From NCBI RefSeq assembly GCF_011320225.1, contig NZ_JAAOEN010000003.1:372001-436000 (forward strand): DNA of 64,000 nt, in the 5' to 3' direction. A program made the translations under genes and the position numbers. Source of the DNA: Phytoactinopolyspora limicola. Lineage in GTDB: Bacteria; Actinomycetota; Actinomycetes; Jiangellales; Jiangellaceae. Positions 1-64,000 of this stretch are shown in pieces (the stretch's first letter is position 1; every line of letters begins with the position of its first letter). The notes below the pieces were generated by a model. It searched no databases and was not told where the DNA came from. It saw nothing but the letters and a program-made list of their open reading frames with translations.

Positions 1-107
1 TCACCTCGCCCGACATGCAGGGTGGCGTCGTGAATGACCGGCAGCGGACTCCCGTCGGCCCCGGGTAGGGAGACGGCGAGGTGACGGACGTCGAGCAGCG
101 GTGTCAC
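1..107 (-). CDS. Oligopeptide-type ABC transporter ATP-binding protein, N-terminus only
   Basis: Only the first 35 codons lie in the window; the gene runs off the left edge. The visible residues begin VTPLLDVRHLAVSLPG and read on to GRGE, the usual beginning of a DppD/OppD-type ATPase just before the Walker A loop. That identity is inferred mainly from position: it follows a binding protein and two permeases in the same direction. The GTG start shares a GTGA overlap with the stop codon of the upstream permease gene, so translation is probably coupled. The protein would power import of a peptide or similar small solute at the inner face of the membrane. Walker and signature motifs lie outside the window. 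Confidence 0.75.
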   Translation of the reverse strand, partial: MTPLLDVRHLAVSLPGADGSPLPVIHDATLHVGRG

Positions 108-1054
108 GACAACCCCCTCGCATAACGCGGATCCAGCCGGTCTCGTAGCGCGTCGCCGAGGATGTTGAAGGCGAGCACGACGGTGAGGATGGCCAGGCCC
201 GGGAAGGCGCTGACCCACCACATCGACAGGTCCCGCGAGCCGGCCGCGATCATCGCGCCCCACTCCGGTGCTGGTGGGCGGGGCCCGAGGCCCAAGAAGG
301 ACAACGCGGACAGCATCAGCACCGCGTTGCCCAGTTCGAGGGTGGCAAGCACCACCGCCGGGCCGACGGAGTTCGGGACCACGTCGCGGCGTAGCGCCTG
401 CACCGGACCGACCCCCAGCAGCCGCGACGACGCCAGATAGTCCGAGCCGCGCACCGACAGCACCGAGGATCGGATCACCCTCGCATACGTCGGCCAGGAA
501 ACGATGATGAGCGCGATGACCGCGTTACGGGTGCTCGGCCCGAATGCCGCCGCGACCGCCATCGCCAGGATGATCTGCGGGAACGCGAAGAACAGGTCGG
601 TGATGCGCATGACGATCTCGTCGACGGCGCGCCCGATGTAGCCGGCGAGTAGACCCAGCAGCGTCCCGATCGCCAGGGCCACCGCCACGATCGCCACCGC
701 CACGGGCAACGACAGTCGAGCACCGTGGATCACCCGGCTGAAGACGTCCCGGCCCAGCTCATCGGTGCCGAACCAGTGCTGGCTCGACGGCGAGGCGTAG
801 ATCTGAGCCGACTGCGTCACCGGATCGTAGGGGGCGACGAGCGGAGCCAAGAGCGCCGCCAGCACCCAGAGCGCCAACAGGCTCAGCGCGACGACGACGG
901 ACGGCTGACGCCACACCCCGGACACCGAGCGGACCCGGAGCCGACCGGCCCATCGGCGCCGCTGGAGCAGCCGGCGAGCCCGGGGATCGTCGCCCGGGGT
1001 GGTGGGGTCGGTTGGCGGGCCAGGCAGCGGCGCGTCGATTCGTGGACTGGTCAT
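104..1054 (-). CDS. Oligopeptide/dipeptide-type ABC transporter permease, DppC-like
   Basis: This 316-residue inner-membrane protein has a basic, proline-rich N-terminus, a first membrane helix near residues 50-70, the segment HWFGTDELGRDVFSRVIHGA that marks DppC/OppC permeases, and the cytoplasmic EAA loop (around ASSRLLGVGPVQALRRDVVP) that contacts the ATPase. The C-terminus DALRDRLDPR is also typical of DppC. The ATG start is placed where ATGA overlaps the stop of the upstream DppB-like gene; an open frame continues upstream, but it is inside that gene and unsupported. It pairs with the DppB-like protein to form the channel for a family 5 binding protein. The substrate cannot be read from sequence; peptides, nickel or sugars are all known for this family. 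Confidence 0.93.
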   Translation of the reverse strand: MTSPRIDAPLPGPPTDPTTPGDDPRARRLLQRRRWAGRLRVRSVSGVWRQPSVVVALSLLALWVLAALLAPLVAPYDPVTQSAQIYASPSSQHWFGTDELGRDVFSRVIHGARLSLPVAVAIVAVALAIGTLLGLLAGYIGRAVDEIVMRITDLFFAFPQIILAMAVAAAFGPSTRNAVIALIIVSWPTYARVIRSSVLSVRGSDYLASSRLLGVGPVQALRRDVVPNSVGPAVVLATLELGNAVLMLSALSFLGLGPRPPAPEWGAMIAAGSRDLSMWWVSAFPGLAILTVVLAFNILGDALRDRLDPRYARGLS

Positions 1055-2139
1055 GACAGCCGGATCCTCGGATCGATGACGCCGTACAGCAGATCGACCA
1101 TCAGATTCACCAAGGTGTAGACGACGGCGACGAACAAGCTGACCCCGAGCACCGCGGGCAGATCCAGTCCGCTGGCGGCGCGGAAGGCGTACTGCCCGAC
1201 ACCGGGCCAGGAGAAGATCTGCTCCACCAGCACGGTGCCGGAGAGCAACGAGGCGAACGCCAGACCGGACACGGTAATCACCGGCACCAAGCCGGCGCGC
1301 AGCACATGCCGGCGGACGACGGTGAACGTCGGCAGGCCCTTGGCCCGGGCAGCGCGGACGTAGTCCTGGTCCAGCACCTCCAGCATCGCCGACCGGACGA
1401 ACCGCACCAGGGCCGCCACGGTCAGGCAGGTCAGCACCGCCACCGGCAGGACCAGGTGTTGCACCGCGTCCCACCAGATCATCCACTCCCCCGCCAGCAA
1501 GGCGTCGACCGTGATCATTCCGGTGACCCGTGGTGGCGGGGTGATCCAGCTGCTCAGCCGGCCGCCGGACGGCGCGACACCGAGCAGGTAGAAGAAGACG
1601 TAGAGCGCGACCAGCGCCAGCCAGAACGGCGGCGTGGAGAGTCCCAGCAGCGATCCCACCCGGACCACGTGGTCACCTCTGCGGCCGTGCCGCAGCGCCG
1701 CGTACAGTCCGATCCCGGTGCCGAGCACCACCGAGAGGACCATCGCGGGGATCGCGATCTCCAACGTGGCGGGCACGTAGGTCATCAGGTCGCCGAGTAC
1801 GGAGCGGCTGGTCTGCCGAGAGACACCCAGGTCGCCTTGGAGGAGATTGCCGACGTAGATGGCGTACTGGGTGATGAGTGGTTCGTCGAGCCCCCATTTC
1901 GCTCGATAGGCGGCGACGACGGACGGGTCGTTGAGCGCCGTCTCGGACAGGCTCGCCGTCATCGAGTCGCCCGGCACGAGCTGAATCAGGGTGAAGGTCA
2001 GCACGGTGACGCCGAAGAGCAGGACCACCGTCGTCGCCAGGCGTCGCAACAGCAGCCGCGCCAACGGCGCGTGGAACAGGCGCGACCGGAGCGGCCGGCC
2101 GGTGCGTCCCCGCACCGGCCGGTCAGTCTCCAGGGTCAA
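1051..2139 (-). CDS. Oligopeptide/dipeptide-type ABC transporter permease, DppB-like
   Basis: This 362-residue permease shows the DppB signature: an N-terminal helix followed by the VPGDS segment, a periplasmic loop containing WGLDEPL, and an EAA loop near YVRAARAKGLPTFTVVRRHV, ending in YGVIDPRIRLS. The start is a TTG that forms a TTGA overlap with the stop of the binding-protein gene, matching the 4-base overlaps at the next two junctions. Upstream in-frame codons overlap the binding-protein gene and read as unrelated sequence, so a longer start is unlikely. The membrane partner is the DppC-like permease immediately downstream. Confidence 0.92.
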   Translation of the reverse strand: MTLETDRPVRGRTGRPLRSRLFHAPLARLLLRRLATTVVLLFGVTVLTFTLIQLVPGDSMTASLSETALNDPSVVAAYRAKWGLDEPLITQYAIYVGNLLQGDLGVSRQTSRSVLGDLMTYVPATLEIAIPAMVLSVVLGTGIGLYAALRHGRRGDHVVRVGSLLGLSTPPFWLALVALYVFFYLLGVAPSGGRLSSWITPPPRVTGMITVDALLAGEWMIWWDAVQHLVLPVAVLTCLTVAALVRFVRSAMLEVLDQDYVRAARAKGLPTFTVVRRHVLRAGLVPVITVSGLAFASLLSGTVLVEQIFSWPGVGQYAFRAASGLDLPAVLGVSLFVAVVYTLVNLMVDLLYGVIDPRIRLS

Positions 2140-3776
2140 GACCGGCCCACCGTACGCAGGTCGACCTGCCAGCCGGCCGGCGAGTACTCGACGTTCGTGA
2201 GGTCGGGGGTGGCCACGACCACACCGGAGTTGTACGCCAGCGGGATGAGCGGGCTTTCCGCCTCGATCAACCGCTGCCATTCCTGCATCGCGGCGTCCTG
2301 CGCGGCTGGGTCGAGGGCTTCGTAGACGGCCTCCCCGGCGGCGATCATCTCGGCGCTGGCCAGCTCCTCGGACCAGCCGCTGCGCAGGGCGCTCGGCTGC
2401 CCGGGTGCGAAGTTGTTCACCAGCGACGACGCGACCGGGTAGTTGAGCGACTGCGGGCTGAACCGGAACTCGACCCGGCCCGCGGACTGTGCGTCCAGGA
2501 ACGCCGCGATCGGCTGCGGGTCCAGCTCGATGGTGATGCCCGCTTCCCCGGCGTCGTTCTGGATCTTGGTGGCGATCGTCTCCAGGTCCACACCGCGGTA
2601 GGTGATCGCCGGATACATCAGCGAGATGCTCGGATCGTCGATGCCGCTCGCGGCCAGGTGGTCGGCGGCAGCGTCGAGATCCTGAGCTTTGGTCTCGTCC
2701 TCGGGCAGGGCACCGGGGAAGGCCGGCGGGACGAGGCCCGCGGCCGCTCGCGCGTCGTCACCGAACAACGCGGCGATACCCGCGTAGTCCATCGATGCGC
2801 GCAACGCCTTGACGAAGTCCGGGTTCGAGGAGACTTCACTGACGTCCGGGTCCTGGTGCAGCGTGACGAAGTAGAAGGTATCCAGTGCACCCGACGTCTG
2901 CAGCGAGTCGTCGAGCCCATCCAGCAACCGGCCGGACAGGTCGAGCACGATCTCGGCACCCGAACTGCGTTCGATGGCCAGCTTCTGGTTCTGCGCCTCG
3001 ACGTTCTTGATGACGATCCGGTCGAAGTCCGGGGCGTCACCCCAGTACGACTCGTTGGCGGCCAGCACGATCTCCGACGCCGGGTCGAAGGAGTCCAAGA
3101 CGTACGGGCCCGAGCCCGCCGAAGTTTGGTCGAGAAACGGCGTGGCTGTGTCCTCAGCCGCCGCGTCCTCGCTGTCCGTGGCGCCGTTCTCGGCGGCGAC
3201 CTCGGAGTTCAACACCCCGGCGGCGGGCATGGCCAGGATGGTGGGGACGTTCGGGTTGGGCTGCTCGCTGCTGACCACCACCACGCCCTCTTCCGGAGAC
3301 GCGGCGCTGAGCCCTTCCACCGTGACCGACGGACTGCCCTTGAGGTTTCCGAGCCGGTTGATGCTGAAGACGACGTCGGCGGCGGTGACCGGATTCCCGT
3401 CCGAGAACACCGCGTCGTCGTTCAGCCGGAACGTGAACTCGGTGGCGTCGTCGTTGGCTTCCCACGACTCCGCGAGCAGCGGTTGTGGATCCGACACGTC
3501 GGACCCCGAGAAGGTCACGAGGGTCTCGTACATCGCGTGGACCGCCAGCGCTCCGGTCGCTTCGTACACCTGACCTGGGTCGATGCTGTTGATGACGAAC
3601 GACGTGCTCACGGTGAGCGTGCCACCGGCGGGAGTGTCGCCGTCGCCGTTTCCGTCGTCGTCGGAGTTCCCACCACCTCCGCCGCCCCCGCCACTGGCAG
3701 TGCAGGCAGACAGCGCGACGACGGCGGTCATCGCGGTCATCACGGCCGCCATGCGGCCGATCCGGCTTCGCACCAT
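2136..3776 (-). CDS. ABC transporter substrate-binding lipoprotein, family 5 (peptide/nickel type)
   Basis: The 546-residue product is the extracellular solute receptor of the operon. It starts with a signal peptide whose lipobox VALSAC places the lipidated cysteine near residue 25, followed by a flexible Gly/Asp-rich linker (residues 27-50). The body matches solute-binding family 5: YETLVTF, LAESWEAND, TEFTFRLNDDAVFSDGNPVTAADVVFSINRL and a late PLIPLAYNS segment. It is the first gene of a four-gene minus-strand operon and is divergent from an XRE-cupin regulator 156 bases away, which is the likely local regulator. Ligand is unknown; members bind peptides, Ni chelates, sugars or opines. Confidence 0.93.
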   Translation of the reverse strand: MVRSRIGRMAAVMTAMTAVVALSACTASGGGGGGGGNSDDDGNGDGDTPAGGTLTVSTSFVINSIDPGQVYEATGALAVHAMYETLVTFSGSDVSDPQPLLAESWEANDDATEFTFRLNDDAVFSDGNPVTAADVVFSINRLGNLKGSPSVTVEGLSAASPEEGVVVVSSEQPNPNVPTILAMPAAGVLNSEVAAENGATDSEDAAAEDTATPFLDQTSAGSGPYVLDSFDPASEIVLAANESYWGDAPDFDRIVIKNVEAQNQKLAIERSSGAEIVLDLSGRLLDGLDDSLQTSGALDTFYFVTLHQDPDVSEVSSNPDFVKALRASMDYAGIAALFGDDARAAAGLVPPAFPGALPEDETKAQDLDAAADHLAASGIDDPSISLMYPAITYRGVDLETIATKIQNDAGEAGITIELDPQPIAAFLDAQSAGRVEFRFSPQSLNYPVASSLVNNFAPGQPSALRSGWSEELASAEMIAAGEAVYEALDPAAQDAAMQEWQRLIEAESPLIPLAYNSGVVVATPDLTNVEYSPAGWQVDLRTVGRS

Positions 3777-3932
3777 GCTTCTCCATCCCGAGACGGCTCA
3801 CCCCGGCGAGCTGCTCAACGTGTCGACTGCGGCCGGTCTCTGGCGAGACCCCACGCCGTATGAGAGCATGACGAGAGTCCTGTTGTACAGCTTGGTCAAA
3901 CATTTTCACCGTAACGAAACATCGAGGTGGCC

Positions 3933-4469
3933 ATGATCGGTGATCGCCTGAGAACACTGCGCCAGCACCGCAGCCTCACCCTCCGGCAGGTCGCCGACGA
4001 GACCGGACTATCCGCGGCGCTACTCAGCCAGATCGAGAACGGACGCACCGACCCCAGCGTCACCACCCTGCGCAAACTCGCCAAAGTCTTCGACGCCGAA
4101 CTGGCCTCGCTCTTTCACGAGCCCGACGCTCCGCCGGTCCACGTGTCCCGACCCGGGCAGCGCTTCCGCATGGTGGCACCAGCCGGTCTCGTCACCTACG
4201 AACGCGTCACCCCCGGACGCGGAGACCTGGAAGTACTCCACGCCGACCTCGCACCGGGCGACACCAGCGCCGAGGTTCCATGGAGCCACCCGTCCACCGA
4301 ATGCGTCTACGTACTCGCCGGCGAGATCCGGGTGGAGGTCGGAGACCAGGTCCAGCAGGTCCGCGCCCACGAGGCCGTGACATTCGACTCCCGCCAGCCA
4401 CACCGCTACGTCAACGACTCCGACGACGTCGCGTCGATCCTCGTGATGGTCACTCCCCCAACCCCCTGA
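3933..4469 (+). CDS. XRE-family transcriptional regulator with C-terminal cupin domain
   Basis: This 178-residue regulator has an N-terminal lambda-repressor-like helix-turn-helix (residues 3-60, containing LTLRQVADETGLSAALLSQI) and a cupin_2 sensor domain (about 95-175, with HPSTECVYVLAGEI and a late QPHRYVN). The architecture is that of PuuR/SutR-type regulators that sense a small molecule through the cupin barrel. ATG at 3933 is chosen because GAGG lies 5 bases upstream; a GTG two codons earlier is possible. It is divergent from the peptide-type ABC operon, so it probably controls that operon and itself. The inducer is unknown. Confidence 0.9.
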   Translation: MIGDRLRTLRQHRSLTLRQVADETGLSAALLSQIENGRTDPSVTTLRKLAKVFDAELASLFHEPDAPPVHVSRPGQRFRMVAPAGLVTYERVTPGRGDLEVLHADLAPGDTSAEVPWSHPSTECVYVLAGEIRVEVGDQVQQVRAHEAVTFDSRQPHRYVNDSDDVASILVMVTPPTP

Positions 4470-4804
4470 TCATCACTTGGCCGTCGGGCACGTGCATGCT
4501 CGGGGAGTTCGTGGTCCAGCTGGTTTACCATCACCCGAATTTGTACAACACGAGTGTGCGTAACGGCATGCCCGTAAACTACGCGCCGCGTTTTACCGCG
4601 TCGCTACAAGGAGGCTTACTGTCGCCAGAGCAACAACAAGCCTCCTTATGGCACCGCAAAGTACCGCAAGCGACCGCTACAAGGAGGCCTACTGCGGATG
4701 GCCAAGCTCGGCCCCTGCCCCCGGGCCAATCCCAAGCGTGGTTTTCAACCTGGTGGTCACTGGGCTCCGTGCCACATCTTCTACGTTGCTGCTGGTCGAG
4801 GCGG
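4470..4804. other. Intergenic stretch, left edge of the Rhs island
   Basis: This stretch has no credible reading frame. It follows the XRE-cupin gene and contains an AT-richer segment near 4530-4600 and then the left copy of the hairpin repeat listed separately (4605-4700). Frames that run through it are translations of the repeat and show no codon bias. Confidence 0.6.
4605..4700. repeat. Left copy of a ~100-base hairpin/direct repeat
   Basis: The unit is ACAAGGAGGCTTACTG, then a spacer, the inverted counterpart AAGCCTCCTTATGG, and about 25 bases on a further direct copy CTACAAGGAGGCCTACTGCGG. The inverted arms AAGGAGGCTT (4608-4617) and AAGCCTCCTT (4638-4647) can pair. A second copy with the same order of parts lies at 12191-12315, on the other side of the Rhs island. 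The arms contain AAGGAGG and CCTCCTT, the Shine-Dalgarno sequence and its 16S rRNA complement. It looks like a small non-autonomous intergenic repeat rather than a gene. Confidence 0.8.
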
Positions 4805-5083
4805 TCAGGCGTAGCGCGGCGCGCCGCTCAGACGTCCCACTACTGCGTCGTCGCATCTGGTGCAGACGAAGCCGCTTTCGAGGCCGGACCGGGAGTCGAG
4901 GTTCTGGTGAGTGTTCACGCAGGGATCAAACCCGAAGCGGTTTGTCAGTGCTTCCAGGTCCAGCACCACGTCGAAGTACACCCACTCGCGGCAGTTCTTC
5001 GACCACAGGGCGCCCCGGGCCGTTTCGGGAATGCCGGCGGCGATCAGCTCAGCTTCCAGCGCGGCCAGATGCATACAGACCAT
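4805..5083 (-). CDS. Small cysteine-containing protein of unknown function in the Rhs island
   Basis: The 92-residue product is acidic in its first half (HLAALEAELIAAG), has a WSKNCREWVYFD segment in the middle, and ends with VCTRCDDAVVGRLSG, a CxxC pair that could bind zinc. I believe similar small proteins occur beside Rhs/WapA-type genes in actinomycetes, but give it no function. ATG at 5083 has GGAGGAGG about 14 bases upstream, which is long; in-frame codons continue upstream to a TGA at about 5110 but offer only a CTG, so the true N-terminus may be slightly longer. It is co-oriented with the Rhs gene and its downstream small genes. Confidence 0.6.
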   Translation of the reverse strand: MVCMHLAALEAELIAAGIPETARGALWSKNCREWVYFDVVLDLEALTNRFGFDPCVNTHQNLDSRSGLESGFVCTRCDDAVVGRLSGAPRYA

Positions 5084-5490
5084 GTCGTCAGGGCCGACCT
5101 CCTCCAGTCAGCGAATCGCGTCCGTGGTTTGTTCCGTTCCCGCCCCTGTCGGGGTTCGTCGTTCCCTTTGTGCAGGTTATCAACGAGTTGTGCAGCTTTG
5201 GGCTTGAGAACTACGGCGTCAAGAGACCTATTACCGCACGGTGCCACCGTTCGGCCCTTCGACTCCGCGGCCCGCGGCGCTGGCCCAACCTCGCAACTTG
5301 CTGCACCAAGCGTCGCATCAGCCCGACTCGCCTCACGGTCAGTCTTCGGGGACTCTCGGTATCCCCACCGCATCGCTCACTTCGTCATCGAGCGCCCGCT
5401 AGCTCCAGAGGCTGAAGCTGCCACACGGCTCTACCTCTGGTGCCACCGACCCACACAGCGAGCGCGGTCACGAGCACCACGCGGGGCACA
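5084..5490. other. Non-coding gap between two small genes of the Rhs island
   Basis: Frames on both strands here lack consistent G/C third positions and any recognisable protein pattern. It may hold remnants of displaced toxin or immunity cassettes, but nothing can be identified. No strong hairpin or promoter was seen. Confidence 0.4.
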
Positions 5491-5865
5491 TCATCCGGGT
5501 AGCTCCCGTCGCCAGACAATCTCACCGATCTTGTGCCCCGCCAGCGTGGTGTCCAGCCATACGATCTCCCCCGGCATGACGAAGGGGTCCGACCGCGAAT
5601 TCCAATCCTCAACGATTCTCACCATGGCTTCAGCGGCCGAACAGTCCCAGGGAACATGACCGGAGCCGTCGACCTCTCCCGCGACGACCAGTCCGGTAAG
5701 CAGAAGGCGGGCGATGAGGCCGACCGAGGGGTCTCGAAGGTCTTCTGGCTCAGTGGCGCCAGACTTCCGGACTAGGTCGATGACCTTGGCTGCCGACATC
5801 CAATCCTCAGGAGCACGAGCGAGAGGGTCTTCCTCTAGCGACCTGGCGGACTCAGGCGTTACCAT
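5491..5865 (-). CDS. Putative immunity-type protein of the Rhs island
   Basis: The product is 124 residues, with a helical N-terminal half (WMSAAKVIDLVRKSGATEPEDLRDPSVGLIARLLL) and a C-terminal half reading VPWDCSAAEAMVRIVEDW and PGEIVWLDTTLAGHKIGE. I recall small proteins of this pattern downstream of Rhs genes in actinomycetes, where they are thought to be immunity or orphan immunity proteins; this is memory, not a search. ATG at 5865 is preferred because GGAAGG lies about 10 bases upstream and the upstream in-frame residues are Cys/His/Arg-rich and look non-coding. It follows the Rhs gene and its adjoining small gene in the same direction but after a 360-base gap, so it may be an orphan from an earlier toxin tip. 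Confidence 0.6.
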   Translation of the reverse strand: MVTPESARSLEEDPLARAPEDWMSAAKVIDLVRKSGATEPEDLRDPSVGLIARLLLTGLVVAGEVDGSGHVPWDCSAAEAMVRIVEDWNSRSDPFVMPGEIVWLDTTLAGHKIGEIVWRRELPG

Positions 5866-6225
5866 TCGCCGTGCACCTTCCGGTCCGCTTCCATCGGGAA
5901 CCGAATGTCGATAGTACGGCCGGCACGCCAGGATGGCGCATCTCCAAACGACAAAGCGAGTCGCGTCTCTCAAATGAGCTACGCAGGAAGCCCAGCATCG
6001 GAAGCCCTCACATTGCAACGCAGCCACCGCCCGCCTGCACTACACACGTTCTACTGCAAACAGCCACACGGAATCCCATATTCCGATAATTCACGGGGCC
6101 ATGGTGGCTGCGGCGGAAACCACTCCATTAGCGAGCCCGCATACTCCAATTCTAAAGCGGCGTCCGCCACTGCAAACGCCTAAACATTACCAACACTTTC
6201 CTCCCGAATGAGGCGGGCACATCAT
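5866..6225. other. AT-richer non-coding gap downstream of the Rhs immunity gene
   Basis: This 360-base stretch is visibly lower in G+C than the flanking chromosome and has no supported gene. Its position, after the immunity gene and before another small co-oriented gene, is where displaced toxin tips are often left in Rhs loci, but no Rhs-core fragment can be read in it. Confidence 0.4.
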
Positions 6226-6537
6226 TCACGACGCCTCCTGGACCTGAACCGAGGCGCATCGAATAACGATACCAGCATCTTCCGACCATAAAATGAACTC
6301 CAGAACGTTGTGCCCAGAATGCCCATCAACATTCATGTGCACCTCAGTCACATCGGCATAGGACCAGGGTAACGGGATAGCGTTATAGAAACGGAGATCT
6401 GCAACCGCCTCGCACTCGATTCTGTATGAGTTTATCTTTCCATCAACGACTTTAACTTCTAGGCAGCACTTATGGCCAATGGGGTCAAGATAAACTGATG
6501 TCAGCTGACCGCCCCACAAATCGTCCAACGTAGCCAT
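6226..6537 (-). CDS. Probable cognate immunity protein for the Rhs toxin tip
   Basis: This 103-residue acidic protein (beginning MATLDDLWGGQLTSVYLDP) starts 3 bases after the Rhs stop codon, with GGGAG 8 bases upstream of the ATG. In polymorphic toxin systems the gene immediately after the toxin encodes the protein that blocks its C-terminal domain, so the assignment rests on position, size and acidity. It reads as alternating beta strands (HKCCLEVKVVDGKINSYRIEC, then LEFILWSEDAGIVIRCASV). A TTG directly before the ATG is an alternative start. I do not recognise the family. Codon use is less G/C-biased than in chromosomal genes, in line with recent acquisition together with the toxin tip. Confidence 0.7.
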   Translation of the reverse strand: MATLDDLWGGQLTSVYLDPIGHKCCLEVKVVDGKINSYRIECEAVADLRFYNAIPLPWSYADVTEVHMNVDGHSGHNVLEFILWSEDAGIVIRCASVQVQEAS

Positions 6538-6540
6538 CAA

Positions 6541-9500
6541 CTAACTCCCACTAATCCTTGTGATGATCGAAAGAATGTCACCTAATGAAGTCTCAGTAAT
6601 GTCATGGTGAGTCAGCCTGGCGTTCGTAGAAGCCTCTCCAGACGTTGTATATGTGCCCTTTCCGGAAACACTGACGCGGTAATAGTTGGTCCTTGTCCCT
6701 CCGTGTTCCATGACTCGAACGACAATACCTCGTCTCCCGTGCGGAATCGTAATTGTGTAACCACCCTTATTGGCCTTTAGCATACCGCCGGTTGCGCTTG
6801 CCACCGCTTCAGCGAGAACACGGGGCTGCATCGCGCTTCCTGCAGTCGCGGCTGGGAACGCAGCAGTAGGGACGCCCAAACGGCCTACGAGGCCGGGTGG
6901 GCATTGTCGGAGGATGCCGCGGGTGACGGCGCTGAGCCCGCTGTAGCCACCGGCAACGGCGGTTCCCCAAGACCCGATCTGGTAGCCGCGGTTGTACGCG
7001 GCGGGGTCTCCGGCCATATCGGCGAAGAGGTTGTCGAAGAGGTCGCCGTCCCAGCCGACGTCTTCCATGCCGTTGGCGAGCTTCAGCGCACCGTGAGCTG
7101 TCTTCTCGACTGCGCTCAGCGTGCCGTCAGCGACGCCTGTCACGGCGGAAGAGTGGCTTTTGAAAGGCTTGAGGAATCTGTCCCAACACACGGCCACGCT
7201 GGGGCAGGCACCGGAGGGGTCGGTGAGCACCGTGGGCTGGTTGCCCACGTACGCATACGGGCTCTCCCACGGCGTCCCGACGCCCGGCATAGCCGGGTCG
7301 ATAGTAGTGAAGCGGCCGTTGGCGGAGTCGTAGTCGCGTTGGCGTAGGTGCAAAAAGCCGGTAGCGGGGTCGTGGTACTCGCCGGTGAACCCGAGCCCCA
7401 CCTGGCCGGTGGTGAGCCCGTTCTCGGTGGTCGTGCGGTAGGCGCCGAAAGGTTCATAGGTGCCAGACCAGATGGTGGACGCGTTCGAGCGTCTGACCAC
7501 GTTGACGACGCTACCGAGATGATCGGTCAGCAGCGCGGTGGGGATTCCGTCGTAGTCGGCCCATGCAGGGTCACCGAACGGGTCGTACATGTAGGTGGTG
7601 CCGGTGCCACCGTCGTCGACATGGGCGAGCATCGGCAGGGCGTGGTTGATGTCCCAACTCAACGTCCGGGGTATGCCGTCGTGATCAACGCCGGTGCGGT
7701 TACCCGTTGCGTCGTAGGTGATCTCGACCGTGGCTGCGCCGTCGTCGATGCCGGTGAGCTGGTCGTACTCGTCATAGGTCCAGGTGGTGTCCCCGTCGCC
7801 AGTGAGGTTGCCGTCGGCGTCGTGGGTATAGGTGGTGGTGCCGGTGGTGAGGAGCTGGTGCGCGGCGTCATAGGTATACGTAGTGGTTCCGGGGTCGTCG
7901 ACGCCGTGTCGTTCCTCAGAGAGCCGGTTGCCGACGTCGTCGTAGGTAAAGGCGATGTATGCGCTGGCCTGGTCGTCGCACGTGTCACCGCTGCTGAGTC
8001 CATAGCAGACCCGGTCCAGCCGGCCCGCGTCGTCGTAGGTGTACGACTCGGTCGGCCCACCGCCAGTCTTGCTGACGAGCCGCCCGGCCGCGTCGCGGTT
8101 GTAGACGGTGTTGGGACCGAGCTGCAAGCCACGCGCGTAAGTGATCCTGCTGATCCGGTTGGCGGCATCGAATGTGCGGGTCTGGGAGGAGGTGTTGTGT
8201 CCGATGGTGCCGGCGGGCCTCGGGTGCTCCGTCTTGACTAGGTTGGCGTTTGCGTCATATTCATAGGTCAGCTCGTACACCCCCGGCACGTCGGTGCCGA
8301 CCCGGCGGCCGTCGGCGTCATATGTGTGCTCGAACGCGGCTCCGGTGGGGTACTCGACCGCGGTGACGAGCCCACGGGCGTCGTAGCCGTAGGAGTATTC
8401 GTCGTTGCCGCGGGCCACGGTGGTGACCTGCCCGCCAGCGTCGTAGTCAAGGGTGGTGCTGCCGCCTGGGTCGGAGAAGGAGCTCAGCCGCCCGGCGTCG
8501 TCATACCCGAACGTCCGGGTCCCGGACGCACCGGCCACGGTGATGGGTAGACCGCGGGTGTCGTACTCGGTCTCGATCGTCCACGCTGCCGGGTTGCCGC
8601 TGTCGTGGCCGCGGGCCGTGATCGTGGTGGTCTGGTTTCCGTCCGCGTCGTAACCGAACGTGCGGACGCGCTGCAACGGGTCGGTGATCGAGATCGGCCG
8701 CTGGGCGGCGTCGAAGTCGTAGGTGGTGACACTCCCAGTTGGGTCGGTGATCGTTTCCAGCTGCCCGGTTCCGGTGTAGGTGTACGACGTGGTCGCACCG
8801 TCCGGCCCGGTAACACTGGTCGTCTGCCCGGCGACGTCGTAGCTGAAGGTGGTGGTCGACCCGACCGGGTCGGTGCGTGAGGTGACCAGCCCACCCGAGT
8901 CGTACTCGCTCGTCGTCACGGCCCCCAGCGGATCGGTCACCGATACTTGGTTGCCCTCGGCGTCATAGCCGTAGCCCCACGTGTGATCGCCCGGATCGGC
9001 ACCGGATTCGTTCCCGCGCGCAGTGGTCCGGCCCACCATCCGAGCATCATCGTCATAGCTGTACGTGGTGGTATGGCCTAGCGGGGTTGTCTCCGCGACC
9101 ACTAGCCCGTCCCCGTCATAGGCCGTTGTCGCGGTCTCTCCGGCCGCATCGGTCACCTCAACCGGCAGATTCCGCCCGTCGTACTCGGTGGTAGTGGTCC
9201 GCCCGAGCGGGTCTGTTGTAGCGACGACGTTCCCGTCACCGTCGTACTCGGTGACAGTGGTTTCCCCGGCCGGGTTGGTGATCGACGTCTGCCGATACCG
9301 CTCGTCGTAGCCGTAACTGGTTTGGCGGGCATCCGGGTCGGTCTCCGACACCAGATTCCCCAAGCCGTCGTACTCATACGTCCAGGTGTGATCGGCCGGG
9401 TCGGCACCGTCCTCGTTCCCCCGCGGGCTGGTCATCGACACCCTCCGCCCGTCACCGTCATACGTCCACGTCGTGACGCCGCCTTCAGGATCGGTCGTGG

Positions 9501-11808
9501 ACACCCGGTTGCCCATCAGGTCGTATTCGTGAGTTGTCTCGCCGCCGTCCGGGTCCGTCTCCGTGACAAGATTCCCCGCCGCGTCGTATGCCCGAGTCGT
9601 CGTCCGTCCCAGCGGGTCGGTGACCTCGACGAGCTGACCCAGCAGGTCGTACTCATACTCGGTCACACCGCCGGCGGTGTCAGTGGACGAGATCAGATTC
9701 CCGGCGTTGTCATAGGCGTAGGTGTTCGTGAAATCACCCGGATCAGCGCCCGACTCGTTACCCCGCGCGGTGGTCTCCGCGATGACCCGGCCCAACGAAT
9801 CATGCTCGACGGTGGCCCGGTGACCCTCTGGGCTGATCCGCGCCGTCTGGTTGCCCTCGGCGTCGTACTCGAACTCCGTCGTCCGCCCCTCCGGCGTGGT
9901 GGTCGTCTCGACCAACCCACGAGATGTGTACGTGTACGACGTCGGCCCACCCTCACCATCGATCTCGGCCACCACCCGGTGCTGCGAGTCATACTCGAAC
10001 TCGCTCACCCGGCCTTCAGGCGACGTCGACGACTCCAACTCGCCATCACCGGAATAGGCGAACTCCTCCACGTCACCATTCGCGTACTCTGTCCGGATCA
10101 GGTTGTCGTCACTGTCGTAGATGTGGTCGGTGACTCGTCCATGCGGGTCTACCTCGCTCACCAGCCGCAGCCGATCGTCATAGACATACGTGGTGACCGC
10201 ACCCTCCGGCGTCTCGGTCTCCAACAACACATTCGCGTAATAGTGATCCCGCGTCACGCCACCGTTCGGGTCCGTCATATATGTCGTGAGGAACTCGCCA
10301 TCCTCGACATAATCGAACGTCGTCACCCCGCCACTGGCATCAACCTGGTGCACCACCCGGTCCTCAGCGTCGTACGTGGACTGCATAATCGTGTTCCCCA
10401 GAGCGTCCACGATCTTCACCAGGCGATCGGACGAGTCATACTCGTACTCGGTCACCCCACCACGCACATCCGTCACCGATGCCAGCAGATCACCGTCGTA
10501 GGAATACAACACCGAACTTTCATCCGGTGCCGTAATCGACGAGATAAACCCATCCGTGTTGTACTCGATTTCGAACTCACGACCCGACGCATCCAACACC
10601 GACGCCAGTTCCCCACCGGAATACGACAACGACACACCCTGCCCCGACGAGTCCTCCGCGCTCATCAAACGCCCTTGCGCGTCGAAGCTGATCGACTCGT
10701 GGCTCTTCGTCGCCAGCTCGAACCCCGGGCCTGCCGCTTTCAACTCACTGGAATGCCCGGGCTGCTTCTGGAACACGCCACCATCGTCGGTGTAGGTCAC
10801 CCGTTGGCCGTCCTCGGCCACATAGGTCACCGCCGACCCATCCTGCTCCAACTCCGCGCCATACGGAAACGACCAGCCCTTACCCAACAACCCGACATAC
10901 TCGTTGTTGGAGTTATACGTCCGCGACGCCGAAAACCCCTGCCCGACCCCGGCGATCTCGGCGTCCACCGCAGACTCCATCAACGCGCCGGTCGCGGTAT
11001 TCACCGGATCGCCACGAAACGCATTCAACGGAAACAACCGCCCCGTCGACGTCTCGCAGAAACAATCCCCCAGCGTCGACTCTACCGGCAACCCAGGAAC
11101 ACCTTTCGCCGGAAATGGGTCACTGTAGGCAAAGTCGCTCCACGCGCCATCGATTTTATAAGCGACAGCGAGGTAATAATCAGTTCCCACTTCTAGCTCA
11201 ACGCCCCAAGGATCAAGCTCACAGGCACCCTCAGCCCCAACGCTTCCATAGACTCTGACAGCGCGCATCAGCCGAACGATGAGACCCAGGTCGAAGTCAG
11301 CAATATCAAACACGACCTGGTCGTCACTAGCTCGATGCAAGCGAACAGCCTGATCCCCCAGCAGAACTGGCTCATGCGGGAGGACGTCATCTGGGTGTCG
11401 CCAACGAATATCTCCCCATGTAGCACATCCAGCAATGACCTCGACTGGACCGTATCCCGTAAAGCTCATGAGTGGCAGAGATTGAGTAGCATCAGACTTT
11501 CCTACCCTTGGTCCGGTCTGCCCACTCCCGACACCCGTCCCGCCGAGCAGCAAACTCTCGCGCACCTCGGCCGTGGGCTTCAACCCGAATCCCGGAATGC
11601 GATCTTCTGCCGGAACCAACTCGGGCGGTGATGGCGGAACCGCAAGGTCTGATAGCAGACGACCATTTGTCGAACCGATTCCGGAGGCTCCCAATTGCCC
11701 GACAGAATCAGCACTAGACGGTGCGGACATCCCTGCAGCCAACAACGCCACACAGGTCCCCGTCGAAATTAGGCGCGCAGCATTAACCAAGAATCGGCGA
11801 TCCACCAC
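6541..11808 (-). CDS. Secreted Rhs/YD-repeat polymorphic toxin protein (WapA-like)
   Basis: About 1755 residues. GTG at 11808 follows GAGGGGAG and gives a clear Sec signal peptide (basic VVDRRFLVNAARL, hydrophobic LLAAGMSA). Near residue 267 is GDPVNTATGALMES, the DUF6531 start of the Rhs shell. Several dozen YD repeats (pattern YDxxGxLxxxTDPxGxxTxYxYD) follow. The hyperconserved core end (DHLGSVVNVV, YEPFGAYR, GFTGEYHDPATGFLHLRQRDYD, YAYVGNQPTVLTDPSG) ends near residue 1533. The last ~222 residues are variable and should be the toxin: a short hydrophobic linker, then a domain with GGYTITIPHGRRG, VVRVMEHGGTRTNYYRVSV and LTHHDITETSLGDILSII. The two His and the Tyr/Arg content fit a small nuclease, but this is inference and I do not recognise the family. 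The immunity-like gene starts 3 bases downstream. In known systems the Rhs shell encapsulates and delivers the tip to competitors. Confidence 0.93.
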   Translation of the reverse strand: MVDRRFLVNAARLISTGTCVALLAAGMSAPSSADSVGQLGASGIGSTNGRLLSDLAVPPSPPELVPAEDRIPGFGLKPTAEVRESLLLGGTGVGSGQTGPRVGKSDATQSLPLMSFTGYGPVEVIAGCATWGDIRWRHPDDVLPHEPVLLGDQAVRLHRASDDQVVFDIADFDLGLIVRLMRAVRVYGSVGAEGACELDPWGVELEVGTDYYLAVAYKIDGAWSDFAYSDPFPAKGVPGLPVESTLGDCFCETSTGRLFPLNAFRGDPVNTATGALMESAVDAEIAGVGQGFSASRTYNSNNEYVGLLGKGWSFPYGAELEQDGSAVTYVAEDGQRVTYTDDGGVFQKQPGHSSELKAAGPGFELATKSHESISFDAQGRLMSAEDSSGQGVSLSYSGGELASVLDASGREFEIEYNTDGFISSITAPDESSVLYSYDGDLLASVTDVRGGVTEYEYDSSDRLVKIVDALGNTIMQSTYDAEDRVVHQVDASGGVTTFDYVEDGEFLTTYMTDPNGGVTRDHYYANVLLETETPEGAVTTYVYDDRLRLVSEVDPHGRVTDHIYDSDDNLIRTEYANGDVEEFAYSGDGELESSTSPEGRVSEFEYDSQHRVVAEIDGEGGPTSYTYTSRGLVETTTTPEGRTTEFEYDAEGNQTARISPEGHRATVEHDSLGRVIAETTARGNESGADPGDFTNTYAYDNAGNLISSTDTAGGVTEYEYDLLGQLVEVTDPLGRTTTRAYDAAGNLVTETDPDGGETTHEYDLMGNRVSTTDPEGGVTTWTYDGDGRRVSMTSPRGNEDGADPADHTWTYEYDGLGNLVSETDPDARQTSYGYDERYRQTSITNPAGETTVTEYDGDGNVVATTDPLGRTTTTEYDGRNLPVEVTDAAGETATTAYDGDGLVVAETTPLGHTTTYSYDDDARMVGRTTARGNESGADPGDHTWGYGYDAEGNQVSVTDPLGAVTTSEYDSGGLVTSRTDPVGSTTTFSYDVAGQTTSVTGPDGATTSYTYTGTGQLETITDPTGSVTTYDFDAAQRPISITDPLQRVRTFGYDADGNQTTTITARGHDSGNPAAWTIETEYDTRGLPITVAGASGTRTFGYDDAGRLSSFSDPGGSTTLDYDAGGQVTTVARGNDEYSYGYDARGLVTAVEYPTGAAFEHTYDADGRRVGTDVPGVYELTYEYDANANLVKTEHPRPAGTIGHNTSSQTRTFDAANRISRITYARGLQLGPNTVYNRDAAGRLVSKTGGGPTESYTYDDAGRLDRVCYGLSSGDTCDDQASAYIAFTYDDVGNRLSEERHGVDDPGTTTYTYDAAHQLLTTGTTTYTHDADGNLTGDGDTTWTYDEYDQLTGIDDGAATVEITYDATGNRTGVDHDGIPRTLSWDINHALPMLAHVDDGGTGTTYMYDPFGDPAWADYDGIPTALLTDHLGSVVNVVRRSNASTIWSGTYEPFGAYRTTTENGLTTGQVGLGFTGEYHDPATGFLHLRQRDYDSANGRFTTIDPAMPGVGTPWESPYAYVGNQPTVLTDPSGACPSVAVCWDRFLKPFKSHSSAVTGVADGTLSAVEKTAHGALKLANGMEDVGWDGDLFDNLFADMAGDPAAYNRGYQIGSWGTAVAGGYSGLSAVTRGILRQCPPGLVGRLGVPTAAFPAATAGSAMQPRVLAEAVASATGGMLKANKGGYTITIPHGRRGIVVRVMEHGGTRTNYYRVSVSGKGTYTTSGEASTNARLTHHDITETSLGDILSIITRISGS

Positions 11809-12420
11809 TAAACTCCCCTCGCCCACCAATCTCCGTGACCCCGAGGATGCCAGCCGACGTTACAGACGGCAACCCTCAAATCGGAAAATACGTGGCGTAC
11901 GGGTCATGTTTCCCTCGTCATTCAACGGTTCATAACGCGGGATTCATTAGCAATAGAGCAATCGGTATTCGCGATAGTGAAACAGGCATACGCGCCATGT
12001 TCATCAACGGGCCGACGAGGGCAGCACACCAGATCCGCCCATCGACACAGCTGGTCCGGCAGGTCGAATGCGCGGTCACCCGACACGTTGGCTTCGCGCG
12101 CTGAACGCCTCCACAAGGGGCTCATAACGGGCGCGCCAACCAGCGCTCAGCGCACCAGGGCGCCCGAGGGGGCACACGCCGGCGGCCATAAGGAGCCTTG
12201 TTGCCGCTCACCGCGTCGCCATAAGGAGGCTTACTGTCGCCAGAGCAACAGTAAGCCTCCTTATGGCACAGCAAAGCGCAACGGCGGCGGCCACAAGGAG
12301 GCTTACTGCGGATTACTTCGGCAGACCCCCTAGCCGGCGGGCCAGGTGAGGCGTACGTTCGACGTGAGGGGATCAGACCGCTCCGGCGTCGCTGGAGCGC
12401 ACCATGCAGGGGGGTCTGTC
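11809..12420. other. Intergenic region upstream of the Rhs gene, with hairpin repeat
   Basis: The first half (11809-12120) is of mixed base composition and has no credible gene; the Rhs promoter should lie here, but no convincing -35/-10 pair was found. The second half holds the right-hand copy of the hairpin repeat. Reading frames across it simply repeat HKEAYC-like words and are translations of the repeat. Confidence 0.5.
12191..12315. repeat. Right copy of the hairpin repeat, with a perfect 20-base-pair stem
   Basis: Three direct units occur: AAGGAGCCTTGTTGCCGC (from 12191), ATAAGGAGGCTTACTGTCGC (12221) and ACAAGGAGGCTTACTGCGG (12293). The middle unit forms the left arm GCCATAAGGAGGCTTACTGT (12218-12237) of an inverted repeat whose right arm (12248-12267) pairs perfectly over 20 bases, with a 10-base loop. 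The arrangement, including the spacing to the last direct unit, matches the copy at 4605-4700. No U tract follows, so it is not a classical terminator, although the RNA would fold strongly. Confidence 0.85.
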
Positions 12421-13254
12421 ATGGCCAGATCAACTGACGACGCCGCCGATCGTACGCTCAAGGAACGTCACCGGGCCATGTGGGCCCTCGGCGATTACCC
12501 GAGTATCGCCGCCGAGATCATTCCCGAACTGGGCACCATCCTGGTCGAGGCCTGCCAGGTAGGCCCCGGCGACGCTGTTCTCGACGTCGCCGCCGGGGCC
12601 GGCAATGCGGCGATCCCGGCGGCGCTGGCTGGCGCCGAGGTGGTGGCCTGCGATCTCACCCCGGAACTCTTGGAAGCCGGACGTGCCGCGGCGGAGCACT
12701 ACGGACTCCGGATCACCTGGCGTGAGGCCGACGCGGAGAACCTGCCCTACGCCAACCGCGCATTCGACACGGTGATGTCCTGCGTCGGTGTTATGTTCGC
12801 ACCGCACCATCAGGCCAGCGCGGACGAACTGGTCCGGGTATGCCGGCCGGGCGGCACCATCGGGCTTCTCAGTTGGACCCCGGACGGCTTCATTGGGCAG
12901 ATGTTCGCGGCGATGAAGCCCTACGCTCCCCCGCCGCCACCCGGCAGCCAGCCCCCACCGCTGTGGGGCAGCCTGGATCACGTGCGAGCCCTGTTCGGCG
13001 AGCGCGTCAGCGACGTCTCCGGTGATCTGCGGACGCTGCGCGTCGAGGCCTTCGCCGAGCCCGTAGAGTTTCGCGAGTACTTCAAACGTGGTTACGGTCC
13101 AACGATCGCGGTGTATCGCAACATCGCCGACGACCCTGACCGGGTGGCCGCACTCGACCACGATCTCGACGAGCTGGCCCGGCGTTTCGGCCACGGCGCC
13201 GGCCGGTTGCGGATGGAGTGGGAGTACCTGCTGTTCACCGCGCGCGTGGTGTAA
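12421..13254 (+). CDS. Class I SAM-dependent methyltransferase
   Basis: The 277-residue protein has the Rossmann methyltransferase motifs: motif I AVLDVAAGAGNAAIPA (about 51-66), the acidic strand-2 end EVVACDLTPELLEAGR, the post-motif READAENLPYANRAFDTVMS and the strand-5 region VCRPGGTIGLLSW. This is a Methyltransf_11/25-type (UbiE-like) small-molecule methyltransferase. ATG at 12421 is preceded by a run of G about 6 bases upstream. A proline-rich loop (APPPPPGSQPPPLW) sits near residue 165. The substrate is unknown. Its 3' end overlaps the convergent PIN toxin gene by 20 bases. Confidence 0.9.
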   Translation: MARSTDDAADRTLKERHRAMWALGDYPSIAAEIIPELGTILVEACQVGPGDAVLDVAAGAGNAAIPAALAGAEVVACDLTPELLEAGRAAAEHYGLRITWREADAENLPYANRAFDTVMSCVGVMFAPHHQASADELVRVCRPGGTIGLLSWTPDGFIGQMFAAMKPYAPPPPPGSQPPPLWGSLDHVRALFGERVSDVSGDLRTLRVEAFAEPVEFREYFKRGYGPTIAVYRNIADDPDRVAALDHDLDELARRFGHGAGRLRMEWEYLLFTARVV

Positions 13255-13684
13255 CCGGAACGACGGTGAGCAAGCCGCCGAGCCCGACGAACGTGTCCGG
13301 GCTGGTGGTGTAGAGCGGTAGATCTTCGGTGATGGCGGTGGCGGCGATCATCAGATCGACCACCCGGCGGCGAGGTGTCCGCCCCACTGCCACGGCCCCT
13401 GCGGTCAGCTGTCCGTAGATCCGCGCCGCCTCGGCCTCGAAGGGGATCGGCTCGAACTCGCTCTCCACGCGTTGAAGAGTGTCGATCCGGCGGGCCCGCT
13501 CCTCGTGTTCGTCGTAGGCGCTCTGCTCGTCGTTGGAGCGGACCAGGTGCGTGCCAGCGGACAGCTCGGCGAGGGTGATGGCGCTGATGGCCATCTCGTC
13601 CGGCAGTTCGGCCGGGTCCACTCGGTGCCGCAGGAGCACAACGTTGGTGTCGAGCAGTCCACGTTCACCAGCACCACTACCCAT
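13235..13684 (-). CDS. PIN-domain ribonuclease toxin (VapC-like)
   Basis: The 149-residue protein carries the PIN fold acidic residues: LLDTNVVLL near the N-terminus, ITLAELSAGTH around residue 35, and VVDLMIAATAITEDLPLYTTSPD near residue 105. These are the metal-binding Asp/Glu positions of VapC toxins, which cleave tRNA or rRNA. ATG at 13684 overlaps the end of the antitoxin gene by 8 bases, the usual toxin-antitoxin arrangement; longer upstream frames run through the antitoxin and are not real. The gene is convergent with a methyltransferase gene. Confidence 0.92.
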   Translation of the reverse strand: MGSGAGERGLLDTNVVLLRHRVDPAELPDEMAISAITLAELSAGTHLVRSNDEQSAYDEHEERARRIDTLQRVESEFEPIPFEAEAARIYGQLTAGAVAVGRTPRRRVVDLMIAATAITEDLPLYTTSPDTFVGLGGLLTVVPVTPRAR

Positions 13685-13943
13685 CCCGGTGGCCCAGCTC
13701 CTCGTCATACGTGACCGCTTGGTCGGCCCGGATGACGCCGACGTCACGAACCTGGGCGCCACGGGACATGGCGGCGAAATCGGCCCTGGATACGTACCGA
13801 CGACGACGCGGGAGCGGGACGAGCGCGCCGATCTCCTGGCCACCCCGGGTAACGGTGAACGAACCACCACGCTCGACCGCGTCCATGATCTCCTTCGACC
13901 GGAGTCGGAGATCTCGTTGAGTGATCTTCGGCTGCGCCCCCAT
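13677..13943 (-). CDS. Phd/YefM-family antitoxin
   Basis: The 88-residue protein begins MGAQPKITQRDLRLRSKEIM, followed by DAVERGGSFTVTRGGQEIGALVPL, the Phd/YefM DNA-binding and dimerisation domain; the C-terminal tail (from about residue 55) should wrap the PIN toxin. The ATG at 13943 is chosen over a GTG ten codons upstream because the upstream codons run into an inverted repeat that looks like the operator. It is transcribed together with the toxin and is divergent from a GNAT gene. Phd-type antitoxins normally repress their own promoter, more strongly in complex with the toxin. Confidence 0.88.
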   Translation of the reverse strand: MGAQPKITQRDLRLRSKEIMDAVERGGSFTVTRGGQEIGALVPLPRRRRYVSRADFAAMSRGAQVRDVGVIRADQAVTYDEELGHRDG

Positions 13944-13963
13944 GCGCTCGACCGTAGCACTCC

Positions 13964-13990
13964 GTGCCACCACGTAGCACGAGGTGGCAC
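13964..13990. promoter_or_regulatory. Inverted repeat, likely antitoxin operator
   Basis: GTGCCACC (13964-13971) and GGTGGCAC (13983-13990) form an 8-base inverted repeat with an 11-base spacer. It sits just upstream of the antitoxin ATG and just before the -10-like TAGGCT of the divergent GNAT gene. This is the expected position for autoregulation by a Phd-type antitoxin, and binding here could also affect the GNAT promoter. Confidence 0.6.
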
Positions 13991-13993
13991 CGC

Positions 13994-13999
13994 TAGGCT
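13994..13999 (+). promoter_or_regulatory. -10-like box, probably leaderless GNAT transcript
   Basis: TAGGCT ends 6 bases before the ATG at 14006. No proper ribosome-binding site precedes that ATG, so transcription probably starts at or next to the start codon, as is common in actinobacteria. Confidence 0.45.
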
Positions 14000-14005
14000 C
14001 AGGGG

Positions 14006-14521
14006 ATGCTCACCGTCACGCTGCAGCCACTTCGTGAGGAGCACGCCATCGCGTTACTCGCCTTCGAGCGGGAGAACCGCGAGTACTTCGCCCGGTCGAT
14101 CCCGGATCGTGGCGATGCCTTCTTCACCGAGTTCACCGCTCGGCTGCACGATCTCCTCGCCGAGCAAGCCGAGGGCCGCATCCTCTTCCACGTCATCGTC
14201 GACGACGAGGGGCAGATCGTGGGCCGAATCAACCTCGTCGACGTGAACGACGGGGCGGCCGAACTCGGCTACCGCATCGGCGAACGTTTCGGGGGGCGCG
14301 GCTTCGCCACCGCCGCGGTCACGCAGGTGTGCCAGCTAGCAGCGGAGACCTACCAGCTGACCAGGCTGACCGCGGTGACAATCCTGGACAACAAGGCGTC
14401 ACTGGCCGTGCTTCACCGCACCGGCTTCGTCGCCGTTGGCGACATCGATATCGACGGCCAACCAGGCCGCCGGTTCGAGCGCTCGTTAGTGGCTGCCGAC
14501 CTGGTGTCCGGTACGGCATGA
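14006..14521 (+). CDS. GNAT-family N-acetyltransferase (RimJ/RimL type)
   Basis: The 171-residue protein shows the GNAT acetyl-CoA fold: LQPLREEHAIALLAFERENREYFARSIP at the N-terminus, IVGRINLVDVNDGAAELGYRIGERFGGRGFAT around residues 71-102 (strand 4 and the pyrophosphate-binding loop), and TILDNKASLAVLHRTGFVAVGD near residue 128. This is the Acetyltransf_3 pattern of enzymes that acetylate protein N-termini or small amines. It is divergent from the Phd/PIN pair, sharing a short control region, and ends 7 bases before a membrane protein gene. Confidence 0.9.
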   Translation: MLTVTLQPLREEHAIALLAFERENREYFARSIPDRGDAFFTEFTARLHDLLAEQAEGRILFHVIVDDEGQIVGRINLVDVNDGAAELGYRIGERFGGRGFATAAVTQVCQLAAETYQLTRLTAVTILDNKASLAVLHRTGFVAVGDIDIDGQPGRRFERSLVAADLVSGTA

Positions 14522-14528
14522 TCTCCTC

Positions 14529-15569
14529 GTGACCATCGACACCCCGGGCGAGCCGGATCCGGTACCCGGCACCGCCGCCGTTGAACCCGCGACCTCTGAG
14601 CCCACCCCCGCTGAACGCTCCGCCGGTGCGAACCGTTGGCGGACCGCCGTCTCCGCGGTGCTGCTGGTGCTGGGCTGCTCCCTTCTCGTCCCAGCGGCGG
14701 TGGCGGGCTGGCTGCGCTGGGTGGTCACCGACACTGACAACTACGTCGACACGGTCAGCCCGTTGGCCGACGACCCGGCCATCCAGGCTGCGGTGGCCGA
14801 CCGGGTGGCGGAACGGATCAGCGACCACATCGACGCGGCGGCCGTCGTCGATCGGGCGGCTCGGACGCTGGAAGACGAGCGGGGGCGCACCTCAATGGCG
14901 GCCTCGCTCGACGCCCTAGCCACACCCATCGACGAGATGACCACCTCGTGGATCGCCGAGCGCACCAACGATGTCCTGGGCACCGACGCGTTCCAGGAGG
15001 TGTGGTCGACCGCCCACCGGGCCGCCCACCGCGCCCTGGTGGAGATCGTCACCGGCCGCGGTGATGTGCCCGGGTTGGTCGCGGACGACGAGTCCGTCGT
15101 GATCGATCTGGCGCCGCTGGTGGAACTCGTCCGCGACCACCTCGTCGAGAACGGTTTCGAGCTTGCCGAGCGGATCCCCTCCACCGAGACGGAGTTCGTT
15201 CTCTTCCAGTCCCCCGACCTACCGGCAGCTCGCGACACACTTCGTACACTCGACTCACTCGGGTTCGTCCTGCCGATCGTGGCGGTTGTCTTGATCGTGG
15301 CCGGAGTGGCCGTGGCACAACGCCGCCGGTTCGCACTCGCGGCGGCCGGGGCGGGGATCACGGTCGCCATGGTCGCAACGGCCGTCGGGTTGCTCCTCCT
15401 CCGCGGTCGCAGCCTCGACCAGTTGCCCGGCACGGTCGACCGGGACGCCTCGGCGGCCATGTTCGACCAGCTGACCACCACGTTGAGCACCGGGGTCTAC
15501 ATCGCGCTGGCCGCGGGGGTGCTCGTCATCCTGGCCGCGCTCCTGGTTGTGCCGGGCCGGAGGTCGTAG
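14529..15569 (+). CDS. Integral membrane protein of unknown function
   Basis: The 346-residue protein has a Pro/Glu-rich cytoplasmic N-terminus, a membrane helix near residues 38-62 (AVSAVLLVLGCSLLVPAAVAGW), a long extracytoplasmic acidic region of about 175 residues (beginning VVTDTDNYVDTVSPLADDPA), and three clustered C-terminal helices (around 240-260, 270-290 and 315-340). Similar proteins are common in actinomycetes as conserved membrane proteins; no enzyme motif is visible. The GTG at 14529 follows the GNAT stop by 7 bases and lacks an obvious ribosome-binding site. The P450 gene follows after 9 bases, so the three may be cotranscribed. Confidence 0.8.
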   Translation: MTIDTPGEPDPVPGTAAVEPATSEPTPAERSAGANRWRTAVSAVLLVLGCSLLVPAAVAGWLRWVVTDTDNYVDTVSPLADDPAIQAAVADRVAERISDHIDAAAVVDRAARTLEDERGRTSMAASLDALATPIDEMTTSWIAERTNDVLGTDAFQEVWSTAHRAAHRALVEIVTGRGDVPGLVADDESVVIDLAPLVELVRDHLVENGFELAERIPSTETEFVLFQSPDLPAARDTLRTLDSLGFVLPIVAVVLIVAGVAVAQRRRFALAAAGAGITVAMVATAVGLLLLRGRSLDQLPGTVDRDASAAMFDQLTTTLSTGVYIALAAGVLVILAALLVVPGRRS

Positions 15570-15578
15570 CGTTGCGGT

Positions 15579-16895
15579 ATGGCCCGTCGTTCCCTTCCGT
15601 TCGTCGGCGATCTGCTGGCGTTCGGTTCTGACCGGCTCGGGTTTCTGACCCGGTTGGCGGCCGAGCAGGGCGATGTGGCCCGGCTCACCCTTGGGCCGTA
15701 TCGGTGCTGGCTGCTCACCCACCCTGACCACGTGCGCGACGTGCTCGTCGATCACCCCGCCCGGTTTCGGAAGGGCCCGGTGCTCCAGCGGGCCCGCGTC
15801 GTCCTCGGCGACGGATTGCTCACGGCGGAGGGCGACGTGCATCGTCAGCACCGGTCAATGGTGCAGCCCGCGTTCCACTCGCGCCGGATCACCGGTTACG
15901 CCGAGTCGATGATCACCCAGGCAACCGCGATGACCGACCGGTGGACCCCTGGCACGCCAATCGACCTGCACGCCGAGACGGTCCGACTGACGCTGGCTTC
16001 GGCCGGCACCACCCTGCTCGGCGCCGACGTCGGGGACGACGACATCCGCACCGTCGAACATGCCATCGCCGACCTGCTCGCCGCCTACAAGCTGGCGTTC
16101 GTGCCGTTCGGCTGGCGTCTGCAGCGGATCCCGATCGGTCCGGTCCGGAAGCTGCGCCGCGGCCGCACCCGCCTGTACGACGTCGTCGACCGGGTGATCG
16201 AAACCCGCCGGGCCGATACCAGCGACGCCGGTGACCTCCTCTCAGCGTTGGTTCACCAACCCGACGGTCAGACGTTGTCGCATCAGGAGCTCCGCGACCA
16301 CGCCAGCACCTTGCTGCTGGCCGGCCACGAGACCACCGCGAACGCGTTAACCTTCGCCTTCCACCTCCTCGCTCACGACGCCTCGGCCGAGGCGCGGCTG
16401 CACACCGAGGTCGACGACGTGCTCGAGCAGACCACTCCCACCCCGGGCGACGTGGAACGGCTGCGGTACTGCCGCGCGGTGATCTCCGAAGCGCTGCGGC
16501 TTTACCCACCGGCGTGGACCATGGCCCGGCAGGCGCTCACCGACCACCATCTCGACGGGCACACCATCCGTTCCGGCGACCTCGTGCTGCTCTCGCAGTG
16601 GGTGATCCATCACGACGCCCGGTGGTGGCCGGAACCCGAACGGTTCCGGCCCGAACGCTGGCTCGACGCCACGTCGAAGGACCGTCCGCGGTGGGCGTAC
16701 TTCCCGTTCGGCGCCGGGATCCGCCGGTGCATCGGCGAGGGGTTCGCATGGACCGAAGGGGTGCTCGCGCTGGCGACGGTGGCCCGCCGCTGGCGCCTAC
16801 GCCCACTGCCGGGTCGCCCGCTCACGCTCGACCCGCTCATCACCCTCCGGCCGAAGAATGGCCTCTGGATGCACCCCGAACCACCTGAGCGCTAG
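15579..16895 (+). CDS. Cytochrome P450 monooxygenase
   Basis: The 438-residue haem enzyme has all P450 landmarks: oxygen-activating I-helix AGHETT (248-253), the K-helix ExxR pair in EALR (304-307), and the haem-binding loop FGAGIRRCIG (377-386) with proximal Cys384. The WxxxR-like C-helix region (HRQHRSMVQPAFH) is present. The sequence resembles bacterial P450s of the CYP4/CYP102-like branch that hydroxylate fatty or terpenoid substrates, but the substrate is unknown. No ferredoxin or reductase gene adjoins it, so electrons must come from partners elsewhere. It follows a membrane protein gene by 9 bases. Confidence 0.95.
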   Translation: MARRSLPFVGDLLAFGSDRLGFLTRLAAEQGDVARLTLGPYRCWLLTHPDHVRDVLVDHPARFRKGPVLQRARVVLGDGLLTAEGDVHRQHRSMVQPAFHSRRITGYAESMITQATAMTDRWTPGTPIDLHAETVRLTLASAGTTLLGADVGDDDIRTVEHAIADLLAAYKLAFVPFGWRLQRIPIGPVRKLRRGRTRLYDVVDRVIETRRADTSDAGDLLSALVHQPDGQTLSHQELRDHASTLLLAGHETTANALTFAFHLLAHDASAEARLHTEVDDVLEQTTPTPGDVERLRYCRAVISEALRLYPPAWTMARQALTDHHLDGHTIRSGDLVLLSQWVIHHDARWWPEPERFRPERWLDATSKDRPRWAYFPFGAGIRRCIGEGFAWTEGVLALATVARRWRLRPLPGRPLTLDPLITLRPKNGLWMHPEPPER

Positions 16896-16914
16896 GTTCG
16901 CCAAGGCGAACCTA
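16893..16914. terminator. Hairpin at the P450 stop codon
   Basis: TAGGTTCGCC, a 2-base loop AA, then GGCGAACCTA form a perfect 10-base-pair stem whose first three bases are the P450 stop codon. No U tract follows, so termination would depend on the hairpin alone; it could instead be a protein-binding palindrome. Confidence 0.45.
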
Positions 16915-17142
16915 ACGGCAGACCATCCATCTGGTATTCACACGGCTGGCTTTCCACGGTAGCCTCGCTAATGCGGAATTGAGTTCTATCGCGGCTCAGC
17001 TAGTTGACACTCTGTTGTTACCCGTCGATCAGCCAGCCACCGCCACGAAAGAAGAGATATCCGCAGATCGGAACCCATGTTGTCTAGCCCTGTGGTCTCG
17101 GATGAAAGGCGACGATGAGAATGCCGAGTCGAAGAGTGGGTC

Positions 17143-17737
17143 ATGCACAGCATAGGTACCTCCAAACTTCCATCAACGGCGCGTTGGTACCATCCTAGCC
17201 ATTGTTGCCTGTGCTGTAATAGGTCTAGTCTCGATTTCACCAATTGCCTACGGGCAGCCGACACCCGGCCCATTAGAGCCTGAAACTGAGGACGCAGGTT
17301 ACTGGGCACCCTCCTCGGCCGTCACAGACGACCCCGCCCCACTGGCGGAGTCTGGGATTATTACAGCCGGTAAATGTAAGTACCGCCAAGCAAACGACAA
17401 TCCACATATTTCCTCTACTTCACCCAGGGCGGTGTCCGCGCACGGATACTGGAAGATTGTCGGAGGTACGTGTCCCAGCAAGGCGAACGTGGATATCTAT
17501 TTACAAGCGGCATGGTGCAGCAGCAACGGTACCTGCGGATGGCGGACCGTCGCGACCGACAGCAAAGACGTCAGAGCCGGCGGTGGGTCCGGGCGGCGAG
17601 CTACGGGGAGGGTGACATGCGCTGGAACCGGCACAGTCGGCTACCGTGCCTGCGTCGATGTCGACTTGATTGGAGTGGCAGATCCGCCTGGTTATACGTA
17701 TTCAGCCTCCCGTGATCTTAGATGTTATCCATCCTAA
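17143..17737 (+). pseudogene. Frameshifted small secreted Cys-rich protein
   Basis: Two overlapping frames join into one plausible secreted protein. ATG at 17143 reads MHSIGTSKLPSTAR; then, one base out of frame (an extra T near 17185), the sequence continues GTILAIVACAVIGLVSISPIAYG, a good signal peptide. The mature part contains HGYWKIVGGTCPSKANVDI, WCSSNGTCGWRTVATDS, GGGSGRRATGRVTCAG and DVDLIGVADPPGYTYSA, a pattern I know from small secreted actinomycete proteins. In the second frame there is no ATG, GTG or TTG between a TAG at 17153 and a GTG at 17432, so the signal peptide cannot be made without the shift. Either the gene is broken, or a rare start or frameshift is used, or the assembly has one extra base. 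Seven cysteines remain in the mature part. Confidence 0.6.
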
Positions 17738-17800
17738 TGCGCGCAACCAGTGATGAAGAGAGGGCGCATGAATACCCATGCGCACACCTCAGGAGCCTCA

Positions 17801-18298
17801 ATGAATAACCACGAAGCCGGGAAATGGGTTCCCTATTTATCCGACAACCAATCCAATAACTCTGGAGACGCTCTCCTTGACAATGAACGATCTGACCTCG
17901 GCGAGCCGAATAATGTAGTCGGCCTTGGCGCCATATGTGATCTTAGTGGTACCTCGGAAGACGGCCGTGCGGTGAGCTATTCAGTTAGTGAATTCGCCCT
18001 CTTGGAAGACGGACGAAAGATCATCTTACGGGACGGTCTCGGCTTCACAATTGGCTGGGGTGCCGGTGTCTCGTCCGTGTCCGAGGTCTGGAGAGATGAG
18101 ACGCCGGAGTCCATCACTCGAGACGTCCTGAACACTGTCCTGCCCGACGATGACGACACCGGCGAGGACCACCCTTGGGAGTGGCTGGCCGAGCTGGCGC
18201 GAGGGCGTGGTCTGATGGTGACCGCCGGCGACCTTCGCGGCCTTCCCTACGAGGTGGAACTCACCGACCGCGTTCTCGAACTACTCTCTACGCCCTGA
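17801..18298 (+). CDS. Conserved hypothetical acidic protein
   Basis: The 165-residue acidic protein begins MNNHEAGKWVPYLSDNQSNN and has a central part reading NNVVGLGAICDLS, SYSVSEFALLEDGRKIILR and DGLGFTIGW, followed by a Glu/Asp-rich linker and a helical C-terminus (HPWEWLAELARGRG). The ATG at 17801 has AGGAG 5 bases upstream; an ATG at 17768 with GAGAGGG is an alternative. No family is recognised with certainty and no catalytic motif is visible. It lies 63 bases after the broken secreted-protein gene in the same direction, and codon use is less G/C-rich than in the rest of the chromosome, suggesting both came in together. Confidence 0.7.
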   Translation: MNNHEAGKWVPYLSDNQSNNSGDALLDNERSDLGEPNNVVGLGAICDLSGTSEDGRAVSYSVSEFALLEDGRKIILRDGLGFTIGWGAGVSSVSEVWRDETPESITRDVLNTVLPDDDDTGEDHPWEWLAELARGRGLMVTAGDLRGLPYEVELTDRVLELLSTP

Positions 18299-18309
18299 CC
18301 ACATCGACG

Positions 18310-19011
18310 TTAGCCGCGTGAAATGTCGGCGTCGAACAACTCGCGGTGTGCCGCCAGGCGCAGCCGGCTGCGTTCGATGTGCATCCGAACGACGTCCTCA
18401 CCGGCCCGAACGTTCCCGGCACGGATCGCATCAGCGATGAGGCGGTGTTCCGCCGCGACGGTCTCGTAGTCGGCGTCGGTGAAGGTGGTCAGCAGAATGC
18501 GCCGGTATCGCTGGGTCTCGTTCCACAGCCCCTCGATCGTGCGCAGCAAACGGCGGGTGGGCACTCCGGCGTAACACGCGAGGTGGAACCGGCGGTCAGC
18601 GTCGAGGAAACCCGGGGGGTCGGGGGCGGCTGCCTCGACTTCGCCGAGCAGAGTGTCGACGTGGGCGATCTGCTCAGCGCTCAGGTGCGGGATACTCTCG
18701 GCCAGCGCGAGCGGCTCGAGGCGTTCGCGGATCTTGTAGATGTCGGTGTGTTCCTCGAAGTCGAGCACGGCGATCCGGGCCCCGCTGTGTGGGCGGATCA
18801 CCACGAGTCCTTCACTCTCCAGCTGCCGCAGCGCTTCGCGCACCGGGAGGCGGCTCACCCCGAGGTCGTTCGCCACCGTCTCCTGGCGGACGTGGGTGCC
18901 CGGCGCGAGGGTGCCGTCGTGGATGCGCTCCCGCAGGTACCGGGCCACACTTCCGGCCGCCGGCTCGCCGGCGGGGTGCCCGGCGTCGGCCACGTTCGTC
19001 GTGCCGTCCAT
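18310..19011 (-). CDS. GntR-family transcriptional regulator, FadR subfamily
   Basis: The 233-residue protein has a winged helix-turn-helix (about residues 18-85: VARYLRERIHDGTLAPGTHV, ETVANDLGVSRLPVREALRQLESEGLV) and a C-terminal all-helical FCD effector domain (about 95-225), with acid and His residues (DADRRFHLACY, HRLIADAIRAG, MHIERSR) that bind metal and ligand in this subfamily. ATG at 19011 follows GGAGG by 5 bases; a GTG four codons earlier is less likely. No metabolic operon adjoins it in the same direction, so the target is not evident; FadR-type regulators usually sense carboxylates. Confidence 0.92.
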   Translation of the reverse strand: MDGTTNVADAGHPAGEPAAGSVARYLRERIHDGTLAPGTHVRQETVANDLGVSRLPVREALRQLESEGLVVIRPHSGARIAVLDFEEHTDIYKIRERLEPLALAESIPHLSAEQIAHVDTLLGEVEAAAPDPPGFLDADRRFHLACYAGVPTRRLLRTIEGLWNETQRYRRILLTTFTDADYETVAAEHRLIADAIRAGNVRAGEDVVRMHIERSRLRLAAHRELFDADISRG

Positions 19012-19073
19012 ACTCGCCTCCACGAGGTTGGCTGACCCGACCGATTATCACCCGCGCGGCAGCGAATCCCCCG

Positions 19074-19565
19074 TCAGGGCTGATAAGAGCCGGGTGTCCA
19101 AGCCCGGGTGGCGACGCCGATCGTGTTCCACGCGTTGATGGTCATGATCAGGCCGAGCAGCGCCGCCACCTCCGCCTGCTTGAACACCGCCGCCACGTCG
19201 GCGTAGGCCGCGGCGGGTACATGGGTGTCGGCGAGCTGGGTGACCACCTCGGTGAACGCCAGTGCGGCTTGCTCACGGTCACTGAAGTAGCCGGTTTCCC
19301 GCCAGGCGGGTAGCGCGTACAGGCGATGTTCGGCCTCCCCCAGCGCCCGGGCGTCTTTGGTGTGCATGTCGATGCAGTACGCACAGCCGTTGAGCTGCGA
19401 GGCCCGCACCCGCACCAGCTCGCGCAGGATCGGTTCGATGCCGGCGTCGTCGAGCGCCGCGGTAGCCGCGCCGTCGAGCCGGTTGACGGCAGCGGCGACG
19501 CCGGGAGCGAGGGCGTCGAAGTCGAGTCGCGGTTCGATGTCGGACAGGTTCGTCGTGGTAGTCAT
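19074..19565 (-). CDS. Carboxymuconolactone decarboxylase/AhpD-like protein
   Basis: The 163-residue helical protein contains VRASQLNGCAYCIDMHTKDARALG, the CxxC...H motif of AhpD-type alkylhydroperoxidases, at about residues 62-85. Such proteins act as trimers in peroxide reduction or as thiol-disulphide partners. ATG at 19565 is not preceded by a ribosome-binding site, but TAGCGT lies 8-13 bases upstream, suggesting a near-leaderless transcript. It is divergent from a MocR-type regulator 47 bases away whose putative operator lies between them, so that regulator probably controls it. Confidence 0.9.
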   Translation of the reverse strand: MTTTTNLSDIEPRLDFDALAPGVAAAVNRLDGAATAALDDAGIEPILRELVRVRASQLNGCAYCIDMHTKDARALGEAEHRLYALPAWRETGYFSDREQAALAFTEVVTQLADTHVPAAAYADVAAVFKQAEVAALLGLIMTINAWNTIGVATRAWTPGSYQP

Positions 19566-19588
19566 GACAACTACGCTAGGCCGCAAGC

Positions 19589-19606
19589 GGACCGCGGGTA
19601 TGGTCC
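19589..19606. promoter_or_regulatory. Inverted repeat, likely MocR operator
   Basis: GGACC (19589-19593) and GGTCC (19602-19606) form an inverted repeat with 8 bases between, in the 47-base gap between the AhpD-like gene and the MocR gene. GGTCC-type half sites are common in MocR/PdxR control regions; direct evidence here is only the sequence and the position. Confidence 0.5.
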
Positions 19607-19612
19607 ATTGTC

Positions 19613-21010
19613 ATGCCAGTCTCGTGGGCCACTTTCGGTGGCGACCTGCACGTGGAGATCACCGGGGCCCGACCCCGACAAGACCTGGAAGACCAGGTCC
19701 GGCAGGCGATCCGGGACGGCCGGCTGCGGCCCGGGGCGCGGCTGCCGTCATCCCGCCAGCTCGCCCGCGACCTCCAGCTGGCCCGCAACACCGTCGCCCA
19801 CGCCTACGATCAGCTCGTCGCCGAAGGCTGGCTGGCGGCGCGGTCCGGCGCCGGCACCTGGGTCGCCGAGCATCATGCCTCGTCGCCGGAACGGCCGAAG
19901 CGGCTGGACGAACCCCGTCCGCCACGCCTGGACCTCCGGCCGGGCCACCCCGACGTTTCAGCCTTCCCGCGCTCGGCATGGCTGGCGGCGGCCCGCCGGG
20001 CCCTGGCGTCGGCGTCGCACACCTCCCTCGGGTATGGCGATCCGCGCGGACACCCGGAGCTGCGCACGGCGCTGGCCGAGTACCTGGGCCGCGTCCGCGG
20101 TGTGCTCGCCGCCCCGGACCACATCGTCATCTGCCCCGGAGTCACCCAGGGGTTGCAGCTGGTGTGTGAGGTCCTGCGGGAGCGCGGCGCGAGCCGGCTC
20201 GTCATGGAAGGTTACGGCCACCCCCTGCACCGTGGCCTTGTCGAACGATCTGGGCTGGCCGTCAGCACCACCGACGTCGACGAGCAGGGAGCCATCGTCG
20301 ACGACGTACCCCCGGGCGACGCGTTACTCCTCACCGCGGCACATCAGTTCCCCCTCGGCGTCGCGCTCTCCCCCGTCCGCCGTCGAGCCGCCGTCCACCT
20401 GGCGACCACCGCCGGAACCATCCTCATCGAAGACGACTACGACGGCGAGTTCCGGTATGACCGCACCGCCGTCGGCGCACTCCAGGCGCTAGCCCCCGAC
20501 CACGTCATCTACGCCGGCACGGCCAGCAAGAGTCTCGCCCCGGGTCTTCGGCTCGGCTGGCTCGTCCTGCCGGCGCCGATGGTCGACGACGTCGTCGCCG
20601 CCAAACAAGCCAGCGGGAGGCTGCCCAGCAGCATCGAACAGCTCACCCTGGCCGAACTGATCACCTCAGGAGGCTACGACCGGCACATCCGCCGCCTCCG
20701 ACTCGCCTACCGGCGCCGACGCGACCGCCTGGTCGCCACCATGGAACAGATGGCCTCGCCGCCACGGGTCACCGGGATCGCCGCCGGGCTACACGCCCTG
20801 GTGGAGCTACCACCCGGGGTGGACGAAGCGGAGACCGTGGCACGGGCCGCACGCCATGGCCTTGCCATCGACGGACTCACCACGTACACGGCACCCGGGC
20901 ATACCCGCGCACCGGCGCTCGTCGTCGGCTACTCCACCCCACCTGAGAGCATGTTCGGCACCGCGCTGGCCACTCTCCGCTCGGTTGTGCAGCCCCGCGG
21001 CGCCGGCTGA
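19613..21010 (+). CDS. MocR/PdxR-type regulator: GntR helix-turn-helix fused to aminotransferase domain
   Basis: The 465-residue fusion has an N-terminal winged helix (about 20-85, LPSSRQLARDLQLARNTVAHAYDQLVAEGW) and a fold type I aminotransferase domain from about residue 105 (LDLRPGHPDVSAFPRSAW; EDDYDGEFRYD; GTASKSLAPGLRLGW, where the Lys should bind PLP). MocR proteins use bound PLP to sense amino acids or vitamin B6. It is divergent from the AhpD-like gene across a likely operator, and a LysE-type exporter follows 70 bases downstream in the same direction, which suggests control of an amino-acid-linked function. Confidence 0.94.
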   Translation: MPVSWATFGGDLHVEITGARPRQDLEDQVRQAIRDGRLRPGARLPSSRQLARDLQLARNTVAHAYDQLVAEGWLAARSGAGTWVAEHHASSPERPKRLDEPRPPRLDLRPGHPDVSAFPRSAWLAAARRALASASHTSLGYGDPRGHPELRTALAEYLGRVRGVLAAPDHIVICPGVTQGLQLVCEVLRERGASRLVMEGYGHPLHRGLVERSGLAVSTTDVDEQGAIVDDVPPGDALLLTAAHQFPLGVALSPVRRRAAVHLATTAGTILIEDDYDGEFRYDRTAVGALQALAPDHVIYAGTASKSLAPGLRLGWLVLPAPMVDDVVAAKQASGRLPSSIEQLTLAELITSGGYDRHIRRLRLAYRRRRDRLVATMEQMASPPRVTGIAAGLHALVELPPGVDEAETVARAARHGLAIDGLTTYTAPGHTRAPALVVGYSTPPESMFGTALATLRSVVQPRGAG

Positions 21011-21080
21011 GGATGGGCTGGCTCAGGTTGCCGCCGAAAACCGTTTCGCCCGGCCGCCCGACCTGTGGCACTGTTCTGCT

Positions 21081-21755
21081 GTGCTCGGTATTACCGATCT
21101 GTCCACCTACCTCGTGGGTCTCGCCGTGATCATTCTCATGCCGGGCCCCAACTCGCTCTACGTCCTTTCCGTGGCTGCGCGGCGCGGAGTGCGCTCCGGT
21201 TACCAGGCCGCGGCCGGCGTGTTCTGCGGCGACGCCGCCCTGATGGTGTTGTCCGCGGCTGGTGTTGCGTCGCTGCTCAACACCAGCCCGGTGGCCTTCT
21301 CGATCGTCAAGTTCCTCGGTGCCGGTTACCTGACCTGGCTGGCCGTCGGGATGCTCCGGGCCGCGTGGCACCTCTGGCGGCGACGCGCACACCGCCCGGC
21401 GGGCACGACGGAAGCCGAGACGCCGGCAGGCGCCAACCGACCCGCCGCCACCGAACGCCCGTACCGCCGCGCGCTCGTAGCGAGCCTGCTCAACCCGAAG
21501 GCGATTCTGTTCTTCGTCGCGTTCTTCGTGCAGTTCGTCGACCCCGCCTACCCCTACCCGGCGCTGTCGTTCCTCGCACTCGGTGCCTGGGTGCAGTTGT
21601 TCAGCCTGACCTACCTGAGCATCCTGATCTTCACCGGGGTCCGGCTGGCCGCGGCGTTCCGGCGCCGGCGCCGGCTCCAAGCGGGTTCGTCCGCCCTCGC
21701 CGGCGGGGCGTTCCTCGGTTTCGCCGTCAAACTCTCCTTAACTAGCGCGAGTTGA
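21081..21755 (+). CDS. LysE/RhtB-family amino acid exporter
   Basis: The 224-residue membrane protein has the LysE family start (LSTYLVGLAVIILMPGPNSLYVLSVAARRGVRSG) and about six helices, with the family's LLNPKAILFFVAFFVQF segment in the second half. Members export basic, branched or neutral amino acids or homoserine lactones. A basic and polar loop (HLWRRRAHRPAGTTEAET) interrupts the middle. GTG at 21081 is chosen because the family motif starts within ten residues; an open frame upstream overlaps the MocR gene. It sits downstream of the MocR regulator, a common pairing. Confidence 0.9.
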   Translation: MLGITDLSTYLVGLAVIILMPGPNSLYVLSVAARRGVRSGYQAAAGVFCGDAALMVLSAAGVASLLNTSPVAFSIVKFLGAGYLTWLAVGMLRAAWHLWRRRAHRPAGTTEAETPAGANRPAATERPYRRALVASLLNPKAILFFVAFFVQFVDPAYPYPALSFLALGAWVQLFSLTYLSILIFTGVRLAAAFRRRRRLQAGSSALAGGAFLGFAVKLSLTSAS

Positions 21756-21817
21756 CGCCCTTCGCGATCCGGCCTCCAATGTCCGGGTCGATGGCGCGCC
21801 AGATGGAAAACTAGAAT

Positions 21818-22024
21818 TCAGGCGGACTTGTGGCGGGCGCCGCCCTCGATGTGGACCGTCTCGCCCGAGATTAAGCTTGCGTGCAGCAGCCACATCACCG
21901 TATCGACGACGTCCTCCGTCTCGCCATAACGTCCGACGAAGGTGCCTGCCGCACTCTTACTCAGCAACCCAGCCTTGTTCTCACCGAGACGCCCCGGACG
22001 GGACAGAGTTGCAACGCACGAACC
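21818..22024 (-). pseudogene. C-terminal remnant of a short-chain dehydrogenase/reductase
   Basis: The last ~50 residues before the stop read SAAGTFVGRYGETEDVVDTV, then MWLLHASLISGETVHIEGG, which is the C-terminal end of a classical SDR (R-x-GE-x-EDVA pattern and the ITGxxxxVDGG end). Upstream, the frame continues into unrelated Cys/Arg-rich sequence with no Rossmann GxxxGxG motif or YxxxK active site, so the rest of the enzyme is missing. The remnant lies in a 460-base stretch (21756-22215) that otherwise holds nothing recognisable. Confidence 0.65.
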
Positions 22025-22215
22025 TGGCGATACGGTCGCCCGCCCCACGGGCCACCACCCAACAGCAGACATCACACCTGCAGAGTTACAACGACCACAA
22101 TGGGCAGCGAGTGTCTCGTCAACCTGGTTCCTTGCGCGACGGTGAGGAGAAGCGGGTTTACGAGACACTCGCTCTCCTGCCTCGGGTAGGCGAGCCTCCA
22201 AGAGTTCAATGATTC

Positions 22216-22773
22216 TTATTCCGACTCGGCACCCGCGTCGTCCCGTTCCACGCGCATATAGCCCACCGATTGAACGGATACAGCCACCACTGTGGCGACG
22301 AGAACCCCCACCCCGGCGATCGGCGTGATGTGCCAAAACCCGGCGACCACGCCAACGAATCCGACCCCGAGGGCCGTCTGCCGAGCCACTTGGACGTAGG
22401 CAGAGCTGGCCACCCGCCGTCGATACATTTCCTGGCTGTTCAACACCACAAGGGCGGCGAGGATCGGGATGGCAACCGAGAAGGCGATCACACAGATCTT
22501 CGCGGTCAGATCGAATACCTCCGGCGCTGCCGTCAGAAACGGCTGCATCATGACAATGCCGATACCGATCAGTCCGCCGTACATCAGGTTGAACTGCCGG
22601 AGTCGCTCGTCCAGCTGCGCGGCCTCCCGCTCTTTCCACCACGCGGTCTCCGCGGCGGCGCGCTGCTTCCACTGCTTCGCCAGTTCAGCTTGCTCTTGGC
22701 GCCACGCCTCTTTGTCCCATTCGTTCTCATCCACGAGCACAATGATGTCGGACCCGTACCGAACTGTTGACAA
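22216..22773 (-). CDS. Small integral membrane protein of unknown function
   Basis: The 185-residue product has a charged, probably coiled-coil N-terminus (ENEWDKEAWRQEQAELAKQW, residues 16-60) followed by four hydrophobic segments (about 65-85, 92-110, 130-147, 150-170) and a short acidic tail. No enzyme or transporter motif is visible. The start is a TTG at 22773 with GAGG 10 bases upstream; no better start exists before the helices. It stands alone between decayed sequences, so its role is open. Confidence 0.65.
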   Translation of the reverse strand: MSTVRYGSDIIVLVDENEWDKEAWRQEQAELAKQWKQRAAAETAWWKEREAAQLDERLRQFNLMYGGLIGIGIVMMQPFLTAAPEVFDLTAKICVIAFSVAIPILAALVVLNSQEMYRRRVASSAYVQVARQTALGVGFVGVVAGFWHITPIAGVGVLVATVVAVSVQSVGYMRVERDDAGAESE

Positions 22774-22874
22774 CCTGAGGATTCCTCGACAAATTTCTAG
22801 CCGGACAACCGTCTAGAAGCCACACGCTACGGGGAGACGCGGCTCGACCGCCACGTGTCGTACGTAGGTTGATC

Positions 22875-23379
22875 ATGTCGGGTACCGGCGAGCCGCCGCA
22901 TCGACGGATACACCCCGAGGGCCGACCAACCGTCGAGGACATCGCCGTCCAGATACGCACAGAGCGTGAGGGGGCGGGCCAGGAATTCTGGCCGTGGAGC
23001 GGAAGGGAACGGCCGACGTCATCGGCTATTGCGGGCTGACCTGCCACGGGAGCTACACGGCGATCTGGTCTGATTCGGCACCGAAGACCTGTGGACGGTA
23101 CTGCCTGCGGAAGACCCCTACGAGCCGCGCAAGAGCGTGTGGTGGAGCACCTCCTTCGGTGGGGGGAGCGTTGAGCCTGAGCCCGACATCGATGTTGTAT
23201 GGGAACGCCTGGACGTCGATCAAGCGCCTATTACCAACGACGGGGAAGGCACCAATGCGCACACTCCGGAGGATGGCTGGTTCATGATCGCTGGCGGCGA
23301 CCCCAGGGAACCTGGTTGCCGGCGGGTGACAGCTAGCTACCGGGGTGCTCAACTCAGCTACGTGTACGAACTACCCTGA
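22875..23379 (+). pseudogene. Degraded reading frame, several frames needed
   Basis: Coherent protein-like sequence is spread over more than one frame. ATG at 22875 reads MSGTGEPPHRR and PTVEDIAVQIRTEREGAGQE to a stop at 23039. A second coherent piece, after a TGA at 23071, reads GTEDLWTVLPAEDPYEPRKS, then WWSTSFGGGS and DGWFMIAGGDPREPGCRRVT to its stop at 23379. Only internal GTG codons are available to start the second piece. This looks like one small gene broken by frameshifts. The family is not recognised. Confidence 0.4.
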
Positions 23380-23421
23380 GACCAGCGACGACGCACCACG
23401 AACCCGCTGGTGCATCCGACA

Positions 23422-23988
23422 CTAGAGAACGGGATCCGGCTCCGATTCGGAGTCGATCACCTGGCCGGTGCTGGCGGCCATGGCGGTCAGCGCCGGAGTC
23501 ACCCGGTCCACGATGGACCGGCCGATATCGCGGAGCTGGCCGATCTGCTCCTCCGTGAGGGCATCGATGACCAGACGCCGAACGATGTCGACATGCCCAG
23601 GGGCGGTGGCCACCACCTTCTCCCAGCCGGCGTCGGTGAGGATGGCGTTGGTGTAGCGGCCGTCCGCCGGACATGGCGCGCGGCGCACCCAGCCGCGCTG
23701 CTCGAGCCGTTTCACGACGTGTGACAGCCGGGACAGGGAGCTGCTCGTCCGCTCAGCCAGGGCACTCATCCGATGGGTGTGCTCAGCTGCCTCAGAGAGC
23801 ATGGCGAGCACGAAGTACTCGAAATGGCTGATCCCGGCGTCGCGTCGGAGTTGAGCGTCGAGCGCCGCCGGAAGTTTGGTCATCAAGGCCGCCAGCGGCA
23901 GCCACGCATCCATTTCTGCCGGGGTCAGCCAGCGTGGTTCGGCCGATGGTGCACCTGTGACGGATACGTCTGCCGGATCAGCTCCCAC
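23422..23988 (-). CDS. MarR-family transcriptional regulator
   Basis: The 188-residue regulator has the MarR winged helix: ISHFEYFVLAMLSEAAEHTH, then MSALAERTSSSLSRLSHVVKRLEQRGWVRR (recognition helix) and APCPADGRYTNAILTDAGW (wing), at about residues 53-128, flanked by dimerisation helices. GTG at 23988 has no ribosome-binding site, but TATTCT (minus strand, 24000-23995) ends 6 bases upstream, so the transcript is probably leaderless. It is divergent from a DoxX gene, and two copies of a palindrome lie between them, the typical layout of a MarR repressor controlling its neighbour. Confidence 0.93.
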   Translation of the reverse strand: MGADPADVSVTGAPSAEPRWLTPAEMDAWLPLAALMTKLPAALDAQLRRDAGISHFEYFVLAMLSEAAEHTHRMSALAERTSSSLSRLSHVVKRLEQRGWVRRAPCPADGRYTNAILTDAGWEKVVATAPGHVDIVRRLVIDALTEEQIGQLRDIGRSIVDRVTPALTAMAASTGQVIDSESEPDPVL

Positions 23989-24038
23989 CCTGCCAGAATA
24001 CGCAGTTCGCGGCGGCGTTTAGCGCCCCCCCCAGCCAA

Positions 24039-24056
24039 GACTTGAAGCTTCAAGTC
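24039..24056. promoter_or_regulatory. Perfect palindrome, likely MarR operator 1
   Basis: GACTTGAAGCTTCAAGTC is an 18-base perfect palindrome 51 bases upstream of the MarR start. A near copy lies 49 bases further on, nearer the DoxX gene. MarR dimers bind palindromes of 16-20 bases in such divergent regions. Confidence 0.75.
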
Positions 24057-24087
24057 ATTGAATCTATCGTTCATAGTGCTTACGGTT

Positions 24088-24105
24088 GACTTGAAACTTC
24101 AACTC
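24088..24105. promoter_or_regulatory. Near-perfect palindrome, likely MarR operator 2
   Basis: GACTTGAAACTTCAACTC differs from operator 1 at two positions. It overlaps a -35-like TTGACT (24086-24091) on the doxX side, so binding here would block doxX transcription directly. Confidence 0.7.
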
Positions 24106-24160
24106 ACCGTGGGTTGATACCACGTACATCCAGCTCGAAACATCGACTCAAGGAGTTCCT

Positions 24161-24607
24161 GTGATTCGCTCGCCCCTGACCCGCGACGTTGCCCTGTTGC
24201 TCGCCCGCATCGGCATCGGAGCCGTGTTCATCGCCCACGGCTGGCAGAAGCTGTTCGACTACGGCATCGACGGAGTCGCCGCCAGCTTCGACCAGATGGA
24301 CGTTCCGCTACCCACGGCGGCGGCATGGTTCTCCGCGCTGGTCGAATTGGTCGGAGGAGCAGCGCTCATCATCGGAGTGGCCACCCCCGTCGTCGCCCTA
24401 TTCCTGCTGGCCGACATGGTCGGCGCCTACATCTTCGTCCACGCCGGCAATGGCATGTTCGTCGAGCAGGGCGGCGCCGAGCTGGTGCTGGCGCTCGGCG
24501 CGGCCAGCATTGTCTTCGCCGGCCTGGGAAGCGGCCGGTTCAGCCTCGACCACGTCGTAGGACCACGCCTGTGGAAGACCGAGGCCGCCGGCACCGAATC
24601 CCGGTAG
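24161..24607 (+). CDS. DoxX-family membrane protein
   Basis: The 148-residue protein has four membrane helices and the DoxX pattern: LLLARIGIGAVFIAHGWQKL at the start, a second segment FSALVELVGGAALIIGVATP, and a third VALFLLADMVGAYIFVHAGNG. DoxX proteins associate with redox and thiol-stress functions in actinobacteria. GTG at 24161 has AAGGAG 6 bases upstream. The two palindromes in its promoter region point to repression by the divergent MarR protein, so a reactive-electrophile or redox signal is likely. Confidence 0.92.
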   Translation: MIRSPLTRDVALLLARIGIGAVFIAHGWQKLFDYGIDGVAASFDQMDVPLPTAAAWFSALVELVGGAALIIGVATPVVALFLLADMVGAYIFVHAGNGMFVEQGGAELVLALGAASIVFAGLGSGRFSLDHVVGPRLWKTEAAGTESR

Positions 24608-24612
24608 CCGAA

Positions 24613-25773
24613 TTATGACGTGGTGGTGATCTCGATAGTCTCGCGCCGGATCAGCCCGCCGAAGAGGTCGAGCGCCACCACCGACACGCGGTAGCTGACA
24701 CCTGCCTCCAGTCCGCCGATCCGCACCCTCGTATCCCCCGTTTGCACCACGGTGACGCCGTCGACGAGGACGACGTAACCAAGCAGGCCGAGCCGGGCAC
24801 TTGCGGCGAGCCACGACAACGTCACCGAACTATCGGTCAGCAGCTCAACGACGAGGCCATCCGACCCCGGCGGATCCGGGTCGGGATCTGGATCCGGGTC
24901 GGGGTCCGGGTCGGGGTCCGGGTCGGGGTCCGGGTCGGGGTCCGGGTCGGGGTCCGGGTCGGGGTCCGGGTCGGGATCCGGATCTGGATCCGGGTCCGGA
25001 TCTGGGTCCGGGTCGGGATCTGGATCCGGGTCGGGATCCGGGTCCGGGCTTGGGTCAGGATCTGGATGCGGGTCAGGATCGGGATCCGAGGTCGGCGGGT
25101 CCGGGCCTGGGTCGCGCTCGGAAGGATCGCGGTCGGGCCTATTCGACGACGGCACTCGGCCGGTCTCGTCCTGGCCTCCGGCGCTACGGCTCGAGCCACT
25201 CGCCCCCGCCCCATCAGGTACCGATGCGGCCCGCACCGCGGATGCCTCGCCCGAGCCACCGGCCGGCCCACCTACGCCAGGCGCCCCTAACGCATCTAGT
25301 GCACCAGGGGCACTGCCCGTCCAGGGCAGGGCGTATACCGGCGCCCCATCCTTGGCCGTGAGATCGACAGACGCAGGCAGCACCACACCACCTGAGCCGG
25401 AAATCACCAGTGGAGCAGCAAGGACCGCAGCCAGCCGGACGAGCCTCGGCGATCCCCGACGATGACCACGCTGCCTTGTTGGCACGCTCGGCTGACCGGC
25501 CGCCGCTGGCACAGCCGCCGCTGCCGCGCCCGCCCCGAGTGCGGTGACCGTTCCGTCGGGTGCGAACCTATTCACGGTGTGGTGCCCGCTCGGATACCAC
25601 GTGACCACCGTCAGTGGCCGTTGCTGATTCCGCACCACATCCATCAACACGCCGATGACAACGGCGTTCGTTGTACCAGTGACGACCGCTTCGGATCGAT
25701 GCGCTACATAAAGGGTCACAGCTCCCGCTGCGTCCACGACGATCGTGGCGTCGGCCACGTTGGTTTCTGTCAC
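24613..25773 (-). CDS. Membrane-anchored protein with (Asp-Pro)n tract and C-terminal fibronectin type III domain
   Basis: About 386 residues in four parts: an N-terminal beta-rich domain (1-75, with VTLYVAHRSEAVVTG and LTVVTWYPSGHHTVNRF), a basic stretch and one membrane helix (about 110-132, RLAAVLAAPLVISGSGGVV), a Gly/Ser/Pro-rich and then (DP)n stalk of roughly 120 residues, and a final fibronectin III domain (about 300-386: DSSVTLSWLAASARLGLLGY, GLEAGVSYRVSVVALD). The helix suggests that the DP stalk projects the FnIII domain through the cell wall. GTG at 25773 is chosen for its G-rich Shine-Dalgarno 5 bases upstream; an ATG 13 codons earlier has none. It follows a DUF4203-type gene by 122 bases. 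The function of the N-terminal domain is unknown. Confidence 0.85.
   Translation of the reverse strand: MTETNVADATIVVDAAGAVTLYVAHRSEAVVTGTTNAVVIGVLMDVVRNQQRPLTVVTWYPSGHHTVNRFAPDGTVTALGAGAAAAAVPAAAGQPSVPTRQRGHRRGSPRLVRLAAVLAAPLVISGSGGVVLPASVDLTAKDGAPVYALPWTGSAPGALDALGAPGVGGPAGGSGEASAVRAASVPDGAGASGSSRSAGGQDETGRVPSSNRPDRDPSERDPGPDPPTSDPDPDPHPDPDPSPDPDPDPDPDPDPDPDPDPDPDPDPDPDPDPDPDPDPDPDPDPDPDPDPDPDPDPDPDPPGSDGLVVELLTDSSVTLSWLAASARLGLLGYVVLVDGVTVVQTGDTRVRIGGLEAGVSYRVSVVALDLFGGLIRRETIEITTTS
24872..25090. repeat. Tandem 6/12-base repeat coding for the Asp-Pro stalk
   Basis: The plus strand shows GGGTCG/GGGTCC/GGATCT units repeated over about 220 bases, read on the minus strand as alternating Asp and Pro codons. 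Units of 6 and 12 bases keep the frame, so replication slippage would change stalk length without breaking the gene. Four GGGG-containing strands per few units also make it G-rich. Confidence 0.9.
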
Positions 25774-25895
25774 AGCTGCCCCCCGGAAGCTGTCAACTAT
25801 GTGTTCATGCAACCAGGCGGAACGATATGCCAGATTTGACCCCTTGTGTACCCCTCAAATTCTGAGCAGGGCATCACACGAGGGCTAGAGCGGTG

Positions 25896-26537
25896 TTACC
25901 CGGCGGCGGTTGGCTGGCTCCACGTAGCCCGCACCGAGCGGCGGGCAGCACCGGCGGCGTGCCGCACCTGCACCACAATGCCCACCACGGCGAGCACCAG
26001 GCCGCTCACATACCAGACTGGGTGGTCACCGGCCGTCACCTCGGCGTCGACGACGGCGTTGATGTCAACGACGTCGAAGATCAGCATCAGGCCGGTGATC
26101 ACGACGCTCGCACCAGCGAATGCGCTAATGACGATCAGCAGCACCTGTGGAAGGTTGGCGACGATGGCGAACAACGCCAGCGCAGCCCCACACACCACCC
26201 CGATCAGCACGAGGCCCCACGCCTCCTCGACTCCCACCGTGGCGGCCACCGTGCTGCCGAGTACGAAACCCATCGACGCCATCGCCAGGATGATGCTCAC
26301 GGCGAAGAACAGGTAGGCCAAGGCCGCGAACAGTGCGGCCAGCAGGATCGCAACGATCCAGCCCGCTGGGGAGTCGAGGTAGCCCTGTTCGGTCAGCCGG
26401 TCGACCAGTCCGGCACCCACCGCGAAACCGACGAAGGCACCCCAGACCGCCAGGAGGAAGCGCATCGCGACGTGGCCTCGCAGGCACAGGAAGGCCCCGA
26501 TGACAACCGCCAGGACTCCCACGACGATCTCCGGCAT
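25896..26537 (-). CDS. DUF4203/TMEM198-like multi-pass membrane protein
   Basis: The 213-residue protein has seven predicted hydrophobic helices with the pattern of DUF4203: VVGVLAVVIGAFLCLRG, FLLAVWGAFVGFAVGAGLV, a Gly-rich repeat of small-residue helices and VSGLVLAVVGIVVQVRHA near the end. Its function is unknown in bacteria. ATG at 26537 is taken because GGAGGTGGAGAAGG lies just upstream; a GTG four codons earlier is possible. It precedes the fibronectin protein in the same direction. Confidence 0.85.
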   Translation of the reverse strand: MPEIVVGVLAVVIGAFLCLRGHVAMRFLLAVWGAFVGFAVGAGLVDRLTEQGYLDSPAGWIVAILLAALFAALAYLFFAVSIILAMASMGFVLGSTVAATVGVEEAWGLVLIGVVCGAALALFAIVANLPQVLLIVISAFAGASVVITGLMLIFDVVDINAVVDAEVTAGDHPVWYVSGLVLAVVGIVVQVRHAAGAARRSVRATWSQPTAAG

Positions 26538-26617
26538 CACCTTCTCCACCTCCGCTCCTTAGCGGCCGCTTAAGACCACGGTACGAGCGATGCCGGGTAT
26601 CGGACTAGTGCATTGGG

Positions 26618-28741
26618 TTACTCCAAGCCAGGCACGGGTGCGCCAACGAATTCACCTGGGCGAGCACCGCGACGGTTGGGCGGTTCCGTCTCGGCGGCGT
26701 CCAGGAACGAGCGAGCGAGGACGCGGCCGTCGGGGTCGGCGAACCACAGCAGCAGGCGGCCGGGAGCGGAGTGCGCGGGTACCGTCAGCGTTGCCGGTGG
26801 AGACAACCGGAAGGGCTCCGCCACCACCCGCGGTGTACGCGCGTCCGGTGCGGTCACCATCCGGTCAATGGGGGCACCGGACTCGACCCACGCGGCGTAG
26901 ACAACGCCGGAAGCCGACGACGGACCGTGGTGTGACACGCGGATATCTAAACCGAACGACGTTGCCGGTGGTTCGATGTCAGCGCCCGCCACCAGGGGAT
27001 CGACGTCAAGGATCAGCACGGTATCCGCGTTCACACTGGCTGGAATACACCCTCCCCAATCCTTGGGCCGACGTGCCGCGTCGAGCAGTCCGGCCGCTTC
27101 GTGTTCCACGTCGGCGAACTCGGTGTAGACGTAGCCCGCGAAGCGGTCATGCCGGCGCAGTTCCTGGGTCTCCCAGCGCAGATGCCAGGCCCGTTCAAGA
27201 CTCGTGAAACCCTCGCCGTACTCGCTGTTGAGGATCGGGAGGCCACGACGCGGCACGTCGGAACTGGCATAAAGCGGCTTGTCGACGGTGAAACCAGGGC
27301 CGAGCCGGACCGGGAACGTGTCCTGCTCCCCCGAAGCCAGCCGGGCCATGGCCTTCTTCCACTCTCCCAGGTCAGGCTCGTAGTAGTGCCAGTCGACCAG
27401 GTCAGTACGGACGTGCGACCAGCCGGAGTTCTCCACGATCAGCCGAGTATCGTCCAGCTCGCGCATCCGGTGGTAGGCGTCGGCGGCAGCCCGGGCACGG
27501 AGTTGGCTCCCGGGGATATCCCAGTCCAGGCCCCATTCTTCGTTGTACAGACCCCAGATGACGATGCTCGGGTGGTTGCCGTCGCGCTCCACCATGGCCG
27601 GTAGCTGCGCCTCGAACGCGGCGGCCGCCTCGGGTGAGAACCGGCTCGGCCCGGCTGGTTCGGCCCACACCAGCATGCCGATCCGGTCCGCCTCGTGTAG
27701 CCACTGCGGCTCTTCGAGTTTGAGGTGTTTGCGGACTAGGTTGAATCCCAGGTCACGGGCCAGCTGCAGGTCGTGGAGCAGCGCAGGAGTGTCCGGCGCC
27801 GTGAGCCCGGTATCGGGCCAGTAGCCCTGGTCGAGTACACCGCGGAGATAGCAGCGCTCACCGTTGAGGTACAGCTCCTCGCCGCGCGCCTCGAAGCGGC
27901 GCAGCCCGGTGGTCGCCACCACCCGGTCAGCGCCCTCACCGGATCCGCTCCAGACCTCCACCTGGTACAGGTGTGGCTGCTCAGGGGTCCACGGGGTGGG
28001 GTCGGTCAGCTCGATCCGGCCGGTGGCAGATCCGTCGTTGTCGGCAACCAGCTCGAGTGTTTCACCGGAGCCGACGACGGACGCCATCACGGGCACCGCT
28101 GTGGGAGTGTCCCCCGCGAGCCGCACCGTCACGTCGATACCGGTCAGGCTGTCGCCACGCAACACCACCGACTGTGCGTAGGTGCGCCCGCGCGCCTCCA
28201 GCCACACCGTCTGCCAGATCCCCGATGTCGGGGTGAACGAGACACCGTCGTAGTCGTCGCGCGGGATGGATCGCTGCTTGCCGTGCGGGATGGCACGTTT
28301 GTCGGCCGGCGCGGCGACCACCACCTCCAACTCAGCGGGTTGGCCGGGTACGAGCTGGTCGGTTACGTCGAACTCGAACGACTCGTAACCGCCGACGTGC
28401 TCTCCCACGACGGCTCCGTCAATTCGTACGACGGCGTGATGGTGAACCGCACCGAAGCAGAGGACGACGCGGGCCGTCCCCCACTCCACGGGCGCCGCAA
28501 CGGACCGCCGGTAGGTCCCTTGCTCCAGCCAGGTGCGGTGCACTCCGGACGCCTGGCTCTCCCACGCGAACGGCACCGTGATCTGCCCCGCGAAGCCTCG
28601 AGCCCCGAAGTCCCAGGAACCGTTGAGATTGAGCCATCGCTCGGAGCGATCGCGGTCGGGCCGGGGATATTCCGGCCGAGGGACCTCTGCGGCGTCGGAC
28701 TCCGCGCAGATCGTCGTGGACTGAGGATGGAACCGAGTCAT
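26618..28741 (-). CDS. Glycoside hydrolase family 2 enzyme (beta-galactosidase/glucuronidase type)
   Basis: The 707-residue cytoplasmic enzyme (no signal peptide) has the GH2 plan: a jelly-roll sugar-binding domain (about 30-180, LNLNGSWDFGARGFAG, VPFAWES), an immunoglobulin-like domain (about 185-290) and a TIM barrel with NGERCYLRGVLDQGYWPD, the acid/base Glu in IVIWGLYNEEWG and the nucleophile Glu in LPILNSEYGEG. Substrate type cannot be fixed: beta-galactoside, glucuronide or mannoside are all seen in GH2. It is the last gene of a sugar ABC operon (4 bases after the permease stop), so it probably hydrolyses the imported oligosaccharide. Confidence 0.93.
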   Translation of the reverse strand: MTRFHPQSTTICAESDAAEVPRPEYPRPDRDRSERWLNLNGSWDFGARGFAGQITVPFAWESQASGVHRTWLEQGTYRRSVAAPVEWGTARVVLCFGAVHHHAVVRIDGAVVGEHVGGYESFEFDVTDQLVPGQPAELEVVVAAPADKRAIPHGKQRSIPRDDYDGVSFTPTSGIWQTVWLEARGRTYAQSVVLRGDSLTGIDVTVRLAGDTPTAVPVMASVVGSGETLELVADNDGSATGRIELTDPTPWTPEQPHLYQVEVWSGSGEGADRVVATTGLRRFEARGEELYLNGERCYLRGVLDQGYWPDTGLTAPDTPALLHDLQLARDLGFNLVRKHLKLEEPQWLHEADRIGMLVWAEPAGPSRFSPEAAAAFEAQLPAMVERDGNHPSIVIWGLYNEEWGLDWDIPGSQLRARAAADAYHRMRELDDTRLIVENSGWSHVRTDLVDWHYYEPDLGEWKKAMARLASGEQDTFPVRLGPGFTVDKPLYASSDVPRRGLPILNSEYGEGFTSLERAWHLRWETQELRRHDRFAGYVYTEFADVEHEAAGLLDAARRPKDWGGCIPASVNADTVLILDVDPLVAGADIEPPATSFGLDIRVSHHGPSSASGVVYAAWVESGAPIDRMVTAPDARTPRVVAEPFRLSPPATLTVPAHSAPGRLLLWFADPDGRVLARSFLDAAETEPPNRRGARPGEFVGAPVPGLE

Positions 28742-28744
28742 GCA

Positions 28745-29602
28745 TCAACCCTTCACACTGCCGGCCAGGATGCCGTTGATGAAATGCCGCTGGAGCAGGA
28801 TGAACAGCACCAGGAGCGGAATGAGCGCGACGGAACTCGCCGCGAGAAGTTCGCCGGTCACGGTGGCGTAGTCGGCCCCGATACGGTTGCCGGTGATGTT
28901 CTGCGCAAGTGTTGAGAGCATCACCTGGAGGGTGGCCATCCGGTCGGAGCTCGCCACCACCACCGGCCAGACGAAGTCGTTGTAGATGTTCATGGTGGTC
29001 AGCACCGCGAGACCGGCCAGCCCGGGCCGGATGACTGGCACTACCACCCGCCAGAAGATGCCGAACTCGCCGCTGCCGTCGACCCGGGCGGCGTCCAGCA
29101 GTTCGTCGGGCACTGCGCTGATCACCTGACGCATCCAGAAGATCGCGAACGCATCGACCGACCCCGGCAAGATCAGCGCCTGATAGGTGTTGACCCAGCC
29201 GAACTCCTTCATCTGCAGGAGTAACGGAATGATCAGGACGATCGTCGGCAGCATCAGGGTCACGAGTACAGCGCCGAAGATGACGTTCTTGCCCACAAAG
29301 CGGTATTTCGCGAAGGCGAAGGCCGCCAGCGGGGCGAAAAACATGGTGATGGCGCCTTTGGCGACCAAGACGATACCCGTATTGACGAACCCTTGCCCGA
29401 TCGGAACGTCGCGGAACATCGCGATGTAGTTGTCGAGGGTGACCGTGCTGGGATCGAAGGTGAGTGGCGCGCGGATGATGTCGTTCGCTGGTTTCAGGGC
29501 GGACAGCAACGCCCATACCACCGGCGCGAGGAACGCGACCAGCAGCACCATCAGGAACACGTGGGAGCCGATACGCCGGCTGGGAGTGGTGATGTCGGTC
29601 AT
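28745..29602 (-). CDS. Carbohydrate ABC transporter permease, MalG-like
   Basis: The 285-residue CUT1-type permease has six helices, the EAA loop near DELLDAARVDGSGEFGIFWRVVVP and the end QRHFINGILAGSVKG, which is the usual C-terminus of MalG-like permeases (FI.GL..GAVKG). It starts with MTDITTPSRRIGSHVFLMVL, and lies 4 bases after the MalF-like gene. With that partner and the lipoprotein upstream it imports an unknown oligosaccharide. No MsiK-type ATPase is encoded here; actinomycetes commonly use one shared ATPase encoded elsewhere. Confidence 0.94.
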   Translation of the reverse strand: MTDITTPSRRIGSHVFLMVLLVAFLAPVVWALLSALKPANDIIRAPLTFDPSTVTLDNYIAMFRDVPIGQGFVNTGIVLVAKGAITMFFAPLAAFAFAKYRFVGKNVIFGAVLVTLMLPTIVLIIPLLLQMKEFGWVNTYQALILPGSVDAFAIFWMRQVISAVPDELLDAARVDGSGEFGIFWRVVVPVIRPGLAGLAVLTTMNIYNDFVWPVVVASSDRMATLQVMLSTLAQNITGNRIGADYATVTGELLAASSVALIPLLVLFILLQRHFINGILAGSVKG

Positions 29603-29606
29603 CGCG

Positions 29607-30470
29607 TTAGTCCTTCGCTCGCAGCAGCCGGACGAAGAATAGAGACAGTGCCATGACGAGGATCACCAGCAGGAACGAGTTCGCCGCGCCGGTCCCGAGG
29701 TCTGCCCGGGTGATGTGGTTGTAGAGGTAATAACCCGCGGTGGTGGTGGAGTTGTATGGCCCGCCCTGCGTCACCACAAACGGTTCGGCGAACATCTGAA
29801 ACACCGCAAGGGTCTGGAGAACGACGGCGAACATGATGGTTCGCCGTAGTAGCGGCACGGTGATGCTCACGAGCTGCCGTGGCTTCGACGCGCCGTCCAG
29901 CTCCGCCGCCTCATAGAGGCTGCCGTTGATCGACTGCAAACCGGACAGCAGGATGATCACGATGAATCCCGTCGTCTTCCAGAGGAAAAGCAACGCCAGC
30001 GTCGGCTTGGCCCAGGTGCTCGTCGTCAACCAGCCAACGTCGGGTAGACCGAACACACCGAGTAAGGCATTAACCGCCCCGTACCCTTGGTCGAACAGCA
30101 CCACCCAGATCTGGGCCACGGCGACCAGCGGCGTCACGAACGGCACGATGAACGCCACCCGGTAGAGGCCGCGCAGCCGCAACGTCGCCGAGTTCAGCAG
30201 CACGGCGACGAGCACCCCGAGTGCGATCTGGACGGGTACGATCAGCAGCCACAACACACCGGAATTGCCGAGCGAGTTCCAGAAGGCCGGGTTGGTGAGG
30301 AGATAGGTGTAGTTGTCCCAGCCGACCCATTCCGCGGCTCCCGTCCCCCGCCAGTTCGTGAAGCTCAACCGGGCGGTGAAGATCAGCGGGTAGACGCTGA
30401 ACACGAGGAAGACCACAACGAACGGCAGGACGAACACGTACGGCGCGAGGCGCCGGCGCGCTCCTCTCAC
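29607..30470 (-). CDS. Carbohydrate ABC transporter permease, MalF-like
   Basis: The 287-residue CUT1 permease begins LAPYVFVLPFVVVFLVFSVYP and contains the MalF-type segments SFTNWRGTG, YRVAFIVPFVTPLVAVAQIW and the EAA loop SLYEAAELDGASKPRQLVSI. GTG at 30470 forms a GTGA overlap with the stop of the binding-protein gene, so translation is coupled. It pairs with the MalG-like permease 4 bases downstream. Confidence 0.94.
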   Translation of the reverse strand: MRGARRRLAPYVFVLPFVVVFLVFSVYPLIFTARLSFTNWRGTGAAEWVGWDNYTYLLTNPAFWNSLGNSGVLWLLIVPVQIALGVLVAVLLNSATLRLRGLYRVAFIVPFVTPLVAVAQIWVVLFDQGYGAVNALLGVFGLPDVGWLTTSTWAKPTLALLFLWKTTGFIVIILLSGLQSINGSLYEAAELDGASKPRQLVSITVPLLRRTIMFAVVLQTLAVFQMFAEPFVVTQGGPYNSTTTAGYYLYNHITRADLGTGAANSFLLVILVMALSLFFVRLLRAKD

Positions 30471-31828
30471 TGGCGGTCGACCAGGTTGGTCTGGATCGAC
30501 TGGGTGGCCTGGCTCAGGACCTCGGCCGGGGTTAAGTCGCCATCGAGCATCCGCTGGATGTCATTGCCGAGGTAGTCCACGGCGCCCGCCCACCAGCTGG
30601 GGGTAGGAGCACCACCGGGGATCTGCGCTCCGGCCTCCGTCGCTACCACCCACAGGTCCTGGCCGCCGAGGGCGTCCACCGGGTCGAACAGCGGCGTGCC
30701 CGGGTCCGCCGCGGGCTGGTAGCTCGGAATCGACGTGTTGAGACCGGTGGGATAGACGTCGTTCGGCCCCCACACGGCGGTGTAGCCGGCCTCGTCGAAC
30801 ATCAGGAATTCGTAGAACAGCCAGGCAAGGTCAGCGTTCTCGCCCTCCCGAGGCAGTACGAACGACGAGCCACCCATCGCCCCGCTGCGCGGTCCACCGG
30901 CGTCCCATGCGGGTAGTTCCATGGCCCGCCAGTCGCCGGCGGCCTCGGTCAGCAACTGTTGCGGCGCGAAGCTGAACCAGATGGCCCACGGGTAGAAGAC
31001 CTGGTTGCCATTCTCCAACTCGGCGAGGTCGGTAGGCGTCAGGTATTCGGCGCGAGTACCAAGCTCTTCTTCGCGCACCGTGTCGAGGAAGGTCAGGATC
31101 CGCTCGAACTCCGGGCTTTCCAGGCGCAGCTCACCGTGGGCGTCCGCGATCGATGTCCCGAGCTGGCTGGCATACATCTCCAGCTGGAGCTGGCCGAGGA
31201 AGGCCGACTGCTCGAGGTGGATCGGCCCTGAGCCGGGTACGGCCGCCTTGTAGGCGCGGGCGGCATCGAGCAGGTCGTCGTAAGTTTCGATGCTGGTGGC
31301 GTCTACTCCGGCGGCGTCGAGCGCGGCGGCGTTATAGAAGAGCAAACCGGGGTCGAGATCGAAGGGCACGCCGAATATCCCACCGTCGACAGTGTTGACG
31401 TCGAGCTTCTGCGGCGCGATGTCAGCGGTGTAGGGCGCGAGTACCTCGCTGAGGTCCCAGAGATAGTCGGCGAACCCGCCGATCTTGGCATCATCGAGGA
31501 ACACACCGTCGGGCACATCGGTCCCGGTGATCAGGGTGTTATGCAACTTCGCGTCGATGTCGACGGCGATGTGGTTAACCGTGATGCCCGGGTAGGTGGC
31601 GTTGAAATCATCGATGACCCCCTCGAACACCTCGAAGAGGTCACCGGAGCGATCCCAGATGGTGATCTCACCCTCGGGTTGATCGGCGCCCGGGGCCTGC
31701 AAGATATGAGAGGTTTCGTCGCTGGTGGTGGTCTCGGGCCCGCACGCGGCGAGCCCGAGCCCCACGACTACAACGGCGGCGGCGACGGTCAGACGTGCGG
31801 GCCGGCGCCGGAGGTGATGGCGATACAT
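30467..31828 (-). CDS. Carbohydrate ABC transporter substrate-binding lipoprotein
   Basis: The 453-residue lipoprotein has a signal peptide with lipobox VGLGLAAC and a family 1 solute-binding fold: GEITIWDRSGDLFEVFEGVI, PDGVFLDDAKIGGFADYLWD, GIFGVPFDLDPGLLFYNAAAL and AWLFYEFLMFDEAG. ATG at 31828 has GAGGAG 7 bases upstream. It is the first gene of the operon and is divergent from the LacI gene, with two copies of the LacI-type operator in between. It should capture the oligosaccharide outside the membrane. Confidence 0.94.
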   Translation of the reverse strand: MYRHHLRRRPARLTVAAAVVVVGLGLAACGPETTTSDETSHILQAPGADQPEGEITIWDRSGDLFEVFEGVIDDFNATYPGITVNHIAVDIDAKLHNTLITGTDVPDGVFLDDAKIGGFADYLWDLSEVLAPYTADIAPQKLDVNTVDGGIFGVPFDLDPGLLFYNAAALDAAGVDATSIETYDDLLDAARAYKAAVPGSGPIHLEQSAFLGQLQLEMYASQLGTSIADAHGELRLESPEFERILTFLDTVREEELGTRAEYLTPTDLAELENGNQVFYPWAIWFSFAPQQLLTEAAGDWRAMELPAWDAGGPRSGAMGGSSFVLPREGENADLAWLFYEFLMFDEAGYTAVWGPNDVYPTGLNTSIPSYQPAADPGTPLFDPVDALGGQDLWVVATEAGAQIPGGAPTPSWWAGAVDYLGNDIQRMLDGDLTPAEVLSQATQSIQTNLVDRQ

Positions 31829-31847
31829 GGACACACTCCTCGCGTGG

Positions 31848-31867
31848 TTTTCCAACGTCTGCAAACT
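31848..31867. promoter_or_regulatory. LacI-type operator, copy 1
   Basis: TTTCCAACGTCTGCAAACTG carries the core CAACGTCTGCAAA shared by four sites in this region. It lies just upstream of the sugar-binding lipoprotein gene. LacI-family dimers bind such degenerate palindromes with a central CG. Confidence 0.75.
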
Positions 31868-31875
31868 GTAGCCGT

Positions 31876-31895
31876 CATTTGCCGACGTTGTAAAC
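31876..31895. promoter_or_regulatory. LacI-type operator, copy 2
   Basis: On the minus strand this reads GTTTACAACGTCGGCAAATG, the same core in the opposite orientation, immediately upstream of lacI. It should mediate autoregulation of the repressor. Confidence 0.75.
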
Positions 31896-31901
31896 GTTAA
31901 G

Positions 31902-32924
31902 ATGTCGACCATGCCCGCAACACTTCGTGACGTCGCCAATCTGGCCCAGGTGTCGGTCCGCACGGTCTCCAACGTCGTCAGCGGATACGAGCACGTCAGC
32001 GAGCGGATGCGACAGAAAGTGATGCGCGCGATCGAGGAGCTTGACTACCGCCCGAATCCCGTCGCCCGGACCCTCCGGACCGGACGGACGGGCATGCTGG
32101 CACTCGTGGTCCCCGAGATCGACGTGCCCTACTTCAGCGAACTCGCCCGCGACGTCATCGACGCCGCCGCCGAGCTCGGCTATCGGGTGATGATCGACCA
32201 GACCGGCCACGACCACGAGCGCGAGCGCCAGCTCCTCCTCGGCGACGACCGAACCATGCTCTTCGACGGCCTACTCTTCAGTCCACTCGTCACCAAATCT
32301 GAGCTGCTCGACATGCATGGCACCACGAGTATGCCGCTGGTGCTCTTGGGTGAGCATGAGTTCGACGGCCGCTATGACCACGTCGCTATCAACAACGTCC
32401 AGGCCGCCCACGATGCCGTGTCTCACCTCGTGTCACTCGGGCGCACCCGGATTGCCGCGATCGGCACCCAGCCGCTCGAAGAGTACGCCACACCGCTACA
32501 GCGCACCGCGGGCTACGAGGCGGCACTGCGCGATGCCGGACTGGAAGCTAGGCCGGAGCACGCCACCCCGGCCGCACACTACAGCCGCGCTGACGGTTAT
32601 GCCGCGGCATCCGCGCTACTCAGCACCTCCCCTGCCCCGGATGCGATCTTCTGCTTCTCCGACCTGCTCGCCGTCGGCGCGCTGCGCGCGGCTTTCGACT
32701 CCGGGTTCCGGGTACCCGACGACGTCGCGGTGATCGGCATCGATGACATCGAGGAAGGGCGCTTTACCCAGCCTTCACTCAGCACGGTGGCACTCGATAC
32801 GCCGCTGATCGCCCGGGAGGCGGTACGACGCATCGTCGCCCGTATCGATAATCCCGACACACCCGCCGAAGAAGTTGTTGCCGAGCACCGGCTCGTACCG
32901 CGGGAAAGCACCTTGGGCAGCTAA
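31902..32924 (+). CDS. LacI-family transcriptional regulator
   Basis: The 340-residue protein has the LacI helix-turn-helix and hinge (ATLRDVANLAQVSVRTVSNV, PVARTLRTGRTGMLAL) in the first 65 residues and a periplasmic-binding-like sensor domain (VPEIDVPYFSELARDVIDAA; AIFCFSDLLAVGALRA; VAVIGIDDIEEGRFTQPSLS). It is divergent from the sugar ABC operon and precedes the secreted BNR/lectin enzyme. One operator motif occurs twice on each side of it, so it very probably represses both units until the transported sugar is bound. Either ATG 31902 or ATG 31911 could be used; no clear ribosome-binding site distinguishes them. Confidence 0.95.
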   Translation: MSTMPATLRDVANLAQVSVRTVSNVVSGYEHVSERMRQKVMRAIEELDYRPNPVARTLRTGRTGMLALVVPEIDVPYFSELARDVIDAAAELGYRVMIDQTGHDHERERQLLLGDDRTMLFDGLLFSPLVTKSELLDMHGTTSMPLVLLGEHEFDGRYDHVAINNVQAAHDAVSHLVSLGRTRIAAIGTQPLEEYATPLQRTAGYEAALRDAGLEARPEHATPAAHYSRADGYAAASALLSTSPAPDAIFCFSDLLAVGALRAAFDSGFRVPDDVAVIGIDDIEEGRFTQPSLSTVALDTPLIAREAVRRIVARIDNPDTPAEEVVAEHRLVPRESTLGS

Positions 32925-32953
32925 GAACCCGCGCGGGGCTCCAAGCCACCCCT

Positions 32954-32972
32954 ATTGCAACGTCGGCAAATC
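32954..32972. promoter_or_regulatory. LacI-type operator, copy 3
   Basis: ATTGCAACGTCGGCAAATC has the shared core CAACGTCGGCAAA. It lies 62 bases upstream of the BNR/lectin enzyme start and 31 bases (about three helical turns) before copy 4. Confidence 0.78.
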
Positions 32973-32984
32973 GCTGGCATGGTT

Positions 32985-33003
32985 CTTGCAACGTCTGCAA
33001 ATT
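32985..33003. promoter_or_regulatory. LacI-type operator, copy 4
   Basis: CTTGCAACGTCTGCAAATT has the shared core and is the most symmetric of the four. It lies 31 bases upstream of the secreted-enzyme start, where a bound repressor would block transcription. Confidence 0.78.
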
Positions 33004-33034
33004 GTGGACTGCCCCACCCCGAGGGAGGACACCT

Positions 33035-34612
33035 ATGACGGGAACCAACCGCCGGGCCACCGCAGCACGAGCCGCACTCGCTCTGCCAGCGGCCCTGATC
33101 CTCGCGTTAACCAGCACCGGCACCCTCGTCGCCGCCGGATCAGACACCACGCCGGCAGAATCGGCCCAACCGGACCCAGGCCCAGGTATCACCGCCACCG
33201 GGTCGGTGCTCTATTCGCCCGATCTCGGCCAGTATCCGAACGGCACCGCGGGTTACCCCCGAGCGATCCGTCTCGACCACGACGGATCACCCCAGGAGAC
33301 GATGCTCGCCACCTTCGCGAAAGGCGGCCACGCCGCACCAACGACGTTGCCGATCTATCGCAGCACCGACGGCGGCCTGAACTGGACCGAGATCGCCGAG
33401 ATCGGATCCAACACACCTGGCTGGGATCTTGAAGCACCAACGTTGTTCGAGGTGCCGCGCGACATCCCGGGCCTTGATCAGGGCGACATCCTGGCGTCGG
33501 GCACCGCCTGGGAGGTGGGCAACTACACGGCGCAGAAGGTCGAGGTGTTCCGCAGTACCGACCACGGCGCCACCTGGCAGTTCCTGTCGAACTGCACGGA
33601 GACATCCGGGTTGCCCAACACCTGGGGGCACGGCATCTGGGAGCCCACCTTCCTCGTCGGCGACGACGACACCCTCGCCTGTTTCATCTCCGACGAGCGC
33701 CCGGCCAACACCCCCACCAACAACCAGAAGATCGGCCACTACACCTCCACCGACGGCGGCGCGACGTGGAGCACGACCCTCGTCGACGACGTCGCCTTCC
33801 CCGCCGACAACCTTGCCCGCCCGGGTATGCAGACCTTCGCGGAACTACCCGACGGTCGGGTAGCCATGACCTACGAGATGTGCCGGGACGCCACCGACCC
33901 CGATCATGCCTGCGAGGTTTACCTCAAGTTCAGCGACGACGGCCTCGACTGGGGCCCGGCCGACGACCCCGGCACCCTTGTCCACACTCCAGATCACCGC
34001 GAGCTGCTACACACCCCGTATGTCTCCTGGCTACCTGGCGGCGGCCCCAACGGCACCCTGCTGGTCTCCGGTCAGCGCGTCGTCGCGGGCCCGACGGGCA
34101 ACAAGACGGTACTGGCGGAATCCGGCACCGTGCTGTTCGCCAACACCGACCTGGGCGCCGGCGAGTGGTTCGAGGCGGCCACCCCGGTCACCGTCGACCC
34201 GACAGGCGGATATGCACCCGGCGTACCGTCGTGCCCGGGATACTCCACACCGATGATCCCGCGCGAGGACGGCACCACCTACCTGTACCTGGCGGCTACC
34301 TGGCTCGGTCAAGGTAACCAATGTGAGGTCCGGTTCGGCATCGGCACCCTTCCCGGCCCGACCGGTCAGATCGTCGGCCCGGACGGCAAATGCCTGGACG
34401 TCGACACCAACACCGCCGTCAACGGCAACGCCGCCCAGCTGTGGACCTGCGGGATCGCTACCGGCCAGCGGTGGTCGGTGTCGCCGGACCGCACTATCCG
34501 CGCCTTCGGACGGTGCCTGGATGTCGACGGCAACGGCACAGCGAACTTCACGCCAGTCCAGCTGTGGGAGTGCAACGGCTCCGGTGCACAACAGTGGGTG
34601 CTGCCGAGCTAA
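33035..34612 (+). CDS. Secreted BNR-repeat glycosidase (sialidase/exo-arabinanase-like) with ricin B-type lectin domain
   Basis: The 525-residue protein has a Sec signal peptide (basic start, ALALPAALILALTSTGTLVAA), then a six-bladed propeller with Asp-box repeats STDGGLNWTE, STDHGATWQF and STDGGATWST (sialidase-superfamily hallmark), and a C-terminal ricin-type half-lectin (about 440-525: DGKCLDVDTNTAVNGNAAQLW, GRCLDVDGNG, GAQQWVL). Both GH33 sialidases and GH93 exo-arabinanases share this plan; an Arg triad could not be assigned with confidence, and the lack of a sialic acid pathway nearby makes GH93 a fair alternative. ATG at 33035 has GGGAGG 6 bases upstream. Two operator copies precede it, placing it in the LacI regulon: it probably releases the sugars that the ABC operon imports. 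Confidence 0.88.
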   Translation: MTGTNRRATAARAALALPAALILALTSTGTLVAAGSDTTPAESAQPDPGPGITATGSVLYSPDLGQYPNGTAGYPRAIRLDHDGSPQETMLATFAKGGHAAPTTLPIYRSTDGGLNWTEIAEIGSNTPGWDLEAPTLFEVPRDIPGLDQGDILASGTAWEVGNYTAQKVEVFRSTDHGATWQFLSNCTETSGLPNTWGHGIWEPTFLVGDDDTLACFISDERPANTPTNNQKIGHYTSTDGGATWSTTLVDDVAFPADNLARPGMQTFAELPDGRVAMTYEMCRDATDPDHACEVYLKFSDDGLDWGPADDPGTLVHTPDHRELLHTPYVSWLPGGGPNGTLLVSGQRVVAGPTGNKTVLAESGTVLFANTDLGAGEWFEAATPVTVDPTGGYAPGVPSCPGYSTPMIPREDGTTYLYLAATWLGQGNQCEVRFGIGTLPGPTGQIVGPDGKCLDVDTNTAVNGNAAQLWTCGIATGQRWSVSPDRTIRAFGRCLDVDGNGTANFTPVQLWECNGSGAQQWVLPS

Positions 34613-34642
34613 CTGCGGGTTCGGCGCGCGAGGCTCGTTCGG

Positions 34643-36370
34643 TCATTTCGCGTCGGCGTAACAGTTGGCCACGGTGATACTCAGCGGAAACCGCACGGGG
34701 AAGTCGCCGAAGAGAAGCTCCCCGGCTTCACCGGCGGCGGCGCGGACCTCGTCGGCCACTGCCTCCGCCATCGAGGTGGGTGTGTGGATCACTACCTCGT
34801 CGTGCAGGAAGAGCGCCAGATGTGGACGGGCGGAGAATGGCTCCGGCACCACTCCGCCCGCCGCATCCGGCGCCTCCCCCAGTGCCCACAGGCGCCGCCT
34901 GATCGACGCGGTCCAGCACAACGCCCACTCCGCCGCCGTACCCTGCACGACGAAGTTTCGGGTGAACCGGCCCCACGAACGTGTATAGGACCTCGCCTTC
35001 GCGGCCGCACTCTCACCGGCGTCGTCCTGGTATGCCCCGGCTTGCAGCTCATGCCACGTGGCACCGGGCGGCGGTGAGCTGCGGCCGAGATGGGTCGTCA
35101 CGATTTCACCCCGCTCCCCCGCCTGGGCGGCCTCGTCGACGAACGCCAGCGAACGTGGAAAAGCCTTCGCGAGCCGAGGCAACACCTGCGCACTGGATCC
35201 AGTAGTTCCGCCGTACATCGCGCCCAACATGCCCACCTTGGCCAACTCTCGGGTGGCCACCGCACCAGACGCCACGATGCCCGCATACATGTCCGCGCCG
35301 CGGCCATCGGTACCGCGACCGGCGGCGGCCATCGTTTCGTCACCCGCCATCGCGGCCAGCACTCTCGGCTCGAGCTGGGCGGCATCAGCGACGACGAACG
35401 TCCACCCCGGGTCCGCGACCACCGCCCGTCGCACACTCTTCGGAATCTGCAACGCTCCCCCACCCCGCGATGCCCACCGGCCGGTGACCACACCCCCCAC
35501 GATGTATTCGCTGCGGAACCGGCCGCCGTGCACCCACGCGTCGACCCACCCCCATCCGTTGGCGGTTAAGAGCCGGTACAACGACTTGTACTCCAACAGC
35601 GGCTCGATGACCGGATGGTCCAGCCGCTCCAGCTCCCACTTCCGAAGACTCCGGGCGCCGACCCCCGCGTACCCCAATGCCTTCAGGAGGTCGCCGGGCG
35701 AGTCCAGGTTGAGACTGTCGGGAGCTTCCAACGCCGCACGGATCCGTGCGGCGAGCTGCTCAAGGCGCGCCGGACGTTCCGTTCCTCTGGGCCGCGGCCC
35801 CAGTATCTCGGTGAGGATCGCGTCATGGACGTCGGCGCGCCACGGTAGCCCCGCGTGATACATCTCAACCGCGGCCAGCGCACCCGCGGACTCGGCCGCC
35901 ACGAGCAGGCGGAGCCGTCCGGCCGCAGGCGACGCTGCGACCGCCGCGTTCTGCACCTGAAGCTCCGCGACGGGATCCGGCTCGGGCACATCGGCCGACA
36001 CTAGATCGGCGAACAGGGGGGCCGGCTCGTCACGATCTCCCGCCCCCAGCGGGGCGGGCGGCATACCATCCCACCGCCCCGGCTGGGCCGCGTCCGGCTC
36101 CGGCCAGGTCACGAGGGCCGACTGCCGAAGGATCCGATGCGCCAGGCGTAGATCCAGGGAACGCTCGACTCTTACCCCGGCCGACAGCAGGGCTGGGTAC
36201 CACCGATTCGTGTCATCCCACGTCCATCGCGGCCGTGCGGCTGCCGCCGTCTCAGCCTCCCGGACCACGGCGGCCAACTTTCCCATAGCCACTCGTCGCT
36301 CGTGACCAGGCAGGCCAACGCCCACGACACGCACCACACCGTCCGGCTCGGGGACCACTACTGGCTGCAC
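34643..36370 (-). CDS. Stand-alone family A DNA polymerase (Pol I-like) with degenerate exonuclease domain
   Basis: About 575 residues. The C-terminal half has the Pol I polymerase motifs: A, VVADAAQLEPRVLAAMAGD; B, ELAKVGMLGAMYGGTTG; and C, LFLHDEVVIHTP; with the thumb/palm segment VVTGRWASRGGGALQIPKSV. The N-terminal ~200 residues match, in position, the divergent 3'-5' exonuclease domain of actinobacterial bifunctional exonuclease/polymerase proteins; acidic catalytic residues are not evident. No 5'-nuclease domain is present. The GTG at 36370 is the first in-frame start with a nearby AGG; protein-like sequence extends about 14 codons further upstream without a start codon, so the N-terminus is uncertain. 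Such enzymes are thought to take part in repair or mutagenic synthesis. Confidence 0.85.
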   Translation of the reverse strand: MQPVVVPEPDGVVRVVGVGLPGHERRVAMGKLAAVVREAETAAAARPRWTWDDTNRWYPALLSAGVRVERSLDLRLAHRILRQSALVTWPEPDAAQPGRWDGMPPAPLGAGDRDEPAPLFADLVSADVPEPDPVAELQVQNAAVAASPAAGRLRLLVAAESAGALAAVEMYHAGLPWRADVHDAILTEILGPRPRGTERPARLEQLAARIRAALEAPDSLNLDSPGDLLKALGYAGVGARSLRKWELERLDHPVIEPLLEYKSLYRLLTANGWGWVDAWVHGGRFRSEYIVGGVVTGRWASRGGGALQIPKSVRRAVVADPGWTFVVADAAQLEPRVLAAMAGDETMAAAGRGTDGRGADMYAGIVASGAVATRELAKVGMLGAMYGGTTGSSAQVLPRLAKAFPRSLAFVDEAAQAGERGEIVTTHLGRSSPPPGATWHELQAGAYQDDAGESAAAKARSYTRSWGRFTRNFVVQGTAAEWALCWTASIRRRLWALGEAPDAAGGVVPEPFSARPHLALFLHDEVVIHTPTSMAEAVADEVRAAAGEAGELLFGDFPVRFPLSITVANCYADAK

Positions 36371-36439
36371 CTGACCATCCTGCCTGCCCCCACTGACACG
36401 GACACGTCTGTCGTCATTCGAGGCGCCGAAGAATCGGCA

Positions 36440-36680
36440 TGGCTGGTTGGTTGGGATGGTCGGGGCGGTCGGGGCGGTCGGGGTGGTTGGGTTTGTGCGG
36501 GTCCCGGGCCACAATGCCGCCACATACCCCGGTGATCGTCGCCGGTTTTGTGTCGCTATAGCGACCGGATCGCGTTTTCGATCACCGGGCTTGGGGCGGT
36601 CGGATGGCTGGTTGGTTGGGCTGGTTGGTTGGGCTGGTTGGTTGGGTTGGGGTGACTGGGGCGACTGATTGGTTGGCGTG
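36440..36680. repeat. G-rich tandem repeats upstream of an HNH gene
   Basis: Two blocks are seen: GGTCGGGGC units from about 36452 to 36490, and GGTTGGTTGGGCT units from about 36605 to 36660, both with G on the plus strand. Between them is a 14-base palindrome GTCGCTATAGCGAC (36552-36565). The region has no gene (36371-36722). Runs of GG and GGGG could form G-quadruplexes or slip during replication. Confidence 0.7.
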
Positions 36681-36685
36681 ACTGG

Positions 36686-36715
36686 TTGTGTTGAAGCTGG
36701 TAAGACGGGTAGAAT
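36686..36715 (+). promoter_or_regulatory. Promoter of the first DUF222-HNH gene
   Basis: A -35-like TTGTGT (36686-36691) and a -10 TAGAAT (36710-36715) are 18 bases apart, and the ATG follows 7 bases after the -10, so the transcript is nearly leaderless. The second HNH copy has TATAAT at the same relative place. Confidence 0.6.
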
Positions 36716-36722
36716 CGAACGT

Positions 36723-38069
36723 ATGAACGAGCAGGTGGTGGATGGTTCCACGGACGTGGACGGTCGGGACACGGTGGTGGGTGAGCTGGCCTCGATGCTG
36801 TCCCGGCTGGCCGAACTACCCGCCATCGTCGTTGATGACGCGGCCCGCATCGACATGCTCGCCGGGTTGGAGCGGTTGAAAGCCGCCGCCGCGGCAGTGC
36901 AGTACGAGGTGATGGTGCAATTCGCCGAGTCCCAGCGGGCGGCCCGCCGTGGGATGGGATTTGCTGAGCGCCACGCCACCCGTGGGGTGCCCGAACAGAT
37001 CGGGCTGGCCACGAAGACCTCACCCTCGGCCGCGGCCCGTCAACTCGGCCGGGCCCGGGCGTTGGCCTGTCACCTCCCGGGCACCTTCGCCCTGCTACGC
37101 AAGGGTGAGATCTCCGAGTTCGCCGCCACGTTCATCGTGAATGAGACCTCGCACCTCGCCCCGGAGCAGCGCCGCCAGGTCGACGCCCGCCTGGCCGGTG
37201 ACATCACCGGGATCGGGCCGCGCAGGGTTCAAGGCCTGGCCCGGCGCTACGCCATCGAGGCCGACCCGGCTGCTGCGGTGGCCCGGGCCGCCCGGGCACG
37301 TAAGGACCGGCGGGTCGGGGTGCGCCCGGCACCGGACACCATGACCGTGGTGTCGGCGTTGCTGCCGTGCGAACAGGGCGTGGCCGCGTATGCGGCGTTG
37401 CGTCGTCATGCTGACGGGGTGATCGCCGCCGGTGGTGATGGGCGTACCCGGGATCAGGTCATGGCCGACACCCTCGTCGAACGCCTCACCGGACAGGCCA
37501 GCGCCGACGCGGTCTCGGCTGAGATCGGGCTGGTCATGACCGACACCTCACTGCTCGGCGGCAACGGCGGCGCCGGTGGCAGTGGTGATGGTGAGGCTGC
37601 GGAGTTGCTCGGGTACGGGCCCATCCCCGCTGAAACCGCGCGGGACATCACCCGCTGCGCCGGGGACCGCCAGGGTGAGGACGAGCGGCGGGCACGGGTC
37701 TTTCTGCGGCGGTTGTTCACCGACCCGGTCACCGGGGTCGTGGTCGATTGTGACCCGAAACGGCGCCGGTTCGATGGCACCCTGGCCCGGTTGTTGACCT
37801 ACCGCGACGGCGGCACCTGCCGCGACCCCTACTGCGACGCACCCATCCGGCATTTCGATCACATCCACCCCTACACCCACGGTGGAGTAACCAAGCCGGG
37901 TAATGGCCGAGGCACCTGCGCCCGCGGCAATTACGTGAAACAAATGCCGGGCTGGAGCATCCGGCTGGTCGATCCGTTCCGGCACATCGTGGAAACCACC
38001 ACCCCCACCGGACACCGATACACCTCACAACCCCCACCGGCACCCGGCGGACGACAACGCGCCGCCTGA
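36723..38069 (+). CDS. DUF222 / HNH endonuclease domain protein (13E12-repeat type), copy 1
   Basis: The 448-residue protein has an N-terminal DUF222 domain (about 30-290: ELASMLSRLAELPA, QYEVMVQFAESQRAARRGMG, GRARALACHLPGTFALLRKG) and a C-terminal HNH nuclease motif (YRDGGTCRDPYCDAPIRHFDHIHPYTHGG, then NGRGTCARGN, about 370-425) with the Cys/His residues that bind metal. This is the domain pair of the mycobacterial 13E12 repeat family, repetitive genes scattered through actinobacterial genomes. A nearly identical inverted copy lies at 58724-60061. The biological role is not established; spread as a selfish or intein-like element has been suggested for repetitive HNH genes. Confidence 0.92.
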   Translation: MNEQVVDGSTDVDGRDTVVGELASMLSRLAELPAIVVDDAARIDMLAGLERLKAAAAAVQYEVMVQFAESQRAARRGMGFAERHATRGVPEQIGLATKTSPSAAARQLGRARALACHLPGTFALLRKGEISEFAATFIVNETSHLAPEQRRQVDARLAGDITGIGPRRVQGLARRYAIEADPAAAVARAARARKDRRVGVRPAPDTMTVVSALLPCEQGVAAYAALRRHADGVIAAGGDGRTRDQVMADTLVERLTGQASADAVSAEIGLVMTDTSLLGGNGGAGGSGDGEAAELLGYGPIPAETARDITRCAGDRQGEDERRARVFLRRLFTDPVTGVVVDCDPKRRRFDGTLARLLTYRDGGTCRDPYCDAPIRHFDHIHPYTHGGVTKPGNGRGTCARGNYVKQMPGWSIRLVDPFRHIVETTTPTGHRYTSQPPPAPGGRQRAA

Positions 38070-38108
38070 GGGCGTCGAATAACAAACAGATTACGCCGCA
38101 TCGTTCAC

Positions 38109-38135
38109 CAATCCGGGTCCGGAACAGGTCCGAAC
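38109..38135 (+). promoter_or_regulatory. Putative SigK promoter before the molybdopterin oxidoreductase
   Basis: CAATCC (38109-38114, preceded by C), a 15-base spacer and CCGAAC (38130-38135) match the elements found upstream of sigK itself at 40593-40619. They resemble the CCATCC/CCGAAT elements reported for mycobacterial SigK promoters. The start codon follows 7 bases later, over GAGGGG, so the leader would be very short. Confidence 0.6.
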
Positions 38136-38142
38136 GAGGGGC

Positions 38143-39678
38143 ATGACGCACCAACGACGCTTCCGGTGGCCAGGGGTGATGGCTGCCCTGGCTGGTGTCG
38201 TCGCCGGCGGGGTCACCCTTGGTGTGGGTGAGCTGGCCAGTCTCCTGGTGGGGCCGATGACCTCACCGTTCTTCGCGGTCGGAAACACGATTGTCGATCT
38301 GACCCCGGAATGGCTCAAGAGTTTTGCCATCTCGACGTTCGGTGAGAACGACAAGAACGTCCTGCTGCTGACACTTGGTGCGGTGCTGACGCTTTTCGCG
38401 GCGGTGGCGGGCTGGTTGCAGCTGCGCAGGCCGCCGCTAGGCCTGATGTTGGTGGCACTGCTCGGTGTAGCCGCCATTGCTGCCGCGGTCAACCGGCCGG
38501 GCAGCGATGCTGCGTATGCCATTCCGTCCATCATTGGCGTCACGGCGGGAATCACCACGCTCTGGCTTCTGGTGCGACAGCCGTCGGAGCCGACGAACAT
38601 AGTCTCCGGCGCGGACCGGCGCCGGTTCCTCATGTTGACCGCTGGTGCGGCCGGGCTCGCCGTGTTCGCCTTCCTCGGTAGCCGCCGGTTGGGCCAGACC
38701 CGGCAGGACGTCCTGGAAGCCAGAGACCGGTTGCGGATGCCGCGGGCCGCGGACCCGGCGCCGAGCCTGCCGGCGGACGTCGAACTCGACGTCGACGGAG
38801 TCACCCCGTTCACCACGCCGAACTCGGACTTCTACCGGGTCGATACCGCCCTTGAGGTTCCCGTCGTCCATCCCGACGACTGGCAACTCCGGATCCACGG
38901 GATGGTCGACCGGACCGTTGTCCTCACCTTCGATCAGCTCGTCTCGCTGCCGCTCGTCGAACGGATGATCACCCTGACCTGCGTGTCCAACGAGATCGGC
39001 GGCAACTTGGCCGGGAGCGCGGTCTGGCGTGGATATCCGCTCGAAGAGCTGCTTCTCGAGGCCGGCCCCGACGCCAACGCCGACATGGTGCTCTCTACCA
39101 GTGTCGACGGCTACACGGCCAGCACGCCCCTGGACGTGTTGACCGACGGTCGAGACGCCTTGCTGGCCGTTGCTATGAACGGCGAACCGTTGCCGCTACG
39201 GCACGGTTTTCCAGTCCGCATGGTCGTCCCCGGCCTGTATGGCTATGTTTCGGCGACGAAATGGGTCGTCGACCTCGAAGTGACCAGGTTCGACCAGGCC
39301 ACCGCGTATTGGACGGATCGTGGCTGGGCGGATCGGGCACCGATCAAGACCGCATCCCGCATCGACGTTCCGGGTTCGTTCGCCCGCCTCGATGCTGGCA
39401 CGAATGTCGTCGCCGGGGTGGCGTGGGCGCAGCACCGTGGCATCAGCCGGGTGGAGGTCAATGTCGACGACGGTCCGTGGCAGGACGCTGAGCTGACGGC
39501 CGAGGCATCCGCCGACACGTGGCGGCAGTGGTTCTGGGACTGGGACGCCACCCCCGGCCGGCACACCCTCCGAGTCCGGGCCACCGATGGCGACGGCGAG
39601 CTTCAGACCAGCGACAAAGCACCACCGATTCCCGATGGCGCCAGTGGCTGGCATTCCGTCGTGGTGGAGGTGGTCTGA
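38143..39678 (+). CDS. Membrane-anchored molybdopterin-dependent oxidoreductase (sulfite oxidase/YedY superfamily)
   Basis: The 511-residue protein has four or five N-terminal membrane helices (residues 10-145), a short twin-Arg-like segment ADRRRFLMLTAGAAGLAVFAF starting the catalytic part, the molybdopterin domain (about 225-390) with the Mo-ligand cysteine in ITLTCVSNEIGG (Cys280), and a C-terminal immunoglobulin-like dimerisation domain (about 405-511, HRGISRVEVNVDDGPWQDAE). The electron acceptor is unknown; repair of oxidised methionine or sulfite oxidation are known for relatives. The neighbouring fasciclin, sigK and rskA genes place it in a SigK envelope-stress regulon, and a matching promoter precedes it. 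Confidence 0.92.
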   Translation: MTHQRRFRWPGVMAALAGVVAGGVTLGVGELASLLVGPMTSPFFAVGNTIVDLTPEWLKSFAISTFGENDKNVLLLTLGAVLTLFAAVAGWLQLRRPPLGLMLVALLGVAAIAAAVNRPGSDAAYAIPSIIGVTAGITTLWLLVRQPSEPTNIVSGADRRRFLMLTAGAAGLAVFAFLGSRRLGQTRQDVLEARDRLRMPRAADPAPSLPADVELDVDGVTPFTTPNSDFYRVDTALEVPVVHPDDWQLRIHGMVDRTVVLTFDQLVSLPLVERMITLTCVSNEIGGNLAGSAVWRGYPLEELLLEAGPDANADMVLSTSVDGYTASTPLDVLTDGRDALLAVAMNGEPLPLRHGFPVRMVVPGLYGYVSATKWVVDLEVTRFDQATAYWTDRGWADRAPIKTASRIDVPGSFARLDAGTNVVAGVAWAQHRGISRVEVNVDDGPWQDAELTAEASADTWRQWFWDWDATPGRHTLRVRATDGDGELQTSDKAPPIPDGASGWHSVVVEVV

Positions 39679-39747
39679 AGAGCAGATCTAACCCTCCACT
39701 CCACGAATCCCGGACAGCACAAGGAACTCACTCGAAAGGAACAGATC

Positions 39748-40461
39748 ATGAGACTGACCACCCGACGCACGTCCGCAGTTCTGGCGGCGGTGGCCGCTTT
39801 GTCGCTCACCATGGCCGCCTGTGGTAGCGACGACGCCAACGACACCACCTCCGACGATTCGGTCAGCGCCCCCGAGGAGGACGCTCCCGATGAGGACATG
39901 GACGACGGCGTCACTGACGATGAGCCCGACGAAGACACAGCTGACGACGCTCCTGACGACGCCATGGCCGGTCCGGTCGGACCGGGCTGCGCCGACTACG
40001 CCGCCATGGTGCCCGACGGTGACGGCTCGGTCGAGGGAATGGCCCAAGACCCGGTCGCTACGGCCGCGTCGAACAACCCGCTGCTGACCACACTGGTGGC
40101 GGCCGTGTCCGGTGAGCTCAACCCTGACGTGGACCTCGTCGACACCCTCAACGGCGGCGAGTTCACCGTTTTCGCACCGGTCGACGATGCTTTCGCCGAG
40201 GTCGACGAGGAAACCCTGGGTGCGCTCGCAGAAGACGCCGATCTGCTGACGACGGTGCTCACCTACCACGTCGTGCCCGGCCAGGTGGGTCCTGAGGACA
40301 TCGCCGGTGAGCACGAAACCGTTCAGGGCGACACCGTCACCGTCGAAGGAAGCCCGGACATGTTGGCGGTGAACGACGCCAACGTGATCTGCGGCGGTGT
40401 CGAGACCGCCAACGCCACGGTCTACCTCATCGACGGTGTGCTCTTGCCGCCGATGGACTGA
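39748..40461 (+). CDS. Fasciclin-domain lipoprotein (MPT83/MPT70-like)
   Basis: The 237-residue protein has a signal peptide and lipobox ([10 protein letters not shown]), an acidic linker rich in Asp, Glu and Thr (residues 27-75), and one fasciclin domain (about 95-235: [61 protein letters not shown]). Fasciclin lipoproteins are surface adhesion-type proteins; in mycobacteria MPT83/MPT70 are the main SigK targets. GAAAGGA lies about 8 bases upstream of ATG 39748. The gene follows the oxidoreductase by 69 bases with no separate SigK box seen, and a strong terminator follows, so the two are probably cotranscribed. Confidence 0.93.
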
Positions 40462-40480
40462 CGGCGCGGATCTGAGAAGT

Positions 40481-40519
40481 AGCGCGGTCCCTTGCCTCGG
40501 GGGAGCAAGGGACCGCGCT
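40481..40519. terminator. Perfect 15-base-pair hairpin after the fasciclin gene
   Basis: AGCGCGGTCCCTTGC (40481-40495) and GCAAGGGACCGCGCT (40505-40519) pair perfectly with a 9-base loop. It separates the fasciclin gene from the sigK promoter. No long U tract follows, which is normal for high-GC actinobacteria. Confidence 0.8.
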
Positions 40520-40592
40520 TCGCCTGCTTTCGCTTAACTCGAGGGCCGCCGACGGTCAGTATGGTGGCGTGGACGTTCTTCTTGGTCGGCAC

Positions 40593-40619
40593 CAATCCGC
40601 CGTCGACGCGGTGCCGAAT
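40593..40619 (+). promoter_or_regulatory. Putative SigK autoregulatory promoter
   Basis: CAATCC (40593-40598, preceded by C), 15 bases, then CCGAAT (40614-40619). Spacing and both hexamers match the box in front of the molybdopterin oxidoreductase, differing only in the last base. Transcription from here would start about 35 bases before the 10-codon leader peptide. Confidence 0.65.
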
Positions 40620-40659
40620 CGATGGTGACACGTTGGCTGCTGAAGAGCACGGAGGAACC

Positions 40660-40692
40660 ATGACGACGGCCTGTTACAGCTGGTGTTCCTGA
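40660..40692 (+). CDS. Ten-residue leader peptide coupled to sigK
   Basis: ATG at 40660 has a strong ribosome-binding site (GGAGGAACC directly upstream) and encodes MTTACYSWCS before a TGA that overlaps the sigK ATG as TGATG. The sigK ATG itself has no good ribosome-binding site, so its translation probably depends on ribosomes finishing the leader. Two cysteines in ten residues might make translation sensitive to cysteine or oxidative state, but that is speculation. Confidence 0.55.
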   Translation: MTTACYSWCS

Positions 40693-41288
40693 TGCCGGAC
40701 CTACACGCGGTTCCGCCTCCGGAGCCAACCGAGCCCGACGGGGTCGACGTCCTCGGTCGGTTGCTGAGTCGGTCGGCACGCGGTGATGTTCAGGCGTACG
40801 AGCAGCTCTACGACGAGGTTGCCGGCGCCGTGCTGGGCGTGGCCCTTCGGGTGCTACGCAACCGCGCCCATGCCGAAGAGGTCGCTCAAGATGTGATGGT
40901 CGAGATCTGGCGGATGGCGTCGCGTTACACCCCGGAGCGGGGTAGCGCCATGGCGTGGATCATGACGATCGCGCACCGCCGCGCCGTCGATCGGGTCCGC
41001 CGTGAGCAGGCGGCCACCGACCGAGAAGAGCGGGCGGCCGCGCGGGACGAACCTCGCCCGTTCGACGAGGTGTCCGAGCAAGTCGAATCCCGTTTTGAGC
41101 AGCAACAGACCCGCCGTTGCCTCGACGCACTAACCGACCTGCAGCGGGAATCCGTGACCCTCGCCTATTACGACGGATACACCTACCGGGAGGTCGCCCA
41201 GCTCTTGAATGCACCCCTGGGAACGGTCAAGACTCGGCTACGAGACGGATTGATCCGGTTGCGCGACTGCATGGGGCTGGGGAGATGA
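40692..41288 (+). CDS. sigK: ECF RNA polymerase sigma factor SigK
   Basis: The 198-residue sigma factor has region 2 (about 30-100: LLSRSARGDVQAYEQLYDEV, VLRNRAHAEEVAQDVMVEIW, AWIMTIAHRRAVDRVRRE) and region 4 (about 140-192: LTDLQRESVTLAYYDGYTYREVAQLLNAPLGTVKTRLRDG). The order sigK-rskA and the neighbouring fasciclin lipoprotein match the mycobacterial SigK locus. ATG at 40692 overlaps the stop of a 10-codon leader; a GTG three codons earlier lacks support. SigK should drive both putative promoters of this cluster and be held inactive by the anti-sigma factor encoded next. Confidence 0.93.
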   Translation: MPDLHAVPPPEPTEPDGVDVLGRLLSRSARGDVQAYEQLYDEVAGAVLGVALRVLRNRAHAEEVAQDVMVEIWRMASRYTPERGSAMAWIMTIAHRRAVDRVRREQAATDREERAAARDEPRPFDEVSEQVESRFEQQQTRRCLDALTDLQRESVTLAYYDGYTYREVAQLLNAPLGTVKTRLRDGLIRLRDCMGLGR

Positions 41289-41290
41289 CG

Positions 41291-42055
41291 ATGGCGACGA
41301 ATGCCGAGATCCACACCCTGGCCGCGCCGTATGCGCTGCACGCGTTGTCCGGTGAGGATGCCGAACTGTTCGAGCGACACCTCGCTGACTGCGGAGCGTG
41401 TCGAGTCGAGGTGGATGAGATCAGAGAAACGGCCGCACGGCTCGGCACCGCAACCAGCGTATCTCCGCCCGCGGATATGAAGGCCAATGTGTTACACCGG
41501 ATCCGGCAGGTCCGCCCGCTTCCGCCCGAGGCGGCAACCGACGACGGCGATCGCAAAGTGCTCGAGGTCGGGGCTCGCCGGCCGGCATGGCGACGCTGGT
41601 GGGCTCCGGTGGCCACCGGACTGGCCGCGGCTATGGCCGCTGGGGTCATCGCCCTGGGTATGCAACTCAACGAGACGCGTCAAGACCTCGAACAAGCTCA
41701 GCAGATCGGCGCGCAGATGCGGGAACTGGTCACCGCACCGGACATGGAACTCATCCGGGCCGAGGCCGACGGTTCTTCCGGCATGGTGATCATGGCCCGT
41801 TCGCAGGGAATCGCGGTGGTCCAGATGAGCGGCATGGACCCGGCACCCACTGAGCACACCTACCAGCTGTGGTTCATCGGCGACGACGGAGCCCGGTCCG
41901 CGGGTGTGCTCGGCGACACCCACAACGGTGAGATCGGGCCATTCACCGCACACGGACTCGACGACGCGGATCATCTGGGTGTCACCATCGAGCCGGCGGG
42001 CGGATCCGATCAGCCAACGACGGACCCGGTGATGCTCATAGAACTGCCGGCATGA
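41291..42055 (+). CDS. rskA: Anti-sigma-K factor RskA
   Basis: The 254-residue protein has a cytoplasmic zinc-binding anti-sigma domain at the N-terminus (about 1-80, with HLADCGACRVEVDEIRETAA giving the HxxxCxxC motif), a single membrane helix (about 100-120, WWAPVATGLAAAMAAGVIALG) and an extracytoplasmic RskA domain (VVQMSGMDPAPTEHTYQLWF, DADHLGVTIEPAGGS). It should bind SigK until regulated proteolysis removes it. ATG at 41291 has GGGGAG 6 bases upstream; an ATG at 41285 that overlaps the sigK stop is the alternative. Confidence 0.93.
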   Translation: MATNAEIHTLAAPYALHALSGEDAELFERHLADCGACRVEVDEIRETAARLGTATSVSPPADMKANVLHRIRQVRPLPPEAATDDGDRKVLEVGARRPAWRRWWAPVATGLAAAMAAGVIALGMQLNETRQDLEQAQQIGAQMRELVTAPDMELIRAEADGSSGMVIMARSQGIAVVQMSGMDPAPTEHTYQLWFIGDDGARSAGVLGDTHNGEIGPFTAHGLDDADHLGVTIEPAGGSDQPTTDPVMLIELPA

Positions 42056-42057
42056 CA

Positions 42058-43404
42058 TCAGCGCCGGGCCGGTCGGCCGAGAACGTGGCGTAGTGCCGCT
42101 TCGAGGCCGGGGTACCGGAACGTGTGACCGGCGGCGCTGAGCCTGGCGGGCAACACCCGTTGGCTCGCCGCGGCCAGCTCTTCGGTAGCTTCCTCGCCGA
42201 GCAGCAGCCGCGGGCCGATCATCGGGACCGTCAGCAGCGTCGGGCGGCGGAGCACACGTCCTAGGGTCCGGGTGTACTCGGCGTTGGTCACCGGTTCCGG
42301 TGCCACCGCATTGACCGCGCCGCTGAGGGACTCGTCGATGGCGGCTCGAAGGTAGATATCGACGAGGTCATCGATCCCGACCCACGCCATCCACTGCTGG
42401 CCATGACCCAGCCGACCGCCGAGCCCGGTCCAGAACAGAGGATGTTGCAGCCGCAGAAGGCCTCCGGCCGGGGTCAGCACGAGGCCGGTGCGAACCTGCA
42501 CGAGGCGCAGTCCGGCGTCTGCCGCCGGTTGGGCGGCGGCTTCCCAGTCCTGCACCACACCGGCCAGGAAACCAGCACCGCTGTCGCTGTCCTCGGTGCG
42601 GATCTCGTCGCCGTTGTCCGGGCCGTAGTACCCGATGGCCGACGCGGTGACCATGGTGTGCGGGCCGTCCGATGCGTGGGCGGCGACCTCGGCAAGCCGC
42701 CGAGTCGGCGCCACCCGGCTCTCGCGGACGGCCCGCCGGTGAGCCTCGGTGAACCGCCCGGCCAGCGATGCCCCGGCCAGGTGGATGACGACGTCGACCC
42801 CGTCGAGCAGCCGCGGGTTGGGGTCATCCGGGTTCCACTGCCGCTCGTCACGGGTTCGCGGCGGCCGCCGGACTAGCCGGACGACGGAATGCCCGCCCGT
42901 CGTGAGAAAGGCCGACAACGCCGAGCCCACCAGGCCGGACGAACCGGTCATGGCGAACCTCACCGATCCGGACAACCATCGCTGTGAACGCTGATGTGCG
43001 GCAAGATCGGCGGCTAGCTGGTCATGCCGGTACCGAAAGGTGGATTCCAGCATCGACCTCGGCACGCGAGTGTCCACCCGGTCGATGATGCGAGTTTCGG
43101 ACTCGCCCAGACTCTCGAACGAGTGCACGTGCCGCCAGGGGACGGCGTTGCGCAGTGGTGCGCCGACCAGTTCGTCGGCGAATCGATGTGGCCGCTGATA
43201 CTCCTCGGCACGGTGCTGGGCCCGCAGCGTCACACCGCCCGGAAGCTTGACCGTCGCGTGCCCGTCGCGCAAGGAATCTGATTCCTGGGTGATCCGCGCC
43301 GGCTGCCACGGCGGCAGCAGCCGAGTGAACGCACCGGGGCGCTCATGCCAGGCGAAGACCTCCTCGATTGGCACGGGCACATCGCTCTGATAGATGAAAG
43401 TCAT
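42058..43404 (-). CDS. SRPBCC domain fused to TIGR01777-family sugar-nucleotide epimerase-like protein
   Basis: The 448-residue protein starts with an SRPBCC/polyketide-cyclase-like ligand-binding domain (about 1-145: FIYQSDVPVPIEEVFAWHER, VHSFESLGESETRIIDRV) and continues with an NAD(P)-binding Rossmann domain (about 150-448: FAMTGSSGLVGSALSAFL, DVVIHLAGASLAGRF, TMVTASAIGYYG, WMAWVGIDDLVDIYLRA). This is the YfcH/SDR39U1 family with DUF1731 at the C-terminus. The reaction is unknown. The start ATG overlaps the MMPL stop as ATGA, making this the last gene of the five-gene operon. Confidence 0.9.
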   Translation of the reverse strand: MTFIYQSDVPVPIEEVFAWHERPGAFTRLLPPWQPARITQESDSLRDGHATVKLPGGVTLRAQHRAEEYQRPHRFADELVGAPLRNAVPWRHVHSFESLGESETRIIDRVDTRVPRSMLESTFRYRHDQLAADLAAHQRSQRWLSGSVRFAMTGSSGLVGSALSAFLTTGGHSVVRLVRRPPRTRDERQWNPDDPNPRLLDGVDVVIHLAGASLAGRFTEAHRRAVRESRVAPTRRLAEVAAHASDGPHTMVTASAIGYYGPDNGDEIRTEDSDSGAGFLAGVVQDWEAAAQPAADAGLRLVQVRTGLVLTPAGGLLRLQHPLFWTGLGGRLGHGQQWMAWVGIDDLVDIYLRAAIDESLSGAVNAVAPEPVTNAEYTRTLGRVLRRPTLLTVPMIGPRLLLGEEATEELAAASQRVLPARLSAAGHTFRYPGLEAALRHVLGRPARR

Positions 43405-45443
43405 CCCGTTCCGCCCTTCCTCCCGGCGCGGGCAGGCCACCACACGCGGGATCCAATGTCGTGCGCCAGCGCCGGAACCAACAGCGAGCGCACTACGAAC
43501 GTGTCAAGCAGTACCCCGAAGGCGACAATGAACGCGATCTGGATCAGGAACGAGAGCGGCACCACCGCAAGCGCGGAGAACGTGGCTGCCAACACCACAC
43601 CCGCGCTTGTGATCACTCCACCCGTCACCGACAATCCCCGCCGGATGCCGGGCCGGGTCCCGATCACCCCGGCTTCCTCCCGCACCCTGGTCATCAGGAA
43701 GATCGAATAGTCGATGCCGAGCGCGATCAAGAACACGAAACCGAACAGCGGTACCGCCGGATCGACACCGTCGAAGCCGAACACGAACTCGAACACCAGC
43801 GCCGCCACGCCGAGCGTGGCGGCGAACGACAACACGTTCGCCAGCAGCAACACTATCGGTGCGACGAGCGCTCTGAGCAGGATCGCCAGCACGATGAAGA
43901 CGACCACCAGCACCAGCGGGATGATGACTTGCCGGTCACGCACCGAGGCCGCGTCGGTATCCAACTGGACCGCTGTGTCGCCACCCACCAGCGCACCCGG
44001 CACCGCGTCGCCGAGCTCGGTACGCAGCCGGATCACGGTGTCTTTCGCCGCGTCGCTATCCGGCGGGTTGGCCAAGGTACCGGCGACGATGACCGGTTCG
44101 TCGGTCAGCACTTCGACGTCCACGATGCCCGGGTCAGCGTTAGCCGCGTCCAGCACCTGGTCAAGGGCATCGTCGGGCCCCGCCACCACCACCGGACTAC
44201 CGGATCCTCCAGGGAAATGCCGCGCCAGCGCCTCCTGTCCGGCTACCGCTTCCACGTCGGTACGGAACAGGTCGCGCTGGGCGACGCCGTCCGCGTCCAG
44301 CCTGGGAACAAAAGCCGCCAGTACGGCCAGGCCGAGGACGGTCAGGATCCACACCGGACGTGTTCTCCGTCCGATCAGCGCCGCGAGCCATCCCCACACA
44401 CCGGACCGCTCCGGAGCCGGGGATCCGTGCCGCGGCCGGAACGGCCAGAACGCCGCCCGGCCCAGCAGCAGGAGGATCGCCGGCAGAAAGGTCAGCGACG
44501 CGGCCAGCGCCATCGCGATCCCGATGGCCGCCACGGGTCCAAGGCTGCGGTTCGAGTTGAGTTCGCTGACAAGAAGGCACAACACGCCGAGGATGACCGT
44601 CCCACCGGAGGCCACGATGGCCGGCAGGGCGCCTCGGATCGCCGAACGCATGGCGCCGAATCGCGACGCCTGGCCGCGGAGCTCCTCCCGGAACCGAGAG
44701 ACCAGCAGCAACGCGTAGTCGGTGGCGGCGCCGACCACCAGGATGAACATGATGCCCTGGCTCTGACCGTTCAGGGTCAGCAGTTCGCGGTCGGCGAGCC
44801 AGTAGATCGCCCCGGCCGCACCGGACAGGGCCAGCAAGGCTGACGTGAGCACCACGATCGGCAGCAACGGGCTCCGATAGACAACAAGCAGGATGACCAG
44901 CACAGCGGCTACCGCGACCTGGAGGAGCAACCCGTCGATGTCGCCGAAGGCCTCCCCCAGGTCTGCGGAGAATCCGGCGGGACCCGTGACGTAGACCTCA
45001 CCCGGCGTCTGCCCCGCGAACTCCCGGATCTCCTCGACCACGGTCGAACTGCTGACGTCCTGCGTTTCTTCGATCTGCACGACGAACTGTGCCGCGTCGC
45101 CATCGGCTGACGGGATCACCGTGGCCGGCGGTCCAACGATGCCGGGGATACCGCTGACGCGTTCCGCCAGCGCCTCGACCTCAGTGATGTTCTCGTCCGT
45201 GCCGTCGTGCTCCACCACGATGATCGCCGGAGTTGAGTCCTGGCCTTGGGCAGCCCGTTGGAGGTCGGCCACCTGAGTCGACTCGGCGTCGCTGGGTAGG
45301 AACGCCGTGTTGTCGTTGGTTTGTACGTCCGAAAGTTTGCCGGTGTACGGGCCTAGCAGCCCACCCAGGGCAACCCACACGACGGCGATCAACGCGGGCA
45401 GGAGCCAGCGAGCCACCGGGGATCGGAGCGTGTTCTGCTTCAC
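43401..45443 (-). CDS. MMPL-family RND transporter
   Basis: The 680-residue inner-membrane protein has the MMPL plan: one helix (13-33), an extracytoplasmic domain (about 40-165), a block of five or six helices (about 170-340, including YRSPLLPIVVLTSALLALSG and ILVVGAATDYALLLVSRFREE, the proton-relay GxxxDY motif), a second loop and a second block (FLIALGIDYSIFLMTRVREE). Such pumps export lipids or other hydrophobic compounds. GTG at 45443 makes a GTGA overlap with the photolyase stop. In carotenoid gene clusters of actinobacteria, MMPL genes often accompany light regulators; no carotenoid synthase is present here. Confidence 0.94.
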   Translation of the reverse strand: MKQNTLRSPVARWLLPALIAVVWVALGGLLGPYTGKLSDVQTNDNTAFLPSDAESTQVADLQRAAQGQDSTPAIIVVEHDGTDENITEVEALAERVSGIPGIVGPPATVIPSADGDAAQFVVQIEETQDVSSSTVVEEIREFAGQTPGEVYVTGPAGFSADLGEAFGDIDGLLLQVAVAAVLVILLVVYRSPLLPIVVLTSALLALSGAAGAIYWLADRELLTLNGQSQGIMFILVVGAATDYALLLVSRFREELRGQASRFGAMRSAIRGALPAIVASGGTVILGVLCLLVSELNSNRSLGPVAAIGIAMALAASLTFLPAILLLLGRAAFWPFRPRHGSPAPERSGVWGWLAALIGRRTRPVWILTVLGLAVLAAFVPRLDADGVAQRDLFRTDVEAVAGQEALARHFPGGSGSPVVVAGPDDALDQVLDAANADPGIVDVEVLTDEPVIVAGTLANPPDSDAAKDTVIRLRTELGDAVPGALVGGDTAVQLDTDAASVRDRQVIIPLVLVVVFIVLAILLRALVAPIVLLLANVLSFAATLGVAALVFEFVFGFDGVDPAVPLFGFVFLIALGIDYSIFLMTRVREEAGVIGTRPGIRRGLSVTGGVITSAGVVLAATFSALAVVPLSFLIQIAFIVAFGVLLDTFVVRSLLVPALAHDIGSRVWWPARAGRKGGTG

Positions 45444-46795
45444 CGAGCACTCCAGAGGGTTGGCTGGGACGGGCGGCGGCCGGGGTTTCCGGGCTCAACC
45501 AGTGGTGGTGGGTAGTCCAGGTCGGCCCGTTCGGTGTCGTGAAGCCGCCACGGCTCGTGCACCGCGGCGCCGGAGAGGTGTGCCAGCTCAGGCACGTAGC
45601 GCCGGACGTAGTGCCCTTCGGGGTCGAAGCGGTGTGCTTGCCGGATCGGGTTGAGGACTCGGTTCGGTCGGGTGTCGTTCCCGGTCCCGGCCATCCACTG
45701 CCAGCCGCCGTTGTTGTTGGCGACGTCGCCGTCGACCAGCCAGCGGGCGAAGTGTGCGGCGCCGTGGCGCCAGTGCACCCGAAGTGTTTTGGTCAGGAAC
45801 GACGCGGTGATCAGCCGCGCCCGGTTGTGCATCCAGCCTTCGGCGAGCAACTGGCGCATGCCGGCATCGACGATGGGCAAGCCGGTACGGCCCTCCCGCC
45901 AAGCGTCCAACGCGTGGGTGTCTTCGCGCCAGGTGATGTCGCGCGGGCGGTAGTCGCGGGTGGAGATCGTGGGAAAGGCGGCGGTTACCTGATGCATGAA
46001 GTCTCGCCACGCCAGTTGCCGGACCACCTCCGGTGCGACGTTCTCGAACCGCCGGGCGACGTGCAGTGGTGACACGCACCCCAGATGCAGGTACGGACTC
46101 AACCGGGTGGTCTGGTCGGCGGCGAGGTCGTCCCGGTCCGGCTCGCTGGCCTGCACTGCGTTGACAGCGACGTCGAGGGCCGCCTGGCCGGCCCCCTCAC
46201 CACCCGACGGCAACACCGGCGAACGTGCACCCGCGACGATGTCGTCGCCGGCCGGGAGCTTGCCGATGTCGATACCACCCGGGAACGGTACGGCCAACGG
46301 GGCCGGTACGACGTCGCGCCAGCGGGTGGCCTGCCAAGCCCGGAAGTACGGAGTGAAAACGCGATAGTGATCACCGCTGGCCGGGGTCAGTTCACCGGCC
46401 GGAACAACCGTCACGCCTGGGCCGAACTCGACCTTCAGTCCGGACTGGTGGCCCGCGCGGACCAGCGCCTGCTCGCGAGCCTGGGCATAACCACTGACAT
46501 CCGCGGAGCCGAGGATCGTCGACGCACCTGCGGAGACCGCGAGCCGAATGGCTTCCTCCACCACCTCACCAGTGCGGATCACCAGGTCGCCACCCAACGC
46601 ACGTAGGGCTGACCGCAGATCGGCGAGCGCCTCGGCCAGGAAGAGCGCCCGGTTGGGCGAGGCCGTGGTCAAGCGGCGGATCCGGCCGTCGACGACGAAC
46701 AGCGGCACCACCGTTGCATGCTCGCGGCAGGCCCGGGCCAGTGCAGGGTGGTCATGGACGCGCAGATCGCGCGTGAACAGAACGACGGCGGTCAT
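45440..46795 (-). CDS. Deoxyribodipyrimidine photolyase
   Basis: The 451-residue flavoprotein has an N-terminal antenna-binding Rossmann domain (TAVVLFTRDLRVHDHPALARA) and a C-terminal FAD domain with TRLSPYLHLGCVSPLHVARR, GRTGLPIVDAGMRQLLAEGWMHNRARLITASFLTK and DGDVANNNGGWQWMAGTGNDT. It should use blue or near-UV light to repair cyclobutane pyrimidine dimers. ATG overlaps the stop of the CarH-like regulator as ATGA, and its own stop overlaps the MMPL start, so it is translationally linked to a light sensor. Confidence 0.95.
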   Translation of the reverse strand: MTAVVLFTRDLRVHDHPALARACREHATVVPLFVVDGRIRRLTTASPNRALFLAEALADLRSALRALGGDLVIRTGEVVEEAIRLAVSAGASTILGSADVSGYAQAREQALVRAGHQSGLKVEFGPGVTVVPAGELTPASGDHYRVFTPYFRAWQATRWRDVVPAPLAVPFPGGIDIGKLPAGDDIVAGARSPVLPSGGEGAGQAALDVAVNAVQASEPDRDDLAADQTTRLSPYLHLGCVSPLHVARRFENVAPEVVRQLAWRDFMHQVTAAFPTISTRDYRPRDITWREDTHALDAWREGRTGLPIVDAGMRQLLAEGWMHNRARLITASFLTKTLRVHWRHGAAHFARWLVDGDVANNNGGWQWMAGTGNDTRPNRVLNPIRQAHRFDPEGHYVRRYVPELAHLSGAAVHEPWRLHDTERADLDYPPPLVEPGNPGRRPSQPTLWSAR

Positions 46796-47667
46796 GCGGA
46801 CCCTCCGGCGATGTCGCGGAGCAGGGCGACGACGCCGAAACCGTCCGCGGCCCAGCCGTCGCCACCAAGTTCGGCCGCGAAGGTCGCCGACGTCACCGCC
46901 GGACCACCAATGAGCACCGGGGTACCGGGGGCGGCATCGCGGACCACAGTGGCCACCCCCGGCACCGCATCGAACCGTTCCCGCGCCCCGACGCTGATCC
47001 CGACCGCACAGAGGCCCGCACCCACCGCGGCGGCCGCTGCACCCACCGCGTCGGCCGGCGTGTCGCCGCCGAGTTCGACCACACGGTAACCCGCGCCGCG
47101 CAGCACCGTCGCGAGAATGGCGCCCGGTAGAGCATGTGAATCGTATGGCGCGCTGGCGAGCACAACGGTGCCGCGCCGCCGCCCGGGCCGGGTCGATACC
47201 GCTCCTAAGCGGCCGACGAGGCGCACCGCGACCGCCGTGGCACGGTGTTCGTCGCCTACCGTCAGCTCACCTCGCTCCCACCCGTCGCCGATGTCGCGTA
47301 GCGCTGCCGCCACGACCTCGACCAGCACCGTGGCAGGTTCGGCCCCGGCGAACAACTGCGCCTCGATGATCCGCCACGCCCCCGGCTCGTCACCGGCCAA
47401 CAGTCGCGCTCGTAGGGCGCGGCGCCGGGACTGGGGCTGTGGGTGTGCTCGTCGTTGGCCAGGGTCGGTGCGCCCTGGCCGCAGGGTGTCCAGGTCCTCG
47501 GGCTGCACCCACCACCGGCCGGCTCGTTGCACTGCCGGTAACCGGCCCATGCGCACATAGCGATAGGCGGTCATGTAGTGCACGCCTAGCCGCCGCGCGA
47601 CCTCTGCGAGGTCAATCGACGCGTCGGCCCCGCGGGACACTTCAACAGGCATGCCCCTTTTTAGCAC
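46792..47667 (-). CDS. CarH/LitR-like B12-dependent light-sensing transcriptional regulator
   Basis: The 291-residue protein has an N-terminal MerR/excisionase-type helix-turn-helix (about 18-64, DLAEVARRLGVHYMTAYRYV; WWVQPEDL), a four-helix cap (about 80-150) and a cobalamin-binding Rossmann domain (about 160-291). The cap has W130-x9-E140-H141 (within WERGELTVGDEH), the Wx9EH motif of CarH that covers adenosylcobalamin, and the core has YDSH with His178 at the position of the axial histidine. In CarH, light cleaves the Co-C bond, the tetramer falls apart and repression ends. It lies directly before a photolyase gene. The start is a GTG forming TAGTG with the ATPase stop; ATG at 47652 is the alternative. 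Confidence 0.88.
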   Translation of the reverse strand: MLKRGMPVEVSRGADASIDLAEVARRLGVHYMTAYRYVRMGRLPAVQRAGRWWVQPEDLDTLRPGRTDPGQRRAHPQPQSRRRALRARLLAGDEPGAWRIIEAQLFAGAEPATVLVEVVAAALRDIGDGWERGELTVGDEHRATAVAVRLVGRLGAVSTRPGRRRGTVVLASAPYDSHALPGAILATVLRGAGYRVVELGGDTPADAVGAAAAAVGAGLCAVGISVGARERFDAVPGVATVVRDAAPGTPVLIGGPAVTSATFAAELGGDGWAADGFGVVALLRDIAGGSA

Positions 47668-50033
47668 TAAAACAGGCGGCGCCGCTCAGCCATCCGGTTG
47701 ATCCACCACAACACTTCGACGAGAGCGATCCCCGCCACCGCGCACCCGGCGCCAATCAGGGTGTACTGCTGATTGGACGGGTCGAGCAGGAACAGCTCCT
47801 GGGTGAGCGGAGTGATGAACATCAGCGCCGACGATGCCACCATCGCCCCGATCAGCAGCGCTTTCCACCAGGTATATGGCCTGGCGACCATGGCTAGCAC
47901 CCACAACGCGATGGCGATCAGCGTGATGAGCGCGGTGGTGCTGGCCTGAGTCCGGGCCTGCACAGACGCGTCGATACCTTCGTAGACGAGCACGTACGAC
48001 GTGAAGCAGGACACGGAGATGACAACACCGGCCGGCACCGCTAACCGCATCACCCGGCGCACGAAATCCGGGCGGGCCCGTTCATAGTTGGGTGCAAGCG
48101 CGAGAACGAACGCGGGCAGACCGATGGTGAACCACCCGGTGATCGTCACGTGGCGCGGGAAGAACGGGTAAGGAAGCGCGTCGAACCCAATCAGTCCGGG
48201 GATACCGACCAGGATGGCCAGCATGACCGAATAGACGGTTTTGGTGAGAAACAGATTGGAGACCCGCTCGATGTTGCCGATCACCCGCCGTCCCTCGCCG
48301 ACCACGTACGGCAGGGTGGCGAATCGGTTGTCGAGCAGCACGATCTGTGCCACCGACCGGGTGGCCGGCGTACCGGAGCCCATGGCCACCCCGATGTCGG
48401 CATCCTTGAGAGCGAGCACGTCGTTGACTCCGTCGCCGGTCATCGCAACCGTGTGCCCGTTGGCCTGCAAGGCGCCGACCATCGACCGCTTCTGCACCGG
48501 AGTAACCCGGCCGTAGACGCTGGAGGCGTCCATAGCGCGGGCCAGCTCGTCCGGGTCCTCAGGGAGCGAGCGTGCGTCCACCGGGTGGTCGGCGCCGGGA
48601 AGGTCCAGCGAGGCGGCCACCGCACCCACCGACGCGGCGTTGTCGCCGGAGATCACTTTGACGGTGACCTTCTGCTCGGCGAAGTAGTCGAGGGTGGCCT
48701 TGGCGTCGGGCCGGACCTTCTGCTCGAGCACCACCAGAGCCATCGGCGCCACCCGCCCCGGAGCCGACGGCGCGTCAACTGCTATGTCGGCGCGCCCGAG
48801 CAGCAGCACCCGAAGCCCCGTCGAACTGATCCGCTCCGCCTCGAGCGCCTCATCACTGCGCGCCGGCAGCAACACGTCCGGCGCTCCGAGTACCCAGTGG
48901 CCCTGACCGTTGAAGCTCGCACCGCTCCACTTGCGCGCTGACGAGAACGCGGCCACCGACTCGACACCCCACCCTTCCGGGTTGGGGAACACCTCGCCAA
49001 TCGCCGCCAGGCTCGCGTTTGGCCTCGGGTCGGCGGCGGCCAGCGCACCTAACGCTTGGTCGATGGAGGCACCGTCACCGAACCGGCGGACGTCGGCTAC
49101 CCGCATGGCGTTCTCGGTTAGCGTTCCCGTCTTGTCGGCGCAGACCACGTCAACCCTGGCCAGGCCTTCGATGGCAGGAAGCTCGTTGACCAGACACTTG
49201 CGCTGCCCGAGCCGCACTACTCCGACCGCGAAGGCGATGGACGTCATGAGCACCAGGCCCTCTGGCACCATCGGGACCAGCGCCGCAACCATCCCGCGTA
49301 GTGCTTCGTCGAGTGGTTGATCACCGGCGAGCTGGTTGTAGATCGACAACACCCCGGCGGGGATCAACATATAGGTGATGACCTTGAGGATCTTGTTGAT
49401 CCCGTTGCGCAGTTCGGAATTGACGAGCGTGAACCGGCCCGCTTCCGCGGCGAGCTTGGCGGCGTAGGCCTCGTGGCCCACCTTGGTGGCCCGGTACGCG
49501 CCATGACCCGCCACCACGAAGCTGCCGGACAAGATGTGGTCGCCGGCAACCTTCATGACCGGATCGGACTCGCCGGTCAACATCGACTCGTCCAGCTCCA
49601 AGGCCTCGCCGGCGACCACGTCTCCGTCCACCACGATCTGTTCGCCGGCGGACATCTCAATGATGTCGTCGGCGACCACTTCGTCGGGTTCGAGTTCTAT
49701 TACCTGGCCGTCACGGCGCACCCGCGGCTTGGCCTGCCCGACGATGGTCAGCTTGTCCAACGTCCGCTTGGCGCGGACCTCCTGCACCATGCCGACGAGG
49801 CTGTTCGCGACGATGACCCCGGCGAACAGCCCGTCCAGGTAGCTCCCCGTCGACATGACGATGACGAAGAGCACGGCCAAGATGGCGTTGATCCGGGTGA
49901 AGACGTTGGCCCGGACGATCTCCCCCATGCCGCGGCTGGCCCGAACCGGCACGTCATTGGTACGCCCTTGGGCCACCCGCTGTGCCACCTCGGCCGAGGT
50001 CAACCCTTGATCGATACCGCCCACAACAGCCAT
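47667..50033 (-). CDS. Cation-transporting P-type ATPase, CtpE-like
   Basis: The 788-residue membrane pump has the P-type motifs: actuator TGES ([10 protein letters not shown]), phosphorylation site DKTGTLTEN, hinge [16 protein letters not shown], and the membrane segment [11 protein letters not shown] instead of the CPx or PEGLP of heavy-metal or P2 pumps. This combination is found in the mycobacterial CtpE group, linked with Ca2+ uptake. About ten hydrophobic segments are present and no N-terminal metal-binding domain. GGGGG lies 4-5 bases before ATG 50033. It is the first gene of the overlap-linked operon with the CarH-like regulator. Confidence 0.92.
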
Positions 50034-50121
50034 TCATCCCCCACCGTGCCAGAGCCCTCACTTCTGGGCAGCATACGGCGGAGGACGAATGGGGGTGACG
50101 GTTTCTCGGCAGGGTCGCGTA

Positions 50122-50277
50122 CTACCAGTAGAACCGGCGACCACCAACCGGGCGGCCAACGGCACCGAACAACCCCAGCACAGCGCCTATCACGGCCACG
50201 ATGACCCCGATGGTCACCAATAGCCCAATGTTCGCAACGAGCCCAACGACCAGCAGAACAACGCCCAAGACAATCAT
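50122..50277 (-). CDS. Short hydrophobic DUF6131-type membrane protein
   Basis: The 51-residue peptide is almost entirely two hydrophobic helices (MIVLGVVLLVVGLVANIGLL, VTIGVIVAVIGAVLGLFG) and ends GRPVGGRRFYW, a pattern seen in many short actinobacterial proteins of unknown function. ATG at 50277 has GGGG upstream; an in-frame start 25 codons earlier would add a non-conserved leader. It lies 88 bases upstream of the P-type ATPase gene in the same direction. The gap 50278-50514 before kdpE holds nothing recognisable. Confidence 0.7.
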   Translation of the reverse strand: MIVLGVVLLVVGLVANIGLLVTIGVIVAVIGAVLGLFGAVGRPVGGRRFYW

Positions 50278-50514
50278 GCTGGCGCCCCAATCTCGATCAA
50301 ATCGGATGTATCGGACACCACTGAAGTACCCACCCGCGGCGGAAACAATCATGAACCGCTGCCGTGCGGCGGCGTGTCCTTACCTTGAGCGGCGGGCCGC
50401 ACCTCAAGCCCGACGTATCCCGCCGAGTGCACACCAACCGCGACGACGCAGATGGTGGCTGGCCTGCGCGTCGCTGTCGGTCATGTTCTTATCCTTGCGT
50501 CCTACTACTGGGAT

Positions 50515-51237
50515 TCATGGCAGCGACTCGGCCTCGAAACGGAATCCCATGCCGGGTTCGGTGATGAAGTACCGAGGGCGGGACGGCACCGGTTCGAGGC
50601 GCTGGCGGATCTGGGTCATGAAGACCCGCAGGTAATTGGTCTCGGTTCCGTAAGAAGGCCCCCACACCTCATGAAGTAGCTGCTCGTGAGTGACCAACCG
50701 CCCCGCGTTGCGCACCAGGACCTCCACGATGTGCCACTGCCGAGGCGTCAACCGGACCGGCTCGCCGTCGCGGGTCACCTGCTTGGCGGCGAAGTCGATG
50801 GTGAAGTCCGGGGTGCTCATCACCGCGGCGCCCTCGGGCAACACGGCCCGGCGCATCGCCGCGCGTAGCCGGGCGAACAGTTCGTCCATGCCGAAGGGTT
50901 TGGTCACGTAGTCGTCAGCGCCGAGGTCCAGCGCCTGCACCTTGGTCGACTCCGTATCTCGTCCGGAGAGCACCACAATCGGCACCGAGGTCCACCCCCG
51001 CAGACCACGCACGACGTCCAGCCCATCCATCCCGGGCAGCCCGAGATCAAGAACCACAAGGTCGGGGTGGTGGCGGGCGGCCAACTCCAGGGCCTGCTCG
51101 GCAGTGCCGGCCACGTCGGTGACGTAGCCCCGGGCCCGCAGGTTGACGTCGAGTGTCTTACGGATGCCGGGGTCGTCGTCGACGACGAGCACCCGGCCCG
51201 TGGCGCCCTTTCCCGGGCCGTCCTTCCCCGTGGTCAT
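50515..51237 (-). CDS. kdpE: KdpE response regulator
   Basis: The 240-residue OmpR-type regulator has a receiver domain (about 15-130) with the acidic pair in [10 protein letters not shown], phospho-acceptor Asp64 in VVLDLGLPG and the conserved Lys in [10 protein letters not shown], followed by a winged-helix DNA-binding domain (about 145-240, [44 protein letters not shown]). It should be phosphorylated by KdpD, encoded divergently, and activate kdp transcription when K+ is low. ATG overlaps the kdpC stop as ATGA. Confidence 0.95.
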
Positions 51238-51842
51238 GACCGTGATGATAGGCCGTCTAGCGTGAGGTTGAGCTCCAGCACGTTGACTCCACGCTCCCCG
51301 AGGAAACCCAAGGTGCGCCCAGACGTGTGCTCGTCCACCAGCCGGAGTACCTCGTCGACCGGTACTCCACGTTCGACGGCTACCCGATCGGCCTGAAGGA
51401 CCGCATTGGCCACCGAGATATGTGGATCGAGACCGGATGCCGACGCGGTGACCGCGTCGACCGGCACGTCCGCATCCGCGGCCAGGCCGTTGACCTGGCG
51501 ATACTCCCCCGCCAACCGGTCAATCTCGTCGAGCAGAACCGGGTTGGTCGGGCCGAGGTTGTGCCCACCGCTGGCCGAACCGTCGTACTCGACGGCAGAC
51601 GGACGGGAGTGGAAGTACTCAACGCTGGTGAACGGCTGCCCCATCCAGCGGGAGCCGACCACCTCACCGTCCCGTTCCAGCAGCGAACCGTTGGCCTGAT
51701 CATTAAACGCAACCTGCGCCACGCCGGTCACCGCTAGCGGGTACACCACCCCGGTGATCAGGGTGAACACCAACAGCATGCCCACGGCCGCAGTGAGCGG
51801 CCCGGTCCACGGACCATTCAGCCGAATACTGAGACGACGCAT
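51234..51842 (-). CDS. kdpC: KdpC, potassium-transporting ATPase subunit C
   Basis: The 202-residue protein has one N-terminal membrane helix (about 15-38, [21 protein letters not shown]) and the KdpC segments [26 protein letters not shown] and the C-terminal [20 protein letters not shown]. KdpC stabilises the KdpA-KdpB complex. It starts one base after the kdpB stop and overlaps kdpE, so kdpFABC and kdpE form one transcription unit. Confidence 0.96.
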
Positions 51843-51843
51843 A

Positions 51844-53958
51844 TCAGAACACTCCCAATGCGGAAATCGCTATATCGATGAGTTTGATGCCGACGAATGG
51901 GGCAACCAGCCCGCCCAGTCCGTACAGCAGCAGGTTGCGGCGCAGCATCGTGGCCGCGGTCAAGGCCCGGAACTTCACTCCACGCAGCGAGATCGGGATC
52001 AGCGCCACGATGACGAGCGCGTTGAAGATCACTGCGGCAAGGATCGCCGACTCCGCCGAGGCCAGTCCCATGATGTTCAGCCGATCCAATGCGGGCAGCA
52101 CACCGGAGAACATCGCCGGGATGATCGCGAAGTACTTCGCGACGTCGTTGGCGATGGAGAAGGTGGTCAGCGCACCCCGCGTGATCAGCAACTGTTTGCC
52201 GATCTCGACTACCTCGATCAGCTTCGTGGGGTTGGAGTCGAGGTCCACCATGTTGCCGGCTTCTTTGGCCGCCTGGGTGCCGGTGTTCATCGCCACGCCG
52301 ACGTCGGCCTGCGCCAGCGCTGGTGCGTCGTTGGTGCCGTCGCCGGTCATCGCCACCAGTGCGCCGCCGCGCTGCTCCCGCCGGATCAGCGCCAGCTTGT
52401 CCTCGGGGGTGGCCTCGGCTAGCACGTCGTCGACGCCAGCTTCGTCGGCGATGGCCCGGGCGGTGCGCGGGTTGTCGCCGGTGACCATGACGGTGCGGAT
52501 GCCCATCGCGCGCAACTGATCGAACCGCTCGCGCATCCCGGCCTTGACGACGTCCTTGAGGTGGACGACGCCGAGCACCCGCGCGGTCCCATCGTGCACC
52601 TCGGCGACGGCCAGCGGAGTACCACCGGCCCCGGCGATGCCCTCGGCCACGTCCGCCAAGGCACCGGGTACCTCACCGCCGGACTCCTTGACCCACCGCT
52701 GCACCGCATCGGTGGCGCCTTTGCGCACCTGGTAGCCGTCGTCGTCGACGCCGCTCATTCTGGTCGTCGCGGAGAACGGCACGAGCACCGCGGTGTCACC
52801 CTGGCCGTGCCCATTGACGCCGTGCCCTTCGACGCCGTGGTGAGCCTTCGCGTAGCTGACGATGGACCGCCCTTCCGGGGTGTCGTCGGCGAGGCTGGAC
52901 CGGTAGGCGGCGATCGCCAGCCGGTCTTCCGACACACCAGGCATAGGCACGAAGGCCGCCGCCTGCCGGTCGCCCAGTGTGATGGTGCCGGTCTTGTCCA
53001 GCAGCAGCGTCGTCACGTCGCCGGAGGCCTCCACCGCCCGTCCGGACATCGCCAGGACGTTGCGTTGAACCATCCGGTCCATGCCGGCGATCCCGATCGC
53101 GGACAGCAACGCGCCGATCGTCGTCGGGATCAGGCAGACCAGCAACGCGATCAACACGACCACGTTCTGCTGGGCGCCGGAGTAGAAGGCGAACGGTTGA
53201 AGCGTCACCACGGCCAGCAGGAAGATGATGGTCAGCCCGGAGAGCAAGATGTTGAGCGCGATCTCGTTCGGGGTCTTCTTCCGTTCCGCACCTTCCACCA
53301 GTGCGATCATCCGGTCCAGGAAGGTCTCGCCGGGGCGGGCGGTGATCCGGACCACGATCACGTCGGACAGAACCCTGGTGCCGCCGGTCACCGCAGACCG
53401 GTCACCGCCGGACTCGCGGATCACCGGGGCCGATTCTCCCGTGATGGCCGACTCGTCGACGCTGGCCACACCCTCGATCACATCGCCGTCACCAGGGATG
53501 ATCTCACCAGCGGCGACCACACACTCATCCCCCACCGTCAGCTGAGTGGCGGGCACCTTCTCGACGGTGCCGTCGGGGCGGCGGCGCAGCGCCATCGTCT
53601 CCGCGCGGGTCTTGCGCAACGTGTCCGCCTGCGCCTTGCCCCGCCCTTCGGCCATCGCCTCGGCGAAGTTGGCGAACAGCACCGTGAACCACAGGAACAG
53701 GGTGACCAGGGCGGCGAACACGTTCTCCGCAGCGGTGTTGCCACCGGCGTCCACGATGAACAGCACCGTGGTGACAACACTGCCGACCAGGACGACGAAC
53801 ATCACCGGATTACGGGCCTGGACCCGCGGATGCAACTTCTTCACCGCCTCCACCAGCGCGCCACGCACGATACGGGGGTCGAACAACGACCGTTTTGGTA
53901 GCGGGTGCCGATCCCGAGCGCTGCTGCCCGCGGACCGGTTCATCTCGATGGTTTCCAT
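51844..53958 (-). CDS. kdpB: KdpB, potassium-transporting P-type ATPase catalytic subunit
   Basis: The 704-residue subunit has the KdpB-type motifs: [13 protein letters not shown] near the N-terminus, TGES in [29 protein letters not shown] as the phosphorylation site, and [20 protein letters not shown] with the KdpB-specific [20 protein letters not shown]. It hydrolyses ATP to drive K+ through KdpA. AAGGAG lies 14 bases before ATG 53958, somewhat far. It follows kdpA after 46 bases. Confidence 0.97.
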
Positions 53959-54004
53959 GGGTGGTTGTGGTACTCCTTGCGACAGGTAGGGCTGATGACG
54001 CGGT

Positions 54005-55717
54005 CTAGAGCGACAGGTGCTCGACGATCGGGCCTAGAGCCAACGCGGGAAAGAAGGTGAGTCCGGCAACAATCACGACGACGCCAACCACCAGCCCGCC
54101 GAACAGCGGAGTGTGCGTCGGCATGGTGCCGGGCGAGGCTGGCACACGTTCCTTGCGGACCATCGATCCGGCCAGCGCCAGCACCGGGATGATCAGGAGG
54201 AACCGGCCCACGAGCATCGCGATGCCCTGGGTCGTCGTGTACCAGGTGGTACTCGAGTCGAGTCCGGCGAAGGCGGAGCCGTTGTTGTTCGCCGCCGACG
54301 CGAATCCGTAGAGGATCTCCGACAGCCCGTGTGGTCCGTCGTTGTTCAACGACCCAAGGGCGTTGCCGTACACCGCGGAGATCGCCGCGAACGTCAACAG
54401 CACGGCCGGCATGGCCAGCACGTACAACATGACCAGCTTCATCTCCGCCGCCTGGATCTTCTTGCCCAGGTACTCCGGCGTCCGCCCGACCATAAGACCA
54501 GCGATGAACACCGCCAGGATCGCCATGATCAACAACCCGTTCAGCCCGACGCCCACGCCGCCGGGACTGACCTCGCCGAACATCATGTGCGCCATCGCGA
54601 GCCCACCACCAAGCGGGGTCGCGCTGTCATGCATCGAGTTGACCGATCCGTTGGAGGTGCCCGTCGTGGACGCTGCCCACAGGCCGGACGCGGCCGGACC
54701 GAACCGGACCTCTTTACCCTCCAGGTAGCCACCGGACTGGTCTTCGGTGATCGTCTGGCTGACCCCTAGGTCGTCGAGGCGCGGGTTACCTCCGCTCTCG
54801 GTGAGCATGGCGCCGATCGACATCGCACCCCACACGGCCAGCATGATCCCGAAGACCGCGCGGCCTTGGCGGCGGTCACCGACCATCCGGCCGAAGGCGA
54901 AGGCCATCGCGAATGGGATGATCAGGATCGCCCACGTTTCGACGAAGTTGCTGACCACGGTCGAGTTCTCGAAGGGGTGCGCGGAGTTCATGTCGAAGAA
55001 CCCGCCGCCGTTGGTGCCCAGCTGTTTGATGGCGATCTGGCTGGCGCCCGGGCCACCCGGAATGAGCTGACGGGCCCCCTCCACCGTGGTGGCCACCGTG
55101 TGCCCGTTGAAGTTCTGGATCACCCCTTGGCTGATCAGGACCAAAGCGACGAGGAACGACAACGGCAGCAGGATGCGGACAGTCCCGCGGGTTAGGTCCA
55201 CCCAGAAGTTGCCGAGCGTCGACGCGCGCCGCCGGGCCAGCCCACGGATCAACGCCGCCATCACCGCCATGCCGACCGCGGCCGAAACGAAGTTCTGCAC
55301 CGCGAGCCCGCCCATCTGGGTGAGGTGGCTCATGGTGCTCTCACCACCGTAGGCCTGCCAGTTCGTGTTGGTGGTGAAGCTGACCGCGACGTTGAACGCC
55401 ACGTTCGGGGCCACACTGGGCAGTTCCACGGGGTTCAGGGGCAACGAACCCTGCAGCCGCTGCAATCCGAACAGCGCCAGGAACGACACCAGGCTGAACC
55501 CGATCAGCGACAGCGCGTACCGGGTCCAGCGCTGCTCGCGCTCCGGGTCCACTCTGCAGATCCGGTAGATCAACCGCTCTACCGGCAGGAAGACACGGTC
55601 ACCTGGGGCCTTCTTCTCGTCACCGTAGACCCGGGCAATGTAGCGGCCCAGCAGTGGTGCCGTGACCAGCAGAACAATGATCAGTACGACGAACTGCACC
55701 CAACCGGCGCCAGACAT
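54005..55717 (-). CDS. kdpA: KdpA, potassium-transporting ATPase K+-channel subunit
   Basis: The 570-residue membrane subunit has about ten helices and the four selectivity-filter repeats, most clearly [37 protein letters not shown] and the last [23 protein letters not shown] at 55717 overlaps the kdpF stop as TGATG. Length fits the family, and no loss of filter glycines is apparent. Confidence 0.97.
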
Positions 55718-55806
55718 CAGAACCTCTCCGGAAACAGCAGCGCGGCCACCAGGTAGCCGGCCAGCGGGACAGCAATCACCAACGCGACGACGTTGTCCCA
55801 GCTCAT
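55717..55806 (-). CDS. kdpF: KdpF, small Kdp complex peptide
   Basis: The 29-residue peptide [20 protein letters not shown]... is one membrane helix ending LLFPERF, the usual KdpF length and end. Its TGA overlaps the kdpA ATG, and its ATG overlaps the stop of the preceding small membrane-protein gene. KdpF packs against KdpA and stabilises the complex. Confidence 0.92.
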
Positions 55807-55979
55807 GTCCGGCTCACCTCAATCGGCGCCGGGTGGGATGGCTGCTGCGCGGTGTCGGCAGGAAGATCTGTCTGGTCCGGCCCAATGATCCGGTCGCAGC
55901 CGCGCACGTACCCGACGCATGCGGTGAAGAACGCGATACCGATCAGGACGAAGACGACGTCGGCCAGGTTGTCGGCCAT
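55803..55979 (-). CDS. Small membrane protein preceding kdpF
   Basis: The 58-residue protein ([20 protein letters not shown], then [20 protein letters not shown]) has one membrane helix with two cysteines near its cytoplasmic end and a hydrophilic tail. AAAGGAG lies 8 bases upstream of the ATG, and the stop overlaps kdpF by 4 bases, so it is translated as part of the kdp operon. A protein of this size and place is often seen in actinobacterial kdp loci; its role is unknown. Confidence 0.75.
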
Positions 55980-56112
55980 CCGTCGCACTCCTTTCTTCGA
56001 TGTGGATAGAGACGAGGGCGCCTGGTGACCGAGTGGCAAACGATGACCGAGTGGCACCGGCACAACGCACCCCGGTCGACTCTCTGGCGGCAAACCCGCG
56101 GCGACAAGGCGC

Positions 56113-56162
56113 ATAACGCAGCCTTAGCGGCCCGGTCGGACCGATTTAGCGGTTCCTTAGCG
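56113..56162. promoter_or_regulatory. Helically phased TTAGCG direct repeats between kdpF side and kdpD
   Basis: TTAGCG occurs at 56124, 56146 and 56157, and a weaker ATAACG at 56113. Starts are 11, 22 and 11 bases apart, that is one or two helical turns, so all face the same side of DNA. The flanks are also similar (CCTTAGCGG, ATTTAGCGG, CCTTAGCGC). This is the arrangement expected for a dimerising OmpR-type regulator such as KdpE, and the place is the shared control region of the divergent kdp operons. Confidence 0.6.
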
Positions 56163-56229
56163 CCGGAAGCGCCCGCACCGGCCGCGGCACCGAGGACAAT
56201 GGATGGCCGGAAGGAGTGGTGGAGAAGAC

Positions 56230-58752
56230 ATGGCGCGTGGCCAGCTACGTATCTATCTCGGCGCGGCACCGGGTGTGGGTAAAACCTTCGCCATGCTCGG
56301 TGAGGCACATCGGCGCAAGGAGCGCGGCACCGATGTGGTGATCGGGTTCGTCGAGACCCATGGCCGGGCCAAAACAGCGGCCATGATCGGCGAACTGGAG
56401 GTGGTGCCCCGCGCCACTCTCAGCTATCGCAGCGCGGAATTCGAGGAGATGGACGTCGCGGCGGTACTAACGCGCCGTCCGGAGGTGGTCCTCGTCGACG
56501 AACTCGCACACACCAACGTGCCCGGCTCACGTCATACCAAACGATGGCAGGACATCGACGAACTGCTGGATGCCGGCATCACGGTGCTGTCCACCGTGAA
56601 CATTCAGCACATGGAGTCGCTCAACGACGTCGTCGAGCGCATCACCGGCATCACCCAGCGCGAGACCGTGCCCGATGCGTGGGTGCGCAACGCCGACCAG
56701 ATCGAGATCGTCGACATGACACCCGAAGCGCTGCGTCGCCGGATGTCACACGGCAACATCTACGGCCCCGACAAGATCAACGCGGCTCTGACGAACTACT
56801 TCCGGGTCGGGAACCTGACCGCGTTGCGTGAGCTGGCGCTGCTGTGGTTAGCGGGCAAGGTCGACGAACAACTCGACCGGCACCGCAGCGAGCATGGCGT
56901 GGCCACCCCGTGGGAAGCGCGCGAGCGCGTGGTGGTCGCCCTCACCGGTGGGCCCGAGGGAGAAACCCTGATTCGCCGGGCCGCCCGAATCGCCGAACGG
57001 AGCAAAGGTGCAGACCTGATGGCGGTGCACGTGGCCGGAGGTGATGGCCTGGTGGGCGCCAACCCCGTCCTGCTCGAACGGCAGCGGGTGCTGGTCGAGG
57101 ACCTCGGCGGCACCTTCCACCAGGTCCTGGGCGACGACGTGCCAACGGCGCTCATCGACTTCGCCCGCGGCGTCAACGCCACCCAGCTTGTCCTTGGTGC
57201 CAGCCGGCGTGGGCAGCTGGCGCACCTGTTCTCCCCCGGCGTCGGCGTGACCGCCACGGCGCTGTCAGGCCCGATCGACGTTCATCTCGTCACCCACGAA
57301 GAAGCTGGTAAAGGCCGCCGCCGGGGTGCGGCCGGCAGCGCGCTATCGGCACACCGGAGGTTCGTCGGGTACATCCTGACCGTTGTCGGCCTGGCGGCGG
57401 TGACGCTCGGACTGCCCCGCAACGAGGACTCCTTCCCGAGCGGGGTGTTACTGGTATTGGCCCTGGTCACCGCCGTGGCGCTCACCGGCGGGATGGTGCC
57501 CGCCGTCGTCGCCGCCATTGGTGGTTTTCTTCTCCTCAACTTCTTCTTCACCGAGCCCTACCACACGTTCGCCATCGACCGGGCGCAGAACGTGCTCACA
57601 CTCATCGTGTTCCTGGTGGTGGCGGTCTCGGTCAGCGTCGTCGTCGACCAGGCCGCCAGGCGCACCCGTGAGGCCACGATGGCCAGCACCGAAGCCCAGA
57701 CACTCGCCTCCGTCGCTGGCCACGTCCTGCGTGGTTCGCGCCCGTTGACGGCGTTGCTCGAACGGCTCCGCGAAGCATTCGCCCTCACGTCGGTGACGCT
57801 CCTGGAACGACGTCCCGACGTGCCGGCGGGCCCGTCCCGACAATCCGACCCAACCGGTTGGACCGTCGCCGCCCATATTGGCGAACCCGTCTGCGCCACT
57901 CCCGCGCAAGGCGACGTCGAGGTGTCTATCGATCAGGACATGTCGCTAGCATTACGCGGCCGGTCCCTTCCAGCTAGCGATCGCCGCATCATCGAGGTCT
58001 TCGCTGCACAGGCCGCCCTGGCATTGCGTCAGGAACGGCTAGCGGCGGCGGCCGCGGCGGCCAAACCTCTCGCCGAGGTAGACCGGATGCGTACCGCGCT
58101 GCTTGCTGCCGTGAGTCACGACCTCCGCACCCCGCTGGCCGCGGCGAAGGCGGCGGTCACGAGCCTGCGCAGCCAGGAGGTCCAGTTCAGCCAGGAGGAC
58201 CAGGACGAACTACTCGCCACCGCGGATCAGGCGCTCGACCGGCTGGCCCGCCTCATCGCCAATCTGCTCGACATGAGCCGGCTACAAGCCGGGGCCTTGG
58301 GCGTCACTCTGACCGAGGTATCCCTCGACGACGCAGTCCCCCGCGCCCTTGATGAGCTCGGAACCGCAGGGCACACCGTCGCTATGGACTTTCCTGCCGC
58401 CGTACCCCCGGTACGCGCGGACCCCGGCCTCCTCGAACGCGTGCTGGTTAATGTCATCGGCAACGCACTGCGTCATAGCCCGGCCGGCCACCCGCCCACC
58501 GTCGCAGCGTCGACGATCGGTGATCAGGTCGAGCTGAACATCATCGACCACGGGCCAGGCGTGCCGGAGTCGGACCGCGACCGCATTTTCATCCCATTCC
58601 AGCGGCTCGGAGACACCAACAACGACGCCGGCGTCGGCCTCGGTCTCGCGCTGTCCCGCGGACTGGTCGAAGCCATGGGTGGCTCGCTGACGCCAGCGAC
58701 CACCCCCGGCGGCGGCCTGACGATCAGGATCGCCCTTTCCCCCGCTGACTAG
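56230..58752 (+). CDS. kdpD: KdpD sensor histidine kinase
   Basis: The 840-residue kinase has the N-terminal KdpD domain with a Walker A loop GAAPGVGKTFAML (11-23) and VVLVDELAHTNVPGSRHTKRW, a universal-stress-protein domain (about 235-350), four membrane helices (about 375-470), a GAF-like region and the kinase core: H-box AAVSHDLRTPLAAA with His630, N-box NVIGNALRHSPAG, G1 DHGPGVPESDRDRIF and G2 GVGLGLALSRGLVEAMGG. ATG at 56230 has GGAG just upstream; an ATG nine codons earlier is possible. It is divergent from the kdp operon, and its last 29 bases overlap the end of the inverted HNH gene. Confidence 0.95.
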   Translation: MARGQLRIYLGAAPGVGKTFAMLGEAHRRKERGTDVVIGFVETHGRAKTAAMIGELEVVPRATLSYRSAEFEEMDVAAVLTRRPEVVLVDELAHTNVPGSRHTKRWQDIDELLDAGITVLSTVNIQHMESLNDVVERITGITQRETVPDAWVRNADQIEIVDMTPEALRRRMSHGNIYGPDKINAALTNYFRVGNLTALRELALLWLAGKVDEQLDRHRSEHGVATPWEARERVVVALTGGPEGETLIRRAARIAERSKGADLMAVHVAGGDGLVGANPVLLERQRVLVEDLGGTFHQVLGDDVPTALIDFARGVNATQLVLGASRRGQLAHLFSPGVGVTATALSGPIDVHLVTHEEAGKGRRRGAAGSALSAHRRFVGYILTVVGLAAVTLGLPRNEDSFPSGVLLVLALVTAVALTGGMVPAVVAAIGGFLLLNFFFTEPYHTFAIDRAQNVLTLIVFLVVAVSVSVVVDQAARRTREATMASTEAQTLASVAGHVLRGSRPLTALLERLREAFALTSVTLLERRPDVPAGPSRQSDPTGWTVAAHIGEPVCATPAQGDVEVSIDQDMSLALRGRSLPASDRRIIEVFAAQAALALRQERLAAAAAAAKPLAEVDRMRTALLAAVSHDLRTPLAAAKAAVTSLRSQEVQFSQEDQDELLATADQALDRLARLIANLLDMSRLQAGALGVTLTEVSLDDAVPRALDELGTAGHTVAMDFPAAVPPVRADPGLLERVLVNVIGNALRHSPAGHPPTVAASTIGDQVELNIIDHGPGVPESDRDRIFIPFQRLGDTNNDAGVGLGLALSRGLVEAMGGSLTPATTPGGGLTIRIALSPAD

Positions 58753-60061
58753 CGGGTGGAGGGTGTGAGGTGTATCGGTGTCCGGTGGGGGTGGTGGTTT
58801 CCACGGTGTGCCGGTACGGGTCGACCAGCCGGATGGTCCAGCCCGGCATTTGTTTGATGTAGTTGCCTCGGGCGCAGGTGCCTCGCCCGTTGGCCGGCGT
58901 GGTGGGTCCACCGTGGGCGTGGGGTTGGATGTGATCGAAGTGCCGGATGGGTGCGTCGCAGAACGGGTCGCGGCAGGTGCCGCCGTCGCGGTAGGTCAAC
59001 AACCGGGCCAGAGACCCGTCGAAGCGGCGCCGCCGGGGGTCGCAGTCGACCACGATCCCGGTGACCGGGTCGGTGAACAACCGGCGGATATAGACCCGCG
59101 CCCGGTGCTCGTCACCACCACGGCCATGGCTGTCACCGTCATGGCTGTCTGCGCTGCGACGGGTGATGTCGCGGGCGGTTTCGGCGGGGATGGGTCCGTA
59201 CCCGAACAGCTCCGCCGCCTCAGTGTTGTCTCCGCCGAGCAGTGCGTTGTCGGTCATGACCAGCCCGATCTCGGCGGAGATGGAGTCGGCGGTGGCTTGC
59301 CCGGTGAGCCGCTCCACGAGGGTGTCGGCCATGATCTGATCCCGGGAGCGCCCGTCCCCGCCAGCGATCACCGCGTCGGCATGGCGGCGCAGCGCAGCAT
59401 AGGCCGCGACGCCTTGTTCACAGGGCAGCAGCGCGGAGAGCACGGTCATGGTGTCCGGTGCGGGGCGGATGCCGACCCGGCGGTCTTTGCGGGCTCGGGC
59501 GGCCCGGGCGACGGCGGCGGCAGGGTCAGCCTCGATGGCGTAACGCCGGGCCAGGCCTTGAACCCGCCGCACCCCCACCCCGGTGATCCCACCGCTGGCG
59601 AGGCGCGCGTCGACCTGGCGGCGCTCCTCGGGGGCGAGGTGGGAGGTTTCGTTCACGATCACCGTGGCAGCGAACTCGGAAATCTCACCCCTGCGTAGCA
59701 GGTCGAAGGTGGCCGGGAGGTGGCAGGTCAACGCCCGGGCCCGGCCGAGCTGACGCGCCGCGGCCGAGGGTGAGGTCTTGGTGGCCAGCCCGATCTGCTC
59801 GGGCACACCCCGCAGGGCGTGCCGCTCAGCGAACCCCATCCCACGCCGAGCCGCACGCTGAGACTCGGCGAACTGGACCATCACCTCGTACTGCGCCGCC
59901 GCCGCGGCTGCTTTCAACCGCTCCAACCCAGCCAGCACATCGATGCGCGCGGCGTCGCCCCTCATGGTGGTGGACAACTCGGCCAGCCGGGACACCATCA
60001 CAGCGAGCTCACCCGCCACCGTGTCCCGACCATCCACGTCCGTGGAACCGCCCACTTCCAT
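58724..60061 (-). CDS. DUF222 / HNH endonuclease domain protein (13E12-repeat type), copy 2
   Basis: About 445 residues, with the same DUF222 and HNH domains as copy 1 at 36723-38069 and very similar throughout, including YRDGGTCRDPFCDAPIRHFD and NGRGTCARGN. Differences are small substitutions plus a few-residue insert (DSHDGDSHGRGG) before the HNH part. The upstream DNA is also homologous, but the ATG of copy 1 is ACG here and a frame change follows, so the protein must start later: ATG 60061 (MEVGGSTDVDGRD) or GTG 60073. It is preceded by a perfect TATAAT. The 3' end overlaps kdpD. Opposite orientation to copy 1. Confidence 0.9.
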   Translation of the reverse strand: MEVGGSTDVDGRDTVAGELAVMVSRLAELSTTMRGDAARIDVLAGLERLKAAAAAAQYEVMVQFAESQRAARRGMGFAERHALRGVPEQIGLATKTSPSAAARQLGRARALTCHLPATFDLLRRGEISEFAATVIVNETSHLAPEERRQVDARLASGGITGVGVRRVQGLARRYAIEADPAAAVARAARARKDRRVGIRPAPDTMTVLSALLPCEQGVAAYAALRRHADAVIAGGDGRSRDQIMADTLVERLTGQATADSISAEIGLVMTDNALLGGDNTEAAELFGYGPIPAETARDITRRSADSHDGDSHGRGGDEHRARVYIRRLFTDPVTGIVVDCDPRRRRFDGSLARLLTYRDGGTCRDPFCDAPIRHFDHIQPHAHGGPTTPANGRGTCARGNYIKQMPGWTIRLVDPYRHTVETTTPTGHRYTSHPPPASQRGKGRS

Positions 60062-60094
60062 TGGACCACCCACATCTGCTCGTTCGTGTGTTCG

Positions 60095-60100
60095 ATTATA
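60095..60100 (-). promoter_or_regulatory. -10 box of the second HNH copy
   Basis: TATAAT on the minus strand lies 34 bases before ATG 60061 and aligns with the TAGAAT of copy 1. It is a perfect consensus -10. Confidence 0.55.
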
Positions 60101-60241
60101 GATCGGCAACCATTATCATTACAACAGGAGCCTCAGCACCGGTCCGAACCAGAGGCAAAGTATCGGCCCGCGTCCCGTAGGATGCCACCCAGCAAGATCA
60201 CAAAGCGCAGAGGTCCTACCAGGCTGCCTACTGGAGCCCAG

Positions 60242-60565
60242 ATGAGCGACCCTGAAGAAGCGCTTGTGCCCAACCCCGTCTATGTGGATCTGCAGCTGCT
60301 CCGTCACACCCTCGACCAGCTCGCGCCGGACATGAGCGAAGCTCTGTCCGACGCAATGAAGCAGATGGAGAGCGGCGCGTGGCGAGGACGGACCACCGCG
60401 GCTGCCTTCGAGGCCGAACTCACCGGCCACCATCAATGGCTGCGTAGCGCGGTTGACACCATCCTCGGCCACATCGACGACAGAATCCGGACCACGGAAC
60501 CCGAGGTACCCGAGAGCGAGGCCGCTGCGCTCCAGATGCTGCTCGACGGAAACTCCGGCTATTAG
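60242..60565 (+). CDS. WXG100-like small protein (type VII secretion-type)
   Basis: The 107-residue helical protein has a central W-x-G turn in MESGAWRGRTTAAAFEAELT between two long helices (about 18-45 and 55-85), like ESAT-6/WXG100 proteins, which pair as four-helix bundles and are exported by ESX systems. GGAG lies 6 bases before the ATG. A larger gene follows 17 bases later and is likely cotranscribed. No EccC or other ESX machinery gene is in the window. Confidence 0.7.
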   Translation: MSDPEEALVPNPVYVDLQLLRHTLDQLAPDMSEALSDAMKQMESGAWRGRTTAAAFEAELTGHHQWLRSAVDTILGHIDDRIRTTEPEVPESEAAALQMLLDGNSGY

Positions 60566-60582
60566 GCACGAAGGACTCAACG

Positions 60583-61938
60583 GTGAACGATATTTCGCAG
60601 ATCGATATCCCAGCCATGCAGGTGATGATCAGATCACTCGACGACGGCGGCGCCGGATTACTCGCGGCAGCTTCGCGGCTGCGCTCACGTGCGTCGTACC
60701 ACGGATTGGCGGCGGACGAACTCCGGCAGATGGTGCACATCGGGCAGTGGGCCCAGGACGAGTTACCGGGGCTACGCGCGCGGCTTCGGCTGGCCGAAGC
60801 GATAGACACCAGCGCTGCTGATGGTCGCGCCGTCGTCAGCTTCTCCGAGTCTGCGCTCAACCACCAACTCACCGATCCGATCGCTCTCCGGGCATTCGGC
60901 GGCGGTCTCAATGTGTCCGCCACGTTCGTCGTCACCTTGGAGACAGGCGAGAACGTACTCATCGAAGAGCTCAGCGACGGCAGATTCCGGGTCACCCGCG
61001 GCCAAGAGTTCGCGGTGGGTGGTGGCATCGGCACAGGAGCACAAGCCGGCGTCGTCATCAATGGCAACGAGTACGGTCTCGGCGGGTCTGCGTCGGCCGA
61101 CGTCATGTTGTCGTTGCGGCAGGGCACGGCGTACCACTTCGACGATCTGGCTGAGGTACAGCGGTTCCTCGTTCTGGATGGGGCCACGTCAACCGCGCTC
61201 GATATGTTGCCGGTTCCCAGGCCGTTTCACCCATGGATCAAGCAGCAGACGCCCTGGATGCCGGAGACGGATGAATGGTTCGCTGAGGTCGGCGTCGAAG
61301 GCCGCGCCCAAGCTCGTGCAATGGGGACACTCGCGGTCGTCGGCGGTGAGGCAGCACGGGGCAACTACCTTGGTGGAACATATCGGCGCGACGGCACCGC
61401 CACGGTGTACCTCCGTGGCACCGCCGAGTGGGCATGGAGCGCACACGTGATCCCATTCGGCGTCGAGGCGGGATTCGCCCTGGACGGGGAGATGCTCGTC
61501 GAACTGGACCTCGACGCCAACGGCAACCCGACCGCGCTCCGGTTCCGGGCCGCCGGGATCGGCGAAGGCTACGTGCGCGAGCGAGGCGACACCCTGTTGG
61601 GCACCGAAGACCCACAGTATGTGGAGCTCACCTGCGAGCTTCCCATCGACTGGCCGGCCGATGCCGAGCTCATCCGCGACACTCTCGGCGGCCTCGGAAC
61701 CCCGGTCAGTTCGATGGCGGGAACGGCGGCGGCTCGGCTGGCCACCGAGATCGCGGAACGAGGCTTCATCTACCGAGATACCTACGCCCTCAGTGAGTAT
61801 GACGTCGCCGGGTTCGCCGACGCCGAGATCAAAGGCATAGGTGTAGGGGCCGGCGCAGGTTTCGACGCCGTTCAACGGCATCATGTGGGGCGCGAGTACC
61901 GTCATGACGGCGTGTGGGTCCCCACCACACCACCGTGA
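60583..61938 (+). CDS. Large unrecognised protein, probable partner of the WXG-like protein
   Basis: The 451-residue protein begins with an all-helical segment (about 10-75: MQVMIRSLDDGGAGLLAAAS, GLAADELRQMVHIGQWAQDE) resembling the N-terminal helices of large ESX substrates. A long beta-rich and glycine-rich body follows (GGGLNVSATFVVTLETGENV, GGIGTGAQAGVVINGNEY, GGTYRRDGTATVYLRGTAEW). No catalytic motif or signal peptide is seen. GTG at 60583 has GAAGGA 8 bases upstream. Placement after the WXG-like gene suggests co-export, but this is inference. Confidence 0.65.
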   Translation: MNDISQIDIPAMQVMIRSLDDGGAGLLAAASRLRSRASYHGLAADELRQMVHIGQWAQDELPGLRARLRLAEAIDTSAADGRAVVSFSESALNHQLTDPIALRAFGGGLNVSATFVVTLETGENVLIEELSDGRFRVTRGQEFAVGGGIGTGAQAGVVINGNEYGLGGSASADVMLSLRQGTAYHFDDLAEVQRFLVLDGATSTALDMLPVPRPFHPWIKQQTPWMPETDEWFAEVGVEGRAQARAMGTLAVVGGEAARGNYLGGTYRRDGTATVYLRGTAEWAWSAHVIPFGVEAGFALDGEMLVELDLDANGNPTALRFRAAGIGEGYVRERGDTLLGTEDPQYVELTCELPIDWPADAELIRDTLGGLGTPVSSMAGTAAARLATEIAERGFIYRDTYALSEYDVAGFADAEIKGIGVGAGAGFDAVQRHHVGREYRHDGVWVPTTPP

Positions 61939-61966
61939 CAGCACATGTCGGACGAGGCGAGTCCGC

Positions 61967-63355
61967 TTACAGGCCGATGCCGTGGCGGAAGATCCCACTC
62001 GGGTCGACGTCCTGCTTCAGCCTGGCCAGCCGGTCTCGGGTCCCCGCGGCGAAGGCGTGCCGGGCGAGGGCATGGCGTTCCTGCCCCTCGGTGAAGTTGA
62101 GATAACCCGGCAACGTGGCAAGGTTCTCCGCCAGGCGCTCCCAGGTGTGGCCGAACCGCTGCTCGAGTTCCACGTCCGCTTCCGGCGACATGATCAATCC
62201 GACCAGTTCGAGAACGTACGCACCAGTGCGGGCGTCGAAGCTCACATGAGGATTCGGTGTGGAGATGGCACCACCCGCATGGCGTAGCTCGGCGAAGAGG
62301 ACGGGAGACGGCGGTTGGTCACCCACCACGGCGTCGATCATCGCTTCGCCCACGTTTGTGCCTGCCTCGTGTAGCCACCGCCCGCTGGTCGCCGCCGGCA
62401 GCGGATCGACGGGGTCTTGAGAGATCTCGGCACAGCGGGCGAACGGCAGCACCCCGAACGTGTCCAGGAGCGGAGACCGCCACCGCCGCCACTCGTCGAC
62501 CATGGCCTTGCCCTCCGCGAGGTCTCCCGAATGGCAGCCGCGGAATATGGCGAACGTCTGTCCACGCAGCGGTTCCGGCACGATATCCAGCGGCGGGAAC
62601 GCTGTGATGTTGAACGCGCTGGTCAACTCGGTGGGAGCGTCGGCGGTCCGGGTGCGGAACCGGTCGAAGACGTCCAAGGCCGCGTCGACGGGATAGAAGA
62701 GGTTACCCGCATACACCTCGTCGACCGGGGCGAGGGCAACCGTCATCTCCACGATCACCCCCAGCGTGCCGCCGCCGGCGCCGCATAGTCCCCAGAACAA
62801 CTCCGGCGACGATTCCGCGGTCGCGACGACCACCCGGCCGTCGGCGAGCACAACGCGCAAGGAGCGCACACTATCCACCGCCAACCCATAGTGGCGTGCC
62901 AACCAGCCAGTGCCGCCACCAACGGTGTAACCGACAGCGCCCACGTGTGGTGCCGAACCCAGCAAGGGGGCGAGCCCGTGTTCCTGGGCAGCGGCGAGCA
63001 CGGGCCGCCACGTGACGCCGCCACCCATCGTCGCGGTGCGCGCGGCCGGATCGATGCGGACGCCGTCGAACGCTGACATCACCATCAGAATGGACTGCTC
63101 GTCGGCGGGGACCACCACGCCGTGTCCCGTCGTTTGGACAGCGACACTCAACCCCAGCTGGCGAGCGTAAGCGAGGGTCACGACGACGTCGTCTTCGTCG
63201 GCCGGAACGACGACGGCCGCCGGCCGGTGGGTCCAGGCCAGGTTCCAGGCGGCCGCAGCCGTCTCGTATCGCGTATCCCCCGGAGTGATCACCGATCCGC
63301 GGACCGCGGTGGTCAGTGCGTCGATGCGTGATGGGCGGGAAAAGGAAATCGTCAT
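61967..63355 (-). CDS. FAD-binding oxidase of the berberine-bridge (BBE) type
   Basis: The 462-residue flavoenzyme has a FAD_binding_4 domain (about 30-170: RPAAVVVPADEDDVVVTLAYA, AVQTTGHGVVVPADE, GSAPHVGAVGYTVGGGTGWL) and a C-terminal BBE segment (TLPGYLNFTEGQERHALARH, ...RLARLKQDVDPSGIFRHGIGL). The His in TTGHG is at the place of the covalent FAD linkage; a second Cys linkage is not evident. It oxidises an unknown sugar or alkaloid-like substrate. ATG at 63355 has AGGGGG 6 bases upstream. It is divergent from a LuxR-type regulator, probably its regulator. Confidence 0.9.
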   Translation of the reverse strand: MTISFSRPSRIDALTTAVRGSVITPGDTRYETAAAAWNLAWTHRPAAVVVPADEDDVVVTLAYARQLGLSVAVQTTGHGVVVPADEQSILMVMSAFDGVRIDPAARTATMGGGVTWRPVLAAAQEHGLAPLLGSAPHVGAVGYTVGGGTGWLARHYGLAVDSVRSLRVVLADGRVVVATAESSPELFWGLCGAGGGTLGVIVEMTVALAPVDEVYAGNLFYPVDAALDVFDRFRTRTADAPTELTSAFNITAFPPLDIVPEPLRGQTFAIFRGCHSGDLAEGKAMVDEWRRWRSPLLDTFGVLPFARCAEISQDPVDPLPAATSGRWLHEAGTNVGEAMIDAVVGDQPPSPVLFAELRHAGGAISTPNPHVSFDARTGAYVLELVGLIMSPEADVELEQRFGHTWERLAENLATLPGYLNFTEGQERHALARHAFAAGTRDRLARLKQDVDPSGIFRHGIGL

Positions 63356-63501
63356 GTCGGACCCCCTGCTAATCGTTGTCGGCACCTCATGGCTGTGGTC
63401 AGTCTTCGCCGTGCGGGGTGCGGGGGCCATCCCGCCGGCAGTGGGTTCTTCGCCGAGGCGTCCCCCTCAAGCTAGGGATATCGCGAGCCGTTCCATGCGA
63501 G

Positions 63502-63507
63502 TAGCCT
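63502..63507 (+). promoter_or_regulatory. -10-like box of the LuxR-type gene
   Basis: TAGCCT ends 6 bases before ATG 63514, and no ribosome-binding site is present, so the transcript is probably leaderless. Confidence 0.45.
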
Positions 63508-63513
63508 CGGACA

Positions 63514-64000
63514 ATGGGGAATGCGGACTCGGTCCAGCTCCGCCACGGCGCACATCGCGTTCACGAAATATGCGCCGACGCCGTCGAACCGACAGAATTC
63601 GTCGACGCGTTACGGGAGGTCTTCGCCCGCTCTCTCGGCGTATGTGCGTCCTTCATCAGTGCCACCGACCCGGACACCACGATCGTCGCTACGGCCGCCG
63701 TCGTCGACAACCTCCCGCTGGCGATGTGTGCACCGTGGTTCCACAACGAGTTTCTCGCCGAGGACTTCAACAAGTTCGCCGACCTGCATCGCAACGCTAG
63801 CGCCGTGGCCACCCTGCACCGGGCGACACAGAACCACCCGGTTCTGAGCCCGCGCTACGTCGAGCTGTATCAACCCGTCGGGTTCGGCCCGGAACTGCGC
63901 ACCACGTTTTCCATGGATGGCGCCTGCTGGGGAATCGCGAATCTGCTGCGTGAAAGCGGAACTCAGGACTTCGACGACGTCGAGCTGGCCTGGGTCGAAC
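63514..64000 (+). CDS. LuxR-type transcriptional regulator with GAF-like N-terminal domain, truncated at window edge
   Basis: Only the first 162 codons are visible. They read EPTEFVDALREVFARSLGVC, FISATDPDTTIVATAAVVDN, FNKFADLHRNASAVATLHRA and GPELRTTFSMDGACWGIANLLRESG. This GAF-like N-terminal domain pattern (DxxT...VATLHxAT...FxDxxGxWG) is typical of a group of actinobacterial LuxR-type regulators; the helix-turn-helix would lie beyond the edge. It is divergent from the BBE-type oxidase gene. Confidence 0.7.
   Translation, partial: MGNADSVQLRHGAHRVHEICADAVEPTEFVDALREVFARSLGVCASFISATDPDTTIVATAAVVDNLPLAMCAPWFHNEFLAEDFNKFADLHRNASAVATLHRATQNHPVLSPRYVELYQPVGFGPELRTTFSMDGACWGIANLLRESGTQDFDDVELAWVE

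Follow-up and report, generated by a model that had tools for sequence, protein, structure and literature searches.

The 64-kb window, by which we mean the whole stretch of DNA analysed, contains a forward-strand cluster in the order P1, oxidoreductase, fasciclin, P2, leader ORF, sigK and rskA, followed by an opposite-strand gene with epimerase-family matches. P1 (38108..38135) is a SigK-type promoter, CCAATCC-N15-CCGAAC, assigned from its sequence and its conservation in family and non-family homologues. It is intergenic, since the frame of the upstream DUF222 gene stops at 38069, and 7 bases separate its -10 word from the ATG of the oxidoreductase gene, so that its transcript is predicted to be leaderless, starting at or beside 38143. 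That gene (38143..39678) encodes a membrane-anchored molybdopterin oxidoreductase of 511 aa with a sulfite-oxidase fold (PF00174, E 2.7e-45), and the next (39748..40461) encodes an MPT70/MPT83-type fasciclin lipoprotein of 237 aa (PF02469; MPT70 structure 1nyo). P2, CCAATCC-N15-CCGAAT (40592..40619), is the SigK-type promoter of sigK-rskA, assigned from sequence and family conservation. It precedes sigK (40692..41288, 198 aa; NF007228, 4nqw), whose start was picked by comparing relatives, and rskA (41294..42055), encoding an anti-sigma factor of 253 aa (PF10099, E 1.4e-30; PF22618). The earlier note on this DNA had described two boxes with equal 15-base spacers, as we find them, although the start that it gave, 38109, was one base late. 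The genes behind the boxes are those that it had claimed, a molybdopterin oxidoreductase and a fasciclin lipoprotein after P1 and sigK after P2. Its small regulon of two boxes stands but was incomplete, as rskA is also a member.

Ahead of sigK lies a possible leader ORF of 10 codons (40660..40692, forward strand), which is preceded by GGAGGA and whose TGA overlaps the sigK ATG (TGATG); its peptide in the window is MTTACYSWCS. At all non-Jiangella loci read (the window, L022, L023 and L025) the ORF has 10 codons and begins 32 bases ahead of sigK, with differing peptides. An overlapping mini-ORF was present at 14 of the 15 sigK genes scanned (15 of 17 loci were scanned). This arrangement suggests translational coupling of sigK.

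The sigma factor passes the curated SigK model NF007228 (265.9 bits; cut-off 226) and matches 4nqw with an E value of 1.3e-43. In the 4nqw alignment it keeps the redox cysteine pair, 50 residues apart, that corresponds to M. tuberculosis Cys133 and Cys183. Such a pair occurs in 94% of ECF18, 56% of ECF19 and <2% of other ECF families, and in M. tuberculosis the Cys-Cys disulfide stabilises the SigK-RskA complex, while a reducing agent releases SigK (excerpt of PMC7509140). The anti-sigma factor adjoining sigK is of the RskA type, with PF10099 and PF22618 both above cut-off. Residues 77-235 of the fasciclin align with residues 4-162 of MPT70 structure 1nyo without a gap over 159 residues (E 6.2e-58), and by eye a putative lipobox cysteine of the MPT83 type follows a hydrophobic stretch near its N-terminus. 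It is the single fasciclin match in this genome, where no other was found. SigK, RskA and the MPT70-type fasciclin all pass family tests, and the proposed conservation of the mycobacterial SigK-fasciclin link in a distant actinobacterium is supported. MPT70 and MPT83 are studied, with SigK, as antigens in tuberculosis; to our knowledge, the function of these fasciclins is obscure.

Frequency of the boxes in the window and the genome

The mycobacterial SigK consensus is CCATCC/CCGAAT. When one mismatch at most was allowed, P1 and P2 were the sole matches to the box in the window, with an expectation of 0.36. Taken alone, the window is weak evidence, because 4 of 100 shuffles of it also reached two or more matches. 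With C or T as its last base, the exact pattern was found three times in the 6.59-Mb genome and the reversed-pattern control not at all; the third match is antisense within a 576-aa open frame. When the base ahead of CGAA was left free and the spacer could be 14-17 long, 15 places matched (control, 2), and a crude codon-position GC filter placed 11 of the other 13 inside long ORFs and 2 outside. The strict pattern overlooks real sites, and some matches fall inside ORFs. The leaderless form of the box occurs once in this genome. For this genome, a large regulon finds no support in these counts, with the strict box present only three times (two of them in the window) and the leaderless form once. 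More targets beyond the strict pattern, such as a looser CCATCC set, are possible.

The exact pattern had 24 matches across 22 genomes from the order; the reversed control, which may be too lenient because the reversed box contains TAA, had none. A genome scan had been proposed as a check for motifs at random positions; the scan and the fixed site before oxidoreductases, described below, show that this is not so.

Conservation of the boxes in the Jiangellaceae

In 14 genomes of the family, the Jiangellaceae, every one of the 15 SigK-linked oxidoreductase copies has the box, always with a spacer of 15 bases and with the -10 word exactly 7 bases from the start codon; the count includes two copies in G006, one of them open for only 53 codons from that ATG. 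The spacer sequences vary among these copies, and one copy has CCCATCC. With spacer length and gap constant in every copy, the mRNA should be leaderless. The SigK-unlinked oxidoreductase paralogue showed the box in none of 14 upstream regions read; these derive from 15 hand-picked copies, one of which extended past the end of its contig and was dropped; the B copies of other genomes, including that of the window, lie outside this set. Oxidoreductase copies at least 67% identical to that of the window are present in all 14 SigK-positive genomes, and this SigK-linked type is found in 0 of 6 SigK-negative genomes of ≥90% completeness, a comparison that leaves out two less complete SigK-negative genomes. 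The six carry only the other oxidoreductase type (53-56% identity in five; E 2.8e-127 in G020). Because the genomes are related, the agreement of the 14 represents fewer independent events.

G017, a genus-mate with no SigK match, has a perfect box, with the 7-base gap, ahead of an oxidoreductase-like frame of 26 codons (L045, L142; G017:C12:593827-593864). By its sequence, this is a box retained ahead of an apparently decayed oxidoreductase copy. The exact pattern occurs three times in G017, once before the decayed copy, and the two further matches count against strict specificity of the box.

Of the 17 sigK genes in the family, 13 also have an N15 box no more than ~145 bases ahead of them. 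At three of the exceptions (L022, L023 and L029), the oxidoreductase and fasciclin genes end ≤170 bases from sigK, which suggests that transcription reads through from P1 into sigK; L035, the fourth boxless gene, is an additional copy carried by G006. Both boxes are kept in the window and in P. halotolerans (L025). Given the box at most sigK genes and the proximity of the exceptions to P1-led genes, P2 is probably autoregulatory and partly redundant with P1.

Further Jiangellaceae boxes precede secreted proteins, of which the one tested was positive for a CHRD domain. In G006, a Jiangella genome with four SigK-like genes, boxes (L049, L061) stand before CHRD-type proteins and also before a small protein starting MSEQSRRRFLVAAGA, with a Tat-like signal. 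At L136, L138 and L141, from three Jiangella genomes, a flavin amine oxidase gene (PF01593 confirmed in L138 and L141) is driven from a leaderless box, divergently from sigK. The two genes are ~87 bases apart and so have one short intergenic region in common. Rv0449c of M. tuberculosis is a flavin amine oxidase of this kind. A search of the present genome, run without a positive control, found no amine oxidase relative.

Leaderless boxes beyond the family

The signature CCAATCC-N15/16-CGAAY-N6/8-RTG was found at 98 places in 75 of 393 Actinomycetia genomes, with 1 match to the reversed control, which may be lenient here as well. At least 22 of the 98 places lie directly before an oxidoreductase (among 150 oxidoreductase genes listed), and at least 38 of 97 distinct places lie ≤20 kb from sigK (among 150 SigK genes listed). 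Outside the family, at least 16 of 72 places are ≤20 kb from a listed SigK gene, where ~0.7% would be expected. Twelve places, 7 of them outside the family, stand 2.4-2.8 kb from sigK, about the length of the oxidoreductase and fasciclin genes together. One scan of genome contigs yielded 10 loci, and two Actinomadura genomes (L080, L082) have the order box, oxidoreductase, fasciclin, sigK, rskA.

Among 60 upstream regions of non-family oxidoreductases, taken in score order from those not fetched before, 19 contained CCA(A)TCC-N14/17-CGAA (shuffles: mean 0.12, maximum 2), and in 18 of these 19 the start codon follows the -10 hexamer by exactly 7 bases. The remaining 41 had no box, which indicates that the oxidoreductase family is wider than the SigK link and is not everywhere under SigK. 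Genomes of 56 of the 60 loci, including all 19 boxed ones, have a SigK match at E 1e-35, so boxed and unboxed loci are hardly separable by this measure.

We read 50 of the 98 leaderless places, a non-random sample of which 30 were returned by the tool and 20 hand-picked. Genes of the SigK kind follow at 27, namely 12 oxidoreductases, 6 flavin amine oxidases (2 checked by PF01593, 4 assigned by N-terminal likeness), 5 sigK genes, 2 fasciclins, and one each of dipZ and a decayed oxidoreductase; the remaining 23 have no assigned gene of this kind or look chance-like. The dipZ case, in another family, serves as a positive control. Its product matches the M. tuberculosis DipZ structure (E 1.5e-146), and the gene is flanked by two MPT70/83-type genes. 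In M. tuberculosis, mpt83, dipZ and mpt70 each have their own SigK-dependent promoter (excerpt of PMC9861118). The likeness of the boxes to mycobacterial SigK elements that had been noted is thus supported by the same signature before a known SigK target. In two genomes of another family (L116, L117), the leaderless box precedes an ORF of six codons (MERDKT, MERDET); sigK comes after it in L116, and L117 has a sigK match a short distance downstream, in the same orientation.

A molybdoenzyme with a sulfite-oxidase fold

The structure model of the oxidoreductase (mean pLDDT 84.3) matches sulfite oxidases with Z ~29 over ~295 residues, including the C-terminal Ig-like domain. Its match to 1xdy/1xdq, the bacterial oxidoreductase that we take to be YedY/MsrP, ends at residue 433 with Z ~18. 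The Mo-ligand cysteine, Cys280, does not vary among 27 homologues, nor does Arg159-Arg160; this twin arginine precedes a hydrophobic stretch, which would fit cofactor loading in the cytoplasm and probable export by Tat. The membrane part lacks an invariant His, and an MsrQ-like haem site is therefore not indicated. SorT and SorAB enzymes are soluble, without a fused membrane domain. Residues 42-74, after the first membrane helix (VGN..VD.TPEWLK.FAI.TFG.NDK), are among the best-conserved parts outside the catalytic domain.

The equivalog cut-offs for SoxC (115.4/420 bits), SorA (102.6/600), SorT (82.8/570) and MsrP (56.6/207) were all missed. Arg232 is one position off SorA Arg55 in an ungapped alignment and Tyr389 aligns with SorA Tyr236; the sequence alignments pair no His with SorA His57. 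The description as a sulfite-oxidase-type enzyme holds for the fold, but none of the named subfamily models tested fits. A fusion of MsrP and MsrQ was set aside, given the fold match that reaches the C-terminal domain and the membrane part without invariant His.

Two readings of the regulon concern the effector only. The molybdoenzyme may reduce oxidised envelope molecules such as methionine sulfoxide, MsrP-like, within an oxidative repair response, a reading we regard as possible while leaning against it. ECF16 factors control MsrP-type enzymes against hypochlorite (excerpt of PMC8315932), the redox cysteine pair is kept in SigK, and in another family dipZ, encoding a thiol-disulfide protein, has this type of promoter. 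Against this stand the low MsrP score, the YedY/MsrP structures matching only to residue 433 and less well than sulfite oxidases, and the lack of an invariant His for an MsrQ-like haem. Rather doubtful, in our estimate, is a regulon responding to sulfite or other sulfur compounds with the molybdoenzyme as a sulfite dehydrogenase. Such a role would agree with the extended match to sulfite oxidases, C-terminal domain included, and with the sulfite-responsive ECF factors that drive sulfite-oxidising enzymes in alpha-proteobacteria (excerpt of PMC6527743). It is at odds with SoxC, SorA and SorT scores far under their cut-offs, with the missing counterpart of SorA His57, and with the co-regulated genes of relatives (fasciclin, dipZ, CHRD, amine oxidase), which are not sulfur genes.

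Discussion

We consider it very probable, from the sequence comparisons, that SigK reads both boxes as promoters of a single small regulon that reinforces itself. In the mechanism we propose, membrane RskA would keep SigK inactive until an envelope signal, possibly redox-related because both SigK redox cysteines are kept, releases it. SigK-RNA polymerase would then act at P2 to give more sigK-rskA, and at P1 to give a leaderless mRNA for the molybdoenzyme and the MPT83-type lipoprotein. The enzyme would be membrane-anchored, of the sulfite-oxidase type and probably Tat-exported, with the lipoprotein at the surface. P1 transcripts may also run on into sigK, as relatives without P2 imply. We infer SigK binding, the start sites, the signal, the export route and the enzyme substrate, and the "envelope stress" named in the earlier note is likewise a presumed inducing signal.

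It could be argued that a different ECF sigma factor uses the boxes as genuine promoters and that SigK is a mere neighbour, since this genome holds many sigma factors (92 sigma-like candidate places at first look). We find this improbable: the boxes track SigK genes across families, are kept or lost together with SigK, and precede dipZ, a known SigK target (excerpt of PMC9861118). That P1 and P2 are two meaningless short motif matches in GC-rich DNA, as the occasional shuffle of the window might suggest, is very improbable and can be rejected, because spacing and position are invariant in related genomes and the paralogue has no box.

As a SigK regulon, the locus resembles the M. tuberculosis SigK-RskA regulon in its cysteine-paired SigK, the adjacent RskA, an MPT70/83-type fasciclin target, the same promoter type (by the dipZ control) and autoregulation. 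Unlike M. tuberculosis (mpt83, dipZ, mpt70), there is no dipZ at this locus, and the fasciclin gene is the second gene behind a molybdoenzyme on leaderless P1. Moreover, sigK here is preceded at short distance by a box of its own, while autoregulation in M. tuberculosis runs via Rv0449cp (excerpt of PMC7509140). The SigK-RskA-mpt83 system of Yersinia enterocolitica (ECF19) likewise has a SigK site ahead of an mpt83 homologue, but in a Gram-negative host and with no molybdoenzyme mentioned in that excerpt (PMC7509140). In the alpha-proteobacterial RpoE4-SorT and SigE-SorAB systems, the cognate ECF factor adjoins and controls a sulfite-oxidase-family enzyme, although the ECF and anti-sigma families differ and the excerpt mentions no fasciclin (PMC6527743). 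ECF16-controlled MsrPQ (BcrS-bcrXQP, Brucella) is similar in that its ECF factor switches on an exported molybdoenzyme belonging to this superfamily (excerpt of PMC8315932); MsrPQ has a separate membrane partner, MsrQ, whereas here the membrane part is fused and lacks an invariant His.

Several elements are thus already on record: the SigK-RskA pair with fasciclin targets, SigK sites conserved in Actinobacteria and present ahead of Yersinia mpt83 (excerpt of PMC7509140), and ECF control of sulfite-oxidase-superfamily enzymes in alpha-proteobacteria (excerpts of PMC6527743 and PMC8315932). A link between SigK and a molybdoenzyme was not found in the literature searched, outside which lies Veyrier 2008 on SigK regulon evolution, a paper that may mention the enzyme; provisionally, we regard this link as new. 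As a tentative proposal that may well be wrong, the original Actinomycetia SigK response could have been a membrane-anchored molybdoenzyme with an MPT83-type partner lipoprotein on a leaderless promoter. The mycobacterial mpt83-dipZ-mpt70 arrangement would then be derived, a thiol-disulfide protein having replaced the molybdoenzyme. If true, MPT70/83 would be accessory to an extracytoplasmic redox enzyme.

The fixed 7-base gap from the -10 word to the start codon provides a sharp signature by which genomes can be searched for one class of SigK targets, and the boxes tie a membrane-anchored molybdoenzyme to a regulon known chiefly from the tuberculosis bacterium, in which the SigK-inducing signal is still obscure (excerpt of PMC9861118). 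Harmless soil actinobacteria, with their conserved molybdoenzyme behind this type of promoter, supply an enzymatic partner as well as safer hosts for work on the SigK signal and on what the fasciclins do.
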